Assembly: GCA_027002265.1 (NCBI GenBank)
Contig: JAMOTM010000077.1
Location: 1 to 64,000, forward strand
Origin: Aquificota bacterium
GTDB taxonomy: Bacteria; Aquificota; Aquificia; Desulfurobacteriales; DQVG01
Direction of reading: 5' to 3'
Length of the DNA: 64,000 bases
The notes under the pieces are model-generated. The model did no database searches. It saw only the letters and a program-made list of their open reading frames with translations, and was not told the DNA's origin. Position numbers and translations under genes: made by a program. Below are positions 1-64,000 of the stretch, one piece after another; the stretch's first letter is position 1, and every line of letters begins with the position of its first letter.

Positions 1-12
1 AATTTCTCATTG

Positions 13-315
13 CTATCCTTTTGAATTTTTAATTTTCCATTTAGTTAAATTTGCAGATGTAGAATAACTTAAATATTTAAAATTTATATTTGGAATTAAA
101 AGTAAACCAATTAAACCATAAATGAAAAATGCGTTTTTTCTATCAAAATCTGCTTTTGTGGGATTAATATTAACTGAGAAAGTAGAATAAAAAAGTTTTA
201 AAGTTTGATATAAATTTCTAATACCTCCACCAACTCCAAGATTCAATAGTATTCCAGCTTGAGAAATAGATATTAAAAGAGTAAGTATTGTTGAAAAAAA
301 TAATAATTTTTTCAT
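13..315 (-). CDS. small hypothetical membrane protein
   Basis: ORF with N-terminal hydrophobic signal/TM and a second hydrophobic stretch; no family recognised. Confidence 0.45.
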   Translation of the reverse strand: MKKLLFFSTILTLLISISQAGILLNLGVGGGIRNLYQTLKLFYSTFSVNINPTKADFDRKNAFFIYGLIGLLLIPNINFKYLSYSTSANLTKWKIKNSKG

Positions 316-339
316 TTTAACCCTTCCAATATTTCAAAA

Positions 340-1284
340 TTATTTTTCTTTCACCGCATGAAAAAGAAAACTAAGTAAGGTTGTAGCATAAGCCCCTTTA
401 GGAAGTTCAAAGTATAACTTTAAGGTATTTTCATCTAAATATGTATATTTAAAATTTTCTGGCTTTACAATGGTTTGGCGTTTAAAGTATTTTTTATGAA
501 AATTATCATAAAGTTCTAAAAATGCTGGAATTTTTAGTTTTTCTTCCAAAGGGAAATAGAGTTTTCCTATTTTTGAATGAAGATACGCTTTTTTTAAATA
601 ATTTTCTTTTATAAGTTTAGATAGTTTTTTATTAAATTCTAAAGCATATAAAATACTATATTGCATTTCTATTTCAGATTTTGGAATAAGATTTATATTT
701 AAATTTTCTTTTTTATAAGCTTCCAAAATTTTGCAATACCACTTTTTTATTTTTAATTTTCTGTTATTTAAAATTTTTTCAAAAACTTTTTTTATATCTC
801 CTTTTTCTAAGTCAGGTATAAAAAAGGTTTTTTCCTTATAAGCTAAGAATCTTTGTTTTCCATAATAGTTTGCAAAACCAAAGTTTAAAACAATATTTTT
901 TCTTTCTTCAAAATTTCTTTTTTCCTGAGAATTTAAATTTCTGACAATAATTTCAAAATAATTTGATTTCAAATCTTTTGGAGATAAACTTTTATTTAGG
1001 TATCCTATGAATCTAAGAGCATAATTTTTTGTTTTTATATCTTTATATTTATCTTTCGGTATAGTTATATACTGATAGGTTATTGCATTTTTATCTTTTA
1101 AACCACATCTACCAATTTTATCTATAGATACTTTTAATTTTTTTGAAATATCTTCTAAAGCATCTAAAGTGTTTGTTCCTTGTTTTTTTAAAAGAGCTAA
1201 AACATATTTTCCTTTTTTTTCTGGTTTTATAGACAGCTTTTCCTTAACTATAAAGTCTGAATATTTTCTTTTTATATTCGCCAT
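340..1284 (-). CDS. truD: tRNA pseudouridine synthase TruD family
   Basis: FIVKEKLSIKPEKKGKYVLALLKKQGTNTLDAL..., GRCGLKDKNAITYQ and NYYGKQRF motifs typical of TruD. Confidence 0.9.
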   Translation of the reverse strand: MANIKRKYSDFIVKEKLSIKPEKKGKYVLALLKKQGTNTLDALEDISKKLKVSIDKIGRCGLKDKNAITYQYITIPKDKYKDIKTKNYALRFIGYLNKSLSPKDLKSNYFEIIVRNLNSQEKRNFEERKNIVLNFGFANYYGKQRFLAYKEKTFFIPDLEKGDIKKVFEKILNNRKLKIKKWYCKILEAYKKENLNINLIPKSEIEMQYSILYALEFNKKLSKLIKENYLKKAYLHSKIGKLYFPLEEKLKIPAFLELYDNFHKKYFKRQTIVKPENFKYTYLDENTLKLYFELPKGAYATTLLSFLFHAVKEK

Positions 1285-1380
1285 GATTGACTCCTAGAAG
1301 AAAATTTTTTTATAATTTTAAAATCAAAAAGCATATTTCGTTTTATTTATTTAAATATAAATTATGTAGGTATAATTAAG

Positions 1381-2142
1381 ATGAAAGTACAAAGATTTTT
1401 AAAAATTTTTTTAAACTTATTTATTTTATTTCCTATTATTAATATTGCATATTCAGAAAATTATGTTCTTGTTTCTGCAGCTGCAAGTTTAAGAGATGTT
1501 TTTAAAAAACTAAAAAAGGATTTTGAAAAGGTATACAAAGGATGCTATATTGTAATTAACAGCGGGGCTTCGGGATCTTTAGCTATTCAAATAAAAAATG
1601 GTGCTCCAGCAGATATCTTTATTAGTGCTTCAAAACGATGGGCAGATTATGTAGATCATCTAGGTTTAAGCTTACAGAAAAAAACTTTTCTTTCAAACTC
1701 ATTAGCACTTGTAACTTATAAAGATTCACCTTACTCTTCTTTCTCCGATATATATAAAGCTAAAAATATAGTTGTAGGAAATTATAAATTTGCCCCCTTT
1801 GGAGAATATACAAATGAAGCTTTGAAAAATTTAAAGATATTAGAAAAATTAAAAGACAAATTTGTTTATGCAAATAGTGTAAATCAAGCTTTGTTTTACC
1901 TACTAAGCAAAGAGGTTGATTTTGGAATTATTTATTATACAGATTTTCTAAAATATAAAGATAGACTAAAACTTATATATGTTTTCCCAAATAAACTTCA
2001 CAGGAAAATAAATTATTATGCAATTTTACTAAAACATGCAAAAGGAAATACATGTGCTTATAAGTTTTATAATTATTTGTTTTCGCCATATGCAAAATAT
2101 ATATTTGAAAATTATGGTTTTAACGTAACATTTCTAAAGTAG
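1381..2142 (+). CDS. modA: molybdate ABC transporter substrate-binding protein
   Basis: signal peptide; VSAAASLRDVFKKL, NSGASGSLAIQIKNGAPADIFISAS motifs. Confidence 0.9.
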   Translation: MKVQRFLKIFLNLFILFPIINIAYSENYVLVSAAASLRDVFKKLKKDFEKVYKGCYIVINSGASGSLAIQIKNGAPADIFISASKRWADYVDHLGLSLQKKTFLSNSLALVTYKDSPYSSFSDIYKAKNIVVGNYKFAPFGEYTNEALKNLKILEKLKDKFVYANSVNQALFYLLSKEVDFGIIYYTDFLKYKDRLKLIYVFPNKLHRKINYYAILLKHAKGNTCAYKFYNYLFSPYAKYIFENYGFNVTFLK

Positions 2143-2815
2143 ATTTTAACTTTTTAAAATTCTCTTCAAAATTCTCTTTAAAAAATAGGGAAATTCCTGC
2201 GATACTATCTAAGTCATATTTTTGTCTTCTGTAATTTTGAAAAATTTTTATAATTTCACCTATATTTTTTAGAGTTATACCTCCTAAAGCTACAATAGGG
2301 ATAGAAATTTTACTTAAAACTTCTTTTAATTTTTCTGGACCAACTATAGGATCATGATCTAATTTTGATATAGGTTTATATATAGGACCAAAGCCAATAT
2401 AAGATAAATGATAATTTTTATATAAATTTTGAGCCATTTCAATTTCTTTATCATTATGTGTTGAAAGACCAAAAAGAAGATTATTTTGTTTTAAAAAACT
2501 TAAAAGAGCTTTATCCTCTTTTAGATTAAAATCCTTTTGCCCCAAATGTAAACCGTGGATATAAAAGCCTTCTTTAAAAATATCCTTAATATAATTCTTA
2601 TAATCATTTAGGATAATTATCAATTTTCCATTTTCTTTATAAAGAAGAGAGGATATTATTTCAAAATCTTTTAAAATTTGCTTAAGATTCCTATTTTTAA
2701 ATCTGTATTGAAATATAGGAATATTATATTCTAAACATAAAAAAATAGCTTTTTTTAAATCATCCGTGGATTTGAAAAACTTATCATCTGTTATGGCATA
2801 AAGTTTAGGATACAT
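2120..2815 (-). CDS. thiE: thiamine phosphate synthase
   Basis: LYAITDD, IPIFQYRFKNR, GLHLGQKD, YIGFGPIY, IPIVALGGI motifs. Confidence 0.85.
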   Translation of the reverse strand: MYPKLYAITDDKFFKSTDDLKKAIFLCLEYNIPIFQYRFKNRNLKQILKDFEIISSLLYKENGKLIIILNDYKNYIKDIFKEGFYIHGLHLGQKDFNLKEDKALLSFLKQNNLLFGLSTHNDKEIEMAQNLYKNYHLSYIGFGPIYKPISKLDHDPIVGPEKLKEVLSKISIPIVALGGITLKNIGEIIKIFQNYRRQKYDLDSIAGISLFFKENFEENFKKLKSTLEMLR

Positions 2816-2880
2816 ATTTCCCCCTTTGTTATAATAGTTTATAGTGTTCTTATTTAACTAATTATCTAGGAGGTAAAAAA

Positions 2881-3300
2881 ATGGAAGAAGAAGTCTACCC
2901 TAAAAATTATATACGTAGATTTGATATTTTTGCAGAATATAATCGCCTTCAAGCTTTAAATAAATACAAATATTCCGAAGATGATGCTAAAGCTTATGGC
3001 ATAGCTATTGCAAAAGTAGTAGCTGGTAGAAAATTTAGAAAACTATTTAAAACTTCCCATTTATCAAAATCTACTTTATCTTCTTCTGAATTGGAAAACT
3101 CTCAAAATAATAAATGGTGGAGAAAATTTGGAAGTTCTAAAGAATTTGATAAAGAAATTATAGATCGAATGGGAAGAGATTTTTATGAGAAAGTTTTTTC
3201 TCCGGCTGTACAGGAAGCTTACAAAAAAGGTTTAAAATATATTCAAATTAGAGATACTTTAAGAGAAGAGTGGAATAAAAAAGTAAAGATAAAATCTTAA
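2881..3300 (+). CDS. conserved-looking hypothetical protein, soluble and basic
   Basis: ORF preceded by AGGAGGT-type RBS; no family recognised. Confidence 0.6.
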   Translation: MEEEVYPKNYIRRFDIFAEYNRLQALNKYKYSEDDAKAYGIAIAKVVAGRKFRKLFKTSHLSKSTLSSSELENSQNNKWWRKFGSSKEFDKEIIDRMGRDFYEKVFSPAVQEAYKKGLKYIQIRDTLREEWNKKVKIKS

Positions 3301-3332
3301 ACGAGAAAATATTATTTAATTTTTAAGAAAAC

Positions 3333-3360
3333 TTGACATAAAATCAAATATAAATATAAT
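3333..3360 (+). promoter_or_regulatory. promoter of tRNA cluster: TTGACA-N16-TATAAT
   Basis: TTGACA 3333-3338, TATAAT 3355-3360, 16-nt spacer, just upstream of tRNA-His. Confidence 0.8.
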
Positions 3361-3375
3361 TAATCTTGCAGGGGT

Positions 3376-3453
3376 GGTGGGCGTAGCTCAGCTGGTTAGA
3401 GCGAGGGACTGTGGATCCCTAGGTCGCCGGTTCAAGTCCGGTCGCCCACCCCA
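3376..3453 (+). tRNA. tRNA-His(GTG)
   Basis: cloverleaf; acceptor GTGGGCG/CGCCCAC, anticodon loop CTGTGGA, encoded G-1, C73 and CCA. Confidence 0.95.
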
Positions 3454-3462
3454 TTTAAATAT

Positions 3463-3550
3463 GCGGGTGTGGCGGAATTGGCAGACGCGCAGGACTTAGG
3501 ATCCTGTGGCCGTTAAGGCCGTCCGGGTTCGAATCCCGGCACCCGCACCA
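3463..3550 (+). tRNA. tRNA-Leu(TAG)
   Basis: long variable arm; acceptor GCGGGTG/CACCCGC; anticodon loop CTTAGGA; encoded CCA. Confidence 0.95.
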
Positions 3551-3564
3551 AAGAAAAAGACGAT

Positions 3565-3640
3565 GCGGGCGTAGCTCAGTTGGTGGAGCGTCTCCTTGCC
3601 AAGGAGAAGGTCGCGGGTTCGAGTCCCGTCGCCCGCTCCA
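3565..3640 (+). tRNA. tRNA-Gly(GCC)
   Basis: cloverleaf; acceptor GCGGGCG, anticodon loop TTGCCAA, encoded CCA. Confidence 0.95.
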
Positions 3641-3649
3641 TTTAAATGA

Positions 3650-3725
3650 GGCGGCGTAGCCAAGCGGCTAAGGCAGGGGACTGCAAATCCCTTATTCGGC
3701 GGTTCGAATCCGCCCGCCGCCTCCA
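3650..3725 (+). tRNA. tRNA-Cys(GCA)
   Basis: acceptor GGCGGCG/CGCCGCC, anticodon loop CTGCAAA, encoded CCA. Confidence 0.95.
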
Positions 3726-3754
3726 AAATTTAAAAATTTGGGCGACCGGTAATC

Positions 3755-3782
3755 TTGACAAAAAGTAAAAGATAAATATAAT
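3755..3782 (+). promoter_or_regulatory. second tRNA promoter: TTGACA-N16-TATAAT
   Basis: TTGACA 3755-3760, TATAAT 3777-3782, 16-nt spacer, upstream of tRNA-Arg. Confidence 0.8.
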
Positions 3783-3799
3783 AAAAACCGAACAGATGT

Positions 3800-3876
3800 G
3801 GGCCCGTAGCTCAGCTGGATAGAGCAGGGGACTTCTAATCCCCAGGTCGGGGGTTCGAATCCCTCCGGGCCCGCCA
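3800..3876 (+). tRNA. tRNA-Arg(TCT)
   Basis: acceptor GGGCCCG/CGGGCCC, anticodon loop CTTCTAA, encoded CCA. Confidence 0.95.
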
Positions 3877-3882
3877 CTTTTA

Positions 3883-3969
3883 GCCCGGGTGGCGGAATTG
3901 GCAGACGCGCCGGACTTAAAATCCGGTGGCCTTATGGCCGTGCGGGTTCGAATCCCGCCCCGGGCACCA
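3883..3969 (+). tRNA. tRNA-Leu(TAA)
   Basis: long variable arm; acceptor GCCCGGG/CCCGGGC; anticodon loop CTTAAAA; encoded CCA. Confidence 0.95.
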
Positions 3970-4124
3970 CTAAATCATTTAAGTACTTCCTCCCTATTTT
4001 TAACTTTTAAATTCCTTTAATTATCCTATTATCGCAATCTCTAATCCTATAATTACCAAAATGTAATATAATATCTTAAAATTTTTTATTTCTTCTTAAT
4101 CTAAAAAAATTTTTTGGAGAGAAA

Positions 4125-4646
4125 ATGGTTAGATTTAATTTAAAACTTCTAATTTTAGATGTGGATGGAGTTTTAACTAATGGATTAATTGTTTTTGATA
4201 ATGAAGATAACGAATATAAAGCTTTTAACGTTAAAGATGGACTTGCAATTCGAGTTCTTTCTGAAACTAAAGTTTTAAAATTTGCAATTATTACAGGTAG
4301 AAAATCTAAAATAGTGGAAAAACGTGCAAGGGAACTATTAATAGAGGATGTTTTTCAAGGATATAGAAATAAACTTGTAGCTTATAATCTCTTGAAAGAA
4401 AAATATAATTTAAAAGATAAAGAAATAGGATATATTGGAGATGATTTAAACGATCTTCCTATTATAGAAAAAGTTGGTTTTTTTGCGTGTCCTGCAGATG
4501 CTCCAGATTACATAAAGGTAAAAGCTCATTATATATCTAAAAAAAGAGGTGGATACGGAGCTGTAAGAGAAATTTTGGAATTTTTAGTTCCTAATTTTTA
4601 TAATATTGCAAAAGACTATTTTTTGAAAAAAACTTATTTTGAATAA
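4125..4646 (+). CDS. kdsC: KDO-8-phosphate phosphatase (KdsC-type HAD)
   Basis: LLILDVDGVLTNG, FNVKDGLAI, AIITGRKS, YIGDDLNDLP motifs. Confidence 0.88.
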   Translation: MVRFNLKLLILDVDGVLTNGLIVFDNEDNEYKAFNVKDGLAIRVLSETKVLKFAIITGRKSKIVEKRARELLIEDVFQGYRNKLVAYNLLKEKYNLKDKEIGYIGDDLNDLPIIEKVGFFACPADAPDYIKVKAHYISKKRGGYGAVREILEFLVPNFYNIAKDYFLKKTYFE

Positions 4647-4657
4647 AAATCTAAAAG

Positions 4658-4678
4658 AAAGGGGCAAAAAGCCCCTTT
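4658..4678. terminator. bidirectional hairpin between convergent kdsC and hydA
   Basis: AAAGGGGC-AAAAA-GCCCCTTT. Confidence 0.8.
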
Positions 4679-4685
4679 AATTAGA

Positions 4686-6449
4686 TTAATATTTTAAAAC
4701 TTCCTTACAAATTTCCTCATAAGATTTATTAAATATATCATCCCAGTTAGGCTTATGAGAATATTTTGCATGTAAAAGTTTATGAGCTTTTTCACTTCCA
4801 TAATTTCCTAAAAATTTCTCATAAAGAAACTTAATAAATGGATTTTCATGAGATTTTCTGATCTCTTTATTTTTATCTAAAGTATAAAGAGCTTCAGCAC
4901 GTTTTCTTAAAATTTCTTCAGTAGTAGGAATCGGTTGACCTCCTCCTCCTATACATCCTCCGGGACATGCCATAACTTCTAAGAATTGAATATCAAGTTC
5001 TTTATTTTTTATTTTTTCTAAAACTTCCTGAGCTGCCTTTAGAGTGTGAGCTACTGCAACTTTAAGTTTTAAATCCTTTATATCAATTTCTGCAATTCTT
5101 ATATTTTTCATGCCTCTTACCGGAACAAAATCTAAATTGGAAAAGGTTTCTCCTGTGAGCCACTCTACGGCTGTTCTCAAAGCAGCTTCCATAACTCCAC
5201 CGGTTACTCCAAATATAGCAGCAGCTCCAGAATATTCTCCAAATGGAATATCTTCTTCTTCATCTTCTAAGGAAAGTAAATCTATACCTGCTATTTTAAT
5301 CATTTTTGCAAGTTCCCTAACGGTGAGAACATAATCTATATCTCCCATAATATCTGGTCTTAAAATTTCATATTTTTTAGCTGTGCAAGGCATAATAGTT
5401 ACGTGAACTATTTTATCTTTTGGAATATTTTCAAGCTCAGGTAAAAAGTTTTTAATAACCGCCCCTAACATAGCTTGTGGAGATTTACAAGTAGATAAAT
5501 TTGGAATCATTTCTGGATAAAATTCTTCTACGAACTTAACCCAGGCTGGGCAGCAGGATGTAAACATAGGCAAAGTTTTTCTAAACTTTATTCTTTCTAT
5601 AAGTTCATTTGCTTCCTCAACTATAGTAAGATCTGCTCCATAGTTTACATCAAAAACTTTATCAAAGCCAAGTTTTCTAAGGGCTGCAACTAATTTTCCG
5701 ATAACTAAAGTTCCTGGAGGTAATCCAAAAAGTTCTCCTATAGAAGCTCTTACAGCTGGAGCAAAAGAAACGACTACATATTTATTTGGATCTTGAAGTG
5801 CATCAAGAACTTTTTCAGTATCATCTTTTTCAGTTAAAGCTCCGGTAGGGCACCTTACTACACATTGGCCACAAAAAACACAAGGCGTATTTTTTAAAGG
5901 CAGATTGTAAGGGGGAGATATTCTTGAGTTAAAACCTTTTCCATCTACAATTAGAGTATTTATACCCTGAATTTTTTCACAGGTATTTACACATCGTCTA
6001 CATTCTATACATTTTGTTTGATCTCTATTAATTATAGAACGATCTTTTTCATGTTCTTTAAAAAGAAGTTCCACTTCAACTTCGGAAAGACCTATATTTT
6101 TTGCAATTTTTCTAATTTCGCAAGGTTCTTCTTTTTGACAAGCTGGACAAGTGCTTTTATGATTAGCTAAAGTAAGCTCGTATATAGTTTTTCTAGCTTT
6201 TCTTACTAAAGGAGTATCTGTATATATTTCCATTCCCTCTTTTATTTTTGTTATGCATGCTCTTTGAAGATTACGTGCTCCTTTAACTTCCACTACACAA
6301 ATTCCGCAATGTCCTCCCTCGGTAATACCTTCTAGATAACATAAAGTAGGTATGTGAATACCAGCTCTTTTACAAGCTTCTAAAATAGTAATGCCTTCTG
6401 GCATTAAATAGGATTTTCCGTTTATTTTAATATCTACAAGTTTTTTCAT
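4686..6449 (-). CDS. hydA: [FeFe] hydrogenase catalytic subunit
   Basis: N-terminal 2Fe-2S and 4Fe-4S ferredoxin domains; H-cluster motifs TSCCPAW, MPCTAKKYE, MACPGGCIGGGGQP. Confidence 0.95.
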   Translation of the reverse strand: MKKLVDIKINGKSYLMPEGITILEACKRAGIHIPTLCYLEGITEGGHCGICVVEVKGARNLQRACITKIKEGMEIYTDTPLVRKARKTIYELTLANHKSTCPACQKEEPCEIRKIAKNIGLSEVEVELLFKEHEKDRSIINRDQTKCIECRRCVNTCEKIQGINTLIVDGKGFNSRISPPYNLPLKNTPCVFCGQCVVRCPTGALTEKDDTEKVLDALQDPNKYVVVSFAPAVRASIGELFGLPPGTLVIGKLVAALRKLGFDKVFDVNYGADLTIVEEANELIERIKFRKTLPMFTSCCPAWVKFVEEFYPEMIPNLSTCKSPQAMLGAVIKNFLPELENIPKDKIVHVTIMPCTAKKYEILRPDIMGDIDYVLTVRELAKMIKIAGIDLLSLEDEEEDIPFGEYSGAAAIFGVTGGVMEAALRTAVEWLTGETFSNLDFVPVRGMKNIRIAEIDIKDLKLKVAVAHTLKAAQEVLEKIKNKELDIQFLEVMACPGGCIGGGGQPIPTTEEILRKRAEALYTLDKNKEIRKSHENPFIKFLYEKFLGNYGSEKAHKLLHAKYSHKPNWDDIFNKSYEEICKEVLKY

Positions 6450-6460
6450 TTTTTATCCCC

Positions 6461-7714
6461 CTAGGAAATATGTGAAAGCCACTCATCTTTAAATTTTTGT
6501 AAGGATTGTAAAATAATATTTGGTGCAGTTTGACCAAGTCCACAAAAAGATGCATTTTTCATAGTTTTACATATTCTTTCTAAATTAAATAAATCATGTA
6601 AATTAGCTTTCTTTTCCTTTATTTTCTTTATGATGCGATAACTTGCTTCGGTTCCAAGTCTACATGGGAAACATTTTCCACAACTTTCATCTTTAAAAAA
6701 TCTCATAATATTTTCGCAAACATCTACAATATCTCTTTTATCATTTAAAACAATTATGGTTCCACAGCCAGGACCTGCTTGGATTCTACCCAAAGAATGG
6801 TAATCCACTTCTATGTCAACCTCATCATATTTAACTAATGAACCTGAAACACCTCCTAAAATTACAGCTTTTAATTTTCCGCCTTTTACTCCACCAGCTA
6901 AAGAAATAATTTCAGAAAGTTTTACACCAAAAGGAATCTCAATTATTCCTTTCCAGGAAACATCTCCACTCATACAAAATAATTTTGTGCCATAAGAACC
7001 TTCTACTCCGTATTTTTTAAACTCTTCACTTCCATAATAAATAATAAAAGGTAAATTTGCTAAAGTTTCTACATTATTTACAACGGTCGGCTTTCCATAA
7101 AGACCTTTTTGAGGAGGAAATGGAGGTTTTTTTCGAGGTTCTCCACGTTTTCCTTCAATCATTTCTAAAAGTGCAGTTTCTTCTCCACAAATATAAGCTC
7201 CCGCCCCTCTTTTTATTTTTAAATGAAAGGAAAAGTTACTCCCAAGTATATTATCTCCCAAAAATCCATATTTATATGCATCTTGAATTGCTTTTTCTAA
7301 TCTTTTAATAGCTAAAGTATAATCTGGTCTAATAGCTATATACCCATAATTTGCTCCAATTATGTAAGCTGCTAAAATAGCTCCTTCTATTACCAAATGA
7401 GGATCATTTTCCAAAATAATTCTGTCTTTGAAAGTTCCTGGCTCTCCTTCTTCTGCATTTACAACCACAAATTTTGGAGTTTCTTTTTGATTTTTTGCAA
7501 TTTCAAATTTAATACCAGTGGGAAAACCTGCTCCACCTCTTCCGCGAAGCTCAGATTTTTTTACTTCTTCTAAAAGTTCATCTGGAGATTTTTTTAAAGC
7601 TTTTTTTAAGGCCTCATATCCTCCGGTTTCTATATAAGCTTCAATGCTCTCTGGATCTATTTTTTTTATATTTCTAAGTAAAATCGGGGTACCAATTACT
7701 TTAAAATCTATCAT
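6461..7714 (-). CDS. hydB: NuoF-like HydB subunit (FMN/NAD-binding, 4Fe-4S), compact form
   Basis: GRGGAGFPTGIKF, NAEEGEPGTFKDR, GAGAYICGEETAL, SCGKCFPCRLG motifs; adjacent to hydA. Confidence 0.92.
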   Translation of the reverse strand: MIDFKVIGTPILLRNIKKIDPESIEAYIETGGYEALKKALKKSPDELLEEVKKSELRGRGGAGFPTGIKFEIAKNQKETPKFVVVNAEEGEPGTFKDRIILENDPHLVIEGAILAAYIIGANYGYIAIRPDYTLAIKRLEKAIQDAYKYGFLGDNILGSNFSFHLKIKRGAGAYICGEETALLEMIEGKRGEPRKKPPFPPQKGLYGKPTVVNNVETLANLPFIIYYGSEEFKKYGVEGSYGTKLFCMSGDVSWKGIIEIPFGVKLSEIISLAGGVKGGKLKAVILGGVSGSLVKYDEVDIEVDYHSLGRIQAGPGCGTIIVLNDKRDIVDVCENIMRFFKDESCGKCFPCRLGTEASYRIIKKIKEKKANLHDLFNLERICKTMKNASFCGLGQTAPNIILQSLQKFKDEWLSHIS

Positions 7715-7744
7715 GTCTTTCCTCCTTAAGTATGTGAAAACAAA

Positions 7745-8215
7745 TTAATTTTTTGAAGATTTTTCTTTTTCTATATAATTTTTAAGTATTTCTTTTACTT
7801 TTTCCGGAGTTAGATTTCCATGAATATCATCATTTATTAAAATCACAGGTGCTAAGGAGCAAAGACCTAAACAAGAAGATTTTTCTAAATAAAAAAGCCC
7901 ATCTTTAGTGGTTTCTCCAAAATCTATATTTAGAAATTCTTTTATTGCTTCTATAACTTTTTCAGCCCCTTCCATGTGACAGGCTAGATTTTCACAAACT
8001 CTTATAATGTATTTTGCTCGTGGTTTTAAGGAAAGACGTGGGTAAAATGAAGCTACCGAGTAAACTTGGGGGATAGGTCTTTTATGCTTTTTTGCTATTT
8101 TTTTTAAAGTTTTTGGAGGTAGATACTTTTGAGGATGCTTATTTTGTTCATCTAGAAGATCTTCAATTAAGGATTTTTGAAAAAATTTTTCTTTCATCAA
8201 TTTATAAACCTCCAA
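7745..8215 (-). CDS. hydC: NuoE-like HydC subunit (2Fe-2S thioredoxin-like)
   Basis: VCENLACHMEGAE...SSCLGLCSLAP motif; adjacent to hydB. Confidence 0.9.
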   Translation of the reverse strand: MEVYKLMKEKFFQKSLIEDLLDEQNKHPQKYLPPKTLKKIAKKHKRPIPQVYSVASFYPRLSLKPRAKYIIRVCENLACHMEGAEKVIEAIKEFLNIDFGETTKDGLFYLEKSSCLGLCSLAPVILINDDIHGNLTPEKVKEILKNYIEKEKSSKN

Positions 8216-8336
8216 GATCTTGGTATGAGAAATTTAACTTGTAAAAAAATTGTAACAAATTTTAGGAAATTTTTGATAATAGATATAAAAGGAAAAGTGG
8301 AAACTGGAGGGATAGTTAAGTTGAGAGTAAAAGAGA

Positions 8337-8354
8337 GGGGGCCAAGAAAGCCCC
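8337..8354 (-). terminator. hairpin downstream of FBP aldolase/phosphatase gene
   Basis: GGGGC-CAAGAAA-GCCCC, T-rich on the minus-strand downstream side. Confidence 0.6.
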
Positions 8355-8359
8355 AAAAG

Positions 8360-9463
8360 TTATTCCTCTACTTCAACCCATTTGTCTTTTAATTTTTCTA
8401 GAACTTGAGGTAAAGTTGTGTATTCCATTTCCTCAAGAGGTAATCTATGAGGTTCAAATGGACCATGTCTTCTAATATAGTCTGCGATTTCATTACATTT
8501 TTGTCTTACTCTATCAAAAGCTACATCTTCAAAGAAGTCTACAGGACCTACAAGCTCACCATTTGCAATTTGGAATCCAAGAGCTACTACTCTTGGAGGT
8601 CCATCAAATCTAGATGGAGTAGCTTGGTCTAAGGAAACTGGCATAATAGGTCCATAGTGGGAACCTCTCATCCATCCTTCAACAAGATGAGAATATGTAA
8701 ATGGTTCTAAAGCTTCTCCTACTGCAGGAAAACCACTTTGACATCTAACAATTAAAACTGGGTCATCTTTTCCAACATAATGCCCAGCAATCATATTAAC
8801 TTTTTCAACAGATGCTACTGCTGCAATTTCATTATCTCTTCTTCTATAAACTCTTTTTATAATAAATCTAGAAGATGCTCCAATTAAAAGTAAAATATCA
8901 TAAAGATCTTCTGGAGCATTAAGTTTAATCATCTTATTTTCTTTAATGTCTAAAATTTCAAAAGTAAATCCTGGTCTCATAGAAGGGTCAATAACAAGAC
9001 CTGGAGTATTAAATGGATCTGCAAACATTTTATATAAAGGTAAATTCCATGCAGAAGGAGCAGTTTTATCTGCTACGAAAACAATAATAGGTTCACTTTT
9101 TCTTTCTTCGAATTCCATTTCTGCAACGCCAGGTCCCATTCCTTTAACATTTCCGGAGAAAGTGTCTGCTAAAAGGTCTTGACCAGCTCCATAAAGTTTT
9201 AGTTCTTTTGCTCTTTCAGTACATTTGTTAAATACATCCCAAGCAAGTTTATGAACTTCTTCATTATTTACTCCTTTGTCATGAGTCATAATAAGATCTA
9301 AATCATCTCCACACCAAGCTACGAAATAGTCTTTAATAATTCCCTTTTCTTTAGCTTCCTCGAGCATTTCGTCTGCAATTTCAATTAAATCTGGGTGCAT
9401 GTTAGAATGTCCACACCATCCACCAATGTCAGCTTTTATTACGCTAACTGTAACTTTTGCCAT
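8360..9463 (-). CDS. fbp: archaeal-type bifunctional fructose-1,6-bisphosphate aldolase/phosphatase
   Basis: VIKADIGGWCGHSNMHPDL, DDLDLIMTHDKG, DKTAPSAWNLPLYKMFADPFNTPGLVIDP motifs. Confidence 0.93.
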   Translation of the reverse strand: MAKVTVSVIKADIGGWCGHSNMHPDLIEIADEMLEEAKEKGIIKDYFVAWCGDDLDLIMTHDKGVNNEEVHKLAWDVFNKCTERAKELKLYGAGQDLLADTFSGNVKGMGPGVAEMEFEERKSEPIIVFVADKTAPSAWNLPLYKMFADPFNTPGLVIDPSMRPGFTFEILDIKENKMIKLNAPEDLYDILLLIGASSRFIIKRVYRRRDNEIAAVASVEKVNMIAGHYVGKDDPVLIVRCQSGFPAVGEALEPFTYSHLVEGWMRGSHYGPIMPVSLDQATPSRFDGPPRVVALGFQIANGELVGPVDFFEDVAFDRVRQKCNEIADYIRRHGPFEPHRLPLEEMEYTTLPQVLEKLKDKWVEVEE

Positions 9464-9559
9464 AATTAAGTAACCTCCTTATAATATTTCTGGTAGGTAT
9501 ATTTTAAATTATAATTAAAGAATTTACAGAAGAAAAAAAATTATCCAAGGAGGTAATTT

Positions 9560-9796
9560 TTGAAAGATTATTTTGCAAATATTCTTATATTTTTGGGATT
9601 AATTTTTTTATTTATTGGATTATTTTTTAAAATCTTTCCTTTCTTTGGAAAATTACCTGGCGATATTAGTATAAAAGGGAAAAATTATGCAATTTATATA
9701 CCTCTAGCTTCAAGTATACTTTTAAGTATATTTTTAACTTTAATTTTAAATTTGATATTTTATTTTTTTAAAAAAATAAATATGAAAAGAATCTAA
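9560..9796 (+). CDS. DUF2905-type small membrane protein
   Basis: GLFFKIFPFFGKLPGDISIKGKNYAIYIPLASSILLSI pattern. Confidence 0.7.
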   Translation: MKDYFANILIFLGLIFLFIGLFFKIFPFFGKLPGDISIKGKNYAIYIPLASSILLSIFLTLILNLIFYFFKKINMKRI

Positions 9797-9820
9797 AATC
9801 TTTACATGGAGGCTTAAAAA

Positions 9821-10957
9821 ATGTTTTTTGAGTATTATTTGCCTACTAAAGTGGTTTTTAATAAAAAGGAAAAAGCTTTAGGTGCTTTAAAAAAGGAAAA
9901 AAATAATTTTAATCTTTCAAAAGTAGCTTTCTTTGTATCAAAAAGTTCCAAAAAATATGGATATTTTGAGGATATTTTTAATGTTTTAAAACCTAAAAAT
10001 TATCTTGTTTTGAATAATCTACCAACCGAACCTACGGAAGAAGACCTAGAAAAGATATATTTAGATTTAAAAGATAAAAATATAAGTCTTATAGTTGCTA
10101 TAGGAGGAGGATCTGTTTTAGATATTGCAAAAGCTATAGGGATTTTGTTAAAAAATCCTTTAAAAGATATAAAAAGAGCATTTTTAATGATAGATATGTT
10201 TAAAAATGAAGCTTTAGATATGATTGGTATTCCTACAACTGCGGGTTCAGGTTCAGAAGTAACTCCTTATAGTGTTTTTAAAGTTAAAGCTCTAAAAAGT
10301 AAGTCTCCCATTGTTTCCAGAAAAGGATTTTATAAACTGGCTTTAGTTATCCCAGAATATACTTATACTATGCCAGAAAAAGTGGCTTTATACTCTGGCA
10401 TAGATGCCTTTAGTCATTTATTAGAAAGTTATTTATCCTTAAGAAGCTTTGAAATTAGTGAATTTTTCAGCACTCAAGGAATTAGAACTTTTTTTAAAAA
10501 TATTTCAAAAACTCTAAACTCTGCAAATACAGTTGCGAGAGATAATATGGTAAAAGCTTCCTTATATGGGGGAATAGCTATTACCTTAGCTGGGGCAGGT
10601 TTAATGCATATTTTAGGTCATATAATAGGTTACTATAAGTCCTTATCTCATGGCCATACTTTAGCTTTAGTTATGCCAGAAGTTATAAGATTTTATGGAA
10701 CAAGTATTTATGATAAATTAAAAACTTTTGAAGATATATTAAATAAAAAAAATCTTAGTCCACTAGAGTATGTAAATTATTTTGCAGATTACTTGAAAAA
10801 TCTTTTTTATGAGGATTTAGGAGTTGAAAGAATAAAATTTTCTGAAGAAGATATAAAACTTTTTTTAGAATCTTTAAAAGGTAAGGAAAAATTATTTTTA
10901 AAACTTCCTAAAATTCCAAAAAAAGAAGATATTGTGAAAATTTTTGAAAATATATAG
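9821..10957 (+). CDS. iron-containing alcohol dehydrogenase family protein
   Basis: AIGGGSVLDIAKAIG, PTTAGSGSEVTPYSVF, DAFSHLLESY, LSHGHTLALVMPEVI motifs. Confidence 0.88.
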   Translation: MFFEYYLPTKVVFNKKEKALGALKKEKNNFNLSKVAFFVSKSSKKYGYFEDIFNVLKPKNYLVLNNLPTEPTEEDLEKIYLDLKDKNISLIVAIGGGSVLDIAKAIGILLKNPLKDIKRAFLMIDMFKNEALDMIGIPTTAGSGSEVTPYSVFKVKALKSKSPIVSRKGFYKLALVIPEYTYTMPEKVALYSGIDAFSHLLESYLSLRSFEISEFFSTQGIRTFFKNISKTLNSANTVARDNMVKASLYGGIAITLAGAGLMHILGHIIGYYKSLSHGHTLALVMPEVIRFYGTSIYDKLKTFEDILNKKNLSPLEYVNYFADYLKNLFYEDLGVERIKFSEEDIKLFLESLKGKEKLFLKLPKIPKKEDIVKIFENI

Positions 10958-10967
10958 AGGGTAAAAT

Positions 10968-11621
10968 ATGAAAAATATTATATTTGTAACTGGAACAAAT
11001 ACTGGAGTGGGAAAAACTTTTTTTATTTGTAATCTTTTAAAAAGGTTATATGAAAAATATCCAAAATTAAAGAAAAAAGTTATAGGTTATAAACTAATAG
11101 AAACTGGAGTAAGATTATATCCTGAGGATGCTTTAAGAATTTCTAAAATTAATGGATTTTATATTCCCCCTCTCTACACCTTTATTTATCCTTTAGCTCC
11201 TTTTGACGCTGCAAATTTAGAAAAAAGAACTATAAAGAAAGAAAAAGTTATAGAAAAGTTAAAGGAACTATCAAAAAAATTTGACTTAGTTTTTATTGAA
11301 GGAGCGGGCGGTATAGAAGTCCCTATTTTTCCATTTTATACTTTCTTGGATTTAGTTAAGGAGTTGAATTTAAAAACTATTTTAGTTTCTGAAAATAAAC
11401 TTGGAACTATAAACAATACTCTTCTTAGCGCGAAAGTATTAAAGGATAATCTTTTTGCAATATATTTAAATACAAGAAAAGATGAACAAGATATCTCGCA
11501 ACAAGTTAATTTAAGAACTTTAAATTTATATCTTAGAAAGAAATATATGATAAATGCTTTTGTTACAGATAGCATAGATTATATAATTGACCGTATAATT
11601 TCAAATTTTAGTTTTCAATAA
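10968..11621 (+). CDS. bioD: dethiobiotin synthetase
   Basis: FVTGTNTGVGKTFF P-loop, YKLIETG, IEGAGGIEVP motifs. Confidence 0.9.
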   Translation: MKNIIFVTGTNTGVGKTFFICNLLKRLYEKYPKLKKKVIGYKLIETGVRLYPEDALRISKINGFYIPPLYTFIYPLAPFDAANLEKRTIKKEKVIEKLKELSKKFDLVFIEGAGGIEVPIFPFYTFLDLVKELNLKTILVSENKLGTINNTLLSAKVLKDNLFAIYLNTRKDEQDISQQVNLRTLNLYLRKKYMINAFVTDSIDYIIDRIISNFSFQ

Positions 11622-11651
11622 AACTTGTATTTATATAAAAGGGGAGGTATT

Positions 11652-12137
11652 ATGGAACTTAAAGATATTTATGAGTTTATATCTAAACTTTCAAAATCTA
11701 ATGTAAAAGAAGTTAAGTTAGAGCTACCTGATTTTAAATTAAAGGTGGAATTCAAAGAAGATTATATAAAGTTAAAAACCAAAGATAATAATTTTGAAAA
11801 ATCAATTGCAGAAGAAAACTTAGAATTAGTTGAAATTAAAAATGAAGATATTCAAAATAAAACAGAAGAAAGTAAAAATTATCACGTTATAAAATCTCCT
11901 ATGGTAGGAACATTTTATAGAAAACCTTCTCCAGATGCAGAACCCTTTGTAAAAGAAGGGGATATAGTTAAAAAGGGTCAAACTTTAGCTTTAATAGAGG
12001 CTTTAAAAGTTTTTAATGAGATAGAAAGTGATATAGATGGAAAAATAGTTAAAATACTTGTTGAAGATGGCTCTCCGGTAGAGTACGGTCAAGAACTTTT
12101 TTATATTGAACCTTTAAATAAACCTTTAAAAGTTTAA
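11652..12137 (+). CDS. accB: biotin carboxyl carrier protein of acetyl-CoA carboxylase
   Basis: [19 protein letters not shown] ... [12 protein letters not shown] biotinyl domain; ATG at 11652 with GGGGAGG RBS (ORF track starts upstream at 11625). Confidence 0.9.
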
Positions 12138-12154
12138 AAAGGAGCTAAAGTTAA

Positions 12155-13243
12155 ATGAAAATTGCTATATTTACAGATTCTTTTAGAGATGACTTGGGTG
12201 GGGGAAGCAAGGTTGCTATTGATTTGGCTTCTGGTTTGATGGAAAAAGGGCATGATATACTTATAGTTACTGGAAAACATGTTGGGGATTTAAGTAAAAG
12301 GTTTAATATTTTCAATTTGCCGAGTATAAAATATCCTTTATATAATAACGCAGAAATGATACTACCAAGTCTAAGTCTTATAGAAACCTTAAAAAATTTT
12401 CAACCTGATATCATTCATTATCATGATCCTTTTTTAGCTAGTATAATGGCTTTAATGGTATCCAAATATTTTAAAAAAAAAGTAGTTGGTACTATTCATG
12501 TAGATCCAAAACATGTATCTGAATACTCTGTAAAGATTGATAATGGTGTTCTTGCAAAAGCCTTGGTAGGTTTTGTAAGTAGGTTTTCTGATGCTCTTAT
12601 TTTTGTTTCACGCTATCAAAGAAAGGTTTATGCTTCATATCTAAAAAGGAAAGGATTTTATAGAGTTATATATCCTGGGATTCCTGATTATTTTTTTCTA
12701 AATGACACTCCTGTTTTTGGAAAAAGGATTATTACTGTCTCTAGATTAGCTTCAGAAAAAAATCTAAAGTTTGCTTTTAAAGTAATGTCTTTAGTTCAGA
12801 AAGAAATAAAGGTGGAATATATAGTTGTTGGAGATGGTCCTGAAAGAGAAAATTTAAAAAATTATGCCAAAAAAGTAGGTTTAGATGTAAAATTTTTGGG
12901 GAATATAAAAAGGGAAAAGTTACCCGAGCTTTATAAAAGTTCTTCTTTATTCTTTTTACCATCTAAAACGGAAACTTTTGGGCTCGTTTTTGCGGAAGCT
13001 ATGGCATGTGGACTTCCAATAGTAGCCTTGAACGCTGGTGCAGCTCCAGAAGTTGTAAAAGATGCTGGATTTATTTGCAAAGAAAATGAAATAGAAGTAA
13101 AAAATGCTATAATTAAACTATTAAATAATAAATCTCTTTGGGAAAATAAAGTAAGTAAAGCTAAATTACGTTCAAGAAAATTTAAAATGGATGTATTTAT
13201 AGAAAATCATATAAAATTATATAAATTATTAGCTTATAATTAG
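12155..13243 (+). CDS. glycosyltransferase family 4-like
   Basis: DLGGGSKVAIDLASGL, VSRLASEKNL, SKTETFGLVFAEAMACGLPIVAL motifs. Confidence 0.88.
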   Translation: MKIAIFTDSFRDDLGGGSKVAIDLASGLMEKGHDILIVTGKHVGDLSKRFNIFNLPSIKYPLYNNAEMILPSLSLIETLKNFQPDIIHYHDPFLASIMALMVSKYFKKKVVGTIHVDPKHVSEYSVKIDNGVLAKALVGFVSRFSDALIFVSRYQRKVYASYLKRKGFYRVIYPGIPDYFFLNDTPVFGKRIITVSRLASEKNLKFAFKVMSLVQKEIKVEYIVVGDGPERENLKNYAKKVGLDVKFLGNIKREKLPELYKSSSLFFLPSKTETFGLVFAEAMACGLPIVALNAGAAPEVVKDAGFICKENEIEVKNAIIKLLNNKSLWENKVSKAKLRSRKFKMDVFIENHIKLYKLLAYN

Positions 13244-13279
13244 ATTTTATATTAGTTATTTTGCACAGTAGAGGATATT

Positions 13280-14605
13280 ATGATCGTATTTCAAAATACC
13301 ATAGATATTTCTAAATTCTTACTTGCCATATCTTCTATGTCTGGTCTTGTAGATCCGGATATAACTGACCATAATTACAGAGTTGCATTTTTATCTTATT
13401 TAATTGCAAGGGAAATTAGTTATTCTAATGAATTTTTATATAACACGATTGTTGCAGCTCTTTTACATGATATTGGACTTTTACTTTTTCACCACAAGGA
13501 AGATCTCTATCTAGTAAAACAACCTAATGGTGAAGAAATTAAAAGAATTCATCTTCATGCAGAGTTGGGTTATGAACTTTTAAGAAATTTGGCTCCTTTA
13601 AGTAAAGTTGCTCGCATTATAAGATACCATCATTATACTTACCCGGAAATAATAAAATTAAAAGCTCCTTTTGCTTCATCAATTATTCATTTAGCCGATC
13701 GCTTAGATGTATTTTTAGCAACAAGAGTAGATTTTTGTAAACCTTATTATGAAAATTATTCTAAATATATTTTTCTTCAAAAAGAAGCAAAAGAATATTT
13801 GCAAAGAATAAAAAAATATTTTCACCCTAAATCTGTAGATATTTTAATAGAAAAAATTCTTCCAAAAGAGGCCTTTTGGTTTGAATATCTAAATTCAAGT
13901 AATATTAAAGAAACTTTATGTGATCTTTTAAAAAATTTTGAAGTAAAATTACCTTTAGAGCTTTTCGAAGATATGGCCCACGTTTTAGCTTATATAATAG
14001 ACTTTAAAAGTCCCTTTACCGCAACTCACTCTTCTGGAGTAGCTCAAACTGCAGCTTCACTAGCAGGTCTTATGCATTTTACATCTCCAGATATAAAAAA
14101 AATGAAAATAGCTGGTCTTTTACATGATATTGGAAAGGTAGCAATTCCATTAGAAATACTTGAAAAACCAGGAAGATTAAATGAGGAAGAAATAGGAGTT
14201 ATGCGCTCTCATGTGTATTTTACTTATAAAATATTAAAAAAATTAAATATAGACCCAGATATTATTGAGTGGGCTTCATTCCATCATGAACATTTAGATG
14301 GAAATGGATATCCATTTAAATTAAATGCAAAATACTTATCTTTAGGTTCAAGAATAATGAGTGTTGCAGATATATTTACAGCTTTAATGGAAAAAAGACC
14401 TTATAAAAAAGAACTTTCTACAAAGGAAGCTTTAGAAATTATTGAAAAAATGGTTGAAAGCAAAAAGCTTTGTAAGAGAGTAGTAGAGGTGTTAAAAAAT
14501 AAAATAGATATAGTAGATAAACAAAGAAAAGAAGCTCAAGAGCGAGCTAGAAGAATGTACGATAGGCTAAGAAGTGTTGCTGATAAATTTTTAGTAAAAA
14601 ATTAA
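13280..14605 (+). CDS. tandem HD-domain protein, C-terminal HD-GYP
   Basis: N-terminal LLHDIGLLLF...HHYTYPEI and C-terminal LLHDIGKVAIP...HHEHLDGNGYPF. Confidence 0.88.
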   Translation: MIVFQNTIDISKFLLAISSMSGLVDPDITDHNYRVAFLSYLIAREISYSNEFLYNTIVAALLHDIGLLLFHHKEDLYLVKQPNGEEIKRIHLHAELGYELLRNLAPLSKVARIIRYHHYTYPEIIKLKAPFASSIIHLADRLDVFLATRVDFCKPYYENYSKYIFLQKEAKEYLQRIKKYFHPKSVDILIEKILPKEAFWFEYLNSSNIKETLCDLLKNFEVKLPLELFEDMAHVLAYIIDFKSPFTATHSSGVAQTAASLAGLMHFTSPDIKKMKIAGLLHDIGKVAIPLEILEKPGRLNEEEIGVMRSHVYFTYKILKKLNIDPDIIEWASFHHEHLDGNGYPFKLNAKYLSLGSRIMSVADIFTALMEKRPYKKELSTKEALEIIEKMVESKKLCKRVVEVLKNKIDIVDKQRKEAQERARRMYDRLRSVADKFLVKN

Positions 14606-14650
14606 TTTATATTTCATTTAATCTTTTGACATTCAGGTTTTTTCTACAAC

Positions 14651-15373
14651 TTACATTAATTTTTTAAGATTCTCCAAATTGATTTTTCCTTCATAAATAG
14701 CTTTACCTAAAACTACACCTTTAACGTTTTTGATAGTTTTTAACTTTTTTATATCTTCGATACAAGATACTCCACCTGAGGCTATAACGGGAAGATTCAC
14801 TTGAGAGGAAAATTTTTTTATACTTTCAAAATTAGGACCTTTTAAGGTACCATCTTTTGAAATATCTGTAAAAAGATATCCCCACAAATAATTTACGTAA
14901 TCTTTTTCCCAAATTTTTGCAAAATTTACAGCATCTAAACTTTCTATATTTTCCCATCCCGAGGTTGTTACTTTAAAATCTTTTGTATCTACAGCTAAAA
15001 CAACTTTTTTAGGAAATTCTAAAAGACATTTTTCAAATTCCTTTTTGTTTTTTACAGCCATAGTTCCTATAACAACTCGCTCTACCCCAAGATTTAAAGT
15101 ATTTTTCACAATTTCAAAATTTCTTAATCCTCCTCCAAATTCAACTTTCATATCTAAATTTAGAATTTTTTCTAAAATCTTATAGTTTTTAGGTTTTCCT
15201 TCAAAAGCACCATCTAAATCTACTACATGTAAAAAGTTAAAACCTTTGTCTTTAAACATTTTTGCAACATCTACCGGATTTTCATAATAAACTTTACTTA
15301 ACTCTTTTTTTCCTTGATAAAGCCTAACACATTTTCCATCTTTGATATCTATAGCTGGTAAAATTTCAAACAT
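14651..15373 (-). CDS. hisA: ProFAR isomerase HisA
   Basis: ILPAIDIKDGKCVRLYQG, HVVDLDGAFEG, VEFGGGLR, LPVIASGGVS. Confidence 0.93.
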   Translation of the reverse strand: MFEILPAIDIKDGKCVRLYQGKKELSKVYYENPVDVAKMFKDKGFNFLHVVDLDGAFEGKPKNYKILEKILNLDMKVEFGGGLRNFEIVKNTLNLGVERVVIGTMAVKNKKEFEKCLLEFPKKVVLAVDTKDFKVTTSGWENIESLDAVNFAKIWEKDYVNYLWGYLFTDISKDGTLKGPNFESIKKFSSQVNLPVIASGGVSCIEDIKKLKTIKNVKGVVLGKAIYEGKINLENLKKLM

Positions 15374-15480
15374 TTTAAACCCCGTAATAACTTTATGATA
15401 AAATTTTGCTTAAAATTTATTAAAGGATATTTTAAAAAATTTTTTATATTTTATAAACAATTGAAGGGGGAAGTATAAAA

Positions 15481-16746
15481 ATGGGAATGACTATAGCCCA
15501 AAAGATACTTGCAAAGGCAGCTGGAAAAGATCACGTAAATGTTGGAGAGCTTGTAGTTTGTAGAGTAGATTTTTGTTTAGCAAATGATATAACAGCGCCA
15601 ATTGCAATTAAGGAATTTGAAAAATTAGGTGTAGATGTTTTTGATAAAGAAAGAATTGCTTTAGTTCCAGATCATTTTACTCCTAATAAAGATATTAAAG
15701 CTGCTGAGCAATGTAAACTTGTTAGAGAATTTGCCAGAAAATATAATATAAAGTATTATTTTGAGCAAGGAAAATGTGGTATAGAACATGTCCTTTTACC
15801 TGAAGAAGGTTTAGCTTTACCAGGGGAAGTAATTATTGGAGCAGATTCTCACACCTGTACTTATGGAGCTCTTGGAGCTTTTGCTACGGGTGTAGGTTCT
15901 ACAGATATGGCTTACGCTTGGGCTACTGGAGAAGTTTGGTTTAGAGTTCCATCTACTATAAAGTTTTATTATTATGGAAAAAGAAAAAAATGGGTAACTT
16001 CTAAAGATTATATTTTATATGTTATTGGGAAAATAGGAGTAGATGGTGCGCTTTATAAAGTTATGGAGCATACAGGACCTGCTATTGAAGAGCTTTCTAT
16101 GGATGAGAGATTTACAATTTCAAATATGGCAATAGAGGCAGGTGCTAAAGCTGGAATTATTCCACCAGATGAAAAAACTTTAGAATATGTTAAATTTAGA
16201 GCTAAAAGACCTTATACTGTATTTACAAGTGATGAAGATGCGCCTTATGATGATGTAATAGAAATAGATGTTTCTAAAATTGATCCAATTGTAGCTTGTC
16301 CTCATTTACCTTCTAATGTAAAACCAGCAAAGGATCTTACAGATATTACTATAGATCAAGTTGTTATTGGTTCTTGTACCAATGGAAGAATTGAAGATTT
16401 AAGATTAGCTGCAAAAATATTAAAAGGTAAAAAAGTTCATCCGTATGTAAGATGTTTAATATTCCCAGGAACTTGGAATGTATACAAGCAAGCTAAGGAA
16501 GAAGGTCTTTTAGATATCTTCTTAGAAGCAAATTGTGTAATTTGTCCACCTACTTGTGGACCTTGTCTTGGTGGACATATGGGAGTTTTAGCTTCTGGAG
16601 AAAGAGCTGTAGCAACTACTAATAGAAACTTTAGAGGTAGAATGGGACATCCAGATAGTGAAGTATACCTTGCGTCTCCTGCAGTTGCGGCTGCATCTGC
16701 GGTTTTAGGAAGAATTGCAGATCCTGAAGAAGTTGCAGGTAAGTAA
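15481..16746 (+). CDS. leuC: 3-isopropylmalate dehydratase large subunit (aconitase family)
   Basis: [51 protein letters not shown]. Confidence 0.9.
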
Positions 16747-17282
16747 TGAAAATAACTATATCTGGTGTGGCTGGGGTGGGAAAATCCACCCTGGTTTCTT
16801 TTTTTAAAGATAAATCCAAACGATTTTTTTTTAGAAAATACAAAATAGAAGATATTCTTCTTAACTTTTTTGAGGATAAAGCAAGAGTAAAAAAGCTTCC
16901 TAAATTCTTAAAAAGAAAAAAATTGGAAAAATTGTTAAAAAATATAAGAGTATTTAATTTAACTCAAACGATAAGGAAAAAAAAGTTATATTCATCTTAC
17001 GATAAGATCAGAGATAGTTATGTAATAGATGAAGACAAGTTAAATAATTTTTTTAAAAAAAAGAGCAATTATGTTTTAGAAGGTGTGGCATCTCATATAG
17101 TCGCCTCAAAAGATTCTCTTAATATAATTCTTTATACACATCCAAAAAAAATTTTTTTTAGACTTATAAAAAGAAAATATCCTAAAAGAAAAATTTTAGA
17201 GAATATAGAAGCTCAAAATATAGAATATAGTGCAAATGAACTTTACAAAAAAGGAGTAAGATTTTTCAAAATTAATATTTAG
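16746..17282 (+). CDS. small P-loop NTPase, AK6/Fap7-like adenylate kinase
   Basis: ISGVAGVGKSTL P-loop; DSYVIDEDKL...YVLEGVASHIV..., KRKYPKRKILENIEAQNIEY resembles archaeal AK6 layout. Confidence 0.6.
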   Translation: MKITISGVAGVGKSTLVSFFKDKSKRFFFRKYKIEDILLNFFEDKARVKKLPKFLKRKKLEKLLKNIRVFNLTQTIRKKKLYSSYDKIRDSYVIDEDKLNNFFKKKSNYVLEGVASHIVASKDSLNIILYTHPKKIFFRLIKRKYPKRKILENIEAQNIEYSANELYKKGVRFFKINI

Positions 17283-17292
17283 AGGGTAAAAG

Positions 17293-18495
17293 ATGAAATG
17301 GGAAGGAGTTATAAAAGCCTATAAAGATTTCTTACCTGTAACTGAAAAAACACCAATTATTACTTTACTAGAGGGAAATACCCCGTTAATAAAGGCAGAT
17401 AATTTAAGAGATTATATTTTTAGAAACTTAAAAGTTAAACCAAAGCTTTATTTAAAATTTGAGGGCTTAAATCCTACAGGTTCTTTTAAAGATCGTGGAA
17501 TGACTATGGCAATTTCTAAAGCTAAGGAAGATGGGGCTAAAGCTGTTATATGTGCTTCTACCGGAAATACCTCAGCTTCAGCTGCAGCTTATGCAGCAAA
17601 GGCAAATCAAAGAGCTGTGGTATTGATACCTGAAGGAAAAATAGCCTTGGGTAAACTTTCTCAGGCTTTGATGTATGGAGCTTTAGTTATTCAAATTAAG
17701 GGAAATTTTGATGTAGCTTTAAATTTGGTTAGAGATTTAGCTAATGTTTATCCTATTACAATAGTAAATTCTATAAACCCTTATAGACTTCAAGGTCAAA
17801 AAACTGCAGCTTTTGAAATAGTAGATGTTTTAGAAGATGCTCCAGATTTTCATTTTATTCCGGTTGGAAATGCAGGAAATATTTCTGCTTATTTCTTAGG
17901 ATATAAAGAGTATTTTGCAGCCGGCAGATCTAAAAAACTTCCAAGAATGTGTGGATTTCAAGCTGCAGGTGCGGCTCCTATTGTTTTAGGAAAAAAAGTT
18001 GATAATCCTGAAACTATAGCTACAGCTATAAGAATAGGAAACCCAGCTTCTTGGCAATTTGCGGTAAATGCTGTAAAGGATAGTAAAGGGACTATGGATA
18101 TGGTAACAGATGAAGAAATTTTGGAGGCTTATCGTTTGGTTGCAAAACTAGAAGGTGTATTTTGTGAGCCAGCTTCTGCGGCATCTATTGCAGGTTTAAT
18201 TAAAGTAGTTAAAACAATTGAGAAACAAGGTTATTATAAAAACTTGTATCCTAAAGATATTTCAAATGAAAAAATTGAAGATAAAATGAAAGGGATCTTT
18301 GATAAATACAACACTAAAGATTTAAAAAATGATTATGAAGATTTTATAGAATTCAAAAATGACGATGTTATTGTTTGTACTCTTACGGGACATGGTTTAA
18401 AGGATCCAAATACAGCTTTAAGTCAAGATTTTGATATTTATACTTTAGAGCCAGATTTAAATAAGATTTTAGAGCTTATAGAAAGAGGAAAATAA
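17293..18495 (+). CDS. thrC: threonine synthase
   Basis: [49 protein letters not shown]. Confidence 0.93.
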
Positions 18496-18496
18496 A

Positions 18497-19705
18497 ATGT
18501 TAGTTCCTCGAGGTTTTAATTATATTTTTGAAAACGTATATAGTGGTCTTTTTTCTCTAATTTCAAAAATAAAAAGTATTTATGAGGCTTGGGGATATGA
18601 GGCTTTAATTCCACCGGAGGTAGATTTTAAATCAACTTTTTCCCTTGAGGAAGAGAAACTTTTTAGATTTTTAGATAAATTTTCAGGAAAAACTTTAACT
18701 TTAAGACCTGATTTTACACCTCAAATAAAGAAATATGTTCTTTTCCTTAAAGAAAATTTATATCCTTTAAGATACTACTATTTTGGCAATATTTATAAAG
18801 ATGAAAAAAGTAAACGTCAAAATTTTGTAACAGGTATAGAAATTTTAGGAGAGCTTGGTTTAGAAGCAGATGGAGAAGTTTTATCTATTTTACATTTAAT
18901 ATTAAATATAACCTCTAAACCTTTCCAGGTAGATATAGGTCATACCCTATTTTTAGAGGGTTTATTTGAAGAATTAAAAAAACTTTTAAATCCTTCCCAA
19001 ATTATACATTTACAAAATATTTTGAAAAAAAAGGATTTTAGTCTTTTGGAAAAATTTTTTGAGGAAAGTAATTTAGATTCTAAAAAAAAGGAAGTTTTAA
19101 ACTTTATTTTAAATGCTTATGGTGGAAAAGAAGTTTTAAAAGAGGCAAGAAAATTTGTTTTAAATAAAAAAATGGAAAAAGCCATTTCGGATTTAGAAAA
19201 AGTTTATAGGGTGCTGGAGATATACGAGATAAAAGATAATTTAGTTTTTGACTTAAGTGAAATTCGAGGTTTAAATTATCATAAAGGAATAGTGTTTGAA
19301 GTTTTTATAAATTCATATCCCTTTCCAGTGGCTAAAGGTGGAAGATATTTAGTGAAGGAAACGGAAAAAGTCTGGGGAGTAGGTTTTACTTTAGATCTAG
19401 AAGCTATTTTACAATTTGTGTCTTTGCCAGAAGAAAAGATAAAAGTATATCTTATTGATAATACAGAAGATAAGAAACTGGCTTTAAAACTAGCTACTCT
19501 TTTAAGGAAAAAAGGATTTATAGTAGCAAGAGATATTATTAAAAGGGATAATAAAATTAGTTTAGAAATTGCAAAAAAGAAAAACTTAGATTTTGCAGTT
19601 GTTTTAAAGGAAAATGGATTTGATATTATTGTTTTAAACGAAAAAAAGAATTCTGAAAATAAATTAAAAGAAATTGAAAAAGTTTTAACTAAGATTTTAT
19701 CTTAA
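18497..19705 (+). CDS. hisZ: ATP phosphoribosyltransferase regulatory subunit HisZ
   Basis: HisRS-like paralogue: YEALIPPEVDF, LRPDFTPQIKKY, LRYYYFGNIYK; no C-terminal anticodon-type signature seen. Confidence 0.8.
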   Translation: MLVPRGFNYIFENVYSGLFSLISKIKSIYEAWGYEALIPPEVDFKSTFSLEEEKLFRFLDKFSGKTLTLRPDFTPQIKKYVLFLKENLYPLRYYYFGNIYKDEKSKRQNFVTGIEILGELGLEADGEVLSILHLILNITSKPFQVDIGHTLFLEGLFEELKKLLNPSQIIHLQNILKKKDFSLLEKFFEESNLDSKKKEVLNFILNAYGGKEVLKEARKFVLNKKMEKAISDLEKVYRVLEIYEIKDNLVFDLSEIRGLNYHKGIVFEVFINSYPFPVAKGGRYLVKETEKVWGVGFTLDLEAILQFVSLPEEKIKVYLIDNTEDKKLALKLATLLRKKGFIVARDIIKRDNKISLEIAKKKNLDFAVVLKENGFDIIVLNEKKNSENKLKEIEKVLTKILS

Positions 19706-22285
19706 AACCTTTTTTAAAAATTTAGAGGTCCAGGTATCTTTTTTTATAATTTCTTCGGGAGTTCCTTTTGCAACCACTTTTCCTCCTTTCTCTCCGCCCT
19801 CAGGGCCTAGATCTATAATGTAGTCAGCACACTTTATAAATTCTAAATTATGTTCTATAACAATTACAGTATTTCCCTTATCTACAAGTTTATTTAAAAC
19901 TTCCAAAAGTTTTTTTACATCATCTATATGAAGACCCGTTGTAGGTTCATCTAAAAGATATAAAGTATGTCCGTAGGAACGTTTGGAAAGCTCGGAAGCT
20001 AGTTTCAATCTTTGAGCTTCTCCACCAGATAAAGTAGTGCTATTTTGTCCAAGTTTAAGATATCCCAAGCCAACTTCTTTTAAAACCTGGAGTTTTCTAA
20101 CAATAAAAGGATGATTTTCAAAAAATTCTAAGGCTTCATCTACGGTCATTTCTAAGATATCATAAATATTTTTCCCTTTATATTTAATTTCCAAAATATC
20201 GTCTCTAAATCTTTTTCCTTGACACTCATCACATAGAACTTTCATATCTGGCATAAAGAGCATTTCAACTTCTATATAACCTTCTCCTTTACATTTTTCG
20301 CATCTTCCCCCAGGAACGTTAAAAGAAAAATAACTTTTTGTATATCCACGGGCTTGGGACTCAGGTAAATTTGCAAAGATATCCCGTATATAATCCCAAA
20401 TTCCAATGTAAGTAGCTGGAACCGAACGAGAAGATTTTCCGGGAGGACTTTGATCTACCCAAATAACTTTATCTATAAGTTCTAAACCTTCTATATTTTT
20501 TATAGGAAGCTTATATTTTTCTATAAGTTTTGGTAAGTCCTTTCTTAGATTTTCTAAGTATTTATCTTTATATTTTCTTTTGTAAATTTCCTTTTCTTTT
20601 AAAAGAGCATCCAAAGAAGGTAAAAGAATATCAAATACAAAGGTGCTTTTTCCACTTCCGGAAACTCCAGTTATGCAAACTAAATTATTTAATGGAATTT
20701 CAAAATCTTCTTCCTTTATATTATGCATAGAGGCTTTATAAATTTTTAAAAATTTGTCTTGCTTTCTTCGCGTTTTTGGAATGTCTATTTTTAACTTTCC
20801 GCTTAAGTATTTGCCAGTTAAGGAATTTTCGTTTTTCTCTATTTCCTTTGGAGACCCCGTGGCTATTACTTGTCCACCGTGAATACCTGCTCTTGGACCC
20901 ATATCAACTATAAAGTCTGCAGCTTTTATAGTATCTAAATCATGTTCTACTACAATGACAGTATTACCGTAATCCCTAAGTCTTTTCAAAATAGAAATAA
21001 GCCTATCGTTATCCTTTGCATGAAGACCAATAGAAGGTTCATCTAAGATATATAAAACTCCTGAAAGTTTTGAAGCTATTTGAGTTGCAAGTCTTATTCT
21101 TTGAGCTTCTCCACCAGATAAAGTTTTTACTTTACGGTCTAGACTTAAGTAATCAGCTCCTACTTCAATTAGAAAAGAAAGACGCTCTAAAATTTCTTTT
21201 ACAATCTTTTTAAAAACCTCTATCTTTGATTTATCTTTAATTACTTTTAAAGGATTTTCATAAGCCTCTTTAAAATATTTATAAAGCTCTAAAATACTCA
21301 TTTGAGTAAATTCAATAATATTTTTTCCATCTATTTTTATAGAGAGAGCTTCTTTATTAAGTCTTTTCCCTTTACAAGTAGGACAGGTTACATACTTATA
21401 CTTTTCTACCTGAATATCTCCCATTCCAAGACAGGTAGGGCACGCTCCAAGAGGTAGGTTAAAAGAAAATAATCTTGGGGAGATTTCTTTAAAGGTAAAT
21501 CCACAATTAGGACAAGAATTTTTTGTGGAGAAAAACTCTATCTTTTTAGTTTCATAATCTTCTATCTCTACGTAACCTTTTGAAAGTTCTAAAGCTAACT
21601 CTAATGAAGATATAAAACGCTGACGATTATCTTCTTTTAGTTTTAATCTATCTACAATAAGTTCTATGGTATGAGTTTGATATTTATTAAGATCAAGTTT
21701 TAAAGCTTCTTCAATTAAATATTCTTTCCCGTCTATTTTAACTCTTAAAAATCCTCTTTTTAAAAGTTTTTCTAAAAGTTCTTTATGTTCGCCTTTTCTG
21801 TTTAAAACAAGAGGTGAGAGAATATATATTCTTTTATCTTTATATTTTTCAAAAGCAATACTGATTATTTCATTTATAGTCATAGGGGATAAGCTAATAT
21901 TACAATTAGGACAATAAGGAGTTCCTACCTTTGCAAACAAAAGACGAAGATGATCATATATTTCTGTAACCGTACCTACAGTGGAACGTGGATTTTTAGA
22001 AATAGTTTTTTGTTCTATTGCAATAACGGGAGATAGCCCCTCTATTTTATCTACTTCTGGTTTTTCTAAAAGTCCTAAAAATTGTTTTGCATAAGAGGAT
22101 AAACTTTCAACATATCTTCTATAACCTTCTGCATAAAGAACATCAAAGGCCAAAGTACTTTTACCACTTCCGGAAACCCCAGTTATAACTGTAAAAGTGA
22201 ATTTTGGAATTTCTAGATCAATGTTTTTTAAATTATGTTGACGAGCTCCTTTTATGATTATGTAATCCCTACTTTTATAGGTCAT
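19697..22285 (-). CDS. uvrA: excinuclease ABC subunit A, short form
   Basis: two Walker A sites GVSGSGKSTL/F, two LSGGEAQR signatures, CxxC zinc modules. Confidence 0.95.
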   Translation of the reverse strand: MTYKSRDYIIIKGARQHNLKNIDLEIPKFTFTVITGVSGSGKSTLAFDVLYAEGYRRYVESLSSYAKQFLGLLEKPEVDKIEGLSPVIAIEQKTISKNPRSTVGTVTEIYDHLRLLFAKVGTPYCPNCNISLSPMTINEIISIAFEKYKDKRIYILSPLVLNRKGEHKELLEKLLKRGFLRVKIDGKEYLIEEALKLDLNKYQTHTIELIVDRLKLKEDNRQRFISSLELALELSKGYVEIEDYETKKIEFFSTKNSCPNCGFTFKEISPRLFSFNLPLGACPTCLGMGDIQVEKYKYVTCPTCKGKRLNKEALSIKIDGKNIIEFTQMSILELYKYFKEAYENPLKVIKDKSKIEVFKKIVKEILERLSFLIEVGADYLSLDRKVKTLSGGEAQRIRLATQIASKLSGVLYILDEPSIGLHAKDNDRLISILKRLRDYGNTVIVVEHDLDTIKAADFIVDMGPRAGIHGGQVIATGSPKEIEKNENSLTGKYLSGKLKIDIPKTRRKQDKFLKIYKASMHNIKEEDFEIPLNNLVCITGVSGSGKSTFVFDILLPSLDALLKEKEIYKRKYKDKYLENLRKDLPKLIEKYKLPIKNIEGLELIDKVIWVDQSPPGKSSRSVPATYIGIWDYIRDIFANLPESQARGYTKSYFSFNVPGGRCEKCKGEGYIEVEMLFMPDMKVLCDECQGKRFRDDILEIKYKGKNIYDILEMTVDEALEFFENHPFIVRKLQVLKEVGLGYLKLGQNSTTLSGGEAQRLKLASELSKRSYGHTLYLLDEPTTGLHIDDVKKLLEVLNKLVDKGNTVIVIEHNLEFIKCADYIIDLGPEGGEKGGKVVAKGTPEEIIKKDTWTSKFLKKVLR

Positions 22286-22485
22286 AGGATAAATATCCCC
22301 CTGATCTTCCTATTAAGAGAATTTAAAGAAAGGCTGTTACTAAAAAATATGGATATTTAAAAATTTTTGTCAATTTTGAAAAAAGAAGATATTTTAAAAA
22401 TTATATTTAAACGGAAAAAAATAAAATCTCTTTCAACACATTCTAATTCTTCTATATATAATTGAAAAAAAATTTGAATTTTCAA

Positions 22486-22850
22486 ATAGTAATTCCGCAT
22501 GGAAAAGCAGGCATTTCAAGAAGTCAACAAAAAAACATAAAGTAGGTAACTAAAATGGCGAGTTGCAATCCCGCCTAGAAAAGCAGAAATTTCAAGTCAA
22601 CAATTATTAATATATCAGATGAAAATGGTGATAAAGCAAGTTGTAATCCCGCCTAGAAAAGCAGGCATTTCAAGAAATACTTACAAATTATATCACACTT
22701 ATGAAATATCTGTTATAGATTCTCAAGTTGCAATCCCGCCTAGAAAAGCAGGCATTTCAAGCGGGGTAGATACCACCGCCCGCCCACCTCCCACATTAAT
22801 CCCGCCACAACCGGAGTTGCAATCCCGCCTAGAAAAGCAGGCATTTCAAG
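22486..22850 (-). CRISPR. CRISPR array, 5 repeats and 4 spacers; inferred transcription on minus strand
   Basis: 35-nt repeat GTTGCAATCCCGCCTAGAAAAGCAGGCATTTCAAG at 22486-22520 (degenerate), 22562-22596 (2 mismatches), 22640-22674 (1), 22727-22761 (0), 22816-22850 (0); spacers 41/43/52/54 nt; reverse complement ends ATTGCAAC; degenerate copies on the left imply leader on the right. Confidence 0.85.
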
Positions 22851-23280
22851 GGAAGTGAGCTAGCCATTGGGATACAATGGCTACAAGTATTGTATTTTTT
22901 GAATATAAGCAAAAATTGGCTTAAAATTGCGAAAATAATAGCTAATAACAATATTAGCATTTGTTTATTTTGTCTTACATATATACGTAATACTTAATAT
23001 ACTTTTATTTTCAAATAGTTACGTTATTATTAAAATAATAGCAATTGAAAATTACTTTTGATTATCTAATGAAAACAATTTTCTAATTTCTTCCAATACT
23101 TAGAGAATATTTTTCAGGGTAAAAATTTCACTTTTTACTATTTAATGTTTCTGTATTACTTTAGTATTATTCGTATTCTGCTTTTAATAGATCTTATTTT
23201 TTTTATTTTATCATAAATTATTTTTTCGCAATTTTTCATAAATATTGCTAGGAAAAATGTTATAATTACCAAGAAAAAAG
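22851..23280 (-). promoter_or_regulatory. putative CRISPR leader, AT-rich non-coding, with two perfect 7-bp hairpins
   Basis: no ORF; AGCCATT-N7-AATGGCT at 22862-22882 and GCTAATA-ACAA-TATTAGC at 22941-22958; adjoins the two intact repeats. Confidence 0.5.
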
Positions 23281-23291
23281 AGGAATATTAA

Positions 23292-23870
23292 ATGAAAGGG
23301 TATGACTTATTTTCTTTGGATGAAGATACCCGCTACCAGCTTCTCATCTCTTGTGTAATTCCAAGACCTATTGCCTGGGTAATGACAAAAGGAAAAAATG
23401 ATTATTTAAATTTAGCTCCTTTTTCTTTTTTTAATTTAATTACAAGTGATCCACCTTTACTTTTTTTATCTATAGGAAGAAGAGATAATAATGTTTTAAA
23501 AGATACTACAAGAAACATTTTAGAAAATAAGGAATTTGTTGTAAATATTCCTTCTAAAGAATTTGCAAAGCTTGTAAAACTTACAGGAAAAGCCCTTCCA
23601 TATGGAGAAAGTGAAGTAGAAAAATTTAATATCCCTATTGAAAAAAGCTTTAAGGTAAAGGTGCCAAGAGTAAAAGGTATTCCTTTTGCTTTAGAGTGCA
23701 TTTTGGAAAAACATTTTACTTTAGGAGATGACACAGATCCTATGGATATTATAGTTGGAAAAATATTATATGTTTATGCAAATGAAAATTATTTAAAAAA
23801 TCCAAAGGGAATTTTAGGTAGACTTGGAGGAAAATCTTTTACCGTAATTAATGAAATTTTTGAACTTTAA
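23292..23870 (+). CDS. flavin reductase-like FMN-binding protein
   Basis: LISCVIPRPIAWVMT, NLAPFSFFNLITSDPPLLFLSIG. Confidence 0.88.
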   Translation: MKGYDLFSLDEDTRYQLLISCVIPRPIAWVMTKGKNDYLNLAPFSFFNLITSDPPLLFLSIGRRDNNVLKDTTRNILENKEFVVNIPSKEFAKLVKLTGKALPYGESEVEKFNIPIEKSFKVKVPRVKGIPFALECILEKHFTLGDDTDPMDIIVGKILYVYANENYLKNPKGILGRLGGKSFTVINEIFEL

Positions 23871-25409
<1,539 letters not shown>

Positions 25410-25413
25410 ATAT

Positions 25414-26013
25414 ATGTTTGAATATATTGAGCTTTTTTTCTTGGGATATTTTGCGGCCCTAACTCCGGGGCCGGATTCTTTATTTGTTTTAAAAAATTCT
25501 TTTGTTTCTCTAAAAAATGCTTTTTTAAGTGTTCTTGGAATTTTACTTGGAAACATAATTTATCTTTCTTTAGTTTATTTTGGTTTTAGTAATTTAGGAA
25601 AAAATCCTTACTTTCTAGGACTAGTTTCTCTTTTTGGAGGATTTTATCTTTTATATTTAGCTTACTTATCTTTTAAGGAAAAAACGTATATAAAATTAGA
25701 TATAAATGAAAAGAAAATAGAAAATGAAGAAAAAGTTTTTTTAAAAGCTCTATTAACAAATCTTTCTAATCCAAAAGCTCTTTTATTTTTCTCAAGTATT
25801 TTAACTCCTTTTTTAACCAAAAATATTTTGCTTTCTTTATTATTTTTATATATAGGAATAGCCTTGGCTTTTTTTAGTATTGCTATATTTGGTTCAAAGA
25901 TACCTTTAAATAAAGATGAGAAAATATTAAGTATAGCTAATAAAATTATAGCTATTTTGTTTTTGATATTTTCTTATAAGCTATTTTCACAATTTATATA
26001 TACTATATTATAG
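25414..26013 (+). CDS. LysE-family exporter
   Basis: TPGPDSLFVLKNS, GILLGNIIYL, NPKALLFFSSILTPF. Confidence 0.85.
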   Translation: MFEYIELFFLGYFAALTPGPDSLFVLKNSFVSLKNAFLSVLGILLGNIIYLSLVYFGFSNLGKNPYFLGLVSLFGGFYLLYLAYLSFKEKTYIKLDINEKKIENEEKVFLKALLTNLSNPKALLFFSSILTPFLTKNILLSLLFLYIGIALAFFSIAIFGSKIPLNKDEKILSIANKIIAILFLIFSYKLFSQFIYTIL

Positions 26014-26094
26014 TTTATATATAATGTAAAAATCATATAATATACAATACATATAATATAGATAATTTCAAAAATTAAAGCAGGAGGTATTCTC

Positions 26095-27990
26095 GTGAGT
26101 CAAGAAAAACTTCTTAATCTGCTTAAAGTTCAAAAATGTATTTATCCTCCGGAAGATTTTGTAAAAAATGCAAATGTAAAAGATTATGAAGCTGAATATA
26201 AAAGATTTCTAGAAAATCCAGAGAAATTTTGGGAAGAAGTAGCAAATCAACTTTTTTGGTATAAAAAATGGGATAAGGTTCTTGAATGGAATTATCCTTA
26301 TGCTAAATGGTTTGTTGGAGGAAAAACAAATATTACTGTAAATGCCTTAGACAAAAATATAGAAAAAGGATTAAAAAATAAAGTAGCGTTTTTCTGGGAA
26401 GACGAATTTGGAAATGAGAAAGTTGTAACATATGGAGAGCTCTATAGACTTGTAAATAAAATAGCAAATGCTTTAAGAAGGGCTGGAGTAAAAAAAGGAG
26501 ATAGAGTTGTAATTTATATGCCTTTGGTAGTTGAACAAATTGCAGCTATGCTTGCGTGTGCAAGAATAGGAGCAATTCACTCCGTGGTATATGCTGGTTT
26601 TAGTGCTCCAGCTTTAAGACATAGAATTCAAGATGCAGAAGCAAAATTAGTAATAACAGCTGATGTTACTATAAGACGTGGAAGAGCTATTCCTTTAAAA
26701 CAGATTGTTGATGAAGCTATTAGAGATTTAGAATATGTAGAAAAAGTTGTCGTTTTAAGAAGATTACAACCCAAAGTGGATTTAATTGGAGAAAAAGAAG
26801 TTGATTTCTATGATTTTATAAAAGATGAAAGTAATTATTGCGAACCTGAAATCATGGATGCAGAAGATCCTTTATTTATTCTTTATACTTCGGGTTCAAC
26901 AGGTAAACCTAAAGGAGTTCTTCATACTACTGGTGGATATATGGTAGGAACATACTATTCTATGAAAACGGTTTTTGATTTAAAAGATTCAGATATTTAT
27001 TGGTGTACAGCAGATCCAGGATGGATTACAGGACATAGTTATATAGCTTATGGACCTCTTTTAGCAGGAGCAACTCAAGTTATAGCAGAAGGTGCACCTA
27101 ATTATCCTGATCCTGGCAGATGGTGGAGAATAATAGAAAAATATGGAGTTACTATCTTTTATACAGCTCCTACAGCTATTAGAATGTTTATGGCAGCTGG
27201 AGAAGAGTGGCCAAACAAATATGATTTATCATCTTTAAGACTTTTAGGTTCAGTTGGAGAACCTATAAATCCAGAAGCATGGCTTTGGTACTATAGAGTT
27301 ATCGGAAAAGAAAGATGTCCTATTGTAGATACTTGGTGGCAAACAGAAACAGGTTCTGTTATGATAACAACAATAGATTCTTTACCTATGAAACCTGGAA
27401 AAGCTGGAAAACCTGTTCCTGGTGTTATTGCAGATGTAGTAGATAAAAATGGAAATCCGGTTGAACCAAATAAAGGTGGATTTTTAGTAATTAAATATCC
27501 TTGGCCAACTATGATGAGAACTATTTATAAAGATAAGGAAAGATATGAAAAATATTGGAATACCATTCCAAATTGTTATTTTGCTGGAGACATTGCAACA
27601 AAGGACGAAGACGGTTATATCATGGTTCTTGGTAGAGCTGACGATGTTATCAATGTTTCTGGACATAGAATAGGAACTATGGAAGTAGAATCTGCTTTAG
27701 TTTCTCATCCTGCCGTAGCAGAAGCTGCAGTTATTGGAAAACCGCATCCTGTTAAAGGAGAAACTATAAAAGCATTTATAGTTCTAAGAAAAGATCATAA
27801 GCCTTCCGAAAAACTTATTGAAGATATAAAATATCATGTTAGAATGGAACTTGGAGCTTTAGCAGTTCCATCTGAAATAGAATTTGTAGACAAGCTTCCA
27901 AAAACTAGAAGTGGAAAAATAATGAGAAGAGTTTTAAAAGCTAAAGAACTAGGAATGGATCCCGGAGATTTATCTACTTTAGAAGAATAA
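26095..27990 (+). CDS. acs: acetyl-CoA synthetase (GTG start)
   Basis: YTSGSTGKPKGVLHTTGGY, WWQTETGSVMIT, GRADDVINVSGHRIGTMEVESAL, PKTRSGKIMRR. Confidence 0.95.
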   Translation: MSQEKLLNLLKVQKCIYPPEDFVKNANVKDYEAEYKRFLENPEKFWEEVANQLFWYKKWDKVLEWNYPYAKWFVGGKTNITVNALDKNIEKGLKNKVAFFWEDEFGNEKVVTYGELYRLVNKIANALRRAGVKKGDRVVIYMPLVVEQIAAMLACARIGAIHSVVYAGFSAPALRHRIQDAEAKLVITADVTIRRGRAIPLKQIVDEAIRDLEYVEKVVVLRRLQPKVDLIGEKEVDFYDFIKDESNYCEPEIMDAEDPLFILYTSGSTGKPKGVLHTTGGYMVGTYYSMKTVFDLKDSDIYWCTADPGWITGHSYIAYGPLLAGATQVIAEGAPNYPDPGRWWRIIEKYGVTIFYTAPTAIRMFMAAGEEWPNKYDLSSLRLLGSVGEPINPEAWLWYYRVIGKERCPIVDTWWQTETGSVMITTIDSLPMKPGKAGKPVPGVIADVVDKNGNPVEPNKGGFLVIKYPWPTMMRTIYKDKERYEKYWNTIPNCYFAGDIATKDEDGYIMVLGRADDVINVSGHRIGTMEVESALVSHPAVAEAAVIGKPHPVKGETIKAFIVLRKDHKPSEKLIEDIKYHVRMELGALAVPSEIEFVDKLPKTRSGKIMRRVLKAKELGMDPGDLSTLEE

Positions 27991-27996
27991 TACCTT

Positions 27997-28012
27997 GGGG
28001 CGTTTTCGCCCC
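27997..28012 (+). terminator. hairpin after acs
   Basis: GGGGCG-TTTT-CGCCCC followed by ATTTTA. Confidence 0.65.
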
Positions 28013-28038
28013 ATTTTACCTTATAACAGAGAAAATAA

Positions 28039-29115
28039 ATGATATTAGTCTCAGGAAACTTTTTAAATGATACAAAAAATTTTTATCTTCTTTATCCAAA
28101 AAAAGTATATGTTAATGTTCCTCAAACATTTTTGAAAGATGCTTTAAATAATAACAAAGTTTATTTTATCCTTATATCTTTTGAAAAGAGCATAGAAAAA
28201 TATAAATATAATAAAAAAGAAAAAAGTTCTATTTTAAATATAAAAAATTTAGTTATTGAAATTAAGGGATTTGATAAAGTAAATTTAGAAAAATTAAAAA
28301 GGAATTTACTTAAAAAAGATTATGAAGTTGGATTTTTAAACTGGGAAATTCAAAAAAAGGAATATTTAAATTTAATAAAAAAAATAAAAGAGGAAATAAA
28401 AAAGGGGACATTTTATCAAGTAAATTTAACAAATAGAGCTAATTTCTCTTTTGAGAGGAAAAGTGAAAATGATCTTTTAAACTTATTTTTAAATTTTTAT
28501 AAAACTCAAAAAGTTCCTTATGCCTATTTAATTTCCTTAAAAGATTTTTTTATTATATCTGGAAGTATGGAACTTTTTTTAAAAAGAGAAAAAGAAAAAC
28601 TTCTTTCAGGTCCCATAAAAGGCACCATTTCCATAAAAGAAAGCATAAAAAATCTTTTTTCTGAAAAAGAAAAGAGCGAACATCTTATGATTGTAGATAT
28701 CATGAGAAATGACATAAATCTCATTGGAAAAGAAAAAAAAGTAGAGCTTTTTAAAGTAGAAAAATATTCCACACTTTACCATCTTGTTAGTTATATATAT
28801 GGAGAAAGCTTTTTAGATAACTATTTTATAATAGATAGAACCTTACCTGTGGCTTCAGTTACTGGAGCTCCAAAATATACAGCATGTAAATTTATTTTTG
28901 AAAATGAACCTTTTAATAGAGAAACTTATTGTGGAATTTCTATTTTGAAAATGTCAAAAGATTTCTTTGTTTCCTGTGTAAATATTCGTCATATTCTTGG
29001 AAAAGGAAATAAACTTTCTTACTTTTCCGGAGGAGGAATTGTTTATGATAGTTATCCGGAAAAAGAATGGGAAGAAATAAATTTAAAGATGAAAGCTTTC
29101 TTAAATGCTATTTAA
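28039..29115 (+). CDS. pabB: aminodeoxychorismate synthase component I (TrpE/PabB family)
   Basis: GTFYQVNLTNRANF, LLSGPIKGT, HLMIVDIMRNDINLIG, PVASVTGAPKYTAC, YCGISIL. Confidence 0.85.
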   Translation: MILVSGNFLNDTKNFYLLYPKKVYVNVPQTFLKDALNNNKVYFILISFEKSIEKYKYNKKEKSSILNIKNLVIEIKGFDKVNLEKLKRNLLKKDYEVGFLNWEIQKKEYLNLIKKIKEEIKKGTFYQVNLTNRANFSFERKSENDLLNLFLNFYKTQKVPYAYLISLKDFFIISGSMELFLKREKEKLLSGPIKGTISIKESIKNLFSEKEKSEHLMIVDIMRNDINLIGKEKKVELFKVEKYSTLYHLVSYIYGESFLDNYFIIDRTLPVASVTGAPKYTACKFIFENEPFNRETYCGISILKMSKDFFVSCVNIRHILGKGNKLSYFSGGGIVYDSYPEKEWEEINLKMKAFLNAI

Positions 29116-30160
29116 AATTTCTAATATAATAGGAAATTGGATTTCCATATCTTTCTAGTACTGGAATAAAAGAAGCTTTTAAGGTACCATCATAAAACTT
29201 CTCATGCTCGGAAAAATATTTATTTTCATATAAAGCATAAAGCTTTTTTTCTTTTGAAGGCGTAAAGACAGGCATAATAACATTTGCTCCAGCCTTAAAG
29301 GCAAAATTCAAAACTTCTTCAAGAGGAAAAAATTTTGTTCCAAGCGTTATTAAAGCTGTTGAAGCTACTATATTTGGAGTTTTTAATAAAATTCTAAAAA
29401 TAGCAATAAGTTTTATATTTAAAAAAAATCTATCCTTTTCATTTAAAATTTTTACTCCCTTTTCTAAAAGGTTAAAAAGTTTTGTGTATTTTTGAGGTAT
29501 ATAAGGGCCTATTCCTATCATATCTGGTTTTAGTTTTTGTATTAGCCGTATGTCTTTATATAGATTTAAAGGATTATCAAAAGGTAAACCAACTAAAAAT
29601 CCAGTTCCCACTTGATACCCAATTTCCTTTAAAGTATACAGGGTTTTAATTCTATTTTCATAACTATGAAGATTATCTTTATAGTGGTAAAGATAATACC
29701 TTTTGGGAGTTGCCACTTCAAATCTAAGTAAGTAACGCCTTGCTCCAAGTGAAAAGAGATCCTTTAAAATTTTTTTTGGGAGCTCTCCTAAAGATAAAGT
29801 AATTTCAAAATTATATTTACTTTTAGCTAAAGTAACTATCTTTTTTAAAAATTCAAAATGTTTTTTAGAAATAATTTCTCCACTTTGAATGGCAACAGAG
29901 GTATATTTTAAATTTTTAACCTTTTCAAAAATTTTTTTCAAAGTTTCTAAGTTTATATAATACCTTTTAAGATTTTTATTTTCTCTATTTACTCCGCAAT
30001 AAAAACAAGCTTTTTGACATATATTTGATATTTCTATTAAAGCTCTAAAAAAAACATATCTTCCGCTATAGTATTTTCTTACTTTATAAGCTTCTTCTAA
30101 GAGATCCTTAGGAATTTCTTTAGTTTTTAATAAGGATAAAATTTCATTTTTTGAAAGCAT
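29108..30160 (-). CDS. hydE: [FeFe] hydrogenase maturase HydE (radical SAM)
   Basis: EISNICQKACFYCGVNRENKNLKRY; TLSLGELP, RYLLRFEVATPKRY, GFLVGLPFDN, MIGIGPYIP, GANVIMP; start chosen at internal ATG 30160 (track start 30208). Confidence 0.88.
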   Translation of the reverse strand: MLSKNEILSLLKTKEIPKDLLEEAYKVRKYYSGRYVFFRALIEISNICQKACFYCGVNRENKNLKRYYINLETLKKIFEKVKNLKYTSVAIQSGEIISKKHFEFLKKIVTLAKSKYNFEITLSLGELPKKILKDLFSLGARRYLLRFEVATPKRYYLYHYKDNLHSYENRIKTLYTLKEIGYQVGTGFLVGLPFDNPLNLYKDIRLIQKLKPDMIGIGPYIPQKYTKLFNLLEKGVKILNEKDRFFLNIKLIAIFRILLKTPNIVASTALITLGTKFFPLEEVLNFAFKAGANVIMPVFTPSKEKKLYALYENKYFSEHEKFYDGTLKASFIPVLERYGNPISYYIRNFK

Positions 30161-31076
30161 TTTCAGAGCTTTCCAAATATTTTCCCTGATATAAACCTTT
30201 TTTTTCAAAAGTTTTTTTAATAGTATTTAAAACTTTCATTTTTTCTTTAAAAGAACACCAGGAAGGGGCTATTAAAATATCCTCGGGTGCTTCTCCTGTT
30301 ACTCTTTGAATAACTATGTTTTTTGGAAGATAAGCTATAAAGTCTGTTACTAAATCTGCATATTCTTCTAAAGAAAATAAAGGAAATTTTTCTTTCTTAT
30401 AAATCTCGGCTAAAGGAGTATCTTTTAAAATATGAAGAGGATGAATTTTTATTCCATCTATAGGTAAAGTAGATAAAATTTTTGCTGTTTCTAACATTTC
30501 TTCCTTTGTTTCAGTGGGAAATCCTAAAATAATGTGCGTACATACATTTATCTTAGGAAATTTATTTTTTGTTAAGAAAAGTGCTTTTAAAAAATCACTA
30601 AAATAATGCCCTCTATTTATCCACTTTAAAGTTTTAAAATGTGGACTTTGAAGTCCATATTCTATCCAAACTAGATAGTTATCTGTGTAGGAATTTATAA
30701 GATTTAAAATATCTTCATTTACACAGTCTGGACGTGTTCCTATTATAATTCCTACAACTTCAGGATATTTTTTTATAAGATCATATTTCCTTTTTAAATT
30801 TTCTATAGTATCAAAAGTATTTGTATAACTTTGAAAATAAACTAGAAATTTTTTTGCTTTGTATCTTTTTTTTGCAAATTCTATACCTTTTTCTATTTGT
30901 TTTTCCAAAGGAAGTTTTTCCTTATAAGAAGAACCTTGATAGCAGTATATACAACCTTTTTGTCCATTTAAACGATTCGGACAAGTAAAACCTGCATCTA
31001 CTGGAATCCTTTGAACTCTTTCCCCAAATATATCTTTTAAATATTTATTAAAGCTATAGTAGTATTCCTTTTCCAT
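30144..31076 (-). CDS. TIGR01212/YhcC-type radical SAM protein
   Basis: FGERVQRIPVDAGFTCPNRLNGQKGCIYCYQGSS; YFQSYTNTFDT; GTRPDCV; EYGLQSPHFKTLKWINRGH. Confidence 0.88.
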   Translation of the reverse strand: MEKEYYYSFNKYLKDIFGERVQRIPVDAGFTCPNRLNGQKGCIYCYQGSSYKEKLPLEKQIEKGIEFAKKRYKAKKFLVYFQSYTNTFDTIENLKRKYDLIKKYPEVVGIIIGTRPDCVNEDILNLINSYTDNYLVWIEYGLQSPHFKTLKWINRGHYFSDFLKALFLTKNKFPKINVCTHIILGFPTETKEEMLETAKILSTLPIDGIKIHPLHILKDTPLAEIYKKEKFPLFSLEEYADLVTDFIAYLPKNIVIQRVTGEAPEDILIAPSWCSFKEKMKVLNTIKKTFEKKGLYQGKYLESSENAFKK

Positions 31077-31079
31077 ATT

Positions 31080-32519
31080 TTAATCTTCTTCCTTTATTAA
31101 AAACTTTTCAATAAGAATATTTTGTAGGATATTTACATAGTTATTTACAACCCAATATAAAACTAGTCCTGCTGGAAAAGTTGCAAACATAATAGTAAAT
31201 ATTATTGCCATTATATAATTCATATTTTTTGCCATTTGATCTTGTTGAGTTTGACTTTGTGATACTCCGGGCATAAGTTTTGAAGAAAAAAGCATAGATA
31301 TACCAAATAAGATAGGTAAAATAAAGTAAGGATCTGGCGAAGCTAAATCTGGAATCCATAAAAAGCTTGCACCTTTAAGTTCCACGGCATTATAAAAAAG
31401 TTCATATAAAGCAAAGAAAATTGGTATTTGAAGTAAAATTGGAAGACAACCTGAAAATGGATTTGCCCCAATTTCCTTATAAACTTTCATCATTTCTTGT
31501 TGCATTTTCATTGGATCTGAAGCGTATTTCTTTTGAATTTCTTGAATTTTAGGAGCAAGTTTTTGCATATTTTTCATGCCAACATAGCTTTTATAAACAA
31601 GGGGAGTAAGAAGAATTCTAATTATTATTGTAAATATAATAATATCTAAACCCCAATTTGGAATATATTTATGTAAAAATAAGAAAAACTTTAAAAAAGC
31701 TTTGGCTAAAAAGCCAAAAATACCAAAATCTATAGCATCTTCCATATTATATTTTTCTAAAAGAGTATAGAATTTAGGTCCAGAAAATACTAAATTGTTT
31801 TCTTTTAATTTATTTAAAACATAACTTTTATTATCTTTTTTACTAATAATAGCATCCGTAAAATCATTTAAAGGATTTAAAGCCATAAGGAAATATTTAC
31901 TATCTTCTCCCGCCCAATCTACAAAGGTGTATCTCTGGGAATAGGTTATATCGTTAGGATCTATTCTTAATACTTTATTTTCAAGCTTTAAAATAGGACC
32001 TAAATGTCCCCTATTTTCATTAATTTTTTTGGGAAGCTCCGGAATAAGTACGTAAGCTTTCTTCAAATTGCTATCAAAGTTTATAGTGTAATCTTTATTA
32101 AAAATAAATTTTTTATAGTAAGTTTTATTATCTACACTTGTTTTACATATAAGCTTTACTTTAGCATTTTCTTTATTTAGAGAACAACTAAAAAGAGCAT
32201 TATTTATTCTTTTATCAAAAGTTTTATTTAAAGTATAAAGTTCAAAGGGATAATTTGAAAAATTTTTATCAACAAGATCTATTTTATATTTATATATATA
32301 AAAAGAGGTTAATTTAGCTCCTTTTAAATCTATAGTAGCTTTATAATTTTTTGTATCTATTTCTATTTTTTTATTAGAAGTTAAAGATTCTACAAGAATC
32401 TGTGAAGTTTTTATATTTAAATTTTGCTTTGTATTTTTAGGTTTTTGAATCATATTAAGGATAAAAATAACTGCCAAGGCTATTAAAAAACCTTGGAGAA
32501 AAGATTTTAAAAAATTCAT
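31080..32519 (-). CDS. yidC: membrane protein insertase YidC
   Basis: N-terminal TM, periplasmic domain, LTPLVYKSYVGMKNMQKLAPKIQEIQKKYASDPMKMQQEMMKVYKEIGANPFSGCLPILLQIPIFFALY. Confidence 0.95.
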   Translation of the reverse strand: MNFLKSFLQGFLIALAVIFILNMIQKPKNTKQNLNIKTSQILVESLTSNKKIEIDTKNYKATIDLKGAKLTSFYIYKYKIDLVDKNFSNYPFELYTLNKTFDKRINNALFSCSLNKENAKVKLICKTSVDNKTYYKKFIFNKDYTINFDSNLKKAYVLIPELPKKINENRGHLGPILKLENKVLRIDPNDITYSQRYTFVDWAGEDSKYFLMALNPLNDFTDAIISKKDNKSYVLNKLKENNLVFSGPKFYTLLEKYNMEDAIDFGIFGFLAKAFLKFFLFLHKYIPNWGLDIIIFTIIIRILLTPLVYKSYVGMKNMQKLAPKIQEIQKKYASDPMKMQQEMMKVYKEIGANPFSGCLPILLQIPIFFALYELFYNAVELKGASFLWIPDLASPDPYFILPILFGISMLFSSKLMPGVSQSQTQQDQMAKNMNYIMAIIFTIMFATFPAGLVLYWVVNNYVNILQNILIEKFLIKEED

Positions 32520-32647
32520 ACTTTCCTCCTAAATTTACTTGAAATTTTTGATAATGTATGATAACAAATTTTTGGAGCTTCTTTTAAGCTATGTTAAAAT
32601 TCTGTTTAATTTAAATTCTTTTAAATTATTATATTTAGAGGCTTTTA

Positions 32648-33121
32648 ATGCTAGAAAAATTAAATATAAAACCAAAAATTTTGTATTTTTTTGGAGTTAC
32701 TTTTATATGTTTTTTATTTTCTCTAAACTTTTTTTTATCTTCTAAAAGTAATTTTAAAAAAATTTTATATAGAAATTATATGTATCTAAATCAAGCTTAT
32801 GAAATATTTTCTTTTTATCAAAGAAATGAAGGAATTTTAAGAGTTTTAAAGAAAGATTTAGATATAAATAATGTTTTATCTAATCTTAAAATAAGTGTAA
32901 TAGATACCTCGCTTTTATATTCCAAAAAAATAAATCCTTATTTAGAAGAACAAAAATATAAAATTCGTTTTAAAACTCAAAATTTAAATAATATTTCCAA
33001 ACTTTTAGATATATTAAAAAATAAATACTTTGTTTCTTTAAGTAAACTAAAAATATCTAGACTTCAGAATAATATTTACGTAGTTTCTTTAGAAATAAAA
33101 AAATATAGAATTAAAAACTAA
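32648..33121 (+). CDS. hypothetical single-TM protein
   Basis: ORF with N-terminal TM helix; small alpha/beta C-terminus vaguely PilO/GspM-like in layout only. Confidence 0.5.
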   Translation: MLEKLNIKPKILYFFGVTFICFLFSLNFFLSSKSNFKKILYRNYMYLNQAYEIFSFYQRNEGILRVLKKDLDINNVLSNLKISVIDTSLLYSKKINPYLEEQKYKIRFKTQNLNNISKLLDILKNKYFVSLSKLKISRLQNNIYVVSLEIKKYRIKN

Positions 33122-33141
33122 AGCTTTAATGTGGAGGAGAA

Positions 33142-33468
33142 ATGTTTCTAGAAGATCTTGAAAAAATTTTGGAAAAGAGAATAGAGGAATTTCAAAAAAA
33201 TAAGGATAAACCTCTAGACGAGCTCAGAAAACTTTCCTATACAATGTATATTTTAAAAAAGGGAGAAGATAAAATTATTCAAAAATTTGGAGAGGAAGCT
33301 ATAGAAACTTTAATTGAATTTAAAAACAAAAATAAAGATCGTATTATTTATGAGACTTGTGATTTACTTTACTTTTTAACCTTGCTTTTAAAATTAAATA
33401 ATATATCTTGGAAAGAAATTTTAAAGGAGCTTGAAAGTCGCCATGGAAAAAAGAGTAAAAATACTTAA
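33142..33468 (+). CDS. hisE: phosphoribosyl-ATP pyrophosphatase
   Basis: LEKILEKRIEEF, KKGEDKIIQKFGEEAIETLIEFK, DLLYFLTLLL. Confidence 0.9.
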   Translation: MFLEDLEKILEKRIEEFQKNKDKPLDELRKLSYTMYILKKGEDKIIQKFGEEAIETLIEFKNKNKDRIIYETCDLLYFLTLLLKLNNISWKEILKELESRHGKKSKNT

Positions 33469-34825
33469 TACTTTAAAACAAATTTTTGATAAAGAAGATA
33501 TCTTAGTAGATAATGCTTCATTAGAAACTTATAGCTATGATGCTACTCCTTTTTTAAAAGGCGAAAAACCGTTAGTTGTAGTTTTTCCCAGAAATGAAAA
33601 ACAAGTTCAAGAGCTTGTGAAATTTGCATCTAAAGAAAATATTCCTCTTTATCCAAGAGGGTCGGGAAGTGGACTTACGGGTGGAGCTTTACCTACAAAA
33701 AAAGGTATTGTAGTTTCCTTTGAAAAAATGAATAAAGTGCATTTTATAGATGAGGAAGAACTTGTTGCTTTAGTAGAACCCGGAGTTATTACTTACAACT
33801 TTCAAAAGGAGGCAGAAAAAAAAGGTCTTTTTTATCCTCCAGATCCCTCAAGTTATAAATATTCTTCTATTGGGGGAAATATAGCCGAAAATGCTGGAGG
33901 ACCAAGATGTGTAAAGTATGGAGTAACAAAAGATTATGTTTTAGATTTAGAATGTGTTTTTGCAGATGGAACTTTAACTAATGTAGGTTCTAAAACTATA
34001 AAGTGGGTATCTGGTTATAACTTAAAAGATATTATTGTTGGAAGTGAGGGAACCTTAGCCTTAATTACAAAAGCTTATTTAAAACTTATTCCTCTTCCTG
34101 AAACAAGAAAAACTGCTCTTTTTGCTTTTGAAAAAGTAGAAGATGCAGCTAAAACTGTTTTTGAAATTTTTAAAAGTAGAGTTATTCCTTCAGCTTTAGA
34201 ATTTTTAGACGAGCCTTCTTTGGAAGCTATAAAAAATTATGTAGACTTACCTTATTTAAAAGATGAAAAAATAAAAACCATTTTAATTGTTGAAACAGAT
34301 GGGTATGAGGAAGGTGCAAAAAAAGATATGGAAAAATGTATAAGTGTAGCAAAGGGAAATAATGCAATAGATATTATCTTTGCAAAAAATAATGAGGAAG
34401 CTGAACTTATTTGGAAAGCAAGAAGAAGTTTATCCCCAGCTATTATGAAATTAAAACCCTATAAGGTTAATGAAGATATTGTAGTTCCAAGAAAAAAACT
34501 TGTAGACGCTTTAAAAGGAGCTTACGAGATTGCAAAAGAGTTTAATCTTTTAGTAGTTTGTTTTGGCCATGCTGGAGATGGAAATATTCATGTTAATTTC
34601 TTATATGAGGAAGGTGAAGAAGATAAAGTTGAAAAAGCTGTAGAAAAGCTTTTCAAATACGTTATCAGCTTAGGAGGAGCAATTTCCGGAGAACATGGTA
34701 TAGGACTTACAAAGGCAAAATTTTTACCTTTAGAAGTAAAAGAAGCTTACTATAAAATGAAGGACATAAAAAAAGCGTTAGATCCACAAAATATTTTAAA
34801 TCCAGGAAAAATCTTTTTATTTTAA
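33443..34825 (+). CDS. FAD-linked oxidase, GlcD/D-lactate dehydrogenase family
   Basis: YPRGSGSGLTGGALPTKKGIVVSFEKMNK, GHAGDGNIHVNFLY, SGEHGIGLTKAKFL; ATG 33443 preferred, alternate TTG 33431. Confidence 0.9.
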   Translation: MEKRVKILNTLKQIFDKEDILVDNASLETYSYDATPFLKGEKPLVVVFPRNEKQVQELVKFASKENIPLYPRGSGSGLTGGALPTKKGIVVSFEKMNKVHFIDEEELVALVEPGVITYNFQKEAEKKGLFYPPDPSSYKYSSIGGNIAENAGGPRCVKYGVTKDYVLDLECVFADGTLTNVGSKTIKWVSGYNLKDIIVGSEGTLALITKAYLKLIPLPETRKTALFAFEKVEDAAKTVFEIFKSRVIPSALEFLDEPSLEAIKNYVDLPYLKDEKIKTILIVETDGYEEGAKKDMEKCISVAKGNNAIDIIFAKNNEEAELIWKARRSLSPAIMKLKPYKVNEDIVVPRKKLVDALKGAYEIAKEFNLLVVCFGHAGDGNIHVNFLYEEGEEDKVEKAVEKLFKYVISLGGAISGEHGIGLTKAKFLPLEVKEAYYKMKDIKKALDPQNILNPGKIFLF

Positions 34826-34929
34826 AAATATAATTTTTTATTTAAAAATTTGAATTATGATATAATCCTTAAAGATGGTGAAGTTGTAAATTTTTAACAG
34901 GGTTTTACACTTTTCAAGGAGGTTAGGAT

Positions 34930-35874
34930 ATGGCTGAAGAAAAAAAGGAAAATCAAGCTCAAAATCAAAATATACAAACTAAATCTCAAACTTCTCAAGA
35001 TATTCAAGGAGGACAAAGTAATATTTTGGGAATAATCTCAATCTTTTTATCTATTTTAGCTTTAATGATAGCTCTTGTTGGAATCTTTTTACCTCAAAAG
35101 CTTGCTAATCAAGTAAATAAGGAATTCCAAAAAGTTTATGCTCATATTCAAGCTTTAGAAACTAAAACAGATAAATTGGAAAATAATTTAAAAGTTATTG
35201 AAAAAACTATTGCGCTTTTCCCTCAAAAATTTGTAACCGTAGAACAATTTGAAGCTTTAAAATCTCAGGTACAAGAAAATTCTAGAAAAATTGAAGCAAA
35301 TTCCATTGCTCTTGCAAAAATATCTGCAACTATTTCTTCTTTAAGTCAAAATATTCTTACTATAACTAAAAAATTTGATAATTTAACAGAAAAAGTAGAG
35401 TATTTATATCAAGAGTTTTCTAATTTAAAAAATACAGTTAAAGCTTTAAATGAAGGGTTTAAAGAACTAAAAAATAGTCAAATTACTGTACTAAGAAAAG
35501 TTCAAGAACTTGAAGAAAAAGTAAGAAGAAAGCAAGATGTAATTTTAAGACCTATAAAACTTATAGGCATTATTCCTTCTAGAACCGGGGATTATGTTTA
35601 TATCTTTGAAGTTGCTGGAAAAACAGTGTTTGCAAAACCAGGTATGGTTATAGATCCTAAAACAAATGAAATCTTTATAAGAGATAGTGGAAAAGCTATT
35701 ATTACAAATTATCGTGTAATTCCTTATGCACCGGAATTAAAGGTAGTAAATCCAAACTCTCAAGTTCAAAAAAATTCTCAAGAACTTCTTAAAGAAAGTT
35801 CTCAAAATTCTTTAAAAATTGAAGGAAAACAGGTAAAAATAATCGAAAAAAAACAAGCAAATCAAACTAAATAA
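34930..35874 (+). CDS. hypothetical membrane-anchored coiled-coil protein
   Basis: Q/K-rich N-terminus, one TM, long heptad-like region, small C-terminal domain. Confidence 0.6.
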   Translation: MAEEKKENQAQNQNIQTKSQTSQDIQGGQSNILGIISIFLSILALMIALVGIFLPQKLANQVNKEFQKVYAHIQALETKTDKLENNLKVIEKTIALFPQKFVTVEQFEALKSQVQENSRKIEANSIALAKISATISSLSQNILTITKKFDNLTEKVEYLYQEFSNLKNTVKALNEGFKELKNSQITVLRKVQELEEKVRRKQDVILRPIKLIGIIPSRTGDYVYIFEVAGKTVFAKPGMVIDPKTNEIFIRDSGKAIITNYRVIPYAPELKVVNPNSQVQKNSQELLKESSQNSLKIEGKQVKIIEKKQANQTK

Positions 35875-35880
35875 ATTGTA

Positions 35881-35901
35881 GAGGCCCTAATTTTGGGCCT
35901 C
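35881..35901. terminator. hairpin shared by convergent genes
   Basis: GAGGCCC-TAATTTT-GGGCCTC then TATTTTTAA on plus strand; overlaps the minus-strand stop codon at 35887-35889. Confidence 0.75.
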
Positions 35902-36639
35902 TATTTTTAAATTATTCACTTTAGCTTTTTTAAAACCAAGAATTGCATTTGAAATATAAATATCCTGCGCTTTTAATAGATCTTTTAGATAAAGTTTTTT
36001 TACCTTCGCTATTCCTCTTTTTATAAAGATATCTCTTATACTTCCAGGTAAAATACCAGAAGCTATGGGAGGGGTATAAAGCTTTCCATCTATTTTTAAA
36101 TATATATTTGAAGAGGAGGTTTCCGTTATTTCCCCCTTTTCATTTAGAATAATATTATCGTAATAACCCTTCTTTAAAGCTTCTTTCTTTACTAAGATAT
36201 TAAAAGAGTAGCATGTAGTTTTAAAAAAGTTTAAGGGATTTTTCGAATATTTTTTATATTTAGAGATCCCTAAGATAATTTCTTTGTTAAGAGGTTTAAA
36301 AAAATCTAGCTCTAAAATAAAATCGAGTTTTCTTGCTTTTCCAAAAAAAGCTTTATCTCCTAAGCTTATTACTAATAATTTTGCTCTAAATACTTTTATT
36401 TTCTTACTATCTAAACTACTTTTATCATTTAAAGAATATAATTTTTCAAAAAATAGATTTTTAATTATCTTTTTAAAGTTAAAAAAAGAAATAGAAGGCA
36501 TATTAAAAAATTTAAGTCCTTTTAAAAGACGTTTGTAGTGAAAGTCAATGTTTTCAGGAAAGTAAAGCTTGCCATTAAAATAATATAGTCTAAAAGTCTC
36601 AAACAATCCTTCTCCAAAATATAAAGTTCGATTTATCAT
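35887..36639 (-). CDS. pabC: class IV aminotransferase, PabC-like aminodeoxychorismate lyase
   Basis: GEGLFETFRLYYF, ILNEKGEITETSSSNIYLKI, TPPIASGILPGSIRD. Confidence 0.8.
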   Translation of the reverse strand: MINRTLYFGEGLFETFRLYYFNGKLYFPENIDFHYKRLLKGLKFFNMPSISFFNFKKIIKNLFFEKLYSLNDKSSLDSKKIKVFRAKLLVISLGDKAFFGKARKLDFILELDFFKPLNKEIILGISKYKKYSKNPLNFFKTTCYSFNILVKKEALKKGYYDNIILNEKGEITETSSSNIYLKIDGKLYTPPIASGILPGSIRDIFIKRGIAKVKKLYLKDLLKAQDIYISNAILGFKKAKVNNLKIEAQN

Positions 36640-36762
36640 GTTTTTCTTTGGGTTTTAATACCTCATAGTATGCTTTAATATGCCTTTTTAATTATAATTT
36701 AAAAATCATAATTTTATTTATATAATATAAATATTGTATAAAATATTTTAGGTGAGGTTTTT

Positions 36763-37881
36763 ATGACGTTTCAGACAATTATAGATAAGTTTGTAAATAA
36801 TATTCATTATGCATTTAGTTTTTTATTTTTTCTTCTAGCAATATTTTCACGAAAATATGGAAAAAGATTTATAGAAAAACTTACTAGGATTTTTTATAAA
36901 GATAATATTTTAAGCGAATATGAAAAAAACATTTTAGATATTGTTAATGCGGGTACTAACATTTTATCTTTGTTTTTTTTAGATATTTCTATTACTTTTT
37001 TAAATCTTCCTCAAAAATTTCTTTTTGTAAAGGACAAAATCTTTTTCTTTCTTTATTTATATCTATTTTATAAGCTTAGTTTTAAGTTTATAGATCTTAT
37101 TTTTCTTAGTATAAAACAAAAAAAGGAAAAAGAGCTTGAGGACGATGATCAAAAGGCTATCTTAAGTACCTATTTAGAGCTTATAAGAAAAGGTGTAAAA
37201 ATTTTAGTTTTGATTATTTTTGCTTTTTCTATATGTAGACATTTTGGTTTAGATGTATCTACCTTAATAGCGTCTTTAGGTATAGGTTCTTTAGCTGTTG
37301 GGCTTGCGACTCAAGATACTATAAAAAACTTTATATCTGGTCTTATAATAGTTTCAGATAAACCTTTTAGACTTGGAGATTACATTAGAATTTTAGGAGA
37401 TAACATAGAAGGCCATGTAGTAGATATCGGAATAAGAAGTACAAAAATACTAACTTTAGACAATAATATTATAATTGTTCCAAATTCTACCTTAACCGAA
37501 AAGTCTATTGAGAATTTACATTATCCAAATCCCTTAATAAAAGGAAGAGTTCAAGTAGGAGTAGCTTACTCTTCAGATATTAAACTTGTTAAAAAGGTTA
37601 TTTTTGAGGCTATATCTGAAACAGAAAATATTTTGGATATTCCAAAACCAAGCATAAACTTAATAAATTTTGGAGACTTAAGTTTAGATTTTTTAGTTTT
37701 ATTTTATGTAAAAAGAAGGGATTTACTTTGGGACACTCAAAATTTACTTAGAGAAAAAATTTTAGAAAAATTTAGAAAATATAATATTGAAATTCCGTTT
37801 CCTCAACAAGATATTTGGTTTAGAAATGAACTTAAAATTTCTAAGGAAGATAAAACTAAAAATGAGGTAAAAAATGCTTAA
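36763..37881 (+). CDS. MscS-type mechanosensitive channel
   Basis: LIASLGIGSLAVGLATQDTIKNFISGLIIVSDKPFRLGDYIRI. Confidence 0.92.
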   Translation: MTFQTIIDKFVNNIHYAFSFLFFLLAIFSRKYGKRFIEKLTRIFYKDNILSEYEKNILDIVNAGTNILSLFFLDISITFLNLPQKFLFVKDKIFFFLYLYLFYKLSFKFIDLIFLSIKQKKEKELEDDDQKAILSTYLELIRKGVKILVLIIFAFSICRHFGLDVSTLIASLGIGSLAVGLATQDTIKNFISGLIIVSDKPFRLGDYIRILGDNIEGHVVDIGIRSTKILTLDNNIIIVPNSTLTEKSIENLHYPNPLIKGRVQVGVAYSSDIKLVKKVIFEAISETENILDIPKPSINLINFGDLSLDFLVLFYVKRRDLLWDTQNLLREKILEKFRKYNIEIPFPQQDIWFRNELKISKEDKTKNEVKNA

Positions 37882-38521
37882 AGTAAAAATATGTGGTATA
37901 ACGTCTTTAGAGCAAGCTGTAAGTATAGAAAAATTTGGTGCAGATGCCCTTGGTTTTATATTTTTTAAAAAATCCAAAAGATATATTTCTCCAAAAGAAG
38001 TAAGAAAAATATCTAAAGCTTTAGGTCCTTTTATAAAGAAAGTAGGAGTATTTGTAAATGAAGATAAGTGGACTCTTTTAGAAATGCTTTCTTATTGTAA
38101 CTTAGACTATGCTCAGCTTCATGGGGATGAAGATATAGAATATTGTAAATATATTGGGGAAGATAAAGTAATAAAAGCTTTTAGAGTTCCAAAGGATTTA
38201 AAGAAAGATGAATTTAATATGTATTTGGAAAAAATAAAAAAATATGAAAATTATGTTAAAGCTATTTTAATAGATACGTTAAAAAAGAATTCTTATGGAG
38301 GGACAGGAGAAGAAACTAATTGGGATTTTGTTAAATATCTTGTAGAAAATATAAATGTTCCAGTTATTTTATCTGGTGGCATAGGTTTAGATAATATTGA
38401 AAAAGTTAAAAATATTTCAAATCTTTATGGAGTAGATGCAAATTCTAAACTTGAAATCTCTCCCGGAGTTAAGGATCTAGAAAAAGTAAAAATTTTTATA
38501 AAACAAGCTAAAGGTTTGTAA
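37874..38521 (+). CDS. trpF: phosphoribosylanthranilate isomerase
   Basis: KVKICGITSLEQA, GADALGFIFFKKSKRYISP, YAQLHGDED, LSGGIGLDNIE. Confidence 0.93.
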   Translation: MLKVKICGITSLEQAVSIEKFGADALGFIFFKKSKRYISPKEVRKISKALGPFIKKVGVFVNEDKWTLLEMLSYCNLDYAQLHGDEDIEYCKYIGEDKVIKAFRVPKDLKKDEFNMYLEKIKKYENYVKAILIDTLKKNSYGGTGEETNWDFVKYLVENINVPVILSGGIGLDNIEKVKNISNLYGVDANSKLEISPGVKDLEKVKIFIKQAKGL

Positions 38522-38580
38522 ATTTTTAAAAATGTATAATTTGCTTTTAAGTTTTTAAAATTTTTGAAGGAGGCTTTTAA

Positions 38581-40515
38581 ATGCTTGAGCTTTTAAAGGG
38601 CTTTAAAAGAAGCCATTATTGTGGGGAAGTGAAAGAAGAAGATATTGGAAAGGAAGTATATCTTTGCGGTTGGTGCCATAAAGTTAGAGATCACGGTGGT
38701 TTAATTTTTATAGATTTAAGAGATAGAACAGGAAAAATTCAAGTAGTAATTGCAGAAAATTTAGATGAATATTTTAAGACTGCAGATAAAGAAAAGCTTG
38801 AAGAAGGTTTAGAAGAGAATTTAAGAAAAGCTTTTGAGATTGCAAAAAAACTCCATAGTGAAGATGTTATAGCTGTAAGAGGAGTTGTAAGAAAAAGACC
38901 GGAAGGAACGGAAAATCCAAATTTAAAGACAGGGAATATAGAAGTTTATGTAAAAGAATTAAAACTTTTAAATAAATCTGAACCTATTCCTTTCCCAATA
39001 GAAGATGATATTAATATAGGAGAAGAAACAAGACTTTCTTATAGATTTTTAGATTTAAGACGTCCAAAAATGCAAAGAAATTTAAAAGTTCGCTCAGACT
39101 TAAGTAAACTTGTCAGAGATATTCTTTTTGAAGAAGGATTTATAGAAATAGAAACTCCTTATCTAACAAAATCCACTCCAGAGGGAGCTAGGGATTTTCT
39201 AGTTCCAGCACGTCTTCATCCAGGAAAATTTTATGCTTTGCCTCAATCTCCTCAACTTTTCAAGCAAATTTTAATGATTTCGGGATTTGATAAGTATTTC
39301 CAAATAGCAAGATGTTTTAGAGATGAAGATTTAAGAGCTGATAGGCAACCAGAATTTACTCAAATAGATTTAGAAATGTCTTTTGTAGATGAAGAAGATG
39401 TTCAAAAAGTAGCTGAAAGAATTTTAAAAGAAGCCTTTGAAAAATTCAAAGGAAAAAAAATAGAAAAAATAGATAAAATTTCTTACCTAGATGCAATGAA
39501 TAAATATGGTTCAGATAAACCAGATAGAAGACTCTTTATAAAGGGTGAAGAAGAGGAATTTAGAAAAGAAATGCAACTAGTTGATTTAACAGATGTATTT
39601 AAAGATACAAACTTAAAAGTATTTAAAAAAATCATAGAAAATGGTGGAGTTGTAAAAGCTTTAGTATTTCCAAAAGGTGCAAATTATATGTCTAGAAAAG
39701 ATATAGATGACTTAACAAAGTATGCTCAAAGTATAGGTGCTAAAGGACTTGCTTGGATAAAGGTTTTAGAGGATTTATCTTTTCAATCTCCTATTGCTAA
39801 ATTTTTAAAAGAAGAAGAAATAAATGAAATAAAAAATAGACTTAAACTTCAAAAAGATGATTTAGTATTTTTCATGGTAGATACCTGGGATAATGCCTGT
39901 GAAATCTTGGGAAAAGTAAGGCTTTATTTGGGAGAAAAATATAATTTAATAGATAAAGATAAAATTGATGCTCTTTGGGTAGTAGATTTTCCAATGTTTT
40001 TCTATAATGAAGAAGAAAAAAGATTTGAATCCATGCATCATCCTTTTACTTCCCCTAAAGAAAAAGATATGGAGAAGGTTTTCAAACTTGCATCTTTAAT
40101 TAGGGAAAGTGAAGAAATTCCAAAAGAAGCTTTTGAACTAGCAAGCCAAATAAAAGCAAGAGCCTATGATCTTGTAGTAAATGGAGTAGAAGTAGCAGGT
40201 GGTTCTATTCGTATTCATAGAGAAGATATTCAAGAAGCAATTTTTGACATTATTGGACTTTCAAAGGAAGATGCTGAAGAAAGATTTGGATTTTTCTTAA
40301 AAGCTTTAAAATATGGAGCTCCACCTCATGGAGGACTAGCATTTGGATTTGATAGACTTCTTACTTTAATTTTAGATGAAGACAGTATCCGGGAAGTTAT
40401 AGCTTTCCCAAAAACTCAAAAAGCTCAATGTTTACTTACAAATGCTCCAGATAGAGTGGATGAAAATCAATTAAAGGAAGTTCATATAAAGGTAGATTTA
40501 CCTGAAGAAGATTAA
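38581..40515 (+). CDS. aspS: aspartyl-tRNA synthetase, bacterial type
   Basis: GWCHKVRDHGGLIFIDLRDRTGKIQVV, FRDEDLRADRQPEFTQIDLEMSF, GLAFGFDRLLTLI. Confidence 0.95.
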   Translation: MLELLKGFKRSHYCGEVKEEDIGKEVYLCGWCHKVRDHGGLIFIDLRDRTGKIQVVIAENLDEYFKTADKEKLEEGLEENLRKAFEIAKKLHSEDVIAVRGVVRKRPEGTENPNLKTGNIEVYVKELKLLNKSEPIPFPIEDDINIGEETRLSYRFLDLRRPKMQRNLKVRSDLSKLVRDILFEEGFIEIETPYLTKSTPEGARDFLVPARLHPGKFYALPQSPQLFKQILMISGFDKYFQIARCFRDEDLRADRQPEFTQIDLEMSFVDEEDVQKVAERILKEAFEKFKGKKIEKIDKISYLDAMNKYGSDKPDRRLFIKGEEEEFRKEMQLVDLTDVFKDTNLKVFKKIIENGGVVKALVFPKGANYMSRKDIDDLTKYAQSIGAKGLAWIKVLEDLSFQSPIAKFLKEEEINEIKNRLKLQKDDLVFFMVDTWDNACEILGKVRLYLGEKYNLIDKDKIDALWVVDFPMFFYNEEEKRFESMHHPFTSPKEKDMEKVFKLASLIRESEEIPKEAFELASQIKARAYDLVVNGVEVAGGSIRIHREDIQEAIFDIIGLSKEDAEERFGFFLKALKYGAPPHGGLAFGFDRLLTLILDEDSIREVIAFPKTQKAQCLLTNAPDRVDENQLKEVHIKVDLPEED

Positions 40516-40563
40516 TTTTATGTTATTTTAACTTTTGGATATTTATTATAGGAGAGAGAAAAA

Positions 40564-41472
40564 ATGAAAGTATTAGTTCCAGCCTCAACTTCTAATTTAG
40601 GTCCTGCTTTTGATGCAGTGGGTTTAGCTTTAAATTTATACAATGAGTTTATTGTAGAACCTTCGAAGGACTATGAAATAGAAGTAAAAAAGGAAGGTGA
40701 AGTAGTATTTCTAACAGAGGAAGATATAAAAAAGCTTGAAACTTTAGATAATTTATTTTTAAAAGCTTATAGAACTACATGTGCTTATTTAGGAAAAGAA
40801 GTTCCTATAAAACTTACTGAAATTATAAGAATTCCTATTGGTAGAGGGCTTGGATCTTCTGCAACTGCAATTGTCGGTGGAATTTTAGCAGCTCAAAAAA
40901 TTTTAAATAAAGAGCTGTCTTTAGATGAATTTTTAGATATTTCCTTTAAATTTGAAAGTCATCCAGATAATGTTTTACCTGCTTATCTTGGAGGTCTAAT
41001 AGTAGCTGCAACGGATAATGAGGTTTCATATATAAAACTTGATTTTCCTCAAGAACTTAAAATTGTTATTGTAGTTCCTGAAATTTATTTGGCAACTGAA
41101 GATAGTAGAAAAGTTCTTCCAAAGCAAGTTCCTTTAAAAGATGCTATTTTTAATATTCAACATACAGCTCTTTTAATTGCAGCTTTAAGAGAAAAAAAAT
41201 ATGAACTTTTAAGAGAGGCTGTAAAAGATAAAATTCATCAACCTTATCGATCTAAACTTATTCCATCTTTTTGGGATGTTATAAAAGTAGCTTATGATAA
41301 AGGAGCTTTGGCATCCTTTTTATCTGGAGCTGGATCTTGCATGGCTGCATTTTGCTTAGAAAATGAAGATGAAATAGGTAAAGCTATGTGTGAAGTTTTT
41401 GAAAGTGATGGAATCCAAGCAAAGTATCTTGTTTTAAAGGCGGATTTAGAGGGAGCTAAAGTCATCAAATAG
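40564..41472 (+). CDS. thrB: homoserine kinase
   Basis: VPASTSNLGPAFDAVGLALNLYN, IPIGRGLGSSATAIVGGI. Confidence 0.93.
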   Translation: MKVLVPASTSNLGPAFDAVGLALNLYNEFIVEPSKDYEIEVKKEGEVVFLTEEDIKKLETLDNLFLKAYRTTCAYLGKEVPIKLTEIIRIPIGRGLGSSATAIVGGILAAQKILNKELSLDEFLDISFKFESHPDNVLPAYLGGLIVAATDNEVSYIKLDFPQELKIVIVVPEIYLATEDSRKVLPKQVPLKDAIFNIQHTALLIAALREKKYELLREAVKDKIHQPYRSKLIPSFWDVIKVAYDKGALASFLSGAGSCMAAFCLENEDEIGKAMCEVFESDGIQAKYLVLKADLEGAKVIK

Positions 41473-41534
41473 ATTTTTTTTATTATTTTTTGTAAAATTT
41501 TTGTAAAAATTTCAAAACTATTTGGAGGAATTGA

Positions 41535-42497
41535 ATGGAAAATTTAAAGTTTCCTACCATAAGAGAGCTTGCTAAATTAAAAGAAGATTTAGCTCCCGGT
41601 CATAGACTTTGTGCTGGATGTGGAGCATCTATAATTTTTAGACAATTAACTTTAGTAGCAAAATATTATGGTTACAAGCTTGTATTTGTGAATGCCACTG
41701 GATGTTTAGAAGTTTGTACAAGTATATATCCTTATACTTCCTGGGAAACTTCCTGGATGCATAATGCTTTTGAAAATGCAGCAGCCACAGCTTCTGGAGT
41801 GGAAGCGGCTTTAAAGGTTTTAAAGAAAAAAGGAATTATTAAAGAAGATGAAAAAATTAAAGTTGTGGCTATGGGTGGAGATGGTGGAACTTATGACATA
41901 GGGCTTCAATCTTTATCTGGAGCATTGGAAAGAAGACATGATTTTATATATATTTGTTATGACAATGAAGCTTATATGAATACGGGAATTCAAAGATCCG
42001 GAGCTACTCCTACTTATGCAAATACAACTACTGAACCTGTAGGAAAAGTTAAACCTGGAAAAGATGAACCTAGGAAAAATTTAACAGAAATTGTTGCAGC
42101 TCACGATATTCCTTATGTAGCTCAAACTACTCCGGCTCATTTTAATGATATTATTAGAAAATTTGCAAAAGCCTTATTTACCAAAGGACCTGCATTTTTA
42201 AATGTTTTTTCTGTATGTCCAAGAGGTTGGAGATATAAAGATGAACTTGGTTTTGAAGTTTCACGTTTAGCTGTAGATACTTGTTATTGGCCTTTATATG
42301 AAGTAATAAATGGAAAATATGTAATTAACTATAAGCCAAGAAATAAAAAACCCATAGAAGAATTTTTAAAACTTCAAGGAAGATTTAAACATTTATTTAC
42401 TCCTCAAAATAAACATTTAATAGATAAACTTCAAGAAATGGTAGATAGAAATTGGGAAAGACTTTTAGCTAAAGAAGAAGCTACAAAAAATTTATAA
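41535..42497 (+). CDS. porB: 2-oxoacid:ferredoxin oxidoreductase beta subunit (PorB-like)
   Basis: HRLCAGCGASIIFRQL, NATGCLEVCTSIYPYTSW, MGGDGGTYDIGLQSLSGALER, YMNTGIQRSGATP. Confidence 0.9.
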   Translation: MENLKFPTIRELAKLKEDLAPGHRLCAGCGASIIFRQLTLVAKYYGYKLVFVNATGCLEVCTSIYPYTSWETSWMHNAFENAAATASGVEAALKVLKKKGIIKEDEKIKVVAMGGDGGTYDIGLQSLSGALERRHDFIYICYDNEAYMNTGIQRSGATPTYANTTTEPVGKVKPGKDEPRKNLTEIVAAHDIPYVAQTTPAHFNDIIRKFAKALFTKGPAFLNVFSVCPRGWRYKDELGFEVSRLAVDTCYWPLYEVINGKYVINYKPRNKKPIEEFLKLQGRFKHLFTPQNKHLIDKLQEMVDRNWERLLAKEEATKNL

Positions 42498-42500
42498 TTT

Positions 42501-42523
42501 AAAGGGGCTTTCTAAGCCCCTTT
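42501..42523 (+). terminator. rho-independent terminator after porB
   Basis: AAAGGGGCTT-TCT-AAGCCCCTTT followed by T. Confidence 0.85.
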
Positions 42524-42659
42524 TATATACTTTTGGTTTTTAATTTAAAAATTTTCAAATCTAAATAAGATGGCTTTCTTTACTTTTCTATTTAAAAAAT
42601 CCTTTCTAGAACTTTGTTAAAATTTAGTCTCAAATTATTATTTTAAAAAGGAGGAAATC

Positions 42660-44403
<1,744 letters not shown>

Positions 44404-44404
44404 A

Positions 44405-46234
44405 ATGATAAAAGATTATCTTTCACATATTTTTATAAGAAAAATAAAAAATAACATACAAAAACTTTTCTTTTATTTTGTTTTTGTATCCCTTATCTTT
44501 GCACTTTCAAATTTAAAAAACCTTTTTGCCTTTGCTCAATCTTTAAAAGAGATTCTTACACCCCCTATATCAAGTATAGTTTATGATAGAAATGGAAAAG
44601 TAATAGGGTATCTGTATAAAGATCAATTTCGTCTTTATGCCAAATATGAAGAAATTCCACCATTTGTTATAAAAGCGTTAATTGCAACGGAAGATGAAAG
44701 ATTTTTTAAACATGGGGGTATAGATTTAAAAGGTATTGCACGAGCAGCCTTTGAAAATTTAAAGAATTTAAAGATAAAGCAAGGTGGTTCTACTATAACT
44801 CAGCAACTTGTAAAAATGGTTTTTTTATCCCCCAAAAGAACAATTTCTAGAAAATTAAAAGAAATTGTTTTGGCTCAAGAAATAGAAAAAAAGCTTTCTA
44901 AAAAAGATATTTTAGAGCTTTATTTAAATTATGCCTATTTTGGAGAAGGGGCTTATGGAATAAAAACAGCAGCTTGGGTTTATTTTGGAAAAGATTTAAA
45001 AAATTTAACTTTACCGGAAGCTGCACTTTTGATAGGTTTAATTCGGGCTCCAGCTTACTATAATCCTTTTCGTCATCCGGAAAAAGCTATAAAAAGAAGA
45101 AATATTGTTTTAACAAATATGTATAAACTTGGATTTATAAATTTAATAGAATATACAAAAGCCGTTTCCTCACCTTTAGGAATCTTAAAAAAACCCAATC
45201 ACCCAAAAAATAGAGGTTATATTTTAGATTATATAAAGAAAAAATTAAAAGCTCTTTTATATGATGATCTAGTTATTTATCAGGGTGGTTTAAAAATTTA
45301 TACTACAGTAGATTTACGTCTTCAAAATTTAGCTCAAAATTATTTAAAAAATTATGTAAACAAACTTGCTAAAAAGCATAATATTTCAGATCTACAAGGA
45401 GCTGCTTTTGGAATAAATAAAAAAGGACAAATTCTTTTTATGGTTGGAGGAAAGGATTATAAGGAAACTCAATTTAATAGAGTTTATCAAGCAAAGCGTC
45501 CCATAGGTTCTACGATAAAACCTTTTATATATTTGGAAGCTTTAAAACGAAATTTTAACTATACTACGCTTTTAGCTGATACTCCGATTTCTTTTAAACT
45601 TACAAATAATAGATTTTGGACACCTTTAAATTATGAAAAAAGATTTCATGGTCCCATAAAACTTAAAAATGCTTTAATTTATTCTATAAACGTAGCAACT
45701 ATTCACTTAGCCTTAGATTTAGGCCCTGGAGATGTTTATCAAGTTTTAAGAAAATATGGTTTTGTAAAAAAATATTTTGACCTAAGTTATGTTTTAGGTG
45801 CTTGTCAATCAAATTTATGGAATCTTTTAAGAAATTATGAAGTATTTGCAAATAAGGGAATAATTTATGAGCCTTATATAATTGAGGAAATAAAAAATTT
45901 TGAAGGAAAAACAGTTTATAAACATAAACTTGCAAGTATAGTTATGGAAAATCCAAGAAATATAAAAAAGATTCTCCCGCTTTTAGCGGCTATAACAAAA
46001 TATGGAACTGCAAAAAGGCTTAAGTATCTTTGGAGATATTTTCCAGTTTATGGAAAAACCGGAACAACAAATGCTTTTAGAGATACTTACTTTGTAGGCT
46101 GGACTCCAAAATTTTTAATGGGAATATGGATAGGAAGAGATTCTTATAAAAGTCTTTGGAAAGGTGCTACGGGAGGCAATACTGCCGCGCCTTTATGGGG
46201 CTTAATAGCAAAAAAGATATATTTTCTTCTATAA
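44405..46234 (+). CDS. class A penicillin-binding protein (PBP1A type)
   Basis: ATEDERFFKHGGIDLKGIARA, GGSTITQQLVKM, RPIGSTIKPFIYLEAL, YGKTGTTNAFRDTYFVGWTP; start ATG 44405 (track 44372). Confidence 0.9.
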   Translation: MIKDYLSHIFIRKIKNNIQKLFFYFVFVSLIFALSNLKNLFAFAQSLKEILTPPISSIVYDRNGKVIGYLYKDQFRLYAKYEEIPPFVIKALIATEDERFFKHGGIDLKGIARAAFENLKNLKIKQGGSTITQQLVKMVFLSPKRTISRKLKEIVLAQEIEKKLSKKDILELYLNYAYFGEGAYGIKTAAWVYFGKDLKNLTLPEAALLIGLIRAPAYYNPFRHPEKAIKRRNIVLTNMYKLGFINLIEYTKAVSSPLGILKKPNHPKNRGYILDYIKKKLKALLYDDLVIYQGGLKIYTTVDLRLQNLAQNYLKNYVNKLAKKHNISDLQGAAFGINKKGQILFMVGGKDYKETQFNRVYQAKRPIGSTIKPFIYLEALKRNFNYTTLLADTPISFKLTNNRFWTPLNYEKRFHGPIKLKNALIYSINVATIHLALDLGPGDVYQVLRKYGFVKKYFDLSYVLGACQSNLWNLLRNYEVFANKGIIYEPYIIEEIKNFEGKTVYKHKLASIVMENPRNIKKILPLLAAITKYGTAKRLKYLWRYFPVYGKTGTTNAFRDTYFVGWTPKFLMGIWIGRDSYKSLWKGATGGNTAAPLWGLIAKKIYFLL

Positions 46235-46316
46235 ATTTTTTAATTTAGATGTTAAAAATATTAAAACCTAATTTTTTCTTTAAAAAAGACAAAAAAATAA
46301 AAAAACGGAGGTAAAA

Positions 46317-47210
46317 ATGAAGGTTATTTTTGGAAGATTTGCAAATTATTTAGAGGAAAATGTAAAAAAATATATAGATGTTGAAAATTTAAATATAAAT
46401 ATTTCTAATTTTTCTGATGGGGAAATTTATGTAGAAGGAAAAGATAATATCTTTAATAAAGAAGTTTTATTTATTCAAACTTTTCCAAGATATAAAATAA
46501 ATGAAGCTCTTGTAGAAGCTTTTATAGTTTTAGATGCTTTAAGAAGAGGAAACCCTAAAAAAATATATTTAGTTTTACCTTATTTTCCTTATGCAAGGCA
46601 AGATAGAAAAATAAATGAGCTTGATCCAATCTCTGCATCTTTAGTAGCTAAACTTTTTGAAACAAGTGGGGCTGATGTAGTCATAACTTTAGATCTGCAT
46701 GCGCCTCAAATTGCAGGAAATTTCAAAATTCCTTGTTTTGAAGTTTCTGCTTTAAATACTTTTGCAAACTATTTTAAAAATAAAGTAAAAGATGATTTTG
46801 TAGTAGTAGCTCCAGATGCCGGAGCTGCAAAAAGGGCAAGAAAATTTTCTAAACTTTTAGGAGATCTTCCAGTAGTAATAATAGATAAATACAGACCAAA
46901 ACCTAATGTTTCGGAAGTTGCGGCTATATTTGGTGATATTGAAGATAAAAACTGTATTTTAATAGATGACATGATAGATACTGCCGGAACTATTACCAAT
47001 GCGGCAAAATTTTTAAAAGAAAAAGGAGCAAAGGATATTTACATTTGTGCTACCCATGGAGTATTTTCTGGAAAAGCAAAGGAAAGAATAGAAGGTGTTT
47101 TAAAAGAAAATGTAGTAAAGGAGGTTGTTGTAACAAATTCTTTGCCTCAAGAAATAAAGGGATTAACAGTTTTAGATATTATGGGTGAGCTTTTAAAATT
47201 TTTCAAATAA
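46317..47210 (+). CDS. prs: ribose-phosphate pyrophosphokinase
   Basis: FSDGEIYVEG, LPYFPYARQDRKIN, VITLDLHAPQIAGNF, LIDDMIDTAGTI. Confidence 0.93.
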   Translation: MKVIFGRFANYLEENVKKYIDVENLNINISNFSDGEIYVEGKDNIFNKEVLFIQTFPRYKINEALVEAFIVLDALRRGNPKKIYLVLPYFPYARQDRKINELDPISASLVAKLFETSGADVVITLDLHAPQIAGNFKIPCFEVSALNTFANYFKNKVKDDFVVVAPDAGAAKRARKFSKLLGDLPVVIIDKYRPKPNVSEVAAIFGDIEDKNCILIDDMIDTAGTITNAAKFLKEKGAKDIYICATHGVFSGKAKERIEGVLKENVVKEVVVTNSLPQEIKGLTVLDIMGELLKFFK

Positions 47211-47314
47211 ATAAAATATTGTAATATATTGTTTAAATTAAAAAATCAAACTTGTTGAAAACTTTAAATTGAAAAACTAAAATATAGTTTGATAACAATT
47301 TTTAAGAGGGAATT

Positions 47315-47842
47315 TTGATCTTAACAACTTTAAAAAAATTATATCAAAGATTAATTGAAATAGCATTAACTGAGGATGAAGAAAGAGTAGCTAAAGGTCT
47401 TGCAATTGGTATATTTATAGGAACAATTCCTGTAGTTGGTGTTCATACAGTGTCTGCTATACTTGTAGCAAGTATATTGGGTTATAATCGTATTGCAGCA
47501 GCTGTAGGAACTTATATTCCAACAAATCCATGGACCACAGTTCCCCTTTTTATTTTAGAATATTATGTGGGAAGATTTATACTTAGAATGCTAGGCATTA
47601 GATTGACCTCCCAAACCTTAAAATTTTCATTAAGAAATCCTGAAGAGTTTTTAAAAATAGGAAAAAATATTTATATACCTATGTTAATAGGCGGGATATT
47701 TTTAGCTTTTATTTTTTCAATTTTAGGTTATTACCTTTTTAAAGTTTTTTTAAAAAAAACAAAAGAAGGAAAAAACAAATTTTTAAACTCCCAGAAAATT
47801 TTTTCTTGTATTCAAAATCCGCAGATACCAAAAAGTAAATGA
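47315..47842 (+). CDS. DUF2062-type membrane protein
   Basis: VAKGLAIGIFIGTIPVVGVHTVSAILVASILGYNRIAAAVGTYIPTNPWT. Confidence 0.75.
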   Translation: MILTTLKKLYQRLIEIALTEDEERVAKGLAIGIFIGTIPVVGVHTVSAILVASILGYNRIAAAVGTYIPTNPWTTVPLFILEYYVGRFILRMLGIRLTSQTLKFSLRNPEEFLKIGKNIYIPMLIGGIFLAFIFSILGYYLFKVFLKKTKEGKNKFLNSQKIFSCIQNPQIPKSK

Positions 47843-47993
47843 GGATTTTATGAAACGGTCTAATAAAAAATATTGTTTTGAAAAAATAGGGATGGGATAT
47901 CTTTAAATTTAGGACTTTAAAAATTACTTGTTTTTTGTTGATGAAAGTGAAAAGATCCTAGAAAGAGTAAAGATTGTATAAAGGGAGCATATC

Positions 47994-49118
47994 ATGGAAA
48001 ATTTAAAAAGAATTCTAGGGGCAGATTTTGATGCAAAAGAACTTTTAAATATTTTATTTAAATTTGCAAAGGAGATTAATAAAGATATAAACATAATGAA
48101 TGTTTGTGGTTCTCATGAGCATACTATAACGGTTAGTGGTCTTAGAAATATTATGCCTGAAAATATTAATTTAATTCCAGGGCCCGGATGTCCAGTTTGT
48201 GTATGTGCACAAAAAGATATTAAAAAAGCTATTTATCTTTCTTTAAAGGAAAATGTTATTTTAGCTACTTACGGAGATATGCTCAGAGTTCCTGTGAAAC
48301 TTAATGAAGAAGAAAAAGAGATTTTTAAAGTAGACTCTTCAGTTATTTCTTTAAGGCAAATAGGGGGTAATTATAAAATAGTATCTTCTCCCTTAGAGGT
48401 TTTAAAACTTGCTTTAAATAATCCAGATAAAAAAATAGTTTTTTTCTCAGTAGGTTTTGAAACAACAACTGCGCCTTTAGTAGGTTTTTTAAATATGGAT
48501 TTACCTAAAAATTTATATTTTTTAATAGCTCATAAAATTACTCCAGCTATTGTAGATTACCTTTTAACAAATATTCCAGCCAAAGTAGATGCTTTTCTTC
48601 TTCCAGGTCATGTAAGTGCAATAATTGGAGAAGTAGCTTGGGAGTTTTTACCAAAAAAATACAAAATGCCAGGTGTAATAGCAGGTTTTACAGTTGAAAA
48701 TCTTTTGCTTGGTTTTATAGAAATCTTAAGACAAATTTTGGAAAATGATATAAAAATTGAAAATGTTTACAAAACAGCTGTAAAAAAAGAAGGAAATAAA
48801 TATACTTTAAAACTTTTTGAAAAATATTTAAAAGTTTCTTCTGCTTATTGGCGTTCTATTGGGGAAGTTCCAAACTCTGCTCACTTTTTAAAAGATGAAT
48901 TTTCCTATTTGGATGCTGAAGAGGTATTTGAAATACCGAATTTCAAGGAAGAAAAAATAGAGGGTTGCATTTGCGGAGAAATAGTTTTAGGGTTAAAATT
49001 ACCCAAGGATTGCCCTTTGTTTAAAAAGGTTTGTACCCCTTTAAATCCTGTGGGACCTTGTATGGTATCTCATGAAGGAGCTTGTAATATTTGGTATAGA
49101 TTTTCTAAGTTTTCTTAA
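47994..49118 (+). CDS. hypD: [NiFe] hydrogenase maturation factor HypD
   Basis: NVCGSHEHTI, LIPGPGCPVCVCAQ, TYGDMLRVP, FFSVGFETTTAP, LPGHVSAIIG. Confidence 0.95.
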   Translation: MENLKRILGADFDAKELLNILFKFAKEINKDINIMNVCGSHEHTITVSGLRNIMPENINLIPGPGCPVCVCAQKDIKKAIYLSLKENVILATYGDMLRVPVKLNEEEKEIFKVDSSVISLRQIGGNYKIVSSPLEVLKLALNNPDKKIVFFSVGFETTTAPLVGFLNMDLPKNLYFLIAHKITPAIVDYLLTNIPAKVDAFLLPGHVSAIIGEVAWEFLPKKYKMPGVIAGFTVENLLLGFIEILRQILENDIKIENVYKTAVKKEGNKYTLKLFEKYLKVSSAYWRSIGEVPNSAHFLKDEFSYLDAEEVFEIPNFKEEKIEGCICGEIVLGLKLPKDCPLFKKVCTPLNPVGPCMVSHEGACNIWYRFSKFS

Positions 49119-49146
49119 AAATTAAAAAATATAAAAGGCAAAGAAA

Positions 49147-49683
49147 ATGGGAAAAATAAGAAAAATTTTTTTAGTGTGTTTTGTAGTTTTACTTTCATTT
49201 TCGTATGCTCAAGAATCTCCTTTCGAAGAAATTCAAAAACAGATTCAAATTTTGGAAAAATTAAAAAAGGAAATTGAGCTTTTAATAAAAAAGAAGGAAG
49301 AAATTTTAAAAAAGTATAATCAAACTCTAAAAGCTTTAAAAGAAGAAGAAAAAAGACTTTTAAATTTGGAGAAAAAACTAAAAAGTGAGCGTTACAAAAA
49401 GCTTGCCAAAGCTTTTGAAAAAATGGATCCGGAGCAAGCTGCAAATTTAATAAATAATATGGATCCAGAGCTTCTTGCCTATATTTTATATAACATGAAA
49501 CCGGCAAAAGCTGGTGAAATTTTACAATATGCAAATCCCCAAAAGGTAGATATAGTTTTAAAAAAAATGGTTAGTTTGGGTTTAGATAGTGAGCTTTTAA
49601 AAAGTTTAATTTGTAAAGAAAAATTAGATTTAAACATAACTTCTAATTTAAATCAAATTTCAATAAATAGAGGGAAAAAATGA
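49147..49683 (+). CDS. secreted coiled-coil protein with MotE/MgtE-N-like domain
   Basis: signal peptide, heptad region, AFEKMDPEQAANLINNMDPELLAYILYNMKPAKAGEIL. Confidence 0.65.
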   Translation: MGKIRKIFLVCFVVLLSFSYAQESPFEEIQKQIQILEKLKKEIELLIKKKEEILKKYNQTLKALKEEEKRLLNLEKKLKSERYKKLAKAFEKMDPEQAANLINNMDPELLAYILYNMKPAKAGEILQYANPQKVDIVLKKMVSLGLDSELLKSLICKEKLDLNITSNLNQISINRGKK

Positions 49684-50981
49684 AGGTACTTGTAAATTTA
49701 CTTTTATTATTTTCTATATCCCTGGCTTTTCCGAGCTTAAAAGAGCTTGAAAAGGAAAATCAGAAATTATCTCCGAGTGAGCTTAATAAAACTGTAAAAG
49801 ATAATCTAAAAACCGAACTTAAATATTTAAACCTTTTTATGCAAGGATACGAGCAAATAAAGCAAAACTATGTTGTAGATAAACCTGCAAAGGAGCTTTT
49901 TGAAAATGCCTTAAGAGGTATGCTTCAAAAATTAGATCCTTATTCTACTTTATTTACTCCTCAAGAGCTAAAAGATTTTACAGAAGATACGGAAGGAGAG
50001 TTTGGAGGATTAGGTATAGAAATAACAAAGGCTAAGGGAGGAGGAATTTTAGTTATTACCCCTCTTGAAGGAACTCCCGCTTGGAAAGCTGGAATTCAAC
50101 CTGGAGATATTATTGTAAAAGTAAATAATGTAACTTTAGGACCAGATATTACGGTTATGAAAGCTGTTCATTTGATGCGTGGGAAACCCGGAACAAAGGT
50201 AACTATTTGGATAAAAAGAAAGGGATGGGAAAAACCAAAACCCTTTACTCTTACAAGAGCTGTTATAAAGGTGAAAAGCGTAAAATACAAGGTTTTAAAT
50301 ACAAAATATGGAAAAATTGGATATATAAAGGTAACTCAATTTCAGGAAAGTACTCCAAAAGAATTTAAAAAAGCTATTTTGGATTTAGTAAATAATAAAC
50401 ATGTAAAAGGTTTAATTATTGATATGCGCTTTAATCCAGGAGGACTTTTATCTTCGGCAGTTTCCATGGTAGATATGTTTGTTCCTAAAAACAAGGTAGT
50501 TTTAAAAATAAAAGGAAAAAATGAATATGAAGTTTATAAATCCACTCATAAACCTATTATTCCAAAAGATATTCCAGTAGTAGTTTTAGTAAATCAAGCA
50601 ACGGCTTCTGCTGCAGAAATTTTTACAGGAAATTTAAAAGATTATAAGCTTGCAACTATTGTTGGAGAAAAAACTTTCGGAAAAGGATGTGTTCAAAACA
50701 TTTTTCCTCTCCCTTATGGATATGCCGTAAAACTTACAACTGCTTACTATTATCTTCCAAAAGGTGAATGTATCCAAGGTAGAGGAATAAAACCAGATAT
50801 TGAAGTAAAACTTTCTAAAAAAGATAAAGAATTTCTAAAAAAACTTTCGGAAGAAGAAAAAAAACATCCTGAAAAAATTTTGGAATATAAAAAGCAACGT
50901 GAAAACTATATAGATAACCAGCTTAAAACTGCGATAGAAGTTATTGGAAAAAAATTAAAAGAGGAAGGTAAGCTTGAATAA
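49680..50981 (+). CDS. ctpA: C-terminal processing peptidase (S41, PDZ)
   Basis: LDPYSTLFTPQE, EFGGLGIEI, PDZ, RFNPGGLLSSAVSM, NQATASAAEIFTGNLKDY, VGEKTFGKGCVQ. Confidence 0.94.
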   Translation: MKVLVNLLLLFSISLAFPSLKELEKENQKLSPSELNKTVKDNLKTELKYLNLFMQGYEQIKQNYVVDKPAKELFENALRGMLQKLDPYSTLFTPQELKDFTEDTEGEFGGLGIEITKAKGGGILVITPLEGTPAWKAGIQPGDIIVKVNNVTLGPDITVMKAVHLMRGKPGTKVTIWIKRKGWEKPKPFTLTRAVIKVKSVKYKVLNTKYGKIGYIKVTQFQESTPKEFKKAILDLVNNKHVKGLIIDMRFNPGGLLSSAVSMVDMFVPKNKVVLKIKGKNEYEVYKSTHKPIIPKDIPVVVLVNQATASAAEIFTGNLKDYKLATIVGEKTFGKGCVQNIFPLPYGYAVKLTTAYYYLPKGECIQGRGIKPDIEVKLSKKDKEFLKKLSEEEKKHPEKILEYKKQRENYIDNQLKTAIEVIGKKLKEEGKLE

Positions 50982-51420
50982 AATATATAAGTTTATAGGA
51001 ACTGCAGCTTATAGCGGGCTTCTTCCAAAAATGCCGGGAACTTGGGGCTCCATTTTTGGAGCTCTTTTTGTTTATTTTGTTTATCCGCATTTAACTTTGG
51101 TAGAAAAGCTTATTTTAATTATATTTTTTACAATTTTGGGCATAATAGCATCTTATAAACTTTCTTTGGAACTTAACGATGAAGATCCAGATATTGTAGT
51201 TATAGATGAGTTTGTTGGAATTTTAATAACATTTTTGTTAGTTCCTATTAACTTAAAAAATTTAATTTTAGGAACTATTTTATTTAGAGTTATAGATATT
51301 TTAAAACCTTTCCCTTTAAAAAAGTTAGAAAAGTATCCTTACGGTATAGGTATAATGCTAGATGACATAGTAGCAGGTATCATTTGTATGGTTTTGCTTT
51401 ATTTATTTCAAAAAATTTAA
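50974..51420 (+). CDS. pgpA: phosphatidylglycerophosphatase A
   Basis: GLLPKMPGTWGSIFGALF, DPDIVVIDEFVGILITF, GIGIMLDDIVAGI. Confidence 0.92.
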   Translation: MNKIYKFIGTAAYSGLLPKMPGTWGSIFGALFVYFVYPHLTLVEKLILIIFFTILGIIASYKLSLELNDEDPDIVVIDEFVGILITFLLVPINLKNLILGTILFRVIDILKPFPLKKLEKYPYGIGIMLDDIVAGIICMVLLYLFQKI

Positions 51421-51509
51421 ATTAGTTCTAATTAACTTTAGTTTAAAATACAAAAATAAACTTTTAAAAGGATGCTTTTACTGTCATTCTTTACCTGGAG
51501 GCTAAAAAT

Positions 51510-52214
51510 ATGAGTGTTTGTGAAAATTTACAAAAAATTCAAGAAACTATAGAAAAAGTTTGTCAAAAAGTAGGAAGAAATCCCAAAGAAGTAAAAGTCC
51601 TAGGTGCTATAAAAGCTCAACATTTAGAAAAAATTATAGAAGCTATAGAATGTGGATTAAAACTAGTTGGAGAAAATTACATTCAAGAAGCTAGAGAAAG
51701 AATTTCTTTTCTAAAAGAAAAATATCCTGGAATAGAAGCTCACTTTATAGGTCATCTTCAAACAAATAAAGTAAAGTATGCTATAAAGCTTTTTGATGTT
51801 ATTGAAACTGTTGATAGAGTTTCTTTAGTAGATGAACTTCAAAAAAGACTTTCTAAGGAAAATAAAACTTTAGATGTTTTAATAGAAGTTAAGCTCTCTT
51901 CTGAAGAAACAAAAACTGGATGTGAAGAAAAAGACTTAGAAAGTTTAGTAGAGTATATTTTAGAGAAAGGAAAAAATTTAAATTTAAAGGGTCTTATGAC
52001 AATTCCTCCTTATTTTGAAGATAAAGAAAAGGTTAGACCCTACTTTAGAAAACTAAGAGAGCTCAGAGATAATTTAGAAAAAAAATTTAATATAAAACTT
52101 CCTGAGCTTTCTATGGGTATGAGCCATGATTTTGATATTGCTATAGAAGAGGGTGCTACAATAGTAAGAATAGGAACTTTACTTTTTGGAAAAAGGCAAT
52201 ATAAAAAAAGTTAA
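51510..52214 (+). CDS. YggS-family PLP homeostasis protein
   Basis: VLGAIKAQHLEKI, GLKLVGENYIQEA, HFIGHLQTNKVKYA, LSMGMSHDFDIAIEEGATIVRIGTLLFGKR. Confidence 0.93.
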   Translation: MSVCENLQKIQETIEKVCQKVGRNPKEVKVLGAIKAQHLEKIIEAIECGLKLVGENYIQEARERISFLKEKYPGIEAHFIGHLQTNKVKYAIKLFDVIETVDRVSLVDELQKRLSKENKTLDVLIEVKLSSEETKTGCEEKDLESLVEYILEKGKNLNLKGLMTIPPYFEDKEKVRPYFRKLRELRDNLEKKFNIKLPELSMGMSHDFDIAIEEGATIVRIGTLLFGKRQYKKS

Positions 52215-52260
52215 TATAGCCCATAAATTGTAAGAAGTATTTTCAAAAAAGCTAAAAAAA

Positions 52261-53454
52261 TTGGTTTTTTTTCTTAAAAATATTTTTAATGCCGTAAAAC
52301 AAAATAAATTTCATTCCATTTTTTCTATTCTTGCCATTGCTGCAGCTATATCCTCTGTAGTTTTAATTGTTTGTGCTATTGAGGGAAGTTCTTATTTTGC
52401 AAAAAAACTTATAGAAAAAATGGGATCAGATATTGTTTTTGTTGCTCCCGGAACTCCTAAAAGTGATATTAGAAAGTTAAAGTTAAAATATTTCACTTTT
52501 AAAGATTTAGAAGCCTTAAAAAAAATTCCTTACACCTACTTTCATACTGGGGCCTTGGCAAAATGGGTTTTAATAAAAAGCTATAATGGAAAGAACTATG
52601 ATTTTGCTTTAGTTTATGGAAACTTACCAAATATGTTTAAAGCTTGGAATATAAATATAGACTATGGAAGAGCTTTAAGTGAAAAAGATAGATATAAACG
52701 TGTGTGTGTAATAGGACATTATCTTGCAAAGGAAATTTTTGGAAAGGACGATGGAAGTATTATTGGAAAAAAGCTTTTAATAAATAATGTGCCAATAAAA
52801 GTTATAGGTATTTATGAAAAACTTGGCATTATCTATGGAGAAAACGAAGATAATCGTCTTTATATGCCAATTTATGCTTATAGGCAAAGTGTGGAGCCGG
52901 ATTATAAACATTTATCTATTTTAGTTTTTAAAATAAAAGATATAAAGAAAGTCGATTGGGCTGCCAAGCAGGCCGAAGAAATTTTATTTCGTCTTCATAA
53001 GGAAAAAGATTTTACAGTTTATACACCGGGTTTAGTTAAAAAACTTTTAAATATGCTTTCAGCCACCTTAGCTTTCTTTTTAGGAATAGCAGTTTTTGTA
53101 TCTATTATTGTAGGTGGATTTGTTCTAAGTAATATTTTCTATTTAAACGTTCAAAGTAGACGTTGGGAAATAGGATTAAGGCGTGCCTTAGGTGCAAAGA
53201 AGAGAGATATTTTATTTTTATTTTTATCCGAAGCTTTAATTTTATCTTTTTTTGGACTTATTTTGGGGCTTTTCATAGGATACTATGGTTCTAAAGCTTT
53301 AATTCCAAAGCTTGGTATTCCTTATATATTTTCCAAAAAAGTTTTTATTTTTTCTGCTTTAACAAGTATACTTATTGCTCTATTTTCAGCTTATAAACCG
53401 GCAAAAGAGGCATCTGAATATGAACCAGTTTTTTGTTTAAGGGAGAAAGTATAA
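52261..53454 (+). CDS. MacB/FtsX-like ABC transporter permease (TTG start)
   Basis: N-terminal TM, MacB periplasmic-core-like region, RRWEIGLRRALGAKKRDILFLFLSEALIL. Confidence 0.85.
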   Translation: MVFFLKNIFNAVKQNKFHSIFSILAIAAAISSVVLIVCAIEGSSYFAKKLIEKMGSDIVFVAPGTPKSDIRKLKLKYFTFKDLEALKKIPYTYFHTGALAKWVLIKSYNGKNYDFALVYGNLPNMFKAWNINIDYGRALSEKDRYKRVCVIGHYLAKEIFGKDDGSIIGKKLLINNVPIKVIGIYEKLGIIYGENEDNRLYMPIYAYRQSVEPDYKHLSILVFKIKDIKKVDWAAKQAEEILFRLHKEKDFTVYTPGLVKKLLNMLSATLAFFLGIAVFVSIIVGGFVLSNIFYLNVQSRRWEIGLRRALGAKKRDILFLFLSEALILSFFGLILGLFIGYYGSKALIPKLGIPYIFSKKVFIFSALTSILIALFSAYKPAKEASEYEPVFCLREKV

Positions 53455-53588
53455 TATAATTTTATTTGAAAAATTTTTTAAATTTTTTTATAATAGCAAA
53501 ATAAGCGTTGTTACACTTTATAATGTAAGTCTAATGTTTCTAATGCTTATTATAAGTTTATAAAAATACTTTTAAATGTGGGTGAAAA

Positions 53589-56198
53589 ATGAATGGAAAG
53601 GTAAGCTGCCCCTATTATAAAGAATGTCCTATATTTGCGACATTTTACAATTCCAAAAATGAAAAAATTAGAAAATTTATAGAAAAATACTGTGAAGGAG
53701 ATTATAAAGCTTGTTTAAGGTACAAACTTAAAGTCTCTGGAAAATCAGTTCCGCTACATCTTTTGCCAGATGGTAGTTATATAAAAGCATTTTCCTTAAA
53801 AAAATTATTGATACTCCTTACATCTGGGTTACTTCTTCTTTTCTCTTTTATAAACTTTGCTGCTTTTTATTTGGAAATAAACGATTTTGCATATAAATCT
53901 GAAAAAAATTTAGAATCTGAACTTTCTCGTCTTTTAAAAGAAGAATTAAAAAGAAGAATGGATATTCTTTTTAACGCCATAAATACTGTTTATATGGAAT
54001 ATAAAGATAAATTGCCAAAGGAAGAATTAGAAGAAAGAATAAAAAGTATAGTAAGAAAAGCTAGATATGGGCGTTCGGGATATTTTTGGATAAACGATAT
54101 GAATTATAAAATGGTAATGCACCCTATAAAACCAGAATATGAAAACAAAACTTTTTTAAATGATCCTAAAGTTCCCTTTGTAAAATTAGGAGTAGATGCC
54201 TTAAAAGAATCTCATAAAGATTTTGCATATATAAAATATGAATTTTATAATCCTGCCACAAAAAAATATGAGCCAAAAATTTCTCTAGTAAGAGTTTTTA
54301 AACCTTATAATTGGGTAATAGGGACTGGAGCTTATGTATCTAGTTTGGAATATAGAATTATAAAGGCTTATTCTAAAAGTTTAGCTACAGCTAAAAAGAA
54401 AATTGAGGCAGTTTATCTTTCTGTAACAGTTATATTTTTGATATTATCTTTTTTATTAGTGAATTTTATCTTAAAAAATTATGTTTTTACACCTATAGAT
54501 AACTTTTCAAAAACCCTTTCAAAAATTATTCACAGCTTTTTATTTTCTCAGAGAATAGAAATTTCATCTAAAACTCCGCTTGAATTGATTACTGCTATTT
54601 TATCTGTAAATGTTCTTTTACAAACTTTCAAAAATATTTCCTCTGAGGTTGTAAAAATAGCAAAAGGAATTTCTGAAGGAAATCTTAATGTAAAAATAGA
54701 TAGAGACATTTTTAAAGGGGAACTTGAGGAACTTGGGAATGCTTTGGAAAGTATTATAGAAACTATAAAAGCTATACTTGTCGAAATTGAAAAAATGTCT
54801 TTAGCTCTTGCGGAAGGAAAAATAAATAATTTAGACTTAAACAAAAGTTTATTTAAAGGTGAACTTTTGAAACTTGAACACTCTTTGGAACGTATTTTGG
54901 AAAACTTTAGAAAAATAATTTCTATTATTGATAATATTGCTACAGATTTAGCTAAAGCTAATTTTAAAACTTATGATGAAAATCTTTTACCTGGAGATTT
55001 AAAGGAAATTCTACTCAAATTAAACAAAGCTAATATGGATATAAAAAAAGCATTAGAAATTTTGGCAGAAATACTGGAGAAATCTAATATCAATCAAGAA
55101 ATAGATGTATCCCAATTTGAAGGTGAATTAAAGAAAGTTGCTAAATCAGTAAATAAATTTGCAAAAACATTTAAAGAAATTATTTTAGAAATTCAAAGAT
55201 TTACAAAAGATTTGGAAAATGGAATTTTATCTACTAAATTGAATGAAAAGGTTTTCCCAGAAAGTTTAAAAGATCTAAAAGAATCTTTAATTGAAATTCA
55301 CAAGACTTTCTTAAATATTAAAGATACTTTACTTAAAATTTCCAAAGACTTAGCGAAGGGGAACTTAAAAATAAAAGTAGATGTAAATCAGTTTAAGGGA
55401 GAATTTAGGGAAATAGCAACTTCTTTAAATAAAGGCATAGAAACTTTAAGGTTTTCCATTGGAAAAACTATAAAAGTTATAAAAGAAAGTGTAAAAGCTT
55501 TAGAAGAAAAAGTAAATGAACTTGAAAATGCTCTAAATAAAATAAAAGAGCAAACTCAAACCACAAATGAAATTTCAGAGGAAATGAGCAAAGTCTATAA
55601 AGAAATTTTGGATCTTGCTAAAAAAATTCTAAATATAAAAGATTTATCTGGTGAAACTTTAGATACTGTAAATTCTGCAGAAAAAATTTTGGATATGATT
55701 AAAAGTAAACTTAAAGAAAGAACAAAAGAACTTACAAATATTGTAGAGGTAATTTTGCAAATAGCCGAGCAAACTAATATGCTTGCTTTAAATGCGGCAA
55801 TTGAAGCGGCTCGTGCGGGAGAACATGGAAGAGGCTTTGCCGTAGTAGCAGATGAAGTTAGAAAACTAGCTCAAAAAGTCGTCTCTGCAACGGATCAAAT
55901 TAGAGAAACAATATCTACCTTAAATAAGGATATAGAGGAGCAAGTAATAGAAAATATTGTAAATGCTTTTAAAACTATAAAAGAGTCTATGGAAAAATTA
56001 GAAAAAATAGTAGAAGAAACATCTCAAACAGCTCAAAAAGATTCTAAAAAGATTACTCATATTGTAGAAATGTTAAAAGAACTTTCTAATGTATCTTTAG
56101 AAAACTTTGAGGAACTTCAAGAAGTTATTGAAAGCATTATTAATATTTCCAAGAAAATTTCTCAAATTGAAAAAGATTTAGCTAAGTTTAAGGTTTAG
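53589..56198 (+). CDS. methyl-accepting chemotaxis protein: N-terminal Cys domain, Cache-like sensor, poly-HAMP, MCP signalling domain
   Basis: [36 protein letters not shown] hairpin tip; [19 protein letters not shown] Cache motif; repeated FKGEL-type modules. Confidence 0.92.
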
Positions 56199-56231
56199 TT
56201 AAACATATTGAGTTTTAATATTATTTTTTAA

Positions 56232-56250
56232 AAGGGGCTGTCCGCCCCTT
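56232..56250. terminator. bidirectional hairpin between convergent mcp and hdrB-like genes
   Basis: AAGGGGC-TGTCC-GCCCCTT with T-tract on minus-strand side. Confidence 0.75.
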
Positions 56251-56255
56251 AAAGC

Positions 56256-57098
56256 TTAAAATATTTTTTTTAGAAAATCTTTTACATTACTTAAATTTCT
56301 GTGAAGTCCTAAAGCTTTAACCGGAATACCTAAAGCTAATCCTACAAGTTGAGGAACATGTAAAATTGCAAAGTTATAAGGATTATACATTTCCATTTGC
56401 ATATGACAAAGTGGACATGGTGTTACTATACAATCTGCGTTTAGTTTTTTTGCTTCTTCATAAACCATATCTAAAAGTTTTTTATATCCCTGAGGAAAAG
56501 TAAATTGAGCATGAAAGCCACAACAAATGATATTTCTTTGACCTCTAACTGGCACTCCTCCACAAACTTCTACAAGTTCATCTATAGATTTTGGGTTTTC
56601 GGAAGGTTCATAACCTAAAATATGATGTGGTCTTATAGTATGACATCCATAAAAAGGATATACTTTGATATTTTTTAAAGGTTTTTTTACAAGATTTCTT
56701 ATCTTTTCTTTATTTTGGTGCAGAACCCAAAGGGTATGAAGAATTTTAATTTTTCCGGAAAAACTTAAGTTATATTTAGCTAGTTTTTGATTAACCTCTT
56801 TTAAAAGTTTTTCATCTTTAATAAGTTTATTATAAGTACTTCTCATAACTAAAAGACAGGTAGAACAAGGTGTAACAATATCTAAACCTTCCTTTTCTGC
56901 ATAAGCTAAATTTCTTGCATTTATTAGAATTTCCCACTCTTCATTAATTTCTTCTAAAGCTCCAGCTCCACAACAAGAAAAAGTATCTAAATTTTTTAGT
57001 TCTATATCTAAAAAGGAAAAAACGCTTTCAGTTGCTTCTCCAAGCTCCTTGGAAGCTCCTTTTAATACACAACCTGGAAAGTAAGCATACTTTGACAT
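56256..57098 (-). CDS. heterodisulfide reductase subunit B-like, two CCG domains
   Basis: YFPGCVLKG...TFSCCGAGAL...CSTCL and GCHTI...NIICCGFHAQF...CPLCHMQM. Confidence 0.88.
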   Translation of the reverse strand: MSKYAYFPGCVLKGASKELGEATESVFSFLDIELKNLDTFSCCGAGALEEINEEWEILINARNLAYAEKEGLDIVTPCSTCLLVMRSTYNKLIKDEKLLKEVNQKLAKYNLSFSGKIKILHTLWVLHQNKEKIRNLVKKPLKNIKVYPFYGCHTIRPHHILGYEPSENPKSIDELVEVCGGVPVRGQRNIICCGFHAQFTFPQGYKKLLDMVYEEAKKLNADCIVTPCPLCHMQMEMYNPYNFAILHVPQLVGLALGIPVKALGLHRNLSNVKDFLKKIF

Positions 57099-57110
57099 TA
57101 AGATCCCTCC

Positions 57111-57725
57111 TTATTTTAATTTCTTTTCTCTAACTTCCCCGAAAGGTTCAACTTCCTCAAATATTTGACCTTGAAATTTATACCATTCACATTCTGGGTT
57201 TAAAAAGCAATCTGGGGAAAGCCCAGCTTTTAAACAAGTATGAGCCAAAAACTCTTCTACACTCCAGTTATATTCTACTGGAACTTGGGGAAGTAAAAGT
57301 CCAGAATGGAATCCACATTTTACAATTAAACCATCTTCTCCAATTTTTATTTGTTTCATAAGTTCTTCTGGGGTAGAAAATTCTATTTTTTGGGGTGGAG
57401 TTAAAACTGTAACTTCTATAACTATATTTTGAAACTCGTCATAAGTTAGAGGAGGAAATCTAGGATCCCTAAAAGCAGCTGAAATAGCACTTTCTATGAT
57501 AGCTTCTCCTAAAGGTAAAATTGGTTCTGGAAAACCTATACATCCTCTTAATTTATGATCAGGATATGTATTTAAAGTGGTAAAAACTCCTCTTTTTTCA
57601 TAAAAAATCTCTGGAAGATTATCGGGTAGTGGCATTAAAATTCTATCTTTAAAAAATGTGTCGATAGCTTGTCGTGCAAGTTTTACGGCTATTTTCCCTT
57701 CTTCTAAAGTTAATTTTCTAAACAT
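57111..57725 (-). CDS. AMMECR1-domain protein
   Basis: RGVFTTLNTYPDHKLRGCIGFPEPILPLGEAIIESAISAAFRDPRFPPL. Confidence 0.93.
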   Translation of the reverse strand: MFRKLTLEEGKIAVKLARQAIDTFFKDRILMPLPDNLPEIFYEKRGVFTTLNTYPDHKLRGCIGFPEPILPLGEAIIESAISAAFRDPRFPPLTYDEFQNIVIEVTVLTPPQKIEFSTPEELMKQIKIGEDGLIVKCGFHSGLLLPQVPVEYNWSVEEFLAHTCLKAGLSPDCFLNPECEWYKFQGQIFEEVEPFGEVREKKLK

Positions 57726-57852
57726 GATGTACCTCTCAATTTAAAATATTTTTAAGTTATTATATTAAAAAATATAATCAAAAGCGGTTAATTTCTTAGT
57801 TTATGATAGAATACACGTTTAAAGAAAATGCTTTTCTTTATGGGAGGTTTTT

Positions 57853-58908
57853 ATGAAAGATTATTTTGAAGGAGCTGTTTTAGGGGCTGCTATTGGAGAT
57901 GCCCTTGGAGTTTTAACTACAAACTTAACTAAAGAAGATATAAAAAAATTATATAAAAAAGATATTATAGATTCTTTTTGTGAGCCAGCCTCAAAATCTG
58001 TTTTACCACATTTAAAAAAGGGTATGTACTCTCATAAAACTCAAATGCTTAAAATGGTTTTGGAAAACTTAGTAAAGTATTCCTATTTTAATCCCTATGC
58101 CTATATAGAGGATTTAAAAAAATGGGTAAAAGATGAAAAAAATCATAGATATCCTTCTCCCGGACACTTAAATGCAGCTTTAGGATATTTAAATAATTTT
58201 CCATCTATGGAAACCGAGGAAATGAAAAAATTAAAAAAATACGCAGAAGAAAATATTTTAACGCCAAAAGAAGAAGCAGCTTTATGGGAAAAACTTCAAG
58301 TGGCTCCTGTAAAATCTTCGGATATTGATGGAGCTTTACCTTGTTTAGTATTTGGACTATTTAGATATTATGACTTAGATAGCGCATATGAAATGGCTTA
58401 TCACTTTGTTTCTTTAACGCATAGTAGTGAAATTGTAAAAGACATTGGAGGTATTTATGCTGTTGCTACAGCTTTAACGGTGTCTCATAAATATGATTTT
58501 ACAAAAAAAGAGTTAAAACTTGGATTTTTAGATGAGCTTTTATCTTTTTCTCAAAATCAAGAGGTAAAGGAGCATTTAAATTTACTTTATAATCTTATAA
58601 AAGAAGATGTAAATGAACTTAAAGCTCAAATTACTTTGGGAAATTCTTCCTATGCTACAGAAAGTTTTTCCTTAGGTCTTTATTATTTTTTGACTTATCC
58701 TTTGGATTTTAAAACTTGTGTTGTAAAAGCTGTAAATGCTTGTGAATTTGTTGAAGGGGATATGAGCGCTATTGGGTATATAAGTGGTTCTTTAAATGGA
58801 GCTTATAATGGATACTCCAAAATTGATAAAGAATTTTTAGATGAACTTGAAGATGCATATGAACTTAAACTTCTTGCAGATAAACTTTACGAACTTGTAG
58901 GTCATTAA
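57853..58908 (+). CDS. DraG/ADP-ribosylglycohydrolase-fold protein, probably catalytically altered
   Basis: DYFEGAVLGAAIGDALGV N-terminus and ISGSLNGAYNGY C-terminus; canonical TDDT and GDTDT motifs absent. Confidence 0.75.
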   Translation: MKDYFEGAVLGAAIGDALGVLTTNLTKEDIKKLYKKDIIDSFCEPASKSVLPHLKKGMYSHKTQMLKMVLENLVKYSYFNPYAYIEDLKKWVKDEKNHRYPSPGHLNAALGYLNNFPSMETEEMKKLKKYAEENILTPKEEAALWEKLQVAPVKSSDIDGALPCLVFGLFRYYDLDSAYEMAYHFVSLTHSSEIVKDIGGIYAVATALTVSHKYDFTKKELKLGFLDELLSFSQNQEVKEHLNLLYNLIKEDVNELKAQITLGNSSYATESFSLGLYYFLTYPLDFKTCVVKAVNACEFVEGDMSAIGYISGSLNGAYNGYSKIDKEFLDELEDAYELKLLADKLYELVGH

Positions 58909-58930
58909 AAAAATAAAAGGGAGAGAGGAT

Positions 58931-60349
58931 ATGATACCAAGATATACTACAAAGGAAATGGGAGAAATTTGGAGTGATAAACGTAAATTTTATAACTGGT
59001 TAAAAGTTGAACTTGCGGTTTGTAAAGCTCAGGAAGAATTAAAAAGAATCCCAGAAAATACTACTTTAGAAATTGTAAAAAAAATTCTTCCTTATTTAGA
59101 ACCAAATTATCAAAAAGATTTAATAGAAACTTTAGAGCTTCCCTTAAAAGTAGTTAAGCAAGAGAAAATTTTTGATATAAAAAGAATAGAGGAAATAGAA
59201 AAAACTACTAATCATGATGTAATAGCTTTTTTAACTTATTTAGAGGAAATTTTAGGGGATATTTCAAAATATATTCATCTTGGTATGACCTCTTCTGATC
59301 TTGTGGATACAGCCTTTGCTCTTCAGATAAAAGATGCTTTAAATTTAATAGAAAAAGATATAGAGCAAACTTTAGAAATTTTAAAAACCTTAAGCTTAGA
59401 ACATAAATTTACCTCTTGTATTGGAAGAACTCATGGAATTCATGCTGAGCCGATGAGTTTTGGTCTTAAATTTCTTTTGTACTATAACGAGTTTAAAAGA
59501 CATCTTCAGAGACTTAAGGAGGGAAGAAAAAGATTCTACGCTGGAAAAATTTCCGGAGCTGTGGGAACTTTTGCTCATCTTCCACCTCAAGTAGAAGAAA
59601 GAGCATGTGAGATTTTAGATATTCCTTATGAGGAAGTTTCCAATCAAGTAGTTCAAAGAGATAGACATGCAGAAGTTTTAAACTTTTTGAGCTTAGTAGC
59701 TGCAAGTATTGAAAAAGTGGCCACTGAAATTAGACATCTTCAAAGAACCGAAGTTAGAGAAGCAGAAGAGCCCTTTAGAAAAGGTCAAAAGGGGTCTTCA
59801 GCTATGCCCCATAAAAAAAATCCTATTATTTGTGAGCGTCTTTGTGGACTTTCAAGATATGTTCGTTCAAATGCTATTGTAGGTATGGAAAATGTGGCTC
59901 TTTGGCATGAAAGAGATATTTCTCATTCTTCTACAGAAAGAATTATTTTTCCGGATAGCTTTATAGCTTTAGATTATATGTTTAAAAAACTTTTAGATAT
60001 TTTAAGGGATTTAAAAGTATATAAAAGAAACTTAGAAAGAAATTTAAATCTTTTAGAAGGTTTAGTTTTCTCTCAAAGGGTTCTTTTAGCTTTAATAGAG
60101 AAAGGTAAACTTAAAAGGCAAGAAGCTTATAAGATTGTTCAAGAAAATGCTTTAAGAGTTTGGGATATTTTAAATAATGATGATGTAAATAAATATAAAG
60201 AAGGTAATGAACTACTTTTTTATAAATTTTTAAAAGAAGATGAAAGAGTTAGAAAGATTTTAAGTGAAAAAGAATTAAAAGATCTTTTTAAAGTAGATTA
60301 TTATCTTAAACATATAGAAGATATTTATAAAAGAGTATTAACTACTTAA
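58931..60349 (+). CDS. purB: adenylosuccinate lyase
   Basis: MIPRYTTKEMGEIWSDKRKF, HLGMTSSDLVDTA, RTHGIHAEP, GSSAMPHKKNPI, HSSTERIIFPD. Confidence 0.96.
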   Translation: MIPRYTTKEMGEIWSDKRKFYNWLKVELAVCKAQEELKRIPENTTLEIVKKILPYLEPNYQKDLIETLELPLKVVKQEKIFDIKRIEEIEKTTNHDVIAFLTYLEEILGDISKYIHLGMTSSDLVDTAFALQIKDALNLIEKDIEQTLEILKTLSLEHKFTSCIGRTHGIHAEPMSFGLKFLLYYNEFKRHLQRLKEGRKRFYAGKISGAVGTFAHLPPQVEERACEILDIPYEEVSNQVVQRDRHAEVLNFLSLVAASIEKVATEIRHLQRTEVREAEEPFRKGQKGSSAMPHKKNPIICERLCGLSRYVRSNAIVGMENVALWHERDISHSSTERIIFPDSFIALDYMFKKLLDILRDLKVYKRNLERNLNLLEGLVFSQRVLLALIEKGKLKRQEAYKIVQENALRVWDILNNDDVNKYKEGNELLFYKFLKEDERVRKILSEKELKDLFKVDYYLKHIEDIYKRVLTT

Positions 60350-60368
60350 AAGGAGTATTTAGGTAATT

Positions 60369-61277
60369 ATGTCTAAAAATAAGAAACTAAAAGAAGGTAT
60401 TATTACGGAAAAAATTGCAGGAAAGCTTGAGGTTTATACTTTTGAAAATGGTAAAACTTATCTTGGGATTCCAAGAGGAAAATTAAGAAGAAAAGTAAAA
60501 ACTCTATATGCTGGGGATTTTGTTTCCGGAGTTGAAATAGATGAAAATACTTTTGCAATTGAAGATGTGAAAGAAAGAAAAAATTTATTAATTCGTCCAA
60601 AGGTTGCAAATGCTTCAAAAGCAATTATTGTTCAAACTCTAAAGCGTCCAGAATTTATTCCTTTTCTTTTAGATTCTTTACTTGTAGCTTATGATTACTA
60701 TGGTCTTGATCCAATAATTGTATTTAACAAAATAGATATTTTAAATGAAGAAGAAAAAAAAGAACTTGAAAAAATAAAAAAGATATATCAAGATGCTGGG
60801 TATAAGGTATATTTAGTAAGTGCGAAAGAAAGAATAGGTATAGAAGAATTAAAAAAAGAATTTGATAAAGATATTTGTATTTTAGCAGGCCCCTCCGGGG
60901 TAGGAAAAAGCTCTATATTATCTGCTTTAACAGGTTTAAATTTAAAAGTTCAGGAAGTTTCTGAAAAAACAGAAAGAGGAAGGCATACTACTACAGGAGT
61001 AAAGCTTTATCCTTTTGGAAAAAATTCTTTTATAGGGGATACTCCGGGATTTTCAAAAATAGATGTTTTAGAGATTATGGATGAAAAGGAAGTTCCAAAA
61101 CACTTTAGGGAATTTTTAAAATATAAGTGTCCTTATAAAAATTGCACTCATATATATGAGGAAGATTGTGAAGTAAAAAAGGCTTTAAAACGTGGAGAAA
61201 TTTCTTTAGAAAGATATAAATCTTATTTAAAAATGCTTAAGAAAAATATTCCTTTGGAAGAAATTTTAAAGGATTAA
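60369..61277 (+). CDS. rsgA: ribosome small subunit-dependent GTPase RsgA
   Basis: OB domain; circularly permuted GTPase motifs VFNKIDIL, AGPSGVGKSSILSAL, GRHTTTGVKLYPF, IGDTPGFS. Confidence 0.94.
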   Translation: MSKNKKLKEGIITEKIAGKLEVYTFENGKTYLGIPRGKLRRKVKTLYAGDFVSGVEIDENTFAIEDVKERKNLLIRPKVANASKAIIVQTLKRPEFIPFLLDSLLVAYDYYGLDPIIVFNKIDILNEEEKKELEKIKKIYQDAGYKVYLVSAKERIGIEELKKEFDKDICILAGPSGVGKSSILSALTGLNLKVQEVSEKTERGRHTTTGVKLYPFGKNSFIGDTPGFSKIDVLEIMDEKEVPKHFREFLKYKCPYKNCTHIYEEDCEVKKALKRGEISLERYKSYLKMLKKNIPLEEILKD

Positions 61278-62056
61278 AGGGGAAGAAGTTTTATTTTATG
61301 TTTTTTACAAAATTCTTTAAATTTTTCTTTGTTTACGATTAAAACTTTATTTTTTTCTAAAACTAAAGTATTTGCTCGAGCTTTAAGCATAGTTTCTAAA
61401 GTTTTTATTCCAACTGTAGGAATATCAAAATCTAAACTTTGATTAGCTCGGGCAGCTTTACAAACTGTTAATTTATCTTCTTTTGTCAATTTAGATGCCC
61501 TTAAAATAGTTTCATCCGTTCCTTCAATAGCTTCCATGGCAAGAACCACTTTATCTTTCAAAACTACAGTTTGACCTACATCTTTGGAAGCTAAGAATTT
61601 TGCTATTTCCATTCCAAACCTTGCATTTTCAAGTTCATTTTCATTAAAATTTCCTATTTTATCTTCTTTTTTCACAAGTGCGTTTTCAATATATTCTTTT
61701 GGATAAATAACTTCTATATTTTCCTTTTTTAAAATCTCTTTTATTTTCTCAAATATTTTTTCAGGTCTTTTGTCTTTTAAAGAAAAAAGTAATTTTAAGG
61801 TAAAAAAGTTTAATGGAATTTTATTAAATGTTAATCTTTGATCAAATTTTCCTATGAAAAATACTTTATTTATATTTCTTTTTTTTAAAATACTTATAAC
61901 TTTTTTAATATCTATTTTGTTTAACCAGATTACATTCGGAAATTCCTTTAATTTTTCCTCAGATATACCTTCAAATGCTATTACAAATATATCATTTTTA
62001 TAGAAATTTAAAATATCTGTAACGATTTCCCCTTTACCGGCAATTAAGGCTTCCAT
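61274..62056 (-). CDS. lpxI: UDP-2,3-diacylglucosamine pyrophosphatase LpxI (DUF1009)
   Basis: KVFFIGKFDQRLTF, VLAMEAIEGTDETILRAS, DFDIPTVGIKTLETM. Confidence 0.9.
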   Translation of the reverse strand: MEALIAGKGEIVTDILNFYKNDIFVIAFEGISEEKLKEFPNVIWLNKIDIKKVISILKKRNINKVFFIGKFDQRLTFNKIPLNFFTLKLLFSLKDKRPEKIFEKIKEILKKENIEVIYPKEYIENALVKKEDKIGNFNENELENARFGMEIAKFLASKDVGQTVVLKDKVVLAMEAIEGTDETILRASKLTKEDKLTVCKAARANQSLDFDIPTVGIKTLETMLKARANTLVLEKNKVLIVNKEKFKEFCKKHKIKLLPL

Positions 62057-62209
62057 CTTAACCTCTTGATTTTATTTAGTTTGGTATTATAATTATAATC
62101 AATAGTAAAGATTTCTTTTTATTTTCATATATACACAAAGTTAGAAAAGATTAAACGTCCTTAAGATTCTTACCAAATACAAAAATTTAGAAAAAGAAGG
62201 AGGCTTTTT

Positions 62210-63319
62210 ATGCATATTCCAGGTTATAAAACTTTGGAAGAAATAGAAAAAGAATTTAATATAAAATTTGACGAAGAAGAAAAAAGAAAATTAAATGAAA
62301 TTCTAAAAATTCACCCTATGTTTATTCCTACCTACTACGCAAAGCTTATAAATTGGGGGGATGAAAATGATCCTATAAAAAGAATCATATTCCCCTCGAT
62401 TTATGAGCTTTCCGAGGAAGGAGAATATGATACAAGCGGAGAAAAGGAAAATACAGTTTTAACTGGTCTTCAGCATAAATACAAAGAAACTGTTCTTATT
62501 TTAGCTACAAATAGATGTGCTGGATATTGTAGACATTGTTTTCGTAAAAGACTTGTAGGAATTCCAACGGAAGAAACTATAAAAATTTTTGATGAAGCAG
62601 TTAAATATGTCAAGGAACATAAGGAAGTAACAAATGTTTTAATTTCTGGTGGAGATCCCCTAGTTTTACCTAGCGAGGTTTTAGAAAATTTCATTGCAAA
62701 ACTTTCTGAAATTCCTCATTTAAGATTTATAAGAATAGGAAGTAGAGTTCCGGTTTTTTATCCTATGAGAATTTATGAAGATAAAAAACTACTTGAGATG
62801 TTAAAAAAATATTCTACCCCAAATAGAAGAATATATTTGGTAACTCACTTTAATCATCCTAAAGAAATAACAGAGGAAAGCAAAAAGGCTATAGATGCTC
62901 TTTTAGATAGCAAAGTAATTACAAGTAATCAAACTGTTCTTTTAAAAGGCGTAAATGATGATCCTAAAGTTTTAGCTGAGCTTATGAAATCCTTGGTTCA
63001 AATAGGTGTAGTTCCATATTACGTATTTCAGTGTCGTCCGGTTAAAAGGGTTAAATCTCATTTTCAAGTTCCATTAAAAGAAGGTTATAAGATTGTAGAA
63101 GGTGCAAAAAGAAATTTAGATGGTCATGCAAAAAGATTTAAATATATAATGTCTCATAAAACTGGGAAAATAGAAATTGTAGGTTTAGACGAAGAAAATG
63201 ACATTATTTATTTAAAATATCATCAAGCTAAAGATGATAAAAATGTTGGAAAGTTTTTTGCAAAAAAATTAACCCCAAACGCTGGTTGGCTTGATGATTT
63301 AAAGGATTTGGAAAAATAG
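62210..63319 (+). CDS. kamA: KamA-family radical SAM protein (lysine 2,3-aminomutase-like)
   Basis: TNRCAGYCRHCFRKRLVG, LISGGDPLVLP, RIGSRVPVFYPMRI, PYYVFQCRPVKR. Confidence 0.85.
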   Translation: MHIPGYKTLEEIEKEFNIKFDEEEKRKLNEILKIHPMFIPTYYAKLINWGDENDPIKRIIFPSIYELSEEGEYDTSGEKENTVLTGLQHKYKETVLILATNRCAGYCRHCFRKRLVGIPTEETIKIFDEAVKYVKEHKEVTNVLISGGDPLVLPSEVLENFIAKLSEIPHLRFIRIGSRVPVFYPMRIYEDKKLLEMLKKYSTPNRRIYLVTHFNHPKEITEESKKAIDALLDSKVITSNQTVLLKGVNDDPKVLAELMKSLVQIGVVPYYVFQCRPVKRVKSHFQVPLKEGYKIVEGAKRNLDGHAKRFKYIMSHKTGKIEIVGLDEENDIIYLKYHQAKDDKNVGKFFAKKLTPNAGWLDDLKDLEK

Positions 63320-63439
63320 GTTTATCGTTTGCAAGGAAATTAACTTTATTACATTCGTTACTATTATTAAAGTCTTATTTTTTTCTTTAACGCTTAAAAT
63401 AAAGGTATGTAGTTATGTTATTATAATAAGCCAAGATTT

Positions 63440-63996
63440 TCAAATCACTTTCCAAATATCTTCTACATTTAAAGAAATATTACAACCTGTAGATAGCTCA
63501 AAAGTGAGATTATCCTTATCATTTTCAAAAACTTTATGGTATTTTCCATCAATTAATTTAAAAACTCTCACTTTTCTCACATTTGGATAGATAAGAACAT
63601 AGTATTTAACACCTTCTTTTTGATAGATTTTGAATTTTAACTCTTCGTCCTTTAACGCGGTGGATTTTGAAACAACTTCTATTACTATTTCTGGAGGAAA
63701 TTTAATATAATTTTTAAATTTAAAGCAAGTAACAACTATAATTAACAACTATAATCCGGTCTTACTATTGTATGTTCGTTTATAATCCAATCAAGCTTTG
63801 CATAAACATAACATTTATTTTTGCAATTATCCATTTGATTCAGAAATTGACGAGCTATTTCTAAAATAATAGCTTGATGGAATGCAAAGGGGGAGGGAGA
63901 CATAGCAAAAGGAATACCTTCAATAAGTTCCCAATCTCCTTCCCAACTCAAGTAATCTTCTATAGTATATTTTGGAAAAAATCTTGCTGGATTCAT
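63440..63996 (-). pseudogene. Uma2-family endonuclease gene split into two frames
   Basis: ORFs 63742-63996 (YTIEDYLSWEGDWELIEGIPFAMSPSPFAFHQ...VRPDYSC*) and 63440-63748 (...FPPEIVIEVVSKSTALKDEELKFKIYQKEGVKYYVLIYP) together match one Uma2 domain. Confidence 0.75.
63730..63755. repeat. perfect 13-bp tandem duplication TAACAACTATAAT x2 at the Uma2 break
   Basis: 63730-63742 and 63743-63755 identical. Confidence 0.95.
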
Positions 63997-64000
63997 AAAA

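Follow-up and report, generated by a model that had tools for sequence, protein, structure and literature searches.

To our knowledge, pseudoenzymes with the ADP-ribosylglycohydrolase (ARH) fold are known mainly from eukaryotes, with ARH2 and the crystallins as examples. The metal site of the active enzymes is built from E ... [ST]DDT ... DTDT in ARH3 or E ... SDDT ... DSDS in ARH1 (PMC6309922; PMC7050489), and a single mutated Mg ligand is sufficient to abolish the activity of ARH1 or ARH3 (PMC6309922). In the vertebrate heart pseudoenzyme ARH2 (ADPRHL1) the catalytic residues have been lost while a non-enzymatic role is maintained (PMC4990356). The gene described here lies in a window of 64,000 nucleotides from a contig of an Aquificota bacterium. 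It occupies positions 57853–58908 of the forward strand, including the stop codon, and encodes a protein of 351 residues from an ATG start codon.

Fold and active-site residues of the window protein

The window protein matched the PF03747 profile at positions 1–286 of 287 with an E value of 4.2e-38 and a score of 132 bits (cut-off 26.2), which places it in the family. An AlphaFold2 model obtained with 71 orthologues as input gave a pLDDT of 93.6 and a pTM of 0.90, and revealed the all-helical ARH fold. A first-pass annotation, made from the sequence of the window, had proposed this fold and called for a structure prediction; the proposal is borne out by both the profile and the model, and the strings quoted in that annotation, GAVLGAAIGDALG, GMYSHKTQM, EGDMSAI and ISGSLNGAYNG, are all found in the protein. 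When the model was compared with solved structures using Foldseek, many ARH structures were matched with a probability of 1.00. The best match was the hypothetical protein MJ1187 from Methanocaldococcus jannaschii (PDB id. 1t5j; TM 0.79/0.92), followed by DraG and ARH3, with TM values on the query of about 0.70–0.73 for LchARH3 (Latimeria) and RruDraG (Rhodospirillum). MJ1187 is the closest solved structure in both sequence and fold, and its N-terminal sequence is similar to that of the window protein up to NLTKE-IKKLY; however, MJ1187 carries E23, TDDT and GGDTD, none of which is intact in the window protein. A TH motif is common to the window protein, ARH3 and DraG, and an LGN loop is shared with ARH3. 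The scores for the DraG equivalog TIGR02662 (42.8, cut-off 337) and the Tri1 equivalog NF041672 (24, cut-off 490) were well below the thresholds.

ARH3 (human or Latimeria) and DraG require a dinuclear site formed from E, DDT and DxD, and in the window protein this site is dismantled. Alignment placed Thr23 (57919–57921, forward strand, as for all features of the gene) at the position of the Glu-flap glutamate, E28 of DraG and E41 of ARH3. Residues S60-H61-K62-T63 (58030–58041) replace [T/S]DDT in the orthologue alignment, and E301-G-D-M-S-A306 (58753–58770) replaces GGDTD[AST], D303 being kept and the bridging aspartate D305 being a serine. The dinuclear pattern E ... [ST]DDT ... DxD[TS] is consequently absent, and the ADP-ribose contact motif GNGxxMR is replaced by D157-I-D-G-A-L-P163 (58321–58341), so that NGxxMR reads IDGALP. 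Five of the seven metal-site positions have changed (E23T, D61H, D62K, D305S and T306A), so that S60 and D303 are the sole usual metal ligands still in place. The first-pass claim from SHKT and EGDMSA that most of the binuclear-Mg ligands are lost is therefore correct, and "all" would be wrong because D303 and S60 are kept; loss of the Glu-flap glutamate, the IDGALP replacement and the alteration of the N-terminal DD motif across the phylum go beyond it. The TH motif (T189-H190) is intact and D16 is also present, and weak binding of a single metal is possible because D303, S60, D16 and H190 remain. A genus-specific helical insertion lies within residues 115–150, approximately (58195–58302), where the alignments of all relatives contain a gap and model confidence is weaker, with block means of about 66–82.

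Both genomes of the window genus also contain a second PF03747 gene (G000:C55 and G001:C125), a compact canonical ARH encoded on the reverse strand at L085:4033–4878 and L086:4272–5105. This paralogue carries WTDDTS, CGNGSxMR, TH and GDPDT, and its nearest solved structure is the Listeria ART-ARH immunity protein 8za7. The two copies are 58% identical between the congeners, below the conservation of the putative pseudoenzyme. Among the canonical paralogues D61 and D62 are present in 12/12 sequences, as are G159 and R163, and N158 is present in 11/12.

The orthologue in the congener, genome G001, is 81–82% identical to the window protein and has the same SHKT and EGDMSA motifs; the substitutions are not sequencing errors, because the two genomes were assembled independently. 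Comparison of the two genes gave a dN of 0.134, a dS of 0.926 and a dN/dS of 0.145, which together with the second genome rules out sequencing error or a pseudogene, and the nucleotide identity of 80% lies near the top of the 71–83% spanned by the longer surrounding matches. Segments of the former pocket, picked from the motifs by the analyst before counting, are identical at 105 of 114 positions (92%) compared to 181 of 237 (76%) elsewhere (Fisher p 2e-4; as high in 5 of 351 circular shifts). The loss of ligands from a gene that is maintained supports well the pseudoenzyme reading first offered from the sequence.

Distribution and history in the Aquificota

Orthologues were identified in 123 of 136 Aquificota genomes, including 87 of the 88 good genomes (completeness of at least 90%), and the gene is a vertically inherited, single-copy core gene of the phylum. 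All of the orthologues examined (71/71) matched PF03747. In the gene tree, which was obtained by a short search and contains long branches, each family formed one monophyletic group as expected under vertical descent, and the window genus was placed with a support of 100 as sister to the orthologues of the Desulfurobacteriaceae, within the clade. The stem of the genus is long (0.98) and its tips are short (0.08 and 0.13), giving fast change on the stem followed by constraint. Outside the Aquificota one distant archaeal canonical relative was found by a pattern scan that required GGDTD and to which GDMSA forms are invisible.

The ligand positions were tabulated from an alignment of 75 orthologues. 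Position 61 is D in the Aquificaceae (24/25), S in the Hydrogenothermaceae (21/21) and H in the Desulfurobacteriaceae (21/21), the three families share E at position 62, and the variants SDET, SSEF and SHET occur across the phylum where TDDT would be expected. NGxxMR is missing from all 75 sequences, family f4 retaining the arginine only. As the second aspartate of DDT is a glutamate and NGxxMR is remodelled throughout the phylum, the clade in its entirety counts as a non-canonical ARH and only the final ligand loss is specific to the window genus; the substitution pattern that the first-pass annotation had described for one protein did not arise in a single event. Because E23, E62, D303 and D305 are invariant across the three families, a metal is probably still held in most of the clade. 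Relative to the rest of the clade the window genus has changed at E23T, E62K, T304M and D305S; position 23 is a glutamate in every aligned orthologue of f2, f3 and f4 (the three families above, named through sequence matches to named records) and in genome G131, and a threonine in both genomes of the window genus. An orthologue clade sharing SHKT/GDMSA had been put forward as a further check, and among the 75 aligned sequences no such motifs were found beyond the window genus.

Five of the six aligned genomes of family f5 have also lost ligands (D16A/S, E23H/C, S60P, D303A/I and D305A/S, with E62 kept), and the sixth, G131, has E23, E62, D303 and D305 intact. The alignment indicates that the remaining carboxylates were lost twice independently, in the window genus and in most of f5. 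Together these sequences would form a bacterial pseudo-ARH series with intermediates, from a canonical relative through a site remodelled phylum-wide to two independent losses. A second PF03747 copy is present in both degenerate lineages and also in G014 and G059, which show no ligand loss, and its correlation with ligand loss is suggestive only. In f5 the canonical copy carries PPTDDT and GGD(T/A)DT, G131 having a different canonical one, and at loci L056–L060 degenerate motifs such as GGATAA and PAEV were seen alongside the canonical second copies.

Gene neighbourhood and hfq

In the window the ARH-fold gene is followed after 22 bp by purB (58931–60349, forward strand; PF00206 and PF10397), with which it is probably co-transcribed. 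This adjacency had initially been taken as informative but does not hold, because in G001 the gene lies between a PilZ-like gene and an argJ-like gene (names read from sequence); even the congener lacks the linkage to purB. Outside the Desulfurobacteriaceae, hfq lies directly downstream of the ARH-like gene, on the same strand, at no fewer than 47 of 58 loci. The distance from the ARH stop codon to the hfq start is −11 to +31 bp, with one exception of 127 bp, and a GGAGG at the ARH stop codon is often positioned as the hfq ribosome-binding site. The spacing in the Aquificaceae and Hydrogenothermaceae (L117–L186 and L031–L116) resembles translational coupling. A neighbour scan found no conserved partner gene across families other than hfq.

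The pairing is not universal. It is missing in the Desulfurobacteriaceae, yet the carboxylates are retained there; at two loci read in this family hfq follows miaA, and in one of these an hflX-like gene comes next. Within f5 the gene pair is present in G131, and the degenerate genomes show Hfq matches on other contigs, the match in G134 being weaker. At L044, L049, L143, L146 and L155, from Hydrogenobaculum and some Aquifex relatives, hfq is not beside the ARH gene, and those of the genomes that were searched carry Hfq at another place.

A Pfam search detected Hfq in 130 of the 136 genomes and in 87 of the 88 good ones, the sole exception among the latter being the genome of the window, G000. 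The same search did not find Hfq in G001, and the absence in both is read from draft genomes that are 95% and 64% complete. An Hfq protein query also gave no match in G000 and G001, in a run that had no positive control, the Pfam search having matched in 130 genomes. Both genomes contain miaA, with no hfq beside it in G000, and in the window the place directly downstream of the ARH-fold gene is taken by purB. The Desulfurobacteriaceae related to the window genus mostly have two or three Hfq matches each. A long-branch orthologue (L070) with D61G belongs to G092, a genome that is 76% complete and in which likewise no Hfq was seen.

Other partners were considered and rejected. The genome of the window contains no macrodomain partner. 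An obligatory supply of substrate by Sir2 was likewise rejected: Sir2 occurs in 46 of the 54 good genomes, the three searched genomes of the Hydrogenobaculum group (g16) lack it while keeping the ARH gene, and the two are therefore not tightly linked. The open-licence papers searched contained no description of the ARH–hfq gene pair, and a paper on Aquifex Hfq mentions neither an operon nor ADP-ribose.

Possible functions of the window protein

The window protein is likely to be a catalytically dead ARH pseudoenzyme from an hfq-linked clade that has been kept for a binding role, its ancestral role having presumably been in the Hfq pathway. The ancestor would have been an ARH-fold core protein of the Aquificota, usually encoded just upstream of hfq, probably holding a metal on E23, E62, D303 and D305 and, to judge from gene order, plausibly serving Hfq-related RNA metabolism. 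The four substitutions on the genus stem would have dismantled this residual site, and the genus, where hfq is also undetected, would have retained the protein in the absence of Hfq. The joint loss of hfq and ligands is seen in one genus and two genomes only, and it is weakened by f5, which lost the ligands but kept Hfq elsewhere in the genome, and by the Desulfurobacteriaceae, whose carboxylates persist in the absence of the linkage. The window protein should be unable to cleave ADP-ribosyl bonds through the known dinuclear mechanism and most likely lacks hydrolase activity. The old pocket may now bind instead of cleaving, its ligand being an ADP-ribose-like nucleotide, an RNA end or a protein partner, with K62 perhaps occupying the former position of a metal cation and pairing with D303. 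The role of ADP-ribose reader suggested by the first-pass annotation is one possible form of this. ARH2 offers a parallel in combining the ARH fold with lost catalytic residues, but it is a vertebrate heart protein acting in actin assembly and its orthology to the bacterial clade is unsupported.

The invariance of H98, N264 and N295 in all 71 aligned orthologues, both degenerate lineages included, would suit an enzyme with a rebuilt site (H61, K62, D303 and perhaps H98) that acts on another nucleotide-sugar substrate with no dinuclear Mg centre, as would the pocket being the best-conserved part of the protein in the window genus and the occurrence of H61 in the carboxylate-bearing Desulfurobacteriaceae. 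Such altered chemistry is rather unlikely, since both metals are needed for known ARH catalysis, E23, the proposed general acid/base, is a threonine, and the two degenerate lineages share no alternative catalytic set (P60, A/G61 and E62 in f5). Conservation of the old pocket also argues against a pure scaffold, in which the fold would be a structural part of some bigger complex, comparable to the mitoribosome assembly factor mt-SAF23 and, apparently, to ARH-like chains of the chloroplast FtsHi motor. These eukaryotic chains have the same fold inside large assemblies and are likened to the window protein by profile and fold, through a match to the mt-SAF23 ADP-ribosylglycohydrolase chain 6sga_FP (E 7e-4) and fold matches to 8xks_Q and 8xqw_G. 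As the only conserved partner gene found across families is hfq, which is undetected here, we regard a scaffold as improbable. The coincidence in one genus of missing hfq and missing ligands could also be read as the decay of a gene that became dispensable once hfq was lost and is drifting towards a pseudogene, but the frame is open in both genomes, and the low dN/dS and the nucleotide identity, high for its surroundings, make this extremely improbable.

The preferred reading of a retained binding protein can be extended, with a low probability, to a dedicated Aquificota protein of the ARH fold whose translation is coupled to that of Hfq and which would reverse or read a mark, made of ADP-ribose or derived from NAD, that is carried by RNA or by Hfq itself; after the loss of Hfq this protein would have been turned by the window genus from an enzyme into a dead reader with a new role. 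Through the pairing with hfq, a fold of the ADP-ribose type would be connected with RNA regulation, and a concrete partner is named. The results most worth following concern the clade as a whole, a remodelled ARH whose gene is coupled to hfq in much of the phylum and in which terminal loss occurred twice independently. A second Hfq-like match was observed in many Aquificota (G055, G100, G129, G130 and others), and in several of these the alignment is interrupted by a stop codon.
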